This document shows positions 1-39,732 of a stretch of 39,732 bases of DNA, piece by piece. Numbering within the stretch: the first letter of the stretch is position 1; every line of letters starts with the position of its first letter. The notes under the pieces were generated by a model that was not told where the DNA came from, ran no database searches, and was given only the letters and a program-made list of their open reading frames with translations. Position numbers and translations under genes: made by a program. This stretch comes from Fluviicola sp. Its GTDB lineage: Bacteria > Bacteroidota > Bacteroidia > Flavobacteriales_D > Crocinitomicaceae. The stretch lies in the NCBI GenBank assembly GCA_021300395.1, contig JAJTEO010000028.1, forward strand, positions 1-39,732, written 5' to 3'.

Positions 1-120
1 TGCACGTTTTGAAAATTCTACATCAATATCATTCTTGACTTTGTCGGCCAATGCTTCTTTAGAAACTCCTGAGCATGCTACTAAAAAACAAATCATTAAG
101 CTAAATACTATTTTTTTCAT
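1..120 (-). CDS. Lipoprotein N-terminus, cut by window edge
   Basis: The first 40 codons of a minus-strand gene that runs off the left edge. The start ATG is at 120. The protein opens with a basic, then hydrophobic signal peptide ending in a lipobox (FLVAC followed by SGVS), so the mature product should be a lipid-anchored envelope protein. The visible mature part (KEALADKVKNDIDVEFSKRA) is polar and matches no family I recognise. It lies downstream of the E1 dehydrogenase on the same strand but is separated from it by a strong terminator, so it is probably transcribed on its own. Function unknown. Confidence 0.7.
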   Translation of the reverse strand, partial: MKKIVFSLMICFLVACSGVSKEALADKVKNDIDVEFSKRA

Positions 121-296
121 GTAAAAAGTGTTTGTTAAAATATAATTATACCTGTTAATTTTACTAAGATACATTTAATAAATTAAAAATTAAAATGAAA
201 TTAATAGATATATTAGAATCTATATTTTAAAATAATTTGTATTTAAAATTTACTTTACTAACCCCAATTATTTTTTAAAAAAGTAAGTTTTTTCAC

Positions 297-326
297 AAAA
301 AAAAGCTGTTCATTTTGAACAGCTTT
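297..326 (-). terminator. Rho-independent terminator of the E1 dehydrogenase gene
   Basis: A 10-bp perfect stem (302-311 with 317-326, core GCTGTTC/GAACAGC) with a 5-nt loop. Read on the minus strand it is followed by a run of eight U (A 297-304 on the plus strand). It lies about 25 nt past the stop codon at 351. Confidence 0.88.
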
Positions 327-350
327 AAGATTCTTAATATGATATTTTTT

Positions 351-2395
351 CTAATAAATCGAAGGATATGCTTTTGGATCAGCTTCACTTACGATTGAAT
401 ATGCTTTTTCAAAAATATCGTCAACACTTGGTTTAGAGAAGTAATCTCCATCAGTTCCATATGCTGGACGGTGATCTTTTGAACTCAATGTTTCAGGTAC
501 AGAATCTAAGTGAACAAATGCTTTTTGTTCTACTAAAATCTTATCCAACATATAAGCAGTTGCGCCACTGCTAACATCTTCATCTACAATCAACAATCTA
601 TTAGTTTTCTCTAATGATGCTTTAATCATATGATTAATATCGAACGGAATCAACGTTTGAACATCAATTAATTCAACTGAGATACCAACTTCTTCTAATT
701 GTTTCGCTGCTACTTCACATAAATTAAAAGTAGAACCATAAGAAACAATCGTTAAATCTGTACCTTGACGAACAACTTCAGGAATACCTAAAGGAATTTT
801 GAACTCACCAATATTTGTTGGAGTAGGTTCTTTTGTACGGTAACCATTCAACGGTTCAATTACTAAAGCTTTGAACAGCATATAACAAATAATCTAGGTA
901 TTGAATCTCAGCAATCGGACGTAAACCTCTCATTGCCATACCAATTCCTTGCCCAATAATCGTACATTCACGTATACCAGTATCTGAAATTCTTAGTTCA
1001 CCAAATTGATCTTGTAAACCTTCTAATGACTGATTTACACCACCAATTTTTCCAGCATCTTCACCAAAAATTAATGCTTGAGGATATTTCTCAAAAAGTT
1101 TACGGTAATTTTCTCTCAAAATAATTCGACCATCTTCCATTACAGGAGTGTCTTCATAAGTAGGAGCAACTGGTTCAATCGCTAATGCAGCTTTTGCTGA
1201 TTGAGAATGTAAATGCGAACTATAACGTTCGAAGTTTGTATCTATTTGTTGTTTAATCCAAGCTGACAAAGCGATTCTTGTTGGAATCTTTTCAGCACGA
1301 ACCATTTTTAAAACTTTTCTACATGTATTCAAAATATCCTTACGAATAGGTTCCATCGCTCTTTCAAGCGCTTCAATCTCAGGATTTATAAATACTGCAT
1401 TTGAACTTTCAGCAGCAACAGCTTTCAATAAAGATAATGCTGTATTTAAATCAGTTTTTATTGCATCACTGTAATCTTTCCATGCAGCACTTTTTTGATC
1501 TCTTACAAACGTTTTAGCTTCTTTTTGAATTTCTTCAATTTCTTCTTCAGTTGCAATTGATAAACCATCAGCATTGAAATTCAAAATCCATTCTTTGAAT
1601 TTATTTATACAGTCAAATTCAGTTTCCCATTTTAAACGTTCTTCTGATTTGTAACGCTCATGTGATCCAGAAGTAGAGTGACCTTGTGGTTGATTTACTT
1701 CTTTCACGTGAACTAAAACTGGAATATGTTGTTCTCTCGCAATTTTAACCGCTTTTTCATACGTCTCACACATGTGAACATAATCCCAACCTTTTGTCAA
1801 GAAAATCTCATAACCAGGTTTATCTTTCGTGCGTTGCATTCCTGAAAGCGCTTCAGAAATACTATCTTTTGTAGTTTGGTGATGACGAGGAACAGAAATT
1901 CCATAACCATCGTCCCAAACTGACATAACCATCGGTACTTGTAAAACTCCAGCTGCATTGATCGTTTCCCAAAAAGGACCTTCAGATGTTGAAGCATCAC
2001 CAATTGTTCCGAACGCAACTTCAATTTCGAGTTGAATAATGTCCACCCATTTGACGACCTGCTGAAAGCGGTTCTTTTTCTACGTCAGTATGAGCGTACA
2101 ATCCTGCAAAATATTGTTGAACAGTTAATTGATCAATCGCCATCATTAACGTTTGATCTCTGTAATATCCTGATCTGAAATCTCCTAATTGAAATTGTTT
2201 CGCTAACGCAATTTGCGCTAATTCTTTACCATCGCCAAAAATCCCGAATTTTGCTTTACCGGTCAAAACTTCTCTTCTACCAAGTAATGAAGCTTCTCTC
2301 GAAACACAAGCTAAACGAAAATCTGCTAAAACTTCTGATTTAAATGTTTCAAAATCAACAGAAGTTTCTAATTCTTTAACGGTTTGTTTTGCCAT
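351..2395 (-). pseudogene. 2-oxoacid (branched-chain type) dehydrogenase E1, alpha/beta fusion, broken in two places
   Basis: Thiamine-diphosphate E1 component that decarboxylates 2-oxoacids (branched-chain or pyruvate type) and passes the acyl group to the E2 lipoyl domain. Bacteroidota often fuse the alpha and beta subunits, as here. Three collinear pieces remain. The N-terminal alpha piece (2395 to about 2030) ends at GGHYSTR. The middle piece (about 2036 to 873) holds the ThDP region GDASTSEG...WDDGYG and the start of the beta half (GEDAGKIGG, GLRPIAEIQYLDYLLYAVQ). The last piece (about 870 to 351) runs from ALVIEPLNGY to YPSIY. At both joins the frame changes and, compared with family members as I remember them, about 55-60 and 65-75 residues are missing, so this is not a simple frameshift. 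Start chosen at MAKQTVKEL because the promoter element at 2416-2423 overlaps the upstream in-frame ATG (2416). Either a pseudogene or an assembly fault; the rest of the sequence is well conserved. Confidence 0.85.
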
Positions 2396-2415
2396 AGTAT
2401 AATTTATAAGACGCA

Positions 2416-2423
2416 CAAATATA
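2416..2423 (-). promoter_or_regulatory. -7 promoter element (TATATTTG) of the E1 gene
   Basis: Exact match to the Bacteroidota TAnnTTTG element on the minus strand, 20 nt upstream of the MAKQTV start codon. A well-spaced -33 TTTG is not evident. It supports the start at 2395 rather than 2416. Confidence 0.5.
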
Positions 2424-2530
2424 AGAAATTTCGACCAAAATTGAAATGTTCTAAAATCTAAAATTTAAACATTTGTCCTTTGATTAAATACCAACAATTA
2501 AAAATCCAAAATCAAAAATTCATAATTTTA

Positions 2531-2561
2531 GACTGAGCAATTCCGAAACTTCGGAAGAAGT
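2531..2561. repeat. Intergenic hairpin (TTCCGA/TCGGAA)
   Basis: In the 266-bp divergent gap between the E1 gene and the GT2 gene there is a stem TTCCGA (2541-2546) with TCGGAA (2551-2556), with an outer GACT/AGTC pairing. The flanks are low-complexity runs of the type 'aaaatccaaaatc'. It has no T-run on either side, so it is not an obvious terminator. Confidence 0.4.
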
Positions 2562-2627
2562 CCAAAATTTAACATTAACATGTTAGCTTTTTAAATGTAA
2601 ATGAAATCGAGGCAACTATTCTTTTTT

Positions 2628-2635
2628 TATATTTG
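2628..2635 (+). promoter_or_regulatory. -7 promoter element (TATATTTG) of the glycan cluster
   Basis: Exact TAnnTTTG match 26 nt upstream of the TTG start of the GT2 gene. It is the only such element seen ahead of the run of plus-strand genes that follows. No clear -33 element at the usual spacing. Confidence 0.45.
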
Positions 2636-2661
2636 TATACATTCTATAAAAAGAAGCAAAA

Positions 2662-3441
2662 TTGGACTTTAAATATAACATATCGATTGTCGTTCCACTT
2701 TACAATGAAGTTGAATCGTTACCAGAATTATTTTCTTGGATCAAAAAGGTAATGACTGAAAATAATTTATCATACGAAGTAATGTTTGTAGATGATGGAA
2801 GTAAGGACGGCTCATGGAAAGTTGTAGAAAGTTTGAAAGAACAAAATCCAGAGGTTAAAGGGATTAAATTTCAACGAAACTATGGTAAATCAGCAGCTTT
2901 ACAAAAAGGATTTGAAGCTGTTCAAGGTCAGGTTGTTATTACAATGGATGCTGATTTACAAGACTCACCTGATGAAATTCCAGAATTGTATCGTATGATT
3001 ATGGAAGATGATTTTGATGTTGTTTCGGGATGGAAGAAAAAACGTTATGATCCAATTACAAAAACAATTCCTACAAAATTGTATAATTGGGCTGCTAGAA
3101 GATTGACAGGGATCTATTTACACGATTTTAACTGTGGTTTGAAAGCGTATAAAAATGAAGTGGTAAAAAGCATCGAATTATATGGTGATATGCACCGTTA
3201 CATTCCACCACTAGCGAAGTTTGCAGGTTTTTCTAAAATAGGAGAGAAGGTGGTTCAACGAATTGGTAAATTATTTATTAATCAATCAGGTAAATTAATT
3301 TCTCAACGAACAGAATTTTACATTGCTTTAGCAGCTATGATTATGGGAGTTCAATTCTTTTTAGCAGGTTTTTTAGCTGAATTATCGGGCAGAAATTCTT
3401 CGACAAGAAATCATTATTTGGTTGAAAAAATAATAGATTAA
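2662..3441 (+). CDS. Family 2 glycosyltransferase (DPM1/ArnC type), internally shortened
   Basis: Transfers a sugar from a nucleotide donor, probably to a polyprenyl carrier at the inner membrane. The GT-A fold is clear: VVPLYNE at residues 10-16, VDDGSKDGS at 43-51 and the DxD-type MDADLQD at 95-101. Membrane-bound relatives in this phylum have about 310-320 residues and two C-terminal membrane helices; this one has 259 and only one (about 219-241). The segment normally containing the first helix is absent between EKVVQ (199) and RIGKLF (200), an apparent in-frame loss of about 60 codons. Start is TTG, with no competing ATG before the conserved region. The stop overlaps the ATG of the next gene by one base (TAATG), so the two are probably translationally coupled. 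Confidence 0.85.
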   Translation: MDFKYNISIVVPLYNEVESLPELFSWIKKVMTENNLSYEVMFVDDGSKDGSWKVVESLKEQNPEVKGIKFQRNYGKSAALQKGFEAVQGQVVITMDADLQDSPDEIPELYRMIMEDDFDVVSGWKKKRYDPITKTIPTKLYNWAARRLTGIYLHDFNCGLKAYKNEVVKSIELYGDMHRYIPPLAKFAGFSKIGEKVVQRIGKLFINQSGKLISQRTEFYIALAAMIMGVQFFLAGFLAELSGRNSSTRNHYLVEKIID

Positions 3442-3992
3442 TGGAATTAGATTGGAATGTTGATTCATCTTGGACCTTGTTCTTAGATCGAGATGGTGTA
3501 ATCAATCACCGAATAATGGGTGGTTATGTAACTTGTATCGAGGAATTTAAATTTTTAGAAGGCGTTTTAGAAGCATTTTCGGAATTTAATCTTCTTTTTT
3601 CGAATGTTTTCATTGTTACAAATCAACAGGGAATTTCAAAAGGTATAATGGAAGAGCGTAACCTTTTAGAAGTTCACCGTTACATGGAAGATGAAGTTTT
3701 AAAAGCGAAAGGGAAAATTACAAAATCTTACTATGCACCGGAATTAAAATCAGATGAACATTCTACACGTAAACCAAAACCAGCAATGGCTTTAAAAGCA
3801 AAAGAAGAATTTCCTTCAATTGACTTTTCAAAATCGATTATGATTGGTGATACAGATTCAGATATAATATTTGGCAAGAATCTTGGAATGAAAACAGTAA
3901 GAATTAAAACAGTTGAACCAATCGGAATTGAAGCAGATTTGACATGTTTAAGTTTAAAAGAATTTTCAGAATTATTAAATTATGAGAAATAG
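3441..3992 (+). CDS. HAD-IIIA phosphatase (GmhB/HisB-N-like)
   Basis: A 183-residue haloacid-dehalogenase phosphatase. Motif I is FLDRDGV with nucleophile Asp16 and acid/base Asp18; motif II is VTNQQG near 59-64; the motif III lysine lies in RKPKPAM near 110-115; motif IV is GDTDSD near 136-141. Proteins of this size and motif set include D-glycero-D-manno-heptose 1,7-bisphosphate phosphatase and histidinol phosphatase. The neighbouring glycosyltransferases, including a heptosyltransferase-like GT9, favour a sugar phosphate substrate, but that is inference. It overlaps the preceding gene by 1 nt and the following one by 11 nt. Confidence 0.82.
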   Translation: MELDWNVDSSWTLFLDRDGVINHRIMGGYVTCIEEFKFLEGVLEAFSEFNLLFSNVFIVTNQQGISKGIMEERNLLEVHRYMEDEVLKAKGKITKSYYAPELKSDEHSTRKPKPAMALKAKEEFPSIDFSKSIMIGDTDSDIIFGKNLGMKTVRIKTVEPIGIEADLTCLSLKEFSELLNYEK

Positions 3993-4737
3993 ATTATTTT
4001 TTTTATTGTTGGTTTTTACACCAATTTTAAATGCACAAGTAAATAAAGTTGACGAAAAAGGGAAGAAGCAAGGTGCTTGGGAAAAAACATACCCACGTTC
4101 TAAAGTTCTTCAATACAAAGGTCAATTCAAAGATGATAAGCCAGTTGGAACTTTTCAATATTTTTATCCATCAAATAAAATTCAAGCTGTTATCATTCAT
4201 GATTCTAAATCAAATAGATCAAAAGCTGAATTCTATCATGAAAATGGGATAATTATGAGTAAAGGTATTTACCGTGACATGAAAAAAGACAGTATTTGGT
4301 TGAGTTTTGGTCCTTCTGGAAGAAAAACTTTTTCAGAAACATATAAAGCAGATGTGTTAAATGGCGAACGAATTATTTATTACATTTCAGAAGATCCAAA
4401 TGATCGTTCAGAGCGTATTTGTTCAAAATCTAATTATTTAAACGGAAAATTAGAAGGCGAACAAACTGAATATTTTGATGGCGGAACCTTAAAAAACAAA
4501 GGCTCTTATAAAAATAACAAGAAAGAAGGTGTCTGGATGTCATATCACCCGAATGGAAAAAAAATGTTAGAACAACGTTTTAAATTAGGTGAATATCATG
4601 GGTGGTTTGTTTCATATGATGAAGATGGAAATGAAAGTGCTAGAAAATATTATTACCATGGAGAACCATTGGAAGGAAAAGCATTAGAAGCAAAAATGAA
4701 AATGATGAAAGCAAAAGGGATAAATCCGAATGATTAA
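3982..4737 (+). CDS. Secreted MORN/YwqK-repeat protein
   Basis: A 251-residue protein with a signal peptide (MRNRLFFLLLVFTPILNAQ) and repeated MORN-like units such as GKKQGAWEKTYP, DDKPVGTFQYFYPSNK, NNKKEGVWMSYHPNGKK and LGEYHGWFVSYDEDGNE. Databases often label such proteins 'toxin-antitoxin YwqK family antitoxin', but there is no toxin here and the signal peptide argues for a periplasmic or outer-surface role. The start lies inside the end of the HAD gene, so both are in one transcript. The C-terminus is Lys/Met-rich and polar. Precise function unknown. Confidence 0.8.
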   Translation: MRNRLFFLLLVFTPILNAQVNKVDEKGKKQGAWEKTYPRSKVLQYKGQFKDDKPVGTFQYFYPSNKIQAVIIHDSKSNRSKAEFYHENGIIMSKGIYRDMKKDSIWLSFGPSGRKTFSETYKADVLNGERIIYYISEDPNDRSERICSKSNYLNGKLEGEQTEYFDGGTLKNKGSYKNNKKEGVWMSYHPNGKKMLEQRFKLGEYHGWFVSYDEDGNESARKYYYHGEPLEGKALEAKMKMMKAKGINPND

Positions 4738-4775
4738 TCTTAAGTCTTCATTCAAATTATTTGTATATTAGCTTA

Positions 4776-5474
4776 ATGAAATTACAATTCGCATATCGAA
4801 AATATATTTTAATTCTATTTGTATTGGTTGGTTTCTTTCAATCTTGTAAAAAAGATAAAGATCAATCAGTAAAAATGCATTACGAATATTTTGGTTTATT
4901 ACCCGGTAGGTATGTGACTTACAATGTAACTGAAATCTATCATGATATCGATGCAGCTATTCAGCATGATACTGTAAATTATCAATTAAAAACGTGGATT
5001 GGTCAAGAATACATCGATAATGATGGAAGAACAGCTAGAGAATTTGTTCGATTCAAAAGAGATAGCGTAAATGGTATTTGGTTGCAATCTGATTTATGGA
5101 CTGCAATTATCGAAAACTTTAAAGCTGAATTAGTTGAAGAAAATCAACGTCTAATAAAATTGGTTTATGCTCCTGTATTAAATAAAAAATGGAACATGAA
5201 CGCATTCAATCAAAATGATGAATTGGAATGTGAATATACTTCAGTTCATCAGCCATATTTTTTAAATTCTGTTCAATATGATTCAACTTTAATAGTAGAT
5301 CAAGAGAGTTATTATACATTAGTTGACTGTAAACGAAAATTCGAAGTGTATTCTAAAAATGTAGGTTTAATTTACAAATACTATAAAGATCTTAGAATTA
5401 ATAATTTTGATACATTAGAAGTAGAAAAGGGGACTGAAATTTATTACAAATGCATTGGCTACGGATTTCAGTAA
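4776..5474 (+). CDS. Hypothetical lipoprotein
   Basis: Start placed at ATG 4776 because it begins a standard lipoprotein signal: MKLQFAYRKYILILFVLVGF followed by FQSC. The lipidated cysteine is followed by KKDKDQ, a charged linker. The mature part, about 200 residues, is rich in beta-prone and aromatic residues, with motifs such as GLLPGRYVTYNVTEIYHDID and VDCKRKFEVYSKNVGLIYKYYKDL. I recognise no named family, although the overall look is that of uncharacterised Bacteroidota lipoproteins of about 230 residues. It sits 38 nt after the MORN gene and 24 nt before the GT9 gene, probably in the same operon. Confidence 0.78.
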   Translation: MKLQFAYRKYILILFVLVGFFQSCKKDKDQSVKMHYEYFGLLPGRYVTYNVTEIYHDIDAAIQHDTVNYQLKTWIGQEYIDNDGRTAREFVRFKRDSVNGIWLQSDLWTAIIENFKAELVEENQRLIKLVYAPVLNKKWNMNAFNQNDELECEYTSVHQPYFLNSVQYDSTLIVDQESYYTLVDCKRKFEVYSKNVGLIYKYYKDLRINNFDTLEVEKGTEIYYKCIGYGFQ

Positions 5475-5498
5475 TTCTTGCCGCTAAATTGAATTAAA

Positions 5499-6590
5499 AT
5501 GACATTGAACGAAGTTAAGTATGATTGCAAGTATTTTAGAACAGGAATTCCTTGTTTGCCAAATAAAAAAGAAAATGTAACTTGCGATAACTGTTCTTAT
5601 TATAAGCCAATTGAAACACGTATTTTAATAATAAAATTAGGAGCTCTTGGTGATGTTATTAGAACAACTCCACTTATTGAACGCTTCAGAAAAGAATTTC
5701 CTTCAGTTCATTTTACTTGGTTAACACATAGTCCAGCTGTTTTACCTTCTTCAGAAATTGAAGTCATTTACAAATGGGATTTTACGAATGTTTATACTGT
5801 TCAAAATACTAAATACGATATTGCAATCAATTTAGATAAAGACAATGAAGCTTGTATGCTTCTTGCAAATGTAGATTCTAAAATAAAGTATGGTTATATC
5901 TGGAAAGATAATCATATTGCAGCCGCAACACCTAAAGCAGAACATAAATTGTTAACTGGTTTTTTTGATGGTTTATCGAAAGAAAACACTAAAAGTTACT
6001 TAGAAGAAATCTTTGAAATTTGTCATTTTGACTTTCAAAAAGAAGAATATTTAATCAACTTAAATACTTCATTATCTGAAGAATGGTCTGTTCGTTTTAA
6101 AGCTTTAGCTAATGATAAAAAAATTATTGGATTAAACACTGGTTGTGGCCCAAGATGGAATACACGTCTATGGTCAGATCATAATTGGGAAGTGTTAGCT
6201 TTAGAATTAAAAAATCGTGGTTATTTCCCAGTTTTCTTAGGTGGTGAATTAGAACATGAGAAAAATGAACGAATGGCCAATGCAACTGGTTGTCATTACC
6301 CAGGTCATTTTTCATTGGAAGAATTTATGGCGATAACTAACTCATGCGATTTCATCATTACTCAAGTTTCGATGATGATGCATATTGCTACAGCCTTGAA
6401 AAAGAAAATGGTACTTTGTAACACTATTTTCAATAAACATGAGTTTGAATTATACGGAAGAGGTTTAATCGTTGAACCACCAAAACCTTGTGAATGTTAC
6501 TTCGGTAATACATGTGTAAGAGGTAATTCATGTATGCATGATATTCATCCATCTGATTTTGTTAAAGCAATTCTAACACTCGATATTTAA
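5499..6590 (+). CDS. Family 9 (heptosyltransferase-like) glycosyltransferase with cysteine clusters
   Basis: GT9 enzymes transfer ADP-heptose or related sugars to lipopolysaccharide core. The GT9 N-terminal signature is ILIIKLGALGDVIRTTPLI near residues 43-61. The donor-binding half has GLNTGCGPRWNTRLWSDHNW, then FLGGELE, and the late motif CDFIITQVSMMMHIATAL. Extra features are an N-terminal cysteine block (Cys10, 19, 29, 32 in a CxxF...PC...CxxC arrangement) and a matching C-terminal block (PCEC...C...C, about 330-350) that may bind metal together. It ends just before the next GT4 gene (one base between stop and ATG). The substrate cannot be told from sequence. Confidence 0.85.
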   Translation: MTLNEVKYDCKYFRTGIPCLPNKKENVTCDNCSYYKPIETRILIIKLGALGDVIRTTPLIERFRKEFPSVHFTWLTHSPAVLPSSEIEVIYKWDFTNVYTVQNTKYDIAINLDKDNEACMLLANVDSKIKYGYIWKDNHIAAATPKAEHKLLTGFFDGLSKENTKSYLEEIFEICHFDFQKEEYLINLNTSLSEEWSVRFKALANDKKIIGLNTGCGPRWNTRLWSDHNWEVLALELKNRGYFPVFLGGELEHEKNERMANATGCHYPGHFSLEEFMAITNSCDFIITQVSMMMHIATALKKKMVLCNTIFNKHEFELYGRGLIVEPPKPCECYFGNTCVRGNSCMHDIHPSDFVKAILTLDI

Positions 6591-6591
6591 A

Positions 6592-7710
6592 ATGAAAATT
6601 GCTTTTCTTTCAACATTTTTCCCTTTTCGTGGTGGTATTGCTCAATTCAATGCATTATTATATAGAGCTTTAGAAAAAGAAAATACCGTTAAGGCTTTTA
6701 CGTTCAAACGTCAATATCCTGAGTTTTTATTCCCAGGTGAAACACAATTTGTGACACCAGAGGATAAAGTAGATGAAATTCCAGCGATCAGAGTTCTAGA
6801 TTCTATCAATCCATTGACCTATATTTCATCTGCTAGAAAAGTAAAACAATTTGAACCTGATATTATCATAACAAAATATTGGATGACCTTTTTTGGTCCT
6901 TCGTTGGGTTATGTTTGTAAAAAATTAAACGGCAAAGTAAAAAGAATTAGCGTTTTAGACAATGTAATTCCACATGAAAAAAGATTCTTCGATGGATTTT
7001 GTAATCGATACTTTTTGAATAATAACGATGGTTTTATTGTCATGTCTGATGCCGTTTTAAACGATTTATTATCGATTAAACCTGAAGCTAAATACTTGAG
7101 AGTCAATCATCCTGTTTATGATCATTTTCCAGCTCCGATTAAACAGCAAGAAGCTCAAAATCAATTAAGTATAGATTCTTCTAAAAAAACGATTCTTTTT
7201 TTCGGATTTATAAGAGATTACAAAGGTTTGGATTTGTTAATACAAGCAATGGAAGAATTAGATGACTCGTACCAATTAGTAATAGCTGGCGAAGTATACG
7301 GTTCATTTGATAAATATCAATTATTGATTGATCAATCTAAAGCAAAAAATAGAATTGCTCTTTTCAATAAATACATTGGTGACGATGATGTAGCAGTCTA
7401 TTTCTCTGCTTCGGACGTTTGTGTACTACCATATAAATCAGCAACTCAATCTGGAATAACTTCTATTTCAAACCACTATAATTTACCAATTATTGCAACA
7501 AATGTTGGCGGTTTGAAAGAAACAATTCACCATGAAAAGACAGGTTTAATTGTTGAAAATGCAGATTCAAGTGAAATTGCAGTAACAATTAAAGAATATT
7601 TCGATAAAAACTACAAATCTGTTTTCGCAGCAAATATAACGCTTGAAAAAGCTGAAAATTCATGGGAAAACTTCAGTAAAAAGTTGATTGATTTTTCTCG
7701 AACATTGTAA
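6592..7710 (+). CDS. Family 4 glycosyltransferase
   Basis: A 372-residue GT-B enzyme. The N-terminal acceptor domain begins MKIAFLSTFFPFRGGIAQF, with the Gly-Gly loop typical of GT4. The C-terminal donor domain contains ILFFGFIRDYKGLDLLIQA near 202-220, and the E(x7)E-type region is represented by ATQSGITSISNHYNLPIIATNVGGLKE with Ser/Gly-rich variants in place of the first Glu. It is therefore a somewhat divergent GT4. It is the last gene of the closely packed glycan cluster; the next gene is 91 nt away. Confidence 0.82.
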   Translation: MKIAFLSTFFPFRGGIAQFNALLYRALEKENTVKAFTFKRQYPEFLFPGETQFVTPEDKVDEIPAIRVLDSINPLTYISSARKVKQFEPDIIITKYWMTFFGPSLGYVCKKLNGKVKRISVLDNVIPHEKRFFDGFCNRYFLNNNDGFIVMSDAVLNDLLSIKPEAKYLRVNHPVYDHFPAPIKQQEAQNQLSIDSSKKTILFFGFIRDYKGLDLLIQAMEELDDSYQLVIAGEVYGSFDKYQLLIDQSKAKNRIALFNKYIGDDDVAVYFSASDVCVLPYKSATQSGITSISNHYNLPIIATNVGGLKETIHHEKTGLIVENADSSEIAVTIKEYFDKNYKSVFAANITLEKAENSWENFSKKLIDFSRTL

Positions 7711-7801
7711 TTTCATGTCTTTCTTTTCAATTTCGTTTTACTGAGACTCATATTTTTTTATTTTTTATATTAAATTTAATACTTTAATCAAAATCAAAAA
7801 A

Positions 7802-8254
7802 ATGGATATTTTAGAAGAAAACTTAGAATCAAACAAATCTTTAATCATTGATAATGAAGTAAAAGGTTATTTATCTGAAACAGCAAAGTGGGCTAAATTT
7901 TTAGCAGTATTAGGTTATATTGGATTGGTATTTATGGGAATTGGAGTTTTATCAATGTTATTTTTAGCAAATAGATTTCAATCAATGCCGGGTGGAAATG
8001 TATCTACAATGCCATTTGGTATCATGGCTATTGTTTATATCGTTATGATTGTATTATACTTTTTTCCTGTTTATTATTTAGGGAAATTTGCATCAAACAT
8101 GAAAAATGGAATTTATTTAAATAATCAATTATCAGTGAATGAAGGGTTTGAATATTTAAAATCACACTATAAATTTTTAGGGATTTTTGCTATTGTTATC
8201 ATGTCAATGTATGTATTAATGATGATTTTTGCTATTGGTGCAGCAGCAATGTAA
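7802..8254 (+). CDS. DUF5362-type membrane protein
   Basis: A 150-residue integral membrane protein with three hydrophobic helices, near residues 34-56, 72-95 and 124-147. The loop after the second helix (YYLGKFASNMKNGIYLNNQLSVNEGFEYLKSHYKFLG) is the conserved region I associate with DUF5362, a Bacteroidota family of unknown function. It is followed by a strong terminator. It may be a separate unit from the upstream glycosyltransferases, though no TAnnTTTG element is visible in the 91-bp gap. Confidence 0.72.
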   Translation: MDILEENLESNKSLIIDNEVKGYLSETAKWAKFLAVLGYIGLVFMGIGVLSMLFLANRFQSMPGGNVSTMPFGIMAIVYIVMIVLYFFPVYYLGKFASNMKNGIYLNNQLSVNEGFEYLKSHYKFLGIFAIVIMSMYVLMMIFAIGAAAM

Positions 8255-8272
8255 ATGAATTAAGAATAAACT

Positions 8273-8306
8273 AAAAATCCCCATAACCAAAATTATGGGG
8301 ATTTTT
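8273..8306. terminator. Bidirectional terminator between convergent genes
   Basis: A 14-bp perfect stem (8273-8286 with 8293-8306, core ATCCCCATAA) and 6-nt loop, with a T-run on the plus strand and A-run on the minus side. It serves the DUF5362 gene and, in the other direction, the metallo-beta-lactamase/rhodanese gene ending at 8325. Confidence 0.92.
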
Positions 8307-8324
8307 TTATGCCTATTTAATCTA

Positions 8325-9737
8325 TTACAACAACGTCGAAGGACAAACATATTCCGTAACTGGAACTGATGTTTTCTGAATTTCTGTAAATCCACCTTCT
8401 ACATCAACGAAGTTTTCTATGCCATATTTTTTTAGTATTGAAGCTGCAATCATACTTCTATAACCACCTGCACAGTGTAAATAAAACTGTTTCGAAGGTA
8501 TTTCACGAATGTTTTTCTCCAATTGATTTAATGGTATATTAATCGCATTTTCAACATGTTCAGATTCAAATTCACTAACTTTACGAACATCAATTACAAT
8601 TGAATTTCCGTTATCGAACTGTTCTGCAAATGATTTAGCACTGATTCGCTCTGAGGTTTCAAATGGTTGACTAGCTGACTTCCAAGCTTCAAATCCACCA
8701 TCTAAATATCCAATCGCATGATCATAACCAACTCTGGCCAAACGAATGATAGCTTCTTCTTCTTTTCCTTCTGGACAAACCAAAACGATTTTTTGTTTGA
8801 TATCTGAAACCAATTCTCCAACCCACATTGCAAAATTACTTTCCAATCCGATATTTAAACTGTCTGGAATAAAACCATTTGCAAATTCTTCTGCTCTTCT
8901 ACAGTCTAATATTAAAACTGAATCATTGTTAATTGTTTTTTCAAATTCTGTAACTGATAAAGGTGTTAAACCTCTTTTTAATACAGCATCCAAACTATCA
9001 TAACCAGTAATATTCATGATAACATTTTTTGGAAAATAGGCTGGAGGTGTCGTCAATCCGCTCAATAATTCCTTCTTGAAATCTTCTTTTGATAAACTTG
9101 TATTCAAAGCGTAATTCGTTTTCTTTTGATTACCAAGTGTATCTGTTGTTTCTTTGCTCATTTTCTTACCACACGCACTTCCAGCACCGTGATTTGGATA
9201 AACGATTAAATCATCGCTCAATGGTAAGATCTTCGTGTGTAAAGAATCATATAAATAACCTGCAAGCATATCTTCTGTTAAGTCAGCAATAACATGTTGA
9301 GCTAAATCTGGTCTTCCTACATCTCCAATAAATAAAGTGTCTCCAGAAATAATTCCATGTTCCTTTCCATTTTCATCGATTAACAAGTAGGTAGTACTTT
9401 CCATCGTATGTCCTGGTGTATGAATCACTTTAACGGTATAATTTCCAACTTTAAACAACTGATTATCTTCTGCAACAATCGCTTCAAATCCTGGTTTAGC
9501 TGTTGGACCGTAAACAATTTGAGCACCAGTTTTACTTGCTAAATCCAAATGTCCACTTACGAAGTCGGCATGAAAATGTGTTTCAAAAACATATTTTACT
9601 TTTGCATTGTCTTTGTTCGCTCTGTTAATGTATGGTTCTACTTCTCTTAATGGGTCAAAAATAGCAGCTTCTCCATTATTCTCAATGTAATAAGCCGCAT
9701 GAGCGATACATCCTGTGTAAATTTGTTCTACTTTCAA
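8325..9737 (-). CDS. Metallo-beta-lactamase fold protein fused to two rhodanese domains
   Basis: Persulfide-dioxygenase-like (ETHE1/BlhA-type) metallo-hydrolase followed by two rhodanese domains. The MBL domain (about 1-240) has THFHADFVSGH with metal ligands His54, His56, Asp58 and His63, then HTPGHTMES, GDTLFIGDVGRPDL and YPNHGAGSACG. Rhodanese 1 has DCRRAEEF and a CPEGKEEEA loop, perhaps inactive or of unusual specificity. Rhodanese 2 has HCAGGYRS, a normal active loop. The likely role is persulfide or thiosulfate handling in the cytoplasm. I place the start at a TTG (9737), giving MKVEQIYTGC, which matches how relatives begin; a GTG at 9773 would overlap mtaB and add 12 unconserved residues. 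Seven bases separate it from the mtaB stop, so they are co-transcribed. Confidence 0.88.
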   Translation of the reverse strand: MKVEQIYTGCIAHAAYYIENNGEAAIFDPLREVEPYINRANKDNAKVKYVFETHFHADFVSGHLDLASKTGAQIVYGPTAKPGFEAIVAEDNQLFKVGNYTVKVIHTPGHTMESTTYLLIDENGKEHGIISGDTLFIGDVGRPDLAQHVIADLTEDMLAGYLYDSLHTKILPLSDDLIVYPNHGAGSACGKKMSKETTDTLGNQKKTNYALNTSLSKEDFKKELLSGLTTPPAYFPKNVIMNITGYDSLDAVLKRGLTPLSVTEFEKTINNDSVLILDCRRAEEFANGFIPDSLNIGLESNFAMWVGELVSDIKQKIVLVCPEGKEEEAIIRLARVGYDHAIGYLDGGFEAWKSASQPFETSERISAKSFAEQFDNGNSIVIDVRKVSEFESEHVENAINIPLNQLEKNIREIPSKQFYLHCAGGYRSMIAASILKKYGIENFVDVEGGFTEIQKTSVPVTEYVCPSTLL

Positions 9738-9744
9738 ATGAAAG

Positions 9745-11064
9745 TTATACTTGAATATCTTGAAGTATTTCACATTTCATCAAACCATCACGATCGATTT
9801 CTGTCAGTTGAACTTTCTTGAAAGTGTTTGATAAGGAAGCGTCGAAAGGAACTTTAACTTTTACATAGTTTTCTGTAAATCCAAACATCATCCCATTGTC
9901 TTCTTCATGTTCGAATAAAACAGTTTTTGTTTGACCTACATTTTGTTCGTAGAACGCTCTTTTTTTCTTGTCTGATAAGATATGTAGCATTTTACTTCTT
10001 TCTCTTCGAACGTTCATTGGAACAGCTTCGCCTAATTTTACAGCAGTCGTGTTAGCTCTTTCAGAATAAGTGAAAACATGTAAATAAGAAATATCGATTC
10101 CTTTTAAAAAATCCATTGTTTCCATAAATTCTTCATCTGTTTCACCAGGGAAACCAACGATTACGTCAACACCGATACAACAATCAGGATTTATAGATTT
10201 TATTTGTTCGACACGTTCAGCATACAATTCGCGTAAATATTTACGTCTCATTGCTTGTAATAAACGATTACTTCCAGATTGAAGAGGAATATGAAAATGA
10301 GGTACAAATCTATTTGATTCTGCTAAAGTAAATTGAATAATTTCATTGCTCAACAAATTTGGTTCAATAGAAGATATTCTAAACCGATCGATTCCATTTA
10401 CTTGATCTAGTTTTTTAACTAATTCGAAGAAATTTTCATCGCTTCCTTGTCCAAAATCTCCAATGTTTACACCTGTTAAAACAACTTCTTTGATATCTGT
10501 TTCTGCAATTTTTTTAGCTTCATTTACTGTTGAATCGATTGAAGCATTTCTACTTGCTCCTCTAGCTAATGGAATCGTACAAAATGTACAGAAATAGTCA
10601 CAACCATCTTGAACTTTTAAGAAAGAGCGTGTACGATCACCATATGAAAATGCAGGTACAAATTCTTTGGTGTTTTTAATGTTTTCAAATTCAACTTTTG
10701 CAATCTCATTTTTTGATTCAACTTTGTCGAGGTGTTCGATGATGTTGAATTTTTCATTTGCTCCTAAAACTAAATCGACTCCAGGGATTTTACTTATTTC
10801 TACTGGTTTTAATTGAGCGAAACAACCGATGATTGCAATAAATGCATTTGGATTAATTGATAAGGCTTTTTTTACAAGTTGCTTGCATTTTTTATCTGCA
10901 TTTTCTGTTACAGAACACGTGTTAATTACATAAATATCAGGATGTTCTTCAAATTCTACTTTAGCAAAACCAGCATCCTCGAATAAACGAGAGATAGTCG
11001 ATGTTTCTGAGAAATTTAATTTACAACCTAACGTGTAAAACGCAACTTTTTTATACTGTATCAT
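9745..11064 (-). CDS. mtaB: tRNA t6A37 methylthiotransferase MtaB
   Basis: Radical-SAM enzyme that converts N6-threonylcarbamoyladenosine at position 37 of tRNA to its 2-methylthio form. The N-terminal UPF0004 domain carries the three auxiliary cluster cysteines: Cys14 (TLGCKLNFSE), Cys50 (VINTCSVT) and Cys81 (IIGCFAQ). The radical-SAM CxxxCxxC is Cys155, Cys159, Cys162 in CDYFCTFCTIPLARG. A C-terminal TRAM-like domain follows (KTVLFEHEEDNGMMFGFTENYVKVK). At 439 residues it is full length. TLGCKLNFSET and the whole layout fit MtaB better than MiaB or RimO. It precedes the MBL/rhodanese gene in the same operon. Confidence 0.93.
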   Translation of the reverse strand: MIQYKKVAFYTLGCKLNFSETSTISRLFEDAGFAKVEFEEHPDIYVINTCSVTENADKKCKQLVKKALSINPNAFIAIIGCFAQLKPVEISKIPGVDLVLGANEKFNIIEHLDKVESKNEIAKVEFENIKNTKEFVPAFSYGDRTRSFLKVQDGCDYFCTFCTIPLARGASRNASIDSTVNEAKKIAETDIKEVVLTGVNIGDFGQGSDENFFELVKKLDQVNGIDRFRISSIEPNLLSNEIIQFTLAESNRFVPHFHIPLQSGSNRLLQAMRRKYLRELYAERVEQIKSINPDCCIGVDVIVGFPGETDEEFMETMDFLKGIDISYLHVFTYSERANTTAVKLGEAVPMNVRRERSKMLHILSDKKKRAFYEQNVGQTKTVLFEHEEDNGMMFGFTENYVKVKVPFDASLSNTFKKVQLTEIDRDGLMKCEILQDIQV

Positions 11065-11072
11065 AATCGATG

Positions 11073-11080
11073 CAAAATTA
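11073..11080 (-). promoter_or_regulatory. Possible -7 element (TAATTTTG) of mtaB
   Basis: Exact TAnnTTTG match ending only 8 nt before the mtaB ATG, so the transcript would be nearly or fully leaderless. No convincing -33 partner; could be chance in AT-rich DNA. Confidence 0.3.
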
Positions 11081-11186
11081 AATAAAATATCAATAATTAC
11101 TCACTTTTATTGATGATTTGTCTCTCTTTCAAATTTAAAGTTGTAACAATTAAGTTTTTATTACATTATACTTGAAAATCAGAACT

Positions 11187-12071
11187 ATGAAAACAATTCC
11201 TTATTTCTCTCCAATTAAGTGTTTGTTTTTTTCTTCAATGGTTGGTTTCTCCTTTCATTCAAGCAATCAAAACACTTCTGTTCGTTTAGTAGATTTTCAT
11301 GCTGCAATTTCTTCTAGACAAATTAAATCATCTGCTAAATCTGTAGGCGGACATGCAGGTGCTTGTATTTTATTGAAATTAAAAAATACATCTGTTTCTG
11401 CATTGAAAGTAAATGTTCCTCAGGGTTCATTGTTTTATCCAGCTGATAAAGGTGAACAAACATTAATTAGTATGGAAGATCAATATGTATTGTTGAATCC
11501 AGGTCAGGAAATTGAATCGAAGATAAGTGGCTATTGTTGTGAACATCATGATCGTTCACCTATGAAAGATCGTGTATTTTCATTTGGGAAAAATAAAATG
11601 CCAAAATTCGATTCATTATTTGTTCAAATGAAAGGTAAAAAGATTCCAAATCATACATTTCAAGATATCGTTTGGGCTGTAAGTGATAATAGTCCAGTTT
11701 CGAATATTTCATCTGATTCAGAAGAGTTGAAACAATTGCGAAAATATCTTTTTAAAGCGACGAAACAACTAGTAGTAGAGTATAGTTGTGCCACATATTC
11801 AAGAATTGAATCTGATGGTAGAATTAATACTTACCCTTACAATATCAAAGGAGATTTAGAATTCAAAGTGGACCATGCAACTTTTATTTCACAAGAAGTT
11901 TATACGAAAGAAGGAAAATTAAAAGATAAATTGCCTTTGTCTTTTTCAGTATTAGCAGGGAAAACTAAATTTGGTTTCAATGTTAATGTGAAAGGTTGGG
12001 ATAGGGGAGATTATGTATTGAAACTAAAATCAGGAAAAGAGGAGGTGGCAACGTATGAGTTTAGTATTTAA
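11187..12071 (+). CDS. Hypothetical secreted protein
   Basis: A 294-residue protein that I cannot assign. Start taken at ATG 11187; a TTG 15 nt upstream is in frame but less likely. The N-terminus (MKTIPYFSPIKCLFFSSMVGFSF) looks like a signal peptide. The central part has a conserved-looking core: VPQGSLFYPADKGEQTLI, then LLNPGQEIESKISGYCCEHHD, then KGKKIPNHTFQDIVWAVSDN. This order (limits on a value, a Cys-containing loop, then a 'WAVSD' stretch) resembles uncharacterised bacterial secreted domains. The C-terminal third is a beta-rich domain ending YEFSI, with no T9SS signal. It stands alone between two minus-strand genes. Confidence 0.7.
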   Translation: MKTIPYFSPIKCLFFSSMVGFSFHSSNQNTSVRLVDFHAAISSRQIKSSAKSVGGHAGACILLKLKNTSVSALKVNVPQGSLFYPADKGEQTLISMEDQYVLLNPGQEIESKISGYCCEHHDRSPMKDRVFSFGKNKMPKFDSLFVQMKGKKIPNHTFQDIVWAVSDNSPVSNISSDSEELKQLRKYLFKATKQLVVEYSCATYSRIESDGRINTYPYNIKGDLEFKVDHATFISQEVYTKEGKLKDKLPLSFSVLAGKTKFGFNVNVKGWDRGDYVLKLKSGKEEVATYEFSI

Positions 12072-12080
12072 TATAAAGAG

Positions 12081-12115
12081 CTGATTGCTTTATCAAAATT
12101 TGGTAAAGCAATCAG
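12081..12115. terminator. Hairpin terminator between convergent genes
   Basis: A perfect 12-bp stem (CTGATTGCTTTA with TAAAGCAATCAG) around an 11-nt loop, in the 49-bp gap between the secreted protein (plus) and DUF1456 (minus). It lacks a long T-run on either side, so efficiency is uncertain. Confidence 0.7.
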
Positions 12116-12120
12116 AATAG

Positions 12121-12381
12121 TTATTTCTTATCAAAAGAATCAATTACTTTTGGTTTTGGATTTTCTTTCGTTCCTCTCATATGTATAACTAATCCATTCA
12201 GGAAGTTACGTAAAAATTGATCGCCACAATTTTTATATTTTGGATGATCTTCACTTCTGAATAATGCACCTATTTCACTTTCAGTAGCTTTAAATTCAAC
12301 CAATTTTAAAATCTCAATGATTTCGTCATTTCTTAATTGAAGTGCTACTCTTAGTTTCTTTAATACATCGTTATTCGTCAT
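12121..12381 (-). CDS. DUF1456 (YehS-like) protein, single-repeat form
   Basis: An 86-residue cytoplasmic protein with one copy of the DUF1456 unit: NNDVLKKLRVALQLRNDEII, then EIGALFRSEDHPKYKNCGDQ, then FLRNFLNGLVIHMRG. E. coli YehS, as I recall it, carries two such units (about 156 residues), so this protein is half that size. The start is ATG 12381 (MTNNDV); seven upstream codons in frame lack conservation, and the promoter element at 12400-12407 overlaps the upstream in-frame start. Function unknown in all members; the family is thought to be a small nucleic-acid- or regulator-like fold, but that is not established. Confidence 0.8.
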   Translation of the reverse strand: MTNNDVLKKLRVALQLRNDEIIEILKLVEFKATESEIGALFRSEDHPKYKNCGDQFLRNFLNGLVIHMRGTKENPKPKVIDSFDKK

Positions 12382-12399
12382 GTTCTTTTTTATTTGATA

Positions 12400-12407
12400 C
12401 AAAAATA
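12400..12407 (-). promoter_or_regulatory. -7 element (TATTTTTG) of the DUF1456 gene
   Basis: Exact TAnnTTTG on the minus strand, 18 nt before the ATG at 12381. The -33 region is only a weak match. Confidence 0.45.
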
Positions 12408-12476
12408 TACTTTTCTTTTGGTAAATGGGGAATTATTAAAACTAAAACACCACATTTGTATAACAAACGAGATTGT

Positions 12477-12827
12477 ATGGCGAGTAAATTCAATAGTATT
12501 TTAAATGAAAAATGCCCTAAATGTGAAAAAGGAGCTATTTTTTCTGAAAAAGGGAATGTTTTTACTTTTCGTTCTCCTAAAATGCATGAAAAATGTCCTT
12601 CATGCGGAATTACTTTTGAAAAAGAGCCTGGCTATTTTATTGGTGCATTATATGTGAGTTATGGTTTAGCTGTCTTGGAACTGATTATTGCTTATTTCAT
12701 ATTAGCCTTGTTCAACGCACCTTTAAGCATCATTTTTATAGCTTTGTTTCTAGTTTTAAGTCTCTTTAGTTTTTTCAACTTTCGATTCGCAAGGGTTATT
12801 TGGATGTATATTTTTTGTAAATACTAA
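12477..12827 (+). CDS. DUF983 family membrane protein with zinc-ribbon-like N-terminus
   Basis: A 116-residue protein. The N-terminal part has two CPxC knuckles (CPKCEKG and CPSCGIT, about residues 14-20 and 41-47) typical of DUF983, followed by FEKEPGYFIGALYVSY, the signature of the family, and two membrane helices near 55-77 and 80-103. ATG 12477 is chosen because the conserved MxxKFNSILNEKCPKC begins there; an upstream in-frame extension is unconserved. Function unknown. It is the last gene before the 432-bp leader region of the sulfur operon and has no evident terminator of its own. Confidence 0.82.
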   Translation: MASKFNSILNEKCPKCEKGAIFSEKGNVFTFRSPKMHEKCPSCGITFEKEPGYFIGALYVSYGLAVLELIIAYFILALFNAPLSIIFIALFLVLSLFSFFNFRFARVIWMYIFCKY

Positions 12828-13040
12828 ACTTTGTTATTAGTCAATAGTGTTTATTTACTAATTTAAAATTAATCATTCAAAATCCAAAATGACTTAAATT
12901 CATGTCAATTTTAGTAGGATTTTTCTGTTTTATTTAAATCAAATAATTTTTTTTTAAATTTTTTTATATTCTGAAAGCCTTATTAATATTGAGTTATAAT
13001 CTATTAAATCGATAGATTTTGTATAAAATATTCAAAAACG

Positions 13041-13072
13041 TTTGTTTATATGGAAATCTGTCCATAAATTTG
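13041..13072 (+). promoter_or_regulatory. Promoter of the sulfate-assimilation operon
   Basis: TTTG at 13041-13044 and TAAATTTG at 13065-13072 with 20 nt between them: both elements of the Bacteroidota primary-sigma promoter at ideal spacing. Transcription should start near 13079, giving a leader of about 180 nt before the sulfite reductase gene. The 432-bp gap 12828-13259 holds this promoter, an inverted repeat, a leader ORF and an attenuator; 12828-13030 shows only AT-rich sequence. Confidence 0.75.
13049..13066. promoter_or_regulatory. Candidate operator (TATGGA-N6-TCCATA)
   Basis: A perfect 6-bp inverted repeat with a 6-nt spacer, lying between the -33 and -7 elements and touching the first two bases of the -7 box. 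The position is that of a repressor site. No regulator gene is adjacent. Confidence 0.4.
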
Positions 13073-13102
13073 TCTCGTTTTAAGGAAATAAGATAACGTA
13101 AA

Positions 13103-13159
13103 ATGAAAGCAATTAAACTATTTAACATGATGATGTGTTGTAACATTCTTGAAGGATGA
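13103..13159 (+). CDS. Cys/Met-containing leader peptide of the sulfur operon
   Basis: An 18-codon ORF, MKAIKLFNMMMCCNILEG then TGA, starting about 24 nt after the predicted transcription start. It holds three consecutive Met codons and two consecutive Cys codons (TGT 13136-13141), the two sulfur amino acids that the operon's pathway supplies. Its last codons (GAA GGA) and stop form the first part of the antiterminator arm that begins at 13151. Position, composition and overlap with the alternative hairpins fit a ribosome-stalling sensor for charged tRNA-Cys (or tRNA-Met). The peptide itself is probably without function. Inferred from sequence only; I cannot confirm translation. Confidence 0.7.
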   Translation: MKAIKLFNMMMCCNILEG

Positions 13160-13196
13160 TTGGTTGCTTTTGCAAATAAATAATCAAAAATCCTTC
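13151..13196 (+). promoter_or_regulatory. Antiterminator of the cys operon attenuator
   Basis: 13151-13165 can pair with 13182-13196: seven pairs (GAAGGAT with ATCCTTC), a 2x2 internal mismatch, then six pairs (TTGGTT with AATCAA, one G-U). The 16-nt loop contains a small GC-TTTT-GC stem. This pairing consumes the 5' arm of the terminator hairpin (13186-13196), so the two structures exclude each other. A ribosome paused at the Cys codons leaves 13151 onward largely free; one that reaches the stop at 13157-13159 covers it. Confidence 0.7.
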
Positions 13197-13219
13197 TACA
13201 AAACGAAGGATTTTTTTTT
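13186..13219 (+). terminator. Attenuator terminator upstream of the sulfite reductase gene
   Basis: An 11-bp perfect stem (AAAAATCCTTC 13186-13196 with GAAGGATTTTT 13205-13215), 8-nt loop and a run of nine T (13211-13219), 41 nt before the sulfite reductase ATG. A strong intrinsic terminator placed inside a leader, not after a gene, implies conditional read-through. Confidence 0.88.
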
Positions 13220-13259
13220 GACAGTAAATAAAGAAATAACAAATTAAATAAAATATCAA

Positions 13260-15389
13260 ATGGAAAGCTTTTTATCAGAATTAGAAAACCCATTAGTTCA
13301 AAAAGATATTATTGAATTAGGAGAGAAAATTGCAGCTTATAAAAGTGGAGAATTGAATGAAGATAAGTTCAAAGCTTTACGTTTAGCTAGAGGAGTTTAT
13401 GGACAACGTCAGCAAGGTGTTCAAATGATTCGTATTAAACTTCCATTTGGTAGAGTTTCTGCAGATCAGTTAAGAAGGATATGTGATGTTTCAGATGAAT
13501 ATAGTACAGGTAATTTACATATCACAACGCGACAAGATATTCAAATACATTATGTGAGTTTAGATCGAACTCCTCAATTATGGGCTGAGCTGGAAAAAAG
13601 CGATGTGACATTAAGAGAAGCGTGTGGAAATACAGTAAGAAATGTAACAGCAAGTCCATTAGCAGGTATCGATAAAAATGAACCGTTTGATGTTGCACCA
13701 TACGCTGATTTAGTTTTTAGATACTTTTTAAGAAAACCATTTGGACAAGAATTAGGTCGAAAAATTAAGATTGCTTTTAGTTCAAATGATTTAGATGATG
13801 CATTTACATTTATACATGATTTTGGATTTATTCCTAAAATCGAAACTAAATCAGGAGTTGAGGTTAAAGGATTTAAAGTTTTGATTGGTGGTGGATTAGG
13901 GGCTCAGCCGTTTTTAGCGAAAGTTGGATATGAGTTTTTACCTGAAGAAGAATTAATTTCATTTTTGGAAGCTGCAGTTAGAGTTTTTGATAGACATGGA
14001 GAGCGTAATTCAAGACATAAAGCAAGGATAAAATATTTAATTGCTAAAGTAGGAATTGAAGAGTTTTTGAGTTTAGTAGAAGCTGAAAGAAAAGCGATTC
14101 AATACCAAGCTGAAGATTTCGTTTTGATTCCTCAAGGTGAATTTAATGAAGCTCCAAAGTTTATACTTTCAAAAGAAGAAGTTTTGAATGACATTGAAGA
14201 TGCTGATTTCAAAAAATGGGTTGAAACAAATGTAGTTGAACAAAAACAAGCTGGATATTTTGCTGCTTTCGTAAAAGTATTGATTGGAAATTTCACAACT
14301 GAACAAGCAAGAAAATTAGCTTTAATTATAGAAAAATATACATCAGACGAAGCAAGGTTTACAATTGATCAAAGTGTTTTGTTAAAGTATATCTTACCAG
14401 AGAATTTGAAAGCTGTTTATGATGGATTAAAAGAAATTAATTTACATAAATCTGGTTATAATAGTGTGGCTGATGTTACAGCTTGTCCTGGAACAGATAC
14501 GTGTAATTTGGGGATTTCAGACTCAACTCATGTTGCAAAAGTGATTGAACAATTAATTCAAGATGAGTACCCTGAATTTATTTATAATCAAGAGATTAAA
14601 ATAAAAATAAGTGGTTGTATGAATTCATGTGGTCAGCATGGTTTGGCACACATTGGATTCCATGGTAGTTCTCAAAAGGTAAATGGATTAACAGTTCCTG
14701 CTTTACAAGTATTATTAGGTGGAGGTAAACTAGGAAATGGATTTGGAAGAATTGCTGAAAAAGTAATTAAAATCCCAAGCAAAAGAGTTTTAGATATCAT
14801 TCGTTATTTATTGAATGATTACTCAGAGAACCAACTAGGAGATGAATTGTTTAATGAATATTATGACAGACAAGGAAATAAGTATTTCTATGATTTATTA
14901 AAACCTTTGGCTGATACAACAACATTAAAACCAGAAGATTTTATCGATTGGGGACAAACAGAGCAATTCAAGACAGAAATTGGAGTTGGAGAATGTGCTG
15001 GGGTATTAATTGATTTAGTTTCAACCTTGTTTTATGATGCAGAAGAAAAATTGGATGCAGCTAAAACTTCTTTAAGTGAAGGACGATTTGCTGATGCAAT
15101 TTATCAATCATATGCTTCTGGAATTCATACAGCTAAAGGATTGTTACTTCAAGCAAAGGTTCATTGTAATACACAGTCAGGAATTATTTCTGATTTTGAT
15201 AAAAACTTTGAAAATCAATTTCAATTTGAGGGATATGAAAACTTTACAGATTTTATACTACAAATCAATAAAAATGAACCTTCAGAAGTCTTTGCACTTG
15301 ATTATAATAAACGAATGCAAAACCTCTTAAATGAGGCCATAAAATACCGTTCAACTTTATTAACAATTGTTGAAAACGAAAAAGCATAA
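13260..15389 (+). CDS. Siroheme sulfite (or nitrite) reductase with C-terminal HEPN-like domain
   Basis: Reduces sulfite to sulfide with six electrons in assimilation. The N-terminal half-domain has YGQRQQGVQMIRIKLPFGRV and the substrate-site segment NLHITTRQDIQIHYV. RKIKIAFSSND provides the lysines expected near the siroheme. The 4Fe-4S/siroheme ligands are Cys409 and Cys415 (CPGTDTC) and Cys453 and Cys457 (CMNSC). Residues of about 560-709 form an extra helical tail (ECAGVLIDLVSTLFYDAEEK, then SYASGIHTAKGLLLQAKVHC) that looks like a HEPN domain, as in related Bacteroidota proteins of about 700 residues. The family also contains nitrite reductases; the operon argues for sulfite. No flavoprotein CysJ is present, so a ferredoxin or flavodoxin donor is likely. 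First gene after the attenuator. Confidence 0.9.
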   Translation: MESFLSELENPLVQKDIIELGEKIAAYKSGELNEDKFKALRLARGVYGQRQQGVQMIRIKLPFGRVSADQLRRICDVSDEYSTGNLHITTRQDIQIHYVSLDRTPQLWAELEKSDVTLREACGNTVRNVTASPLAGIDKNEPFDVAPYADLVFRYFLRKPFGQELGRKIKIAFSSNDLDDAFTFIHDFGFIPKIETKSGVEVKGFKVLIGGGLGAQPFLAKVGYEFLPEEELISFLEAAVRVFDRHGERNSRHKARIKYLIAKVGIEEFLSLVEAERKAIQYQAEDFVLIPQGEFNEAPKFILSKEEVLNDIEDADFKKWVETNVVEQKQAGYFAAFVKVLIGNFTTEQARKLALIIEKYTSDEARFTIDQSVLLKYILPENLKAVYDGLKEINLHKSGYNSVADVTACPGTDTCNLGISDSTHVAKVIEQLIQDEYPEFIYNQEIKIKISGCMNSCGQHGLAHIGFHGSSQKVNGLTVPALQVLLGGGKLGNGFGRIAEKVIKIPSKRVLDIIRYLLNDYSENQLGDELFNEYYDRQGNKYFYDLLKPLADTTTLKPEDFIDWGQTEQFKTEIGVGECAGVLIDLVSTLFYDAEEKLDAAKTSLSEGRFADAIYQSYASGIHTAKGLLLQAKVHCNTQSGIISDFDKNFENQFQFEGYENFTDFILQINKNEPSEVFALDYNKRMQNLLNEAIKYRSTLLTIVENEKA

Positions 15390-15497
15390 AAATCATTCTA
15401 GGTTTTTTAAAATGATTTAAAATTGCGAAATAAAATAATTAATTATAACATATACAGAACTATATAAAATTAGTTTTTATAAATAAAAAGATTTAAA

Positions 15498-16271
15498 ATG
15501 AATACAAATAGACAAAATAATCCGAAAGTTACATTGGTTGGTGCTGGTCCTGGTGACATTGAATTGTTAACTATTAAAGGTTTGAAAGCAATTCAAAAAG
15601 CAGATGTAATATTGTATGATGCTTTGGTTAATGAAGAGTTGTTAAATGAAGCGCCAAACGCAGAAAAGATTTTTGTAGGAAAAAGAAGAGGTTTTAAAGC
15701 ATATTCTCAAGAAGAAATCAATCGATTAATTGTGGACAAGGCTTTTTTAAGTGGAAATGTTGTTCGATTAAAAGGTGGAGATTCGTTCGTTTTTGGAAGA
15801 GGCTCTGAAGAATTACACTACGTTGAAGCTTTTGGGATTGAAACGGAAGTAATTCCAGGTATATCAAGTTCAATTTCAGTACCTGCTTTAGCTGGGATTC
15901 CAGTAACTCATAGAGGAGTTAGTAATAGTTTCTTTGTTTTATCTGGAACTTTATCAAATGGTGAATTAAATCCAGAAATTAAAGTAGCGACTAAATCTTC
16001 TGGGACGGTCGTTATATTAATGGGGATTTCTAAATTGAACGAGATAGTTGATATTTATAAAAAATACGGAAAAGAGAACGAAGCAATCGCAATTATTTAT
16101 AACGGTTCATTACCTTCACAATCAACTGTTGTTGGAACAATTGATTCGATTTCTGAAATCGCTGAAGCAAATAAAAATTCTGGTCCAGGAATTATAGTAA
16201 TTGGTTCAGTGGTTGAAATTTCAGCAATTTATAATGACAGCAGTTATTTATTTGAGAAAATAGTACTGTAA
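15498..16271 (+). CDS. cobA: Uroporphyrinogen-III C-methyltransferase
   Basis: SAM-dependent double methylation of uroporphyrinogen III to precorrin-2, the first committed step to siroheme, the cofactor of the sulfite reductase encoded upstream. The motifs are typical: TLVGAGPGDIELLT at 12-25, DVILYDALVN, VRLKGGDSFVFGRGSEE, and VIPGISSSISVPALAGIPVTHRG. At 257 residues it is a stand-alone CobA/SUMT. The dehydrogenase and ferrochelatase steps are supplied by the CysG-like half of the fusion two genes on. A 108-bp gap separates it from the sulfite reductase gene, with only a weak hairpin and no promoter element; its stop abuts the next ATG directly. Confidence 0.94.
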   Translation: MNTNRQNNPKVTLVGAGPGDIELLTIKGLKAIQKADVILYDALVNEELLNEAPNAEKIFVGKRRGFKAYSQEEINRLIVDKAFLSGNVVRLKGGDSFVFGRGSEELHYVEAFGIETEVIPGISSSISVPALAGIPVTHRGVSNSFFVLSGTLSNGELNPEIKVATKSSGTVVILMGISKLNEIVDIYKKYGKENEAIAIIYNGSLPSQSTVVGTIDSISEIAEANKNSGPGIIVIGSVVEISAIYNDSSYLFEKIVL

Positions 16272-16958
16272 ATGAAGATTTTAATTTTGTTTCTTTTCTT
16301 GATTTCAAATTCATTAGTTAATTGTCAAATCGAAAAGTATGAGAAAAACACTTGGTTTTCATTTGTTTGGAGACATACTTTCAATAACTATGTTCAATTG
16401 ACTTCTGATATTGGTTATAGAATGTATGATGATTTTTTGGGTGCTAGGAGACAAGATTTAATTAGAGTTTTACTTGAGAGGTCTTATGATCGAAATCAAA
16501 TTGGATTAGGATTAGCATATTTTGAAACCGTTAAAAAAGGAACAAATATTTTTGAACCCGAAAAGAGATTTTTTTTCAATTATAATTATCAAAAAAGTAT
16601 TAATGGATTGTTATATAATTTAAGAATAAGAGATGAACTAAGATATTATTCAACAAAATCACAATTAGATAATCGAATTCGTTTAATGCTAAGTGTTGAT
16701 TATGATAATGAAATTAAATGGTTTCGTCCAAGAATCTCTTGTGAAGGTTTTTTAACAACGACTCAGAAAAATAATTTTGAACAAAGATATACAGTTGGAA
16801 ATCAATTTTATATTAATACATTATTTCGTTTGTATTTGTTTTATACACTTCAATTACAGTCGAAATTAACAGATGAAAATCGTTTTGTTAATCAAAATAT
16901 TATAGGTTTTCAGTTAATTTTAAATACTTTTAATAAAAATGAAAACAAAAGCAAATAA
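16272..16958 (+). CDS. DUF2490 family outer-membrane-type protein
   Basis: A 228-residue protein with a signal peptide (MKILILFLFLISNSLVNCQ) and alternating aromatic/polar beta-strands through its length: WFSFVWRHTFNNYVQLTSDIGYRMYDDF, RRDLI-type turns, and a closing IIGFQLILNTF. This is the pattern of DUF2490, predicted small beta-barrels. Its ATG follows the cobA stop without a gap and its 3' end overlaps the next gene by 20 nt, so it belongs firmly to the operon. Its role in sulfur assimilation is unknown; an outer-membrane route for a sulfur source is one possibility (inference). Confidence 0.75.
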   Translation: MKILILFLFLISNSLVNCQIEKYEKNTWFSFVWRHTFNNYVQLTSDIGYRMYDDFLGARRQDLIRVLLERSYDRNQIGLGLAYFETVKKGTNIFEPEKRFFFNYNYQKSINGLLYNLRIRDELRYYSTKSQLDNRIRLMLSVDYDNEIKWFRPRISCEGFLTTTQKNNFEQRYTVGNQFYINTLFRLYLFYTLQLQSKLTDENRFVNQNIIGFQLILNTFNKNENKSK

Positions 16959-18432
16959 TGAGTTATTTCCAGTTTTTTTAAAACTGAATGACTTAAATGT
17001 TTTAATAATAGGTGGTGGAAAAATAGGCTTAGAGAAATTGAGTTCTGTTTTATTAAATTCTCCTTTAAGTAGAGTTAAAGTTGTTGCTATTTCCTTCATA
17101 GATGAGTTGAAACAATTCGTTGAATCTTATCCTTTAGTTGAATTGATTGAATCTGAGTTCAAAGATGAACATTTAGAAGGGATTCAAATTGTTATTTCTG
17201 CCTTGAATAATGTTGAATTATCCGAGCAGATTAAAATAAAAGCAAATCAGAAAGGGATATTATATAATGCTGCTGATAAACCTGAATTGTGTGATTTTTT
17301 CTTAAGTTCAATTGTGACAAAGGGAGATTTAAAGATTGGTATTTCTACAAATGGCAAATCACCGACAATGGCAAAAAGGATTAAAGAAACATTGAATTAT
17401 GCAATTCCAGATGAAACTGATGATGTAATTCAAAATTTGAATAAAATTCGAAATTCTTTAAAAGGAGATTTTGATTATAAAGTAAAAACATTGAATGAAA
17501 TAACTAAGGATTTTCAAAAGCCGTTAAATGAAAAATCTACACTTAAAAGAATGAAATCGGTTGCGTTTTATTCATTATTAGTTATTTCTAGTATGGTTAT
17601 CGGTCATTTACTTTTGTCATACATTCCTTTTGAAAGTTTAAAAGAATTAAGTGCTGATATTGTTTCGAAGTTAGATTTGAATTTTGGATGGTTTTTGTTA
17701 ATTGGATTTGTTGCTCAGATGGTCGATGGCGCGCTAGGAATGGCTTATGGGGTTTCAGTAACAACTTTTTTGATGAGTTTAGGTATTCCGTCAATTACGC
17801 CAGCTGTAGCAAGTGCAAGTATGCATGCATCTGAAATTTTCACAACAGGTTCTTCTTCTTTGGTTTACATGAAATATAAGAATGTAAATAAAAAAATGTT
17901 TAAAGCTTTAGTTTGGCCAGGAGTTATAGGTGCAGTTTTAGGTGTTTTTACTGTTACAATTGTAAGTAAGGAATACTTCTCTATTATTAAGCCTCTTGTT
18001 GCTATTTATACATTGATTTTAGGGATATTAATCATTAAAAAAACGTTTATAAAAAATCAATCTAAAAAGAAAATTAAGAATTTGTACCCAGTAGCTTTGT
18101 CAGGCGGATTTTTAGATTCTGTAGGAGGTGGAGGATGGGGACCAATTGTTACTAGTTCTTTACTAGCGGGAGGAAGACATCTAAGATATGCTATAGGTTC
18201 TGCTCATTTATCCAAGTTTTTTGTAGCTGTAACTAGTACAATTGCATTCTTTTTTACAATTGGATTAAGTCACTGGCAGATAATTTTTGGATTGGTTATA
18301 GGAGGAATGGTTGCTGCACCTTTCTCAATTTATTTTTCTACAAAAATTCCCGTTAAAAAAGGTTTGTTACTTGTAGGAACTTTAATTATCTTAATCAGTT
18401 TAAAAACAATAATTACAAGTATTATAAAATAG
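16939..18432 (+). CDS. Precorrin-2 dehydrogenase/ferrochelatase fused to TSUP (TauE/SafE) permease
   Basis: Two-domain protein of 497 residues. Residues 1 to about 200 match the N-terminal part of CysG/Met8: NVLIIGGGKIGLEKL (20-34) is the NAD-binding Rossmann loop, then VISALNNVELSEQIK, YNAADKPELCDFFLSSIV and GISTNGKSPTMAKRIKE. This oxidises precorrin-2 to sirohydrochlorin and inserts iron. Residues of about 210-497 form a TSUP transporter with about eight helices, including GFVAQMVDGALGMAYGVS, SMHASEIFTTGSSSLVYMK and GGFLDSVGGGGWGPIVTSSL. TSUP proteins carry sulfate, sulfite or other sulfur anions; in an operon with no CysZ or CysTWA the natural guess is sulfate uptake. The reading frame is continuous across the join. 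Confidence 0.87.
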   Translation: MKTKANNELFPVFLKLNDLNVLIIGGGKIGLEKLSSVLLNSPLSRVKVVAISFIDELKQFVESYPLVELIESEFKDEHLEGIQIVISALNNVELSEQIKIKANQKGILYNAADKPELCDFFLSSIVTKGDLKIGISTNGKSPTMAKRIKETLNYAIPDETDDVIQNLNKIRNSLKGDFDYKVKTLNEITKDFQKPLNEKSTLKRMKSVAFYSLLVISSMVIGHLLLSYIPFESLKELSADIVSKLDLNFGWFLLIGFVAQMVDGALGMAYGVSVTTFLMSLGIPSITPAVASASMHASEIFTTGSSSLVYMKYKNVNKKMFKALVWPGVIGAVLGVFTVTIVSKEYFSIIKPLVAIYTLILGILIIKKTFIKNQSKKKIKNLYPVALSGGFLDSVGGGGWGPIVTSSLLAGGRHLRYAIGSAHLSKFFVAVTSTIAFFFTIGLSHWQIIFGLVIGGMVAAPFSIYFSTKIPVKKGLLLVGTLIILISLKTIITSIIK

Positions 18433-18438
18433 AATAAA

Positions 18439-19317
18439 ATGAAAAAAGTATATTTAAGTGATTCAGGACCAGTAACATCAGATTCTATTTATAGTTTTTG
18501 GAGATGGAGTGAAGCTAATGATTTGACTAGTGAGAAAATTGAAGATATTACAAATTACTGTTTAGACTTAGGGATTACAGGATTTGATTTGTCAAACTCA
18601 TATGGACTAGGAAGAGTTGAAGAATTATTCGGAAATGCGATTGCGAATAAATCATTGAAAAGAGATGAATTTGTTTTGTTTTCAAAAGTAGGTTATAAAT
18701 CGAATGATCCTCAAACAGGTAAAATAATTTATAATCAACTGACTGAAAAGTATTTAGTTAAAACAGTTGAAGATTCTTTGAAAAAATTGAATACGGATTA
18801 CATTGATGTTTTATTGTTGAAAGATTATGATCCGTTAATGAAAGCGGAAGAAGTTGTCTCAGCTTTAAACAAGTTAGTGTATAGTGGAAAAGTAAAACAT
18901 ATCGGTATTTCTGATTTCAATGTGTTTGAACATCAATTACTTTCTAATTTGTCTTTGGATATTGTGACAAATCATTTTGAATTGAATTTATTTAATTCAT
19001 CAGCTGTTCATGATGGCCGATTAGCATTTGCTAAGGAGAAATATGTTAAACCAATGGCATGGGCTCCTTTAGCAGACGGAAGAATTTTATACGGACATGA
19101 TAATGAAGCTTTAGCAATTAGAGATATATTAAGCGATATAGCATTAAAGTATGATTCTAATATTGAACAGATTGCTGTTGCATGGATTCATAAATTAGGA
19201 GCTCTTCCAATTATTGGAAGTTTAAATAAAGAAAGAATTAAAAATGCAGCTACAGCTAGTGAAGTTAAACTTTCACATGAAGATTGGCATAGAATATATA
19301 ACGTAACAAGAAAATAA
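18439..19317 (+). CDS. Aldo/keto reductase family protein with altered catalytic His
   Basis: A 292-residue (alpha/beta)8 NADP-dependent oxidoreductase close to the YdhF type. Of the usual Asp-Tyr-Lys-His tetrad, Asp50 and Tyr55 (GFDLSNSYGLGRVEELFG) and Lys83 (LFSKVGY) are present, but the His found in 'LLIHRPDPLM' of relatives is replaced by Lys128 (LLLKDYDPLM). The cofactor site region ALPIIGSLNKERI is kept. So it may have altered activity or a binding role. It lies 6 nt after the TSUP fusion and 2 nt before cysH, deep within the operon. No step of sulfate assimilation needs such an enzyme, and its substrate is unknown. Confidence 0.85.
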   Translation: MKKVYLSDSGPVTSDSIYSFWRWSEANDLTSEKIEDITNYCLDLGITGFDLSNSYGLGRVEELFGNAIANKSLKRDEFVLFSKVGYKSNDPQTGKIIYNQLTEKYLVKTVEDSLKKLNTDYIDVLLLKDYDPLMKAEEVVSALNKLVYSGKVKHIGISDFNVFEHQLLSNLSLDIVTNHFELNLFNSSAVHDGRLAFAKEKYVKPMAWAPLADGRILYGHDNEALAIRDILSDIALKYDSNIEQIAVAWIHKLGALPIIGSLNKERIKNAATASEVKLSHEDWHRIYNVTRK

Positions 19318-19319
19318 GA

Positions 19320-20000
19320 ATGTCTCTAGAAAATTTAGGTCAACTTTCTTTGGAAGAAGTATTGAAGGAAATAGCAACTCAATATGGAGATAAATCTGCT
19401 TTTTCAACCAGTTTGAGTTGGGAAGATCAGGTTATTTCGCATCATATTTTTGCTAATAATCTTCCAATTCGTGTTTTTACATTGGATACAGGAAGAATGT
19501 TTCCTGAAACGTACAATGTATTAAACAGAACGAAAGATCGATATGGAAAAGTGATTGAAGTCTTTTTTCCGAATAATGAATCGGTTGAAAAATTGGTTAC
19601 TTCAAAAGGTCCATTGAGTTTCTATGAATCGTTAGAAAACAGAAAAGAATGCTGTAATATTCGAAAAGTGGAACCATTAAATAGAGCATTAAAAGGAGTA
19701 GAAGTTTGGATTACTGGTTTAAGAGCAGAACATTCTGATAATAGAAAAGACCTTTCGATAGTAGAGAAAGATGAACAAAGGAATATTATTAAAGTGAATC
19801 CATTATTGAATTGGTCGTTTGAAGAAGTGAAATCGGAAATATCAAAGCACAATATTCCATATAATATTCTTCATGATAAAGGTTTTGTAAGTATTGGATG
19901 TCAACCATGTACAAGAGCAATAAAAGAAGGAGAAGATTTTAGAGCAGGAAGATGGTGGTGGGAAGATACAAGTAAAAAAGAATGCGGATTGCATTCGTAG
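19320..20000 (+). CDS. cysH: APS reductase (iron-sulfur CysH type)
   Basis: Reduces adenosine 5'-phosphosulfate to sulfite and AMP using thioredoxin. PP-loop region SAFSTSLSWEDQV (27-38), TLDTGRMFPET (54-64), and the C-terminal catalytic ECGLH with Cys222. The four 4Fe-4S cysteines Cys111, Cys112 (KECCNIRKVEPL) and Cys194, Cys197 (IGCQPCTRA) mark the APS-using class rather than the PAPS-using enzyme of E. coli. This agrees with the absence of an APS kinase (CysC) from the operon. 226 residues, full length. The last codons and stop lie in the edge of an intergenic palindromic repeat. Confidence 0.94.
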   Translation: MSLENLGQLSLEEVLKEIATQYGDKSAFSTSLSWEDQVISHHIFANNLPIRVFTLDTGRMFPETYNVLNRTKDRYGKVIEVFFPNNESVEKLVTSKGPLSFYESLENRKECCNIRKVEPLNRALKGVEVWITGLRAEHSDNRKDLSIVEKDEQRNIIKVNPLLNWSFEEVKSEISKHNIPYNILHDKGFVSIGCQPCTRAIKEGEDFRAGRWWWEDTSKKECGLHS

Positions 20001-20040
20001 CGACGATTCGCAATTCGTCCCAACAATGCATTCGTTCCAA
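19991..20040. repeat. REP-like palindromic element between cysH and cysD
   Basis: More GC-rich than its surroundings. It contains the stem GACGA/TCGTC (20002-20006 with 20015-20019) and two copies of GCATTCGT (19991-19998 and 20028-20035) flanking it, plus the related CAATTCGT inside. It resembles the short 'GTAGnGACG...CGTCnCnAC' palindromes scattered in Bacteroidota and cyanobacterial genomes. It could stabilise or divide the operon mRNA. Confidence 0.5.
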
Positions 20041-20068
20041 TAAAAGATAATAATATCAAAATAAAAAA

Positions 20069-20974
20069 ATGAGTAAAATAAATTATTTAGATGAATTAGA
20101 AGCAGAAGCAATTTACATTTTACGTGAAGTTGCTGGTCAATTTGATCGTCCTGCTTTATTATTTAGTGGTGGTAAAGATAGTATCTGCTTAGTTCATTTG
20201 GCGCTTAAAGCATTTCGTCCTGGTAAATTCCCATTTCCATTAGTACATGTAGATACGGGGCACAATGCACCTGAAGTAATTGCATACAGAGATCAATTAG
20301 CTGAAAAGTTAGGTGAAAAATTAATTGTTCGTAAAGTAGAAGATACAATCAAAGAAAGAAATCTTCAAGATGGAAAAGGAAAATTCCCAAGTAGAAATCC
20401 TTTACAAACGTATACTTTACTAGATACAATTGAAGAATTCGAATTTGATGCTTGTATTGGTGGAGCCAGAAGAGATGAAGAGAAAGCAAGAGCAAAAGAG
20501 CGTATTTTCTCAGTAAGAGATGAGTTTGGACAATGGGATCCTAAAAAACAACGTCCTGAGTTATGGAATATCTATAATGGTAAAATTGATAAAGGTGAAA
20601 ACGTTCGTGTATTTCCAATCAGTAATTGGACTGAATTAGATGTTTGGAATTACATTCAACGTGAAAAAATTGAATTACCTTCTATCTATTTTACACATGC
20701 TAGAGAATGTATCTTAACAGAGCAAGGTCAATTAATGGCAACGAATGAATTTGTTGAAATTGATGAAGATGATGTTATTGTAACAAGAAATGTTCGTTAC
20801 AGAACAGTAGGAGATATGACATGTACAGCAGCTGTTGAAAGTGAAGCATATACAGTTGAAGAAATCATCGCTGAATTGAAAGACACTAAAATCAGTGAAA
20901 GAGGCGCTACACGTATGGACGACCGTATCTCAGAAGCAGCAATGGAAGATAGAAAAAAAGGAGGGTATTTTTAA
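20069..20974 (+). CDS. cysD: Sulfate adenylyltransferase small subunit
   Basis: Catalytic subunit of ATP sulfurylase: makes APS from sulfate and ATP, driven by GTP hydrolysis on CysN. The ATP-binding PP-loop is SGGKDS at 33-38, followed by VHVDTGHNAPEVI; RNPLQTYTLLDTIEEF, GGARRDEEKARAKER and FPISNWTELDVWNYI are family signatures. 301 residues, the normal length. A 68-bp gap with a palindromic repeat separates it from cysH, and 99 bp separate it from cysN, unusually loose for this operon. Confidence 0.97.
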   Translation: MSKINYLDELEAEAIYILREVAGQFDRPALLFSGGKDSICLVHLALKAFRPGKFPFPLVHVDTGHNAPEVIAYRDQLAEKLGEKLIVRKVEDTIKERNLQDGKGKFPSRNPLQTYTLLDTIEEFEFDACIGGARRDEEKARAKERIFSVRDEFGQWDPKKQRPELWNIYNGKIDKGENVRVFPISNWTELDVWNYIQREKIELPSIYFTHARECILTEQGQLMATNEFVEIDEDDVIVTRNVRYRTVGDMTCTAAVESEAYTVEEIIAELKDTKISERGATRMDDRISEAAMEDRKKGGYF

Positions 20975-20985
20975 TTAAAGAACTT

Positions 20986-21066
20986 AGATATTTAGAAGTT
21001 AGAAGTTAGACAATATTTAATGTCTAAAAGCAAAGCGATCTAAAATCTAAAAATCTAAAAATCTAC
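20986..21066. repeat. Low-complexity direct/inverted repeats between cysD and cysN
   Basis: TTAGAAG repeated about 2.5 times (20992-21010) and ATCTAAA(A) repeated four times (21038-21066). The two blocks are partly complementary (AGATATTTAGA near 20986 with TCTAAAAATCT near 21047), so the spacer RNA could fold back. Similar 'aaaatccaaaattc' strings occur in the gaps near 2500, 12880 and 25690. Confidence 0.45.
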
Positions 21067-21073
21067 AAAAAAA

Positions 21074-22318
21074 ATGGAATTATTAAGATTTTTTACAGCA
21101 GGTAACGTAGATGATGGGAAAAGTACCCTTATCGGACGATTATTATTTGATAGCAATTCAATTTCAACAGATATCATTGAAACGCTTACAAAACAAAGTA
21201 AAGTGACTGGAGTTGGTGCAGAGATTGATTTAGCTTTGTTAACAGATGGTTTAAGGGCCGAAAGAGAACAAGGAATTACAATTGATGTAGCTTATAAGTA
21301 TTTCAGTACAGATAAACGTAAATTTATCATAGCAGATACACCAGGACATGCTCAATATACGCGTAATATGTTTACAGGAGCTTCAAATGCTGAATTAGCA
21401 ATTATTTTAGTAGATGCTCGTAACGGAATTACTGATCAAACAAAGCGACATAGTATCATTTCATCAATTTTAGGTATTCCTCACGTTTTAGTATGTGTGA
21501 ATAAAATGGATTTAGTGAATTACGACGAGGCGGTATTCAAAAAAATTGAAAGTGATTATTTAGAATTTGCTAAACCTTTGAATATTGGTAAAATTTCATT
21601 TATACCAGCAAGTGCTTTAGCAGGAGATAATGTTGTAACACCATCTGAAAATTTAAGTTGGTTTAAAGGTCCAGCATTGTTACAATTTTTAGAAGAAGTT
21701 GAAATTGTGAAAAATACAGTTGTTTCTGATGCTCGTTTTCAAGTTCAATATGTTGTAAGACCTCAAACAGATGATTTACATGATTACAGAGGTTATGCTG
21801 GAAGTGTTTTATCAGGAAGCTTCAAAGTAGGGGACAAAATTAAGATTCTTCCTTCTGAAAACGAAACTGAAATAACACGCATCGAAAGTAATTTAAAAGA
21901 TGTTACTGAAGCAGGAGCAGGTTTACCCGTAATTTTACATTTGAAAGAAGATTTAGATATAAGTCGTGGAAGTACAATTGTACCAGCAAATCATTTGCCA
22001 TCATTAGAAAAAGAAGTTAATGGAACAATTTGTTGGATGGACAATAGTGCTTATAAACCGGGACAAAAGTTGATTTTTCAACAAAATAGTTTTAGGACGA
22101 AAGCGGTAATCAAAGATATTGAAAGTAAGGTAGATATTCATACTTTTGAGAATTTAGAAAGCGACGGTACTATTTCATTAAATGATTTTTGTAAAGTATT
22201 CATTAAAACTGCTGATGCTGTAAGTTTTGATTCTTACCAGAACAATAGAAAAACAGGAGCTTTTATTTTAATTAATGAAAATACAAATAGTACAGTAGCT
22301 GCTGGTGTAATTGACTAA
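21074..22318 (+). CDS. cysN: Sulfate adenylyltransferase GTPase subunit
   Basis: GTP-driven partner of CysD, an EF-Tu-like translation-factor GTPase. G1 is GNVDDGKST at 10-18, the switch I region has EREQGITIDVAYKYF, G3 is DTPGHAQYTRN, and G4 is NKMD. C-terminal beta-barrel domains follow (VQYVVRPQTDDLHDYRGYAGSV). At 414 residues it is the short form with no fused CysC APS kinase, in line with the APS-type CysH. It starts MELLRFFTAG; relatives often have a few more residues, but none are open here. Confidence 0.97.
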   Translation: MELLRFFTAGNVDDGKSTLIGRLLFDSNSISTDIIETLTKQSKVTGVGAEIDLALLTDGLRAEREQGITIDVAYKYFSTDKRKFIIADTPGHAQYTRNMFTGASNAELAIILVDARNGITDQTKRHSIISSILGIPHVLVCVNKMDLVNYDEAVFKKIESDYLEFAKPLNIGKISFIPASALAGDNVVTPSENLSWFKGPALLQFLEEVEIVKNTVVSDARFQVQYVVRPQTDDLHDYRGYAGSVLSGSFKVGDKIKILPSENETEITRIESNLKDVTEAGAGLPVILHLKEDLDISRGSTIVPANHLPSLEKEVNGTICWMDNSAYKPGQKLIFQQNSFRTKAVIKDIESKVDIHTFENLESDGTISLNDFCKVFIKTADAVSFDSYQNNRKTGAFILINENTNSTVAAGVID

Positions 22319-22328
22319 AAGTTTATAG

Positions 22329-23129
22329 ATGAAAACATTGATTGAAGAGTTATACGAAATTCACAAGGAAAAGACAGTTTTACCTGCACCTTTGTTGGTT
22401 AATAATTTTATTGAAACTCTTTTTTCAATTCTTTTTCCTACCTATAATAACAAGACATTTGCAAATAAAGAAAAATTGGAAGAAGAGTATGCTAAAAACA
22501 AAGAGCAACTTTCGATTTTATTATTACATGTTAAAGATTATCTAAACGAAGATGTAGATGCTTTTGTTGAAAAATTTTATGATAAATTACCTCTGATTTA
22601 CAAATGTTTAATTGATGATGCGGATGCAATTGAATCAGGAGATCCGGCTGCAACGAATAGGGATGAAGTCATTCGATCTTATCCAGGATTCTATGCAATT
22701 GCGATTTTCAGAATTGCACATTTTCTATATGATTTAAAAATTCCATTTATTCCAAGAATATTAACCGAAATTGCTCACAGTAAGACAGGAATTGATATTC
22801 ATCCAGGTGCAACAATAGGAAAATCATTTTTTATTGATCATGGAACAGGAATTGTTATTGGAGAAACGACTGTAATTGGTAACTTTGTCAAAATTTATCA
22901 AGGAGTTACATTAGGAGCTTTAAGTGTAAAGAAAGAATTAGCAGATACAAAACGACATCCAACTATTGAAGATCATGTAGTGATCTATGCAGGAGCGACA
23001 ATTTTAGGAGGACGAACAGTGATAGGCAAAAATTCAACCATTGGAGGAAATGTTTGGTTGACAAAGAGTGTGAAAGAAAATTCATTGGTATATCAGAATG
23101 TTGATATCACAATTGATGAAAAAAAATAG
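22329..23129 (+). CDS. cysE: Serine O-acetyltransferase (EpsC/CysE)
   Basis: Acetylates L-serine with acetyl-CoA to O-acetylserine, the acceptor for sulfide. The N-terminal helical domain is followed by the left-handed parallel beta-helix: HPGATIGKSFFIDHGTGIVIGETTVIG, VKIYQGVTLGAL, HPTIEDHVVIYAGATILGG, TIGGNVWL. The acidic/His active-site block DIHPGATIG and the IDHGTG stretch are intact. 266 residues, the length usual for the EpsC-like form in Bacteroidota. It sits 10 nt after cysN and 2 nt before cysM, so this end of the operon is tightly coupled. Confidence 0.94.
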   Translation: MKTLIEELYEIHKEKTVLPAPLLVNNFIETLFSILFPTYNNKTFANKEKLEEEYAKNKEQLSILLLHVKDYLNEDVDAFVEKFYDKLPLIYKCLIDDADAIESGDPAATNRDEVIRSYPGFYAIAIFRIAHFLYDLKIPFIPRILTEIAHSKTGIDIHPGATIGKSFFIDHGTGIVIGETTVIGNFVKIYQGVTLGALSVKKELADTKRHPTIEDHVVIYAGATILGGRTVIGKNSTIGGNVWLTKSVKENSLVYQNVDITIDEKK

Positions 23130-23131
23130 AG

Positions 23132-24013
23132 ATGGCAAAATTGATCGATTTTATTGGAAATACACCTTTAGTTGAACTTTCAGTTGTGAACCAAAATCCT
23201 AATGTAAAACTTTATGGTAAATTGGAAGGTCACAATCCTGGAGGAAGTGTTAAGGATAGAGCAGCTTATGGTTTAATTAAAGGAGGAATTGATAGTGGAC
23301 TTATTAAGCCCGATTCAAAATTAATTGAAGCGACTAGTGGGAATACAGGAATAGCCTTAGCTATGATTGCTCGTTTAATGAAATTGGAGATTGAAATTGT
23401 TATGCCTGAAAACTCTACAAGAGAAAGGGTGTTGACAATGAGAGCTTTTGGAGCAACTGTTACTTTGACTCCGGCTGAAGGAGGAATGGAAGCAGCGATT
23501 GATTATGCGAGAGAAAAGGTAGAAAAAGAAGGGTTTGTTATGTTGGATCAATTTGGGAATCAAAACAATCCAAATATGCATTACAAAACTACTGGTCCTG
23601 AAATTTACAGAGATACAAATGGAGAAGTAACTCATTTTGTATCTGCAATGGGAACAACAGGAACTATAATGGGAGTTTCTTCTTATTTGAAAGAACAAAA
23701 TAGTACTATTCAAATAGTAGGAGTTCAGCCAGAGGATGGAGCGAAAATACCTGGAATCAGAAAATGGCCAAAAGAGTATTTGCCAAAAATATTTGATGCT
23801 TCTCGAGTAGATCAGCTAATTGAAGTTTCAGAAGAAGAAGCAAAAGAAATGGCTAAGCGATTAGCAAGAGAAGAAGGTGTTTTTTCAGGAATGAGTAGTG
23901 GAGGTGCAGTTGCAGCAGCCTTGAAATTAATACCTACTATTGAAAAAGGAACTGTAGTATGTATCATATGCGACAGAGGAGACAAATATTTATCTACAGA
24001 TTTGTTTGAATAA
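23132..24013 (+). CDS. cysM: Cysteine synthase (CysM type)
   Basis: PLP enzyme joining O-acetylserine and sulfide (or thiosulfate) to give cysteine, the end product of the operon. The PLP lysine is Lys41 in NPGGSVKDRAA; the substrate loop is EATSGNTGIALAMIARL; the phosphate-binding Gly/Thr loop is SAMGTTGTIMGVS. MPENSTRERVLTMRAFGATV and EGGMEAAIDYA resemble CysM more than CysK, so thiosulfate use is possible. 293 residues, complete. Confidence 0.93.
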   Translation: MAKLIDFIGNTPLVELSVVNQNPNVKLYGKLEGHNPGGSVKDRAAYGLIKGGIDSGLIKPDSKLIEATSGNTGIALAMIARLMKLEIEIVMPENSTRERVLTMRAFGATVTLTPAEGGMEAAIDYAREKVEKEGFVMLDQFGNQNNPNMHYKTTGPEIYRDTNGEVTHFVSAMGTTGTIMGVSSYLKEQNSTIQIVGVQPEDGAKIPGIRKWPKEYLPKIFDASRVDQLIEVSEEEAKEMAKRLAREEGVFSGMSSGGAVAAALKLIPTIEKGTVVCIICDRGDKYLSTDLFE

Positions 24014-24073
24014 AGCAAACGAGATTAAATTATATAGAATAATAGATTTAGAAAATAATAAATACAAAGAGAG

Positions 24074-24948
24074 ATGATAGAAACAGACATCATTATTATT
24101 GGAGCAGGACCAGTTGGTTTATTTACAGTTTTTGAAGCAGGATTATTAAAATTGAAATGTCATTTAATCGATTCTTTGGCTCAACCTGGTGGACAATGTT
24201 CAGAGATTTACCCAAAGAAACCAATTTACGATATACCAGGATTTCCTTCTGTTTTAGCTGGAGATTTGATTGATAATTTAATGGAACAAGCAGCACCATT
24301 TAAGCCAGGATTTACACTTGGTGAAGCTGCAACAGAAATCGATAAATTAGAGGATGGAACTTTTATTGTAACAACAGTCAAAGGTACAAAACACCATGCG
24401 CCAATTGTAATGATTGCAGGAGGTTTAGGTGTTTTTGAACCAAGAAAACCACCTATTTCGAATATTGAAGATTACGAAGATAAAGGAGTTGAGTACATCA
24501 TTAAAGATCCAGAATTTTACAAAGGTAAAAGATGTGTGATTGCAGGTGGAGGAGATTCTGCTTTAGATTGGTCAATTTATTTAACAGAAAGAAACATTGC
24601 TTCTGAAGTAGTTTTAGTTCATAGAAATTCTTCATTTAGAGGTCACTTAGATTCAGTTCAAAAAGTGATTGATTTAGCTGGAGAAGGAAGAATTAAATTA
24701 ATTACAGAAGCTGAAGTTGATTAGAAATTGATAAAGGAGCTATTGTTGTAGATACGTTAGATTATTCAACAAATATCCCAGGAATTTATGCTATTGGTGA
24801 TGTGAATACATATACAAACAAATTAAAGTTAATCTTATGTGGTTTCCATGAAGGTACTTTAGCTGTTCAATCTGCTTTCGCAAGAATTCACCCAGATAAA
24901 AAGAATGTATTAAAGTATACTACGGTTAACGGAGTAAACGGATTTTAA
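24074..24948 (+). pseudogene. Ferredoxin/flavodoxin-NADP+ reductase (thioredoxin-reductase-like), disrupted
   Basis: FAD enzyme shuttling electrons between NADPH and ferredoxin or flavodoxin. The first part (24074 to about 24717) has the FAD site IIIIGAGPVGLFTVFEAG, QPGGQCSEIYPKKPIYDIPGFP and the NADPH site CVIAGGGDSALDWSIYL, and then stops at TEAEVD. The second part, in another frame from 24721 to 24948, resumes with LEIDKGAIVVDTLDYSTN, IPGIYAIGDVNTY, LKLILCGFHEGTLAVQSAF and ends NGVNGF. Relatives (about 345-350 residues as I recall) have about 50-60 residues between these parts, so a block plus the frame is lost. If intact in the organism it could supply electrons to the sulfite reductase. 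It is the last operon gene, 60 nt after cysM, before the operon terminator. Confidence 0.86.
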
Positions 24949-24972
24949 TATTGTTTAAAATTATAAATTAAG

Positions 24973-25002
24973 AGGGTGTCCTAAAAGGGTACCCTTTTTT
25001 TT
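24973..25002 (+). terminator. Terminator of the sulfate-assimilation operon
   Basis: A 9-bp stem with two G-U pairs (AGGGTGTCC 24973-24981 with GGGTACCCT 24987-24995), TAAAA loop and eight T, 25 nt after the NADP reductase stop. The rest of the gap to 25239 shows nothing beyond AT-rich sequence and small hairpins. Confidence 0.85.
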
Positions 25003-25239
25003 AATGAACCATTTAAGGGATTATTAGAACATATAAGTTTCAAATAATATTAATTAACAACCTTGTTGTTTAGTTAGATATAAATTAGCTTATATGAACT
25101 TTAATGACTTATAACTTGTCCCTTATTTTAATCGGGATGGTTTAAAAATAAACTGTAAATAATCTTTTTGGACAGATACTTTGTTATTTTGTCTAAGTTA
25201 GCTATTCAAATACTTAAATGCCTTAAATGGTTCAAAATT

Positions 25240-25686
25240 ATGTCAGAGCACAAAATTGATATCAATTGGAAAAATTCAGGAGATAATTTGTCCTATTACG
25301 AATACGATCGAACACATTCTTGGGAATTTGAAGGTGGAAAAAAAATGCAAGCCTCTGCAGCTCCTGAATACATTGGAGATATAAAATATATCAATCCTGA
25401 AGAAGCATTAGCAGCTGCTTTAGCAAGTTGTCACATGATGTCTTTTTTGTTTGTAGCATCTAAAAAGAAATTTGTTGTTGATACTTATCAAGACAAAGCT
25501 ATTGCTATATTAGAAAAGAATGCAAAAAATAAAATGGCAGTTACCAAAATTTATTTAAATCCAATTATTACTTTCAAAGGAGCTAATATTCCAACTAAAG
25601 ATGAGGTAAAGCTTCTCCACGAAAAAGCCCACGATGAATGTTTTATTGCTAATTCAGTTTTAACTGAGGTGATAATAAATTATTAA
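25240..25686 (+). CDS. OsmC family peroxiredoxin
   Basis: A 148-residue OsmC/Ohr-type thiol peroxidase that reduces organic hydroperoxides. The two reactive cysteines are Cys64 (LAAALASCHMMSFL) and Cys134 (AHDECFIANS); the N-terminal strand has YEYDRTHSWEFEGG. I start at ATG 25240 (MSEHKIDINW), where conservation begins; 24 upstream in-frame codons from a non-ATG start look like leader sequence. It follows the sulfur operon but is beyond its terminator, so it is probably its own unit. A thiol-based enzyme next to cysteine synthesis makes functional sense but is not proof of linkage. Confidence 0.9.
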   Translation: MSEHKIDINWKNSGDNLSYYEYDRTHSWEFEGGKKMQASAAPEYIGDIKYINPEEALAAALASCHMMSFLFVASKKKFVVDTYQDKAIAILEKNAKNKMAVTKIYLNPIITFKGANIPTKDEVKLLHEKAHDECFIANSVLTEVIINY

Positions 25687-25722
25687 TCCAAAATCCAAAA
25701 TTCAGAATTCAAAATCAATACT

Positions 25723-27660
25723 TTATTCTTTAATAAACTTAAAATGAATCGATTGTTTATTAGATTGTAATATTAAAGTATAAGACCCACTAGCTAAATG
25801 TTTTATCGGATAGGTGTAAATAGAAGTTGAAGTTTTGATATTAGTTAATTTTTCAATTTGTTTACCGTTTAAATCAATTATTTCAAAATTATCAATTGTA
25901 ATATTAGGATTGTCAAATTGAATTTGAATTTCAGATGAAGAAGGATTTGGAGAGATTACAACGTTTAATAAATTCGAATAATCTGTTTCTGAACTAATAA
26001 CCATATTGTTATTTGAAAGTATCCAAAGTTCTGGATCAAATTGAATGTCTTTTATAGGGAAATCTATAATTGCAGAAAACTTTTGACCTGAATATTGATG
26101 ATCAAAAACAAGTAAAGTATCTTTTGTTTCACCAATCACTTTTATTGGAATTGGCATATCAAAAAAGGTCACAGTTGGATCAGAAGTTGATTGATTTACA
26201 GTTAAATCTAAATTTTTATCTGTTTTTTTCCAGACTACTTGATAACTCGGATATCCTTGTTTGTAAAACCAATTTTCAAAAAATGAAGTAAGATCTAATC
26301 CGCTTGTATTTTCAAAATGTGTAATTAAATCAGCTGTTCTTGCGTAACTATATTTTAATTGAGGGTCATTTAGGTAACTTTTTATAGAAGCAAAAAAGAT
26401 AGAATCACCTAATTTCCATCTTAACATATGAAGTATATAAGCTCCTTTAAAATAACTTAAACGACCACTGAAAATTCTTGCGATATTAGTTGTGTCATCA
26501 CAGAAAGTTGTTCCGTCGGGGAGGGTAGTAATATTTTTAATTTTTAGAGATTTCCAATTATACCAATTTTCAGGATGTAAATGTTGTTGAGCTAAACCCT
26601 CAAAAAAAGTAGCAAAACCTTCGTTTAACCAGATGTCTTCCCAGGTTCCACAAGTGATATAGTCACCGAACCATTGATGCGCAGCTTCATGAGCCATTAA
26701 TGAGAAATTAAAGTCGCCCATTGAGCTCATCGTTTGATGTTCCATTCCACCTCCCCAGCCAAATTGAGCATGACCATATTTTTCTGCTGCAAAAGGATAA
26801 ATGATTGTTAAGCTGTCAAACAATCTCATGATGTCAACAATTTCAGGTGTATGAACAGAAGCAGAATCAAAAGTTTCGGGATAAACATAATTTAAGACTT
26901 CATAAGAAGCTCCTGGATGATTTACATAATCTGAGTAATAAACATAGTTCGTAACACTAATTGCTAACAAGTAAGCAGCCATCGGGTAGTTACTTTTCCA
27001 ATGATATAATTTGTTAGATCCAATAATACGTTCTTCGACTAATATTCCATTACTTGCAACTCTATTTACTGAGGGTGTTGTGACGATAATATCTATTGAA
27101 TCAATTTTGTCATTGAGATTGTGTTTACAAGGCCACCAATTTTTACTTCCATAAGGTTCAGATTTCGTAAAAATAATTGGGGCATTTTCATGAGTAGTTT
27201 GTACAAAAGTTTGTTGATTATCATCCAATGGAACGCCATGATAATAAATTGTTAATGAGTCTAATTGATGGTTTGGTAGGTTTCCAGTGAAGTTAATAGT
27301 TAATAAATCAGTAGGCGTAAGCGTATGAGAGAGTAAAGATGAATGATACAAAATTGAATCTATCGTCATATTTGAAGCAAGATCGAATTGAATTTGATTA
27401 AAAGTATTCGAGTTTGGCTTGAAATAAGAAGTGATATCACCAGAAATAAATTTAACAGCTGGATCAATTTGCCAATTACATCGGTGATAAATTAAATCAT
27501 AATTGTTTGTTACTAAGCTTTTTTCAATGTTTTGATTTAGATGGTATCCTTTTTTTTCTAATTCGATTAAATCATCATAGTTGAAATTGTTATTTTGAGC
27601 AAAAAGTATGTTACAAATTGCAAAGCACCAAAAAACAACAAGAGATAGCCGAAATTTCAT
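25723..27660 (-). CDS. Secreted M1 family metallopeptidase with T9SS sorting domain
   Basis: A zinc aminopeptidase-type protein of 645 residues. Signal peptide MKFRLSLVVFWCFAICNILF then AQ. The substrate motif appears as GWGGGMEHQTMSS (a variant of GAMEN). The zinc site is HEAAHQWFGD (about 323-332) with the second Glu in WLNEGFATFFEG about 18 residues on. The last 75 residues (ISPNPSSSEIQIQF ... IIDLNGKQIEKL ... LASGSYTLILQS) form a type A C-terminal sorting domain of the type IX secretion system, so it is exported across the outer membrane and probably surface-attached. It is the third gene of a minus-strand group with the lipoprotein and DUF4199 genes. Confidence 0.92.
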   Translation of the reverse strand: MKFRLSLVVFWCFAICNILFAQNNNFNYDDLIELEKKGYHLNQNIEKSLVTNNYDLIYHRCNWQIDPAVKFISGDITSYFKPNSNTFNQIQFDLASNMTIDSILYHSSLLSHTLTPTDLLTINFTGNLPNHQLDSLTIYYHGVPLDDNQQTFVQTTHENAPIIFTKSEPYGSKNWWPCKHNLNDKIDSIDIIVTTPSVNRVASNGILVEERIIGSNKLYHWKSNYPMAAYLLAISVTNYVYYSDYVNHPGASYEVLNYVYPETFDSASVHTPEIVDIMRLFDSLTIIYPFAAEKYGHAQFGWGGGMEHQTMSSMGDFNFSLMAHEAAHQWFGDYITCGTWEDIWLNEGFATFFEGLAQQHLHPENWYNWKSLKIKNITTLPDGTTFCDDTTNIARIFSGRLSYFKGAYILHMLRWKLGDSIFFASIKSYLNDPQLKYSYARTADLITHFENTSGLDLTSFFENWFYKQGYPSYQVVWKKTDKNLDLTVNQSTSDPTVTFFDMPIPIKVIGETKDTLLVFDHQYSGQKFSAIIDFPIKDIQFDPELWILSNNNMVISSETDYSNLLNVVISPNPSSSEIQIQFDNPNITIDNFEIIDLNGKQIEKLTNIKTSTSIYTYPIKHLASGSYTLILQSNKQSIHFKFIKE

Positions 27661-27720
27661 TTAATAAATTTAAAAACAATCAATTACTATAACAACAAAA
27701 GAGTAATTTTATTTTGTAAA

Positions 27721-28377
27721 TTAGTTTTTATCTTTTATTAAAATTTTCTTTTTACTTATTTCGAAAGTACGAGGATCAACTTTTTGTTTTGAAATAGAAG
27801 TTGCTGTAACCATTGCAATGAAATCAGGATACTCGATTTTGTATTTTAAATACATCGATTTCATTTGTTTAGTAATAAAGTTTTTATTTGAATAGGTGAA
27901 TTTATTATACCATTCTGGATTGATAGGTAACGAGTCAGCATTGTAGTAGATACTTATCGTTTTCTCTTTGTAATAGGTGACCAATTCATCACACATTATC
28001 CCTAAGATTTCTTCTTTGTTTTTATTGATTTGATACTTTAATATAGGTTCTCCTTTTTGTTGACAATCAAACCAGTATAATGTGTCGGAATTGTTTTTTT
28101 TGATATACGTTTTATTTGTTTGTTTGAGATAGAATTGCTCCAACATGATACCATCGTTGTATTTTTCAAAAAAGTTTCCTTCTTTAAAGTACAGAGTTGC
28201 ATTTTGACCGAAAATAACTCTTAAAGCAATTGAATCGATAGAATTATTTTTAGGGATAAACGTATTGTGATATTCAATTATTCCTTCAAAATAAGGTTCT
28301 TTTTTGGATGAACAGGAAAATAAACTAACCGAAATAATAGTAATTAGAATGACAGTGTATACTTTGAAGTTCATCAT
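27721..28377 (-). CDS. Hypothetical lipoprotein
   Basis: A 218-residue protein with lipoprotein signal (MMNFKVYTVILITIISVSL then FSC). The mature region begins SSKKEPYFEGIIEYHNTF and contains beta-strand repeats and ILGIMCDELVTYYKEKTISIYYNAD, similar in style to DUF4412 or GLPGLI-type envelope proteins, though I cannot assign it to either. Start may be the first or second Met. It is 7 nt from the stop of the DUF4199 gene, so co-transcribed with it; the M1 gene follows after 60 nt. Confidence 0.75.
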   Translation of the reverse strand: MMNFKVYTVILITIISVSLFSCSSKKEPYFEGIIEYHNTFIPKNNSIDSIALRVIFGQNATLYFKEGNFFEKYNDGIMLEQFYLKQTNKTYIKKNNSDTLYWFDCQQKGEPILKYQINKNKEEILGIMCDELVTYYKEKTISIYYNADSLPINPEWYNKFTYSNKNFITKQMKSMYLKYKIEYPDFIAMVTATSISKQKVDPRTFEISKKKILIKDKN

Positions 28378-28384
28378 GCTTGTA

Positions 28385-28954
28385 TTATTTTAATGCTTTT
28401 TTACTGAAAACGATTTTTCTATAAACTGCAGTTACGAAAATACTATTTAAAGTACCTAACAATAACATTGCTAAAAGTCCTACGGTTGAAGTTGACAATG
28501 GACTAAAATTAGCTTTAATGTTCTTTTTGTAATGTTTTCTCAACTCAGTAATAGTCATCGTTTCGAAAGCTTCATTCGAAGAACGTATTTCTTTCAGCGC
28601 TTTTGGATCTTTAATTTGTTTTTCAAACCACATTTCACTTTCAGTAATTTGATGTCTGTTAAATTCTGTGTCAATCTTCGCGTAATATAAATACATGAAA
28701 GTACTAACTAAAATGGCATATATTAAACCTGATGTCATTCCGTTTTTCACATCTTTTAAAGCACTACTTTCTTCATCGATTTCTTTACGTTTCGTTAAAT
28801 ATAAACCAACAGAAATTGAACTTAATAGAAGAAAAATATTTGTCATAACTGCAGGAACAAGCATTTCGTTTGCTTTTCCCATTCCTAAAAAACTAATTTT
28901 CACCATCATCCAAATGAAAGCGAATAAAATCCCAACTTTAACTGTAATTTTCAT
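28385..28954 (-). CDS. DUF4199 domain membrane protein
   Basis: A 189-residue inner-membrane protein with four hydrophobic segments: near residues 5-24, 32-53, 71-92 and 157-180. A long polar loop between the third and fourth (about 93-150; ESEMWFEKQIKDPKALKEI) is charged and probably cytoplasmic or periplasmic. This layout, and the start MKITVKVGILFAFIW, are those of DUF4199, a Bacteroidota family of unknown function. It lies just after the rho terminator, so some of its expression may come from read-through. Confidence 0.75.
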   Translation of the reverse strand: MKITVKVGILFAFIWMMVKISFLGMGKANEMLVPAVMTNIFLLLSSISVGLYLTKRKEIDEESSALKDVKNGMTSGLIYAILVSTFMYLYYAKIDTEFNRHQITESEMWFEKQIKDPKALKEIRSSNEAFETMTITELRKHYKKNIKANFSPLSTSTVGLLAMLLLGTLNSIFVTAVYRKIVFSKKALK

Positions 28955-28963
28955 TTTAAGTAT

Positions 28964-28996
28964 AAAAAAATCCCGATCTAGTTATCTAAATCGGGA
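28964..28996 (-). terminator. Terminator of rho
   Basis: On the minus strand an 11-bp stem with one G-U pair (TCCCGATTTAG with CTAGATCGGGA; plus-strand arms 28971-28981 and 28986-28996), 4-nt loop and seven U. It ends 10 nt before the DUF4199 start codon. Confidence 0.9.
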
Positions 28997-29017
28997 CAAA
29001 TGTAATTATTCCTTTTC

Positions 29018-30922
29018 TTAACGATTCATTGAAACTAAGAATTCTTCATTCGACATAGTGTTTTCCATGTTTGATTTTAAGAATTCCATTGCTTCTACTG
29101 AATTCATATCAGCGATAAATTTACGTAACAACCAGATTCGTTGTAAAGCATCTTTTCCAACCAATAAATCTTCTCTTCTTGTTCCAGAAGCTAAAATATC
29201 AATTGCAGGGAAGATACGACGATTAGAAATTTTACGGTCTAATTGTAACTCCATGTTACCAGTACCTTTAAATTCCTCGAAGATTACTTCATCCATTTTA
29301 GAACCAGTCTCAGTTAAAGCTGTTGCTAAAATAGATAATGAACCACCATTTTCAATTTTACGAGCTGAACCGAAGAAACGTTTTGGTTTGTGTAATGCGT
29401 TTGCGTCTACACCACCTGATAATACTTTACCTGAAGATGGAGAAACAGTGTTGTATGCTCTAGCTAAACGTGTAATTGAATCCAATAAGATACAAACATC
29501 ATGTCCACATTCAACCATTCTTTTCGCTTTTTCAAGAACCATATTGGCAACTTTCACATGGCGATCAGCTGGCTCGTCAAAAGTTGAAGCAATTACTTCC
29601 GCTTTAACGCTTCTAGCCATATCAGTTACCTCTTCAGGACGTTCATCGATCAATAATACGATCAAATAAGTCTCAGGATGATTTGCAGCGATTGCGTTTG
29701 CAACATCTTTCAATAACATTGTTTTACCCGTTTTAGGTTGAGCAACGATTAATCCACGTTGACCTTTACCAATTGGAGCAAACAAATCCATTACTCTTGT
29801 TGAAAGTGTTTCTTGTTTATGTCCTGTTAATTTGAATTTTTCATCCGGGAAAAGAGGAGTCAAGTATTGAAATGGTACACGATCACGAATGTATGAAGGA
29901 TGACGACCATTAATTGATTCAACTTTTACTAAAGGGAAGAACTTTTCACCTTCTCTCGGAGGACGAATAGATCCTTTAATTGTATCTCCTGTTTTAATTC
30001 CAAAAAGTTTGATTTGACTTTGAGAAACATAAACATCATCTGGAGATGATAAGTAATTGTAATCTGATGAGCGTAAGAAACCAAAACCTTCTGGTAATAC
30101 TTCTAAAACTCCTTCAGCTGTAACAATACCAACTAAATCATACATTTCTTCATCTTTCTCCAATTGTTGATTGATGGCGTTTTGATTGTTGTTGTTGTTA
30201 TTGTTATGATTATGTTGAGGATTGTTATTTCCTTTGTTATTATTGTTATTGTTCGGGTGATTGTGTTGCGGTCTATTTTGTTGATTTGGGTTGTTGCGTT
30301 GTTGATTTGGATTTTCCCCTTGATTTACAGGTTTTTTGTAATTAGGGTTATTTGGGTTTTTATGATTTGTATTTTGATTTTTATTTTCAAAACGTTCTCT
30401 TTGTTGATTTTGAACTGGTTGTTTAGGTTCGATATCTAACAAATTTTTACCAGCTGTAACTGGTGCAACATTTTCTTTAGCTTCAGGTGTAACTGATTCT
30501 GACGTTACTTTCTCACCTTTATCAGCTTCTTTTTCGAATAAATTTGGTTGAACGGTTTTATTTTCTGTACTAGCTCCGACAACAGAACCAGTTGAAGATG
30601 CAATTTTTTTAATTGTTCTTGCTCTTTTTGGTCTAGGAGTTTCTAAATCTGTAGTTTCAACTTTAGCCGTAATTTCTTCCGATTTTACTTCAACTATAGG
30701 TTCAGATTTCTCAATAACCTTTTCAACCTTAACTTTTACTTCTTTAACCTCTTTTACTTTTGGAGTTTTAGTTGGTTTAGAAGTTTCTTTTTGAACTGGT
30801 CCTGAAATGATTTTTTCAATTAAATCTGCTTTTTTAAGCGCTTCGAAATCTTGAATTCCAATAGTTTTTGCAATTTCTTTTAAGTCAGGAAGTTTTTTAC
30901 TCTCTAATTCTTTTTTATCCAT
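29018..30922 (-). CDS. rho: Transcription termination factor Rho
   Basis: Hexameric RNA helicase that ends transcription. In order: an N-terminal SAP-like helical piece ([20 protein letters not shown], 6-25); a charged Lys/Glu/Pro/Thr-rich linker; an Asn/Gln/His-rich low-complexity segment (about 180-250); the cold-shock-like RNA-binding domain ([33 protein letters not shown]); and the ATPase core with Walker [11 protein letters not shown] near residue 400, [12 protein letters not shown], the Q-loop/R-loop region and a complete C-terminus ending SMNR. 634 residues, long compared with about 420 in E. coli because of the insert, as is usual in Bacteroidota. A gene-tail terminator is present. 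Confidence 0.97.
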
Positions 30923-31121
30923 AAAAAATGATAAATGTTTTCTATTATGAAACCAAAGGTTTATTTATTTGAAATGTTTTGATTGTTGTGGGATTTGAAA
31001 AATTAGTAGTCTTCCCACGATACAATATTAAACATTTTCTTTATTTCGACAATAAAAAAAACATAAAAGGTTTAATTAGATATTAACATTAAATGTTTAA
31101 TTTTTAATAATACTTATTTTT

Positions 31122-31189
31122 AGTTCTAAAATAGCTGAATATCGCTTCAAATAATTTTGTAGTATATTTGAAAAAATAATTTTAGAACT
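31122..31189. repeat. 11-nt inverted repeat flanking the promoter of the dicarboxylate symporter
   Basis: AGTTCTAAAAT (31122-31132) and ATTTTAGAACT (31179-31189) are perfect reverse complements, 46 nt apart. They bracket the TATATTTG element (31163-31170), with the second copy inside the expected 5' leader. The position would suit a looping or dimeric regulator, but chance is not excluded. The rest of the 272-bp gap from 30923 is AT-rich and otherwise blank. Confidence 0.4.
31163..31170 (+). promoter_or_regulatory. -7 promoter element (TATATTTG) of the symporter
   Basis: Exact TAnnTTTG, 24 nt before the ATG at 31195. It supports that ATG, rather than the later GTG at 31325, as the real start of the symporter gene. 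No clear -33 element. Confidence 0.5.
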
Positions 31190-31194
31190 TACAT

Positions 31195-32473
31195 ATGAAA
31201 TCATTAAATACTTTATTTTGGTACGTCACATCATTTATGTTGATTGGGTGTTTCTTTTATTTGGAGACCTTATTTCCAAGTATTAACAATAAAGTTTTTC
31301 AAACGATAAGATATCTATTAATGGGTGTTTTATTTTTTTCTTCGATTGATTAAATCATTGGTTGCACCATTAATATTCGCAACTCTTGTAGTTGGGATTG
31401 CAGGTCACAGTAATTTAAAACAAATTGGTAGAATAGGTATAAAGAGTATTTTGTATTTTGAAATCGTAACTACTGTCGCTTTATTCATTGGATTGTTGGC
31501 GATTAATATTTCACAAGCAGGAGTGGGAGTTAAGGTTGAAACGACTCAAAAGTTTAAAGAGAAATCAACAGAGTTGTTAAGCCAAAACTTAGAACACAAG
31601 GATCATTTTGTCGATATTTTTCCTGAAAATATAGCGAAAGCAATTGCTGAAAATAATGTACTTCAAATTGTTGTTTTTGCAGTGATTTTTGCAATTGGTT
31701 TAGGAATGGTGAAACATCCAAAACCGAAAGAAACAATCTTGAATTTCTTTGAAGGATTAAGTGAAGTAATGTTTAAGTTCACTGATATTGTAATGTATTT
31801 GGCGCCAATTGCTGTTTTTGGTGCATTAGCAAGTACTGTAGCTAAATCAGGGGTTGACATTCTTCAGAATTTATTGCAATTAGTCGGGACATTATATGTA
31901 GCATTAATTGTCTTTGTTTTAGTAGTATTTTTACCAATTGCTTTATTTTTTAAAATTCCAATCAAACAATTTTTACAAAAGATTTACGAACCTGTTTCGC
32001 TAGCATTTGCAACAGCAAGTAGTGAATCTGCTTTACCTATTGCGATGGAAAATTTAGAGAAATTTGGAGTGGCTAAGAAAGTGGTTGCTTTTGTTATTCC
32101 AACTGGATATAGTTTTAACTTAGATGGAACGACTCTTTATTTATCATTAGCGACTGTTTTCGTAGCTCAAATGTGTGGTGTTGATTTATCAATTGGTCAA
32201 CAAATTGGAATCTGCTTGACATTAATGCTAACTAGTAAAGGTGTTGCGGGTGTTAGAGGAGCATCATTTGTAATATTAGCAGGTGCAGTTGGTTCTATTA
32301 AAGGTTTAGATCCTGAAAAGGCAAGTGTTATTTTAGCAGTTGATGCTTTGATGGATATGGGAAGAACAAGTGTGAATGTATTGGGGAATTGCCTAGCAAC
32401 AGTTGTTATAGCTAAAAGTGAAGGTGAGTTTGATATGGAGATTGCAACTGGTAAAAAAGAGTTTTTAGATTAA
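31195..32473 (+). pseudogene. Dicarboxylate/amino acid:cation symporter (DAACS), one-base frameshift
   Basis: Secondary transporter of the glutamate/C4-dicarboxylate (SLC1/DctA-GltP) family. The body is intact: FATASSESALPIAMEN (the HP1 hairpin), TGYSFNLDGTTLYLSLATVFVAQ, TSKGVAGVRGASFVILAG (HP2), and DMGRTSVNVLGNCLATVV. The reading frame starts at ATG 31195 (MKSLNTLFWYVTSFMLIGCF) and ends prematurely at 31351 because of a run of seven T (31333-31339). With six T it reads MGVLFFLRLIKSLVAPLIF, continuing straight into the rest. No other residues appear to be missing, so this is an extra base (sequencing error, slippage or phase variation). The next gene follows after 8 nt. Confidence 0.88.
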
Positions 32474-32481
32474 TTAATCGA

Positions 32482-34134
32482 ATGCTTAGAAATCGATTTT
32501 CATCGTTCAAAGACTTTCTTTGGAATCACAATTGGATTATTATTGTTTGTCTTTTTTTAGTGGTAGAATTATTTGTTTTCCCTTTAGGAAATTATCCATT
32601 AAATGATGATTGGGCCTATTCAAAAGCAATTAACGATTATCTTCTTACAGGAAAAATTGTTTACTCAAAATTAATTGCAATTCCTTTCCTAAGTCAATTT
32701 GGTATTGGTATACTATATTCTAAAATAGTTGGATTTTCATTTTTAAAACTCAGATTGCTTTCAATGCTAGTATCAAGTTTTTCTATATTTTTCTTTTATA
32801 CATTAATCCAAAATTTTCTTTCAAATAAGGTTTTTCTATTTTTAGCGTGTATTTTTTTTGTTTTTAATCCTCTATTTTTAACAATCTCAAATACTTTTCT
32901 TCCTGATGTTTATATTCTATTATGGGGTTTAATATCTATATATTTTATTGTTAAGTTTATTTACACTGAGAATAAATATTATTATTTACTCTTTCTAATA
33001 ATAAGTGTAATTGGAACTACAACTCGTCAGTCAGGTATTTTAATTCCATTTGTTTTCGGTGTTTGGTTTCTTTTGAAGAATAAAAAAACGATTAATTATA
33101 AAACTATAAGTGTTGCATTATTTCCATTAATAATTAATTTTTTGGCTTTGAATATTTTTCAAAAGATTGCAAAGTCTGCTGATTTTCTTCCAATGAATTA
33201 TAATTTACAATTGTTCTCGCTTAAGAGAGCTATATTAAATGCTCCATTACATTTAATCTCTACCACGACTTATTATTTTTTCACATCATTGATTTGTTTA
33301 AGTTTATTTGTTTTTCCAATTGTTTTATCACAGTTTAAAAAAATAAAAACATTGACATTGAATTCTAAAATTAATCGATTGATATTAGTTTTTTTACTTT
33401 TCTTCTTTGTCGTTAAGATTTTAGTTTTCAAATCATTTACTCCGTTTGTAGGAAATATTTTTCAACTACATGGAATTGGTCCAATTATAATGACAGGATA
33501 TAATTCAGATTTAATGGAAGTTCATTCTATTTCACAGAAGCTAATCTTTGGCTGTTTAAGTTTTATTGGGACGATTTCATTTTATAGTTTTTTGATTTTA
33601 ATCTTCGATTTTATTAAGTCGGAAAAAAATCAGAATGTCAAAAACATTATTTTCATTTTAGGGTTATTAATTGTCTTGTATTTATTATTGATAAGTGTAA
33701 ACTATGCAAATGATAGGTATTTATTGTTCATTTTACCATTTTACATTTTATTGAATATGCTATTTTTAGATGGCTTAAATAATTATAAATTCAAATGGAT
33801 GATACTTTTCTGTATCTTCTTTTCAGTTGTAATTGTAAAGGATTATTTTCAAATAAATGATGCAAAATGGAAAGCTATTCATTTCGTGGAGGATGAATTA
33901 AATGTAACTGAAAGTAAGATTGATGCAGGTTTAGAATACAATGCTTTCGCAAACGAACATAAAACATTAAAATTTAAAAGTGATAAAAAAAGGTGGTGGT
34001 GGATCGTTGATGATCAGTACATTATTTCACCAATTCAACATTTTAGAAATTATAGAATCATAAAAATAATCAATGTGAATTCATCCTTTGTTTCTAATAT
34101 AAATTCAATTAATGTATTTAAAAGGCCGAATTGA
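32482..34134 (+). CDS. GT39-like (GT-C fold) membrane glycosyltransferase
   Basis: A 550-residue integral membrane protein with about ten or more helices. The N-terminal loop after the first helix has PLGNYPLNDDWAYSKAI, with the Asp pair typical of GT-C enzymes that use a polyprenyl-phosphate sugar donor. TTTRQSGILIP is a second conserved-looking stretch, and the last 100 residues form a soluble tail (KWKAIHFVEDELN, DKKRWWWIVDDQYII). Similar proteins are annotated 'glycosyltransferase family 39'. Acceptor unknown. It lies 8 nt behind the dicarboxylate symporter and 94 nt before the sodium symporter. Confidence 0.75.
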   Translation: MLRNRFSSFKDFLWNHNWIIIVCLFLVVELFVFPLGNYPLNDDWAYSKAINDYLLTGKIVYSKLIAIPFLSQFGIGILYSKIVGFSFLKLRLLSMLVSSFSIFFFYTLIQNFLSNKVFLFLACIFFVFNPLFLTISNTFLPDVYILLWGLISIYFIVKFIYTENKYYYLLFLIISVIGTTTRQSGILIPFVFGVWFLLKNKKTINYKTISVALFPLIINFLALNIFQKIAKSADFLPMNYNLQLFSLKRAILNAPLHLISTTTYYFFTSLICLSLFVFPIVLSQFKKIKTLTLNSKINRLILVFLLFFFVVKILVFKSFTPFVGNIFQLHGIGPIIMTGYNSDLMEVHSISQKLIFGCLSFIGTISFYSFLILIFDFIKSEKNQNVKNIIFILGLLIVLYLLLISVNYANDRYLLFILPFYILLNMLFLDGLNNYKFKWMILFCIFFSVVIVKDYFQINDAKWKAIHFVEDELNVTESKIDAGLEYNAFANEHKTLKFKSDKKRWWWIVDDQYIISPIQHFRNYRIIKIINVNSSFVSNINSINVFKRPN

Positions 34135-34202
34135 TTAATCGTACTAACATCTATTTGCTAACAACTTCGGAATTGTTAAGCGAATTGATTCTATCTCTTT
34201 TG

Positions 34203-34210
34203 TAATTTTG
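34203..34210 (+). promoter_or_regulatory. -7 element (TAATTTTG) of the sodium/solute symporter
   Basis: Exact TAnnTTTG, 18 nt before the ATG at 34229, which supports that start over the non-ATG start at 34208. No -33 at ideal spacing. Confidence 0.45.
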
Positions 34211-34228
34211 TATTCAAAAATTTCAATT

Positions 34229-35486
34229 ATGTCTTCAGTTTTGATTGTCATTGTTTTAGTGTGTTACTTCGGTGTTTTAGTCGGGATTTCCTATTTCACT
34301 TCTAAAGGAGCAAATTCAGAATCTTTTTTCTCAGGAAATAAGCAAAGTCCTTGGTATTTAGTAGCTTTTGGTATGATTGGAACTTCGCTTTCAGGAGTAA
34401 CTTTTATCTCTGTTCCTGGAGCTGTTGGAGCAGGAGGATGGCACTATTATCAATTGGTAATTGGTTTTTTTATAGGTTATTTTGTCGTTTCTTATGTTTT
34501 GTTGCCTTTGTATTACAAATATAATTTAACATCAATTTATCGTTACTTAGAATACAGATTAGGATTTAGCGCTTACAAATGGGGAGCAGGATATTTTATC
34601 ATTTCTAGAACTTTAGGAGCAACTGTTCGATTGTATTTAGTAATCAATGTGTTGCAAATATTTGTGTTCGATGAATTGAATCTTCCTTTTTGGTTTACGA
34701 CTTGCTTAATTATGACAATGATTGTAATGTATACCTTAAAAGGAGGAGTAAAAACAATCGTTTGGACTGATACTTTACAGACTGTTTTCATGTTATTAGC
34801 TTTGGTGGTTTGTATTTTTTCTATCAAAGATGTTCTTGGTTGGGATTGGTCGAGTATGTGGTCGCATTTAGAGCATAAAAACATGACAAGTCTTTGGGGT
34901 ACAGATCCTTTGAAGAAAGATTATTTCTTAAAACATATTTTAGGAGGTGCGTTTATAACGATTACTATGACTGGTTTGGATCAAGAAATGATGCAGAAAA
35001 ATATCAGTGTTAAAAGTTTGAAGGACGCACAGAAAAATATATTATCATTTTCATTTGTTTTACTTTTAGTGAATGCGCTTTCAAAGACGTACAGATTTGA
35101 ATGAGCAACAACAAACTCGATTAAGAAAAAAAATACACTTAACCTTTGCTGTCATTTTTACTTTATTAGTATTTTTCTTTAAATGGAAAGATGATAAAAG
35201 TATAATCGATTTAATATTTGTAATTGCAGGTTACACTTATGGTCCACTTTTAGGTTTGTTTTCATTTGGAATATTAACAAAAAGAGCTTTAAGAAATTTC
35301 ATGGTTCCAATCGTTTGTATTCTTTCACCTGTGATATGTTTTATTTTAGATTTATATTCTGAAAGATTATTTGGTGGTTATAAATTCGGAAATGAAATGT
35401 TGATTTTGAATGGTTTAATAACATTTACTTTATTATATACTTTTAGTAAAACTAAATTGATTGAAGATGAAATTACAATTGCATGA
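34229..35486 (+). pseudogene. Sodium/solute symporter (SSS family), disrupted
   Basis: Multi-pass sodium-coupled transporter (SLC5 type). The first part (34229 to about 35080) has ISYFTSKGANSESFFSGNKQSPWYLVAFGMIGTSLSGVTFISVPG, GYFIISRTLGA, TLKGGVKTIVWTDTLQT and TGLDQEMMQKNI, all characteristic of Bacteroidota SSS members. It ends at LLLVNAL. The second part, in another frame from about 35082, begins QRRTDLNEQQQTRLRKKIHL and continues through GYTYGPLLGLFSFGILTKR to 35486. Relatives have about 75-80 residues between (two helices and the 'SADGALTALT' sodium-site region), so the block and frame are lost. The 3' end overlaps the next gene by 20 nt. Confidence 0.85.
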
Positions 35487-36600
35487 TAACGGTTTACATT
35501 TGCGTTTTGCACCTTTAACATTGACTCGACCTTTGGGTAATCTTCGAATGGGGATTTTTACGAATGACGAACGTTGGAAATTGTTTTTGCCTGATGCTGA
35601 AGTATCTTTCATCACGGAATCTTATTTACAAGCTAAATATCCTTTATCATCAGAGTATGGAATTCAAGTAAATGCTCAAATCATTCCGAATGAAGATGTT
35701 GTAGCTTCAATTTGTCATTTAGAAGCAGATTCTATTTTGATGTATAATTCAATTTGGATTGCAAAAACAGGAAATGCAACTAATAAAATAGATTTTATAG
35801 GTGAAGAGCCAATTGTACTTGAAAATAGATGGCACATTTACCAGAAAAACGATGCTGTTTTAAAAGCTGATTTTCAATTAATAACGAACGGTAGGGTGTC
35901 ACAAACTTTATCTGATACAAATATTGTTATTGGTGATGAATCATTGATCTTTTTAGAAGAAGGAGCTGTTGTTGAAGCATCAATTTTAAACACTAAAACT
36001 GGCCCGATTTATATTGGAAAAGATGCTGAGATAATGGAAGGTTCAGTTGTTAGAGGTCCTCTTGCTATGTGTGAACATAGTGCCTTGAAATTAGCTACTA
36101 AAGTTTATGGTGCAGTGACGTTAGGTCCTCATTGTAAAGTGGGTGGTGAAGTAAATAATGTTGTTTTTCAAGCTTATTCTAATAAAGGTCATGATGGATT
36201 TTTAGGGAATGCTTTGATAGGAGAGTGGTGTAACCTGGGCGCAGATACAAATACATCAAATTTGAAAAATAACTACGGTAATGTTTCAACTTATTCTTTT
36301 GAAACAGGAAAAGAAGAAAAAACTGACATACAATTCATGGGCGTTTGTATGGGAGACCATAGTAAATGTGGAATTAATACCATGTTTAATACTGCAACAG
36401 TAGTTGGTGTTTCTTCAAATGTTTATGGTTCTGGTTTTCCGGATAAATACGTTCCTTCATTTAGTTGGGGGGAGCCATCTCAATTAGTTCCTTTCCGATT
36501 CGACAAAGCAATTGAATATTCTAATAATATGATGAATAGAAGAGGATTAGAACTAAGTGAGGCTGAAATTAGTATTTTGAAAACAATCTGCGAGAAATAG
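35467..36600 (+). CDS. GlmU-like sugar nucleotidyltransferase family protein
   Basis: A 377-residue protein. Its N-terminal half resembles a reduced nucleotidyltransferase fold (LHLRFAPLTLTRPLGNLRMGI, where an LTLTRP(V/L)xxLRxGI motif is diagnostic). The C-terminal half is a left-handed beta-helix with hexapeptide repeats: GPIYIGKDAEIMEGSVVRGP, VYGAVTLGPHCKVGGEVNN, GFLGNALIGEWCNLGADTNTSNLKNNYG. It is the 'putative sugar nucleotidyl transferase/GlmU family' found across Bacteroidota. The exact activity is not established. ATG 35467 gives MKLQLHDNG; two upstream codons are possible but unconserved. It converges with the GT4 gene with only two bases between the stop codons. Confidence 0.88.
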   Translation: MKLQLHDNGLHLRFAPLTLTRPLGNLRMGIFTNDERWKLFLPDAEVSFITESYLQAKYPLSSEYGIQVNAQIIPNEDVVASICHLEADSILMYNSIWIAKTGNATNKIDFIGEEPIVLENRWHIYQKNDAVLKADFQLITNGRVSQTLSDTNIVIGDESLIFLEEGAVVEASILNTKTGPIYIGKDAEIMEGSVVRGPLAMCEHSALKLATKVYGAVTLGPHCKVGGEVNNVVFQAYSNKGHDGFLGNALIGEWCNLGADTNTSNLKNNYGNVSTYSFETGKEEKTDIQFMGVCMGDHSKCGINTMFNTATVVGVSSNVYGSGFPDKYVPSFSWGEPSQLVPFRFDKAIEYSNNMMNRRGLELSEAEISILKTICEK

Positions 36601-36602
36601 GA

Positions 36603-37712
36603 TTATTCTAAACTGTAAAAGTCTTTGAATTGTTTAGATATTGTTGATTTATCAAACTTATCTTTGATTGAATCTGCAATTTTTGAATGATTATAATCTA
36701 TTTTAATTGCTTCAAGGATATTCTTTTTCCAATCAAGTGAATTGTTTTCACAAATGAATCCATTTACTGTGGTAATAATACTCTCGGCTATTCCGATTTT
36801 ACTTGTAATAACTGGCGTTCCGGTAGCTAGTGCTTCAACGATTACAACAGAAAATGTTTCGTAATCAGAACCATGTAGGAAATAATCAGTTGATTGAAGA
36901 ACTGTGTTGATTTGTGTCGATTTAAGTATACCTAAATAATTTATTTTAAAATTATATTTTTTATTTTTTATTTCTTCAATTTGCTTTCCTTCTCCGATTA
37001 GATTTATTTCAAAATCTATATCATTTGATAATTGTTCAAGCGCATCTAGGAAATAAAAAGGGTTTTTAGGTAAATTCCATTGTGCAATTGCACAAAATTG
37101 AAGTGTGTTGTTTTTAACTTTGTTTTTGAATTGAAATTCACTTGAGTCAATTATGTTAGGAATTATTTGTACTTTTTCAAGATTCAAATACTCTTTGATT
37201 TCATTTTTTAAAAACGTTGATACAACTGAGATTCTATAACAATTTTGATAAGCTTTTAAACCAATTTTCTTATAAATATTTGTCTTAAAAAAATGGTTTA
37301 CTTTAGACCAATGTTCAGTATGGTATTGAGGTAATTTGTGTTTTTTTGAAATTTTATAACCAATAATAGCGGAAGGAAATAAAATGTTTGTGTGAACTAA
37401 ATTGTATTTTGAAATATCAATTGAGAATTTTTTACATAAACGATTGAATAAGAAGTATTGATATGGAAGGGCGAAGTATAAAAACTTATAATATTTAGAT
37501 CTAATTTTTATACAGTATTTTACATAATTATCTTCAATTGTTTCTGTTAATTCTAATTTAAAAATATCTTTTGATGATTCGATATCGAAATGTATAACAG
37601 TGATTTGAGAAAATTCAACAATTGCTTCAGCATGTTTTTGAATGAAGATTCCTTTTGTTGGATATACATCATTAGGTAACCAATGCGAAATAAACAATAC
37701 TTTATTATCCAC
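36603..37712 (-). CDS. Family 4 glycosyltransferase
   Basis: A 369-residue GT-B enzyme. The N-terminus is VLFISHWLPNDVYPTKGIFIQKHA, where TKGIFIQKHAEA is a common GT4 acceptor-side motif. The donor half has FCAIAQWNLPKNPFYFLDALEQL, INLIGEGKQIEEI, and the E(x7)E-like YETFSVVIVEALATGTPVI with both glutamates. Probable role in exopolysaccharide or O-antigen assembly. The start is GTG at 37712, directly after the stop of the upstream FkbM gene (TAA then GTG), a coupled arrangement. Confidence 0.88.
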   Translation of the reverse strand: MDNKVLFISHWLPNDVYPTKGIFIQKHAEAIVEFSQITVIHFDIESSKDIFKLELTETIEDNYVKYCIKIRSKYYKFLYFALPYQYFLFNRLCKKFSIDISKYNLVHTNILFPSAIIGYKISKKHKLPQYHTEHWSKVNHFFKTNIYKKIGLKAYQNCYRISVVSTFLKNEIKEYLNLEKVQIIPNIIDSSEFQFKNKVKNNTLQFCAIAQWNLPKNPFYFLDALEQLSNDIDFEINLIGEGKQIEEIKNKKYNFKINYLGILKSTQINTVLQSTDYFLHGSDYETFSVVIVEALATGTPVITSKIGIAESIITTVNGFICENNSLDWKKNILEAIKIDYNHSKIADSIKDKFDKSTISKQFKDFYSLE

Positions 37713-38597
37713 TTAATTTGCTTTAAAAATATAATTTCCCCACGTTGAAAACGCTCCCTCATGTTTTGTTATTTTCCCACGGAATAGGGTGTAAGCTTGG
37801 TAACCAAATTCTTCTAAATAATCAGTGACATCTTTTACTGTGTAATTTGCAGCACCAAAAGTGTCGTCATTTAATTCAATCAATATCATCGGTTTAAATC
37901 TTGATAAATGATTTCGCATTCCTTTTAAAGCAAATAATTCGGAACCTTCAATATCAATTTTTATAAAATCCATTCGTTCGATTTTATTTTCAAATTCGAT
38001 ATCAAATATTTTTAAATCAATTGTTTCTTCTAGGTCAACTCTATCGCCTGTTGCATATAAAGTTGATAACCCTTCATGTATTCCCGAGTGTAAATCTTCA
38101 TCTAAAGAAGTGTAAATTGGAAGTGAGGCAACTTGATCAGATAAACCGTATTTATTTACATTTATATTTTTAAATGAATTTAACGCTATATTTTCAGTCA
38201 ACATCCCATGCTGTTTACTAACTGGTTCAAATGAAATGACTTGACCTTGAGTTAATAAAGATGCTGCAAAAAGAGAAAATTCACCTTGATTTGCACCAAT
38301 GTCAACTAAAACCATGTTTGATTTAAGAAAATTATTTAAAAATACAATTTCATTTACATGATGGAATCCAGACCAATAAATACTACCACCCATGTAGCTT
38401 GTTTTATCAACTTTCATAGTAATATTACCCATACATTTTTTTATAATTATGGGAATATTTTTAATACCTTTTGTATAGTTTCTAGTTCTTAATTTTCGTG
38501 AGAATCTAATTAATAACATACCTAATAAATAGGTTGATTTATTAAAAATAAGTGGAGCAATTGCAGCTCTTAATATTTTGGGCATGAAATTACTCAT
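37713..38597 (-). CDS. FkbM family methyltransferase
   Basis: SAM-dependent O-methyltransferase of 294 residues, which in such clusters often modifies glycans. The SAM site is VDIGANQGEFSLFAA (near 94-108), then VISFEPVSKQHGMLTENI; the late motif is MDFIKIDIEGSELFALKGM; ILIELN closes the domain. A short N-terminal extension of about 80 residues (MPKILRAAIAPLIFNKSTYL) may be membrane-associated. Start could be the first or fifth residue (both Met). Between the second FkbM gene (10 nt upstream) and the GT4 gene (contiguous). Confidence 0.9.
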   Translation of the reverse strand: MSNFMPKILRAAIAPLIFNKSTYLLGMLLIRFSRKLRTRNYTKGIKNIPIIIKKCMGNITMKVDKTSYMGGSIYWSGFHHVNEIVFLNNFLKSNMVLVDIGANQGEFSLFAASLLTQGQVISFEPVSKQHGMLTENIALNSFKNINVNKYGLSDQVASLPIYTSLDEDLHSGIHEGLSTLYATGDRVDLEETIDLKIFDIEFENKIERMDFIKIDIEGSELFALKGMRNHLSRFKPMILIELNDDTFGAANYTVKDVTDYLEEFGYQAYTLFRGKITKHEGAFSTWGNYIFKAN

Positions 38598-38607
38598 GAA
38601 TATCAGA

Positions 38608-39516
38608 TTAAGAAATAAATGTTTGAATTAAATGTAATTTTGAAATCGGAACGAAAAAGTAATTACTTTCATGATTATGATTTTCGTCTTTGATTCTTGT
38701 AATTTCCTTCAATTTATTTGTTTTTGATTGAAATTGAAAGATTTTATATTGTAATTTATTTGCAATAATGTCTTGTATTTCATCTTCAATTTTACCTTCT
38801 AGTACTTCACAAATAATAATAGGTTGATTTTTAATTATTTGATCTAGACCTCCATTAAAAATCTTATCTTCAGTTCCTTCTGTGTCAATTTTAATCAAAT
38901 CTATATCTGTGATATTATTTTGTTCAATAAAACTATTTAATGTTGTGGATTCAACTTTGTATTTTTTGAAATTGTCAATACCCCAAGTATTTGTAGTGTT
39001 TCCTATTCCACTAGCATGATATTCTCTATATAGAAATTTTTGATTTCTCTCTTCATAAAAATCAATTTCGCCATCACTGTCACTTAAAGCTTTTTCAATA
39101 AAAGTAATAGTGTGTAATTTATTTTTTTTAATATTTTCCTTGAAAAAATATCTTGGACCTTTGGAAGGTTCAAATGCGAAGACATTTAAGTTCGGGTTTA
39201 TTGTTTTACCTAACATTGAATAATATCCAACATTAGATCCTATATCTAAAAATGTTCTTGATGATTTAGCTAATTCCTTAAAAATATTGGAGAATTCAAA
39301 TGTGCAACCATGATCTTCCCAATATAAAGTTTTTGCCATCGTACAAGTTTCATTAGCAACAAAATATATTTTTTTATTGTTATCGGCTTTCACACTAATA
39401 ATACCATTAATTGGAATTTTATATTTAGAAGAAAGTGATGATCTAAAAGGTCTAAGTATAGATCTGATAATTAGATTAAATAATGGGAAATAGAATATTT
39501 TATATAGTAATTGCAT
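38608..39516 (-). CDS. FkbM family methyltransferase
   Basis: A second, divergent FkbM methyltransferase, 302 residues. SAM site FLDIGSNVGYYSMLGKTI (about 88-105), then VFAFEPSKGPRYFFKENI, and the FkbM motif IDLIKIDTEGTEDKIFNGG. The sequence shares only family motifs with the neighbouring copy, so they are not a recent duplication. N-terminal hydrophobic/basic segment (MQLLYKIFYFPLFNLIIRSI). First gene of the visible minus-strand glycan group; a 102-bp gap separates it from the gene to the right. Confidence 0.9.
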   Translation of the reverse strand: MQLLYKIFYFPLFNLIIRSILRPFRSSLSSKYKIPINGIISVKADNNKKIYFVANETCTMAKTLYWEDHGCTFEFSNIFKELAKSSRTFLDIGSNVGYYSMLGKTINPNLNVFAFEPSKGPRYFFKENIKKNKLHTITFIEKALSDSDGEIDFYEERNQKFLYREYHASGIGNTTNTWGIDNFKKYKVESTTLNSFIEQNNITDIDLIKIDTEGTEDKIFNGGLDQIIKNQPIIICEVLEGKIEDEIQDIIANKLQYKIFQFQSKTNKLKEITRIKDENHNHESNYFFVPISKLHLIQTFIS

Positions 39517-39618
39517 TGAGAATGAATTATTGAAATCAAAATTTAATAAGTAAAAATAGCATTTTTCTTTATAATTAGTCAGTGAAATTGCTTATTGGCA
39601 TAAATTCAGATGAATTAT

Positions 39619-39732
39619 TTATTTTCTAATAACAAAATGCTCTTTTTCTTGTTGTTTTCGTGGAATAATAATTCCCATTCGAAATAGATCAATTGTTAAA
39701 TTATATTCAGATGATTGAATAATTTTATTCCA
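39619..39732 (-). CDS. C-terminus of an unidentified protein, cut by window edge
   Basis: An open frame entering from the right edge and ending with TAA at 39619, 37 codons: ...LTIDLFRMGIIIPRKQQEKE then HFVIRK. Same strand as the FkbM and GT4 genes and 102 nt upstream of them, so it is probably part of the same cluster. Too little to name. Confidence 0.45.
   Translation of the reverse strand, partial: WNKIIQSSEYNLTIDLFRMGIIIPRKQQEKEHFVIRK

Follow-up and report, generated by a model that had tools for sequence, protein, structure and literature searches.

The closest described counterparts of the gene analyzed here are, on the enzyme side, the N-terminal half of CysG, Met8p, and SirC, with which it has in common the domain order, the NAD motif, the catalytic aspartate, and the fold, and, on the membrane side, the TSUP/TauE-SafE transporters (PF01925; TC 2.A.102), with which it shares a match to PF01925. 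In CysG the C terminus is occupied by the SUMT half, whereas our protein has a transporter in that place and SUMT is encoded by a separate upstream gene. The TSUP family, poorly characterized according to an excerpt of PMC5840216, includes CysZ from C. glutamicum, described as a sulfate transporter encoded in an assimilatory operon (same excerpt). The fusion is likewise encoded within an assimilatory sulfate reduction operon and can be likened to that CysZ by family and context (PMC5840216, as excerpted). Its transporter half belongs to a conserved subfamily of its own, in which a helix comes ahead of the TauE domain, and is joined here to a putatively cytosolic enzyme. The same two proteins also occur unjoined in some relatives, within the same pathway cluster in three loci (L078, L079, L082). 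No paper describing a Met8-TSUP fusion emerged from a literature search, as far as titles and the opening lines of abstracts, its main source, can tell.

We analyzed a stretch of 39,732 nucleotides from a metagenome-assembled genome (MAG) of Fluviicola sp., hereafter the window. The account that we favor, and consider somewhat better than even, is that the window encodes a genuine fusion, found across one Bacteroidota class, in which an active enzyme that completes siroheme is joined to a TSUP transporter of the inner membrane that imports sulfate for the CysDN-CysH pathway. Beyond homology alone, the fusion is strong evidence for placing one TSUP subfamily in assimilatory sulfate reduction, and it offers a candidate sulfate importer for many Bacteroidota, in a family whose substrates are mostly unknown.

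The fusion gene, its operon, and its distribution

As the initial annotation had proposed, one frame joins a Met8/CysG-N-type enzyme to a TSUP/TauE permease, in a 497-aa ORF in which both sets of domains score above their cut-offs. The gene is composed of the following parts.

16939 to 18432, forward strand: Met8/CysG-N and TSUP fusion gene, 497 aa (ATG at 16939, stop codon ending at 18432, 0 internal stops)
16966 to 17472, forward strand: predicted precorrin-2 dehydrogenase/sirohydrochlorin ferrochelatase half, residues ~10 to 178 (TIGR01470 match; alignment with CysG, 1pjq)
17494 to 17553, forward strand: variable linker, residues 186 to 205 (low confidence at ~192 to 198; length differs among aligned fusions)
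17554 to 18432, forward strand: TSUP half, N-terminal helix at residues ~201 to 228, then TSUP core (TauE Pfam match at 17695 to 18405)

Three Pfam domains exceed their curated cut-offs, namely NAD_binding_7 (residues 12 to 123, E 4e-21), Sirohm_synth_M (residues 129 to 152, E 1.5e-8), and TauE PF01925 (residues 253 to 489, E 1.9e-31, 110 bits). The fusion also scores 108.7 bits against TIGR01470 (cysG_Nterm), for which the cut-off is 62.3, with a match spanning positions 1 to 166 of 205; no dimeriser Pfam domain was found at E<=0.001.

The gene lies in a cluster encoded on one strand in the order SiR-SUMT-DUF2490-fusion-AKR-CysH-CysD-CysN-CysE-CysM (SiR, sulfite reductase; AKR, aldo/keto reductase), whose other members are as follows.

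13260 to 15389, forward strand: NirA-like nitrite/sulfite reductase of the siroheme type, scoring below the NCBIfam cut-offs; HEPN match at the C terminus
15498 to 16271, forward strand: uroporphyrinogen-III C-methyltransferase (SUMT/CobA), TIGR01469 at 264 bits (cut-off 185)
16272 to 16958, forward strand: DUF2490 protein (Pfam), overlapping the start of the fusion by 20 bases
18439 to 19317, forward strand: aldo/keto reductase, starting 6 bases 3' of the fusion stop codon
19320 to 20000, forward strand: CysH, APS/PAPS reductase, TIGR02055 at 243 bits (cut-off 235.3), with the cut-offs of TIGR00434 (cysH) and NF002537 also passed
20069 to 20974, forward strand: CysD, sulfate adenylyltransferase small subunit (NCBIfam profile match)
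21074 to 22318, forward strand: CysN, sulfate adenylyltransferase large subunit (NCBIfam profile match)
22329 to 23129, forward strand: serine O-acetyltransferase, EpsC/CysE type (NCBIfam profile match)
23132 to 24013, forward strand: cysteine synthase CysM (NCBIfam profile match)

SUMT acts at the step of siroheme synthesis just before that of the fusion's enzyme half.

As for how widely the fusion occurs, full-length versions were found in 11 of the 12 searched genomes of the window's genus, its own included, with no match in G009 (76% complete), and in 14 of the 36 searched genomes of its family, to which G029 adds a full-length decayed version. Within the class, at least 45 of 395 sampled genomes, from 11 family codes, have a fusion over both halves in one frame, a lower bound because at most three candidates were scored per genome; 44 of these fusions are free of in-frame stops, and that of G762 carries two. 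In a sample of 395 genomes from the phylum, 23 have the fusion, all of them, among the matches listed, within the window's class and none outside it, and two of the 23 add a twelfth family (f16). With full-length fusions recurring in genus and class, a frame or assembly artefact is ruled out for the fusion as such. The initial annotation had named two circumstances that would together count against its reading, relatives carrying the parts as separate genes and a join created by assembly. The first does occur, in the order TSUP-cysH-cysD-cysN-SiR-SUMT-Met8 at L078, L079, and L082, and at L080, where Met8 and TSUP are adjacent in the same frame with stop codons between them; the second does not. 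In a quick Met8 tree, all 57 fused copies and 4 separate ones fall on one side of a branch (support 95) and 15 separate copies on the other, which makes a single origin of the fusion possible. In a quick TSUP tree, 12 changes of the fused label are required, and these could come from recombination, loss, or several origins.

The enzyme half and sulfite reductase

The AlphaFold2 model of the fusion, computed from an alignment of 53 canonical fusions (four of the 57 rows in hand were left out), has a mean pLDDT of 83.4 and a pTM of 0.55, with values of pLDDT under 50 at linker residues 192 to 198. In a fold comparison, the N-terminal part matches CysG chains with Z scores of 17.5 to 19.3 over 166 to 183 residues, SirC with 16.0, and Met8p with 15.9; several CysG chains align up to residue 195 of the model, and the D104A and D104N structures of CysG occur among the matches. 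Asp104 of Salmonella CysG (1pjq), which we take to be its catalytic aspartate, aligns with D113 of the fusion, where the NAD motif GGGKIG is kept as well. Neither D113 nor any residue of the S136-T137-N138 loop varies among the canonical fusions aligned (53/53).

A 57-genome panel includes 26 genomes with the fusion. In 25 of them cysG_Nterm matches nothing but the fused copy, and the 26th, G325, has a canonical fusion plus a second, decayed one. A Met8 above the cut-off is accompanied by NIR_SIR in 43 of 45 genomes of this panel, and NIR_SIR is found in 0 of the 12 genomes without such a Met8. The two exceptions with Met8 and no sulfite reductase match, G005 (a MAG in 670 contigs) and G128 (in which a CysD match is also absent), both keep a canonical fusion. 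Judged from sequence, selection acts on the enzyme half in genomes that have sulfite reductase, and this half is very probably active as an enzyme. As the putatively cytosolic N-terminal half of the protein, it would convert precorrin-2 to siroheme for the sulfite reductase of the same operon.

A diverged Met8-like half is found in five fusions, the second copy of G325 and those of G029, G387, G337, and G545. The catalytic aspartate is absent from all of them: its position holds F in G029, N in G337, and S in both G387 and G545, and is a gap in G325. The glycine motif is lost in G029, with GGG kept in G387 and G337. The TSUP half of all five keeps E299 and E426. Among the decayed-fusion genomes checked, NIR_SIR has no match in G029, G387, and G337, and sulfite reductase is present in G325 alongside its canonical and decayed fusions. 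Four of the five decayed fusions directly adjoin cysD, cysH, or cysN, and the fifth, in G325, sits amid three sulfatase genes. The transporter half can thus survive the decay of its enzyme partner, and the occurrence of such decay where sulfite reductase is missing separates the two functions in nature.

These five fusions would also suit a Met8 half that is mainly a regulatory domain of the transporter, sensing NAD or a tetrapyrrole, and the Rossmann part does resemble the KTN/RCK gating domains of potassium transporters, with a Z of about 11. Such a value is, however, typical of unrelated Rossmann folds in the same fold-comparison list, the NAD motif is itself lost in one of the five (G029), and TSUP genes exist on their own. 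Together with the invariance of the catalytic residues in the canonical fusions aligned, and with the absence of any full Met8 besides the fused copy from the panel's 26 fusion genomes, this makes a chiefly regulatory role very improbable, and we retain an enzymatic one.

Cysteate synthase (NF053679) was considered as a sulfite sink in genomes without sulfite reductase. All 65 of 65 genomes match this profile, and the 3 that pass its cut-off (G079, G372, G113) all have sulfite reductase; by our reading, the bulk of the matches largely come from other PLP enzymes. Seven genomes of family f16 score 544 to 552 bits against a cut-off of 600 and, among the five checked for sulfite reductase, four have no match and G266 has one. 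These near-cut-off matches are no more than suggestive of a sulfite sink, and G029 has no NF053679 match of that kind. No sulfonolipid gene was named among ten ORFs at three loci near decayed fusions; T9SS genes, a peroxiredoxin, and an Rrf2-type regulator were among those of L099 and L066. A literature search on the sulfonolipid idea found nothing.

The transporter half and its candidate substrate

The positive-inside rule serves as a guide to membrane topology. Mean net loop charges in the 53 fusions, in order along the protein, are +2.5 for the linker, -1.3 for the loop that follows the first helix, +2.7 for 311 to 321, -0.5 for 343 to 349, +6.8 for 368 to 384, +2.2 for 410 to 416, -0.2 for 438 to 448, and +2.7 for 465 to 474. 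Because the net charge is positive at the linker and at 311 to 321, 368 to 384, 410 to 416, and 465 to 474, we infer a cytosolic enzyme half, one extra transmembrane helix, and a core built from two repeats in inverted orientation. The order of helices in the model, together with the loop charges, is compatible with a pair of such repeats of four elements each, in which D263 would correspond to D393 and E299 to K426, and the helix preceding the TSUP core would hold the enzyme at the cytosolic face of the membrane. No PDB chain matches the TSUP subfamily profile by sequence. The best fold match of the core in a whole-model comparison is BacA/UppP (Z 11.3, rmsd 4.4, 237 residues), a resemblance of the predicted structure that is within the range common for helical bundles.

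A profile of the TSUP subfamily (A1, 37 rows) strongly matches 51 of 80 genomes in a non-random panel, picked so as to include both fusion-bearing and fusion-free genomes; G329, with a weak match only (7e-7), was scored negative. CysD is present in 50 of the 51 and, among the 39 TSUP-subfamily genomes of the 57-genome panel, in 38, with sulfite reductase in 31. The gene order is cysD-TSUP-cysN in loci L124 and L127, and standalone TSUP genes directly adjoin cysH or cysN in L078, L079, L082, L123, and L133. This linkage supports assigning the TSUP part, as its transporter, to the sulfate-activation module.

The initial annotation had suggested that the TSUP half is the sulfate importer of the pathway and had asked whether genomes with the fusion lack other sulfate transporters; each idea stands in part. 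Our survey covered SulP, PF00939 (DASS), and TauE. The window's own MAG (83% complete) agrees with the second idea in that neither SulP, even at E<=10, nor DASS gives a match there. As a general statement, that idea had to be rejected, since some SulP match is nearly universal, in 78 of the 80 panel genomes, including five of the six other genomes of the same genus, and PF00939 is found in 39 of the 80, comprising 19 of the 51 genomes with the TSUP subfamily and 20 of the 29 without it. Considering these two families and the three further TauE-family matches, of other subfamilies, held by the window's own genome, sulfate could enter otherwise. High-scoring SulP (best E<1e-70, a cut picked after the scores were seen) is nevertheless rarer beside the TSUP subfamily, being carried by 4 of the 51 genomes that have the subfamily and by 17 of the 29 that do not (Fisher p 1.4e-6). 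With stratification by family p is 0.0014, and 0.003 when only CysD-positive genomes are counted; these values are indicative because related genomes are not independent. Counter-examples are G030, which combines a high-scoring SulP with a standalone TSUP gene located apart from cysHDN, and G178, G439, and G447, with fusion and high-scoring SulP together. G105 lacks the TSUP subfamily, and there a single gene stands between CysD and a CitMHS/TrkA-C transporter.

The direction of transport has to be weighed against the possibility that the TSUP half, like TauE, exports sulfite, guarding against the sulfite that CysH produces whenever siroheme or sulfite reductase runs short, with the fusion tying export to the cofactor state of the reductase. 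The Pfam family is after all named "sulfite exporter TauE/SafE," CysH, a sulfite maker, adjoins the TSUP gene in many clusters, and five genomes without a sulfite reductase match (G029, G387, G337, G070, G151), which keep CysH and TSUP in one cluster, could need such an outlet. CysD, though, tracks TSUP more closely than sulfite reductase does, the 19-kb cysD-TSUP-cysN locus L124 has no CysH match at E<=1e-5, one decayed fusion lies amid sulfatase genes, and the rarity of high-scoring SulP beside TSUP suggests replacement of one importer by another. Sulfite export is, on this evidence, rather unlikely, although it is the strongest competitor. The pattern of CysD linkage, retention without sulfite reductase, and rarer high-scoring SulP favors sulfate import, and the TSUP half is probably, and as a mechanism most likely, the importer that supplies CysDN-CysH.

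Because members of the family are poorly characterized (PMC5840216, excerpt) and no PDB chain can be assigned to the subfamily by sequence, we also considered that the TSUP half carries another sulfur anion, such as thiosulfate or a sulfonate, or is no anion importer, its place in the operon reflecting general sulfur metabolism. The close linkage to cysD, cysN, and cysH, repeated in several families, makes this improbable, and we continue to regard sulfate as the candidate substrate.

Mosaic history of the gene

The transporter half of the window's gene appears, from identity profiles and trees, to have been replaced by a distant relative's version, over the following tract.

17300 to 18432, forward strand: tract apparently exchanged for a diverged homologue (DNA identity to L012, of the same genus; AU test p 2e-34, optimistic as explained below)

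Relative to L142 and L143, from G010 and G003 of the same genus, the proteins of the operon are, wherever a counterpart was found, nearly identical (SiR 99%, L142 only; SUMT 100%; AKR 99%; CysH 96 to 98%; CysD 99 to 100%; CysN 100%, L143 only), whereas identity within the fusion is 93% for residues 1 to 120, 59% for 121 to 200, and 49 to 50% for the TSUP half. At the DNA level, identity to L012 is 89% over codons 1 to 120, 61% over the TSUP half, and 98% in the AKR gene, placing the left edge of the tract at about 17300 (within 17270 to 17390) and the right edge at about the stop codon (18410 to 18440). The TSUP half is not generally fast, since L012 and L013, of the same genus, are 77, 75, 73, and 71% identical in four segments. 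The closest TSUP halves found are those of L005 (70% in protein) and L144 (68%). A tree placing the window's TSUP half in its own genus is rejected by the AU test, with a p value that, like those of our other topology tests, is optimistic because the groups were named after the first tree was seen; the Met8 half groups with its genus in the Met8 tree.

Discordance of this sort is also seen in pairs from three other families. In f101 (L144 and L145), other operon proteins are 90 to 97% identical and residues 1 to 120 are 88% identical, against 57% for TSUP; the corresponding values are 74 to 90% against 53% in f80 (L146 and L147) and 62 to 79% against 55% in f84 (L148 and L149), the weakest of the three cases. 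Residues 121 to 200 are intermediate in these pairs (62 to 68%), and the TSUP-half clades are rejected by the AU test in f101, f80, and f84.

A chimera of metagenome assembly, rather than recombination, might create such a mosaic. The window's genome (G000) is a MAG in 173 contigs, 83% complete, and the left flank is not wholly conserved, as the DUF2490 protein encoded 5' of the fusion has no match in L142 or L143. A chimeric join fits poorly, however, with a tract that stops at about the stop codon and is followed by the nearly identical AKR gene, with the 89% identity of codons 1 to 120 and the 96 to 100% identity of operon proteins on both flanks, with the three other family pairs, and with nearest relatives of the tract that are only 68 to 70% identical in protein. 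We consider it quite improbable and retain replacement by recombination.

The separate histories of the two parts bear on why they are linked. Because the halves exist apart, recombine separately, and the enzyme decays without sulfite reductase, the link would most likely provide one-to-one production and membrane tethering, not obligate allostery. Transporter-only replacement also supplies matched natural pairs, in near-identical operons, for finding the residues that set substrate or coupling. The exchanged TSUP types, as grouped by the tree, differ at nearly fixed sites, including E/K at 344 and E/K at 426, the latter being the repeat counterpart of E299. A doubtful extension, to which we give little weight, is that the enzyme half stays with its lineage while the transporter half is repeatedly swapped between the E299/E426 and E299/K426 types, that the swap would retune ion coupling or affinity, and that the siroheme enzyme, or its decayed remnant, would match import to sulfite reduction.

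Among 81 TSUP sequences, the 299/426 pair is E/E in 49, E/K in 20, E/R in 9, and R/E in 3, and both positions are changed in 0. K or R stands at 426 in 26 of 57 fusions against 3 of 24 other sequences; the notion that these residues are limited to fusions was dropped, since 3 of 19 standalone sequences have them.

Predicted fold and a membrane residue pair of the transporter half

The transporter half of the fusion carries two positions, 299 and 426, that are predicted to be repeat-related and to lie in the membrane.

17554-18432, + strand: TSUP half of the fusion, with H296/E299 and H423/K426

Across 81 TSUP sequences, positions 299/426 read E/E, E/K, E/R or R/E, with at least one Glu retained in every sequence, and we consider these two residues a candidate ion-coupling pair. 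When the predicted TSUP core (residues 246-495 of the AlphaFold2 model of the fusion) was compared with BacA/UppP, the undecaprenyl-pyrophosphate phosphatase, 237 residues could be aligned, with a Z score of 11.3 and an rmsd of 4.4. In this predicted structure, the likeness may reflect merely a common helical arrangement.

Other genes of the operon

13260-15389: sulfite/nitrite reductase, with a C-terminal HEPN domain match at residues 589-651
16272-16958: DUF2490 protein, between the uroporphyrinogen-III C-methyltransferase gene and the fusion, whose start it overlaps

The DUF2490 protein has no match in either of two same-genus operons (L142 and L143), which are otherwise near-identical to that of the window.

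Sulfate activation and additional TauE-family genes

Five relatives, G029, G387, G337, G070 and G151 (loci L066, L099, L122, L123 and L133), encode CysH, CysD, CysN and a member of the TSUP subfamily, and no NIR_SIR domain, that of sulfite reductase, was found when these genomes were searched. Sulfite in these five could be handled by a siroheme-free reductase or enter cysteate/sulfonolipid synthesis, both being candidate fates.

Another relative, G325, has a second Met8-TSUP fusion, decayed in that its enzyme half is devoid of the catalytic Asp. In the stretch 7545-16583 of L100, this fusion is neighbored by genes for three sulfatases, one PhyH-family protein and one SDR. The Fluviicola genome itself harbors three additional TauE-family genes, on contigs 74, 81 and 68 (L001, L003 and L004), all of which fall outside the TSUP subfamily of the fusion as defined by its profile.
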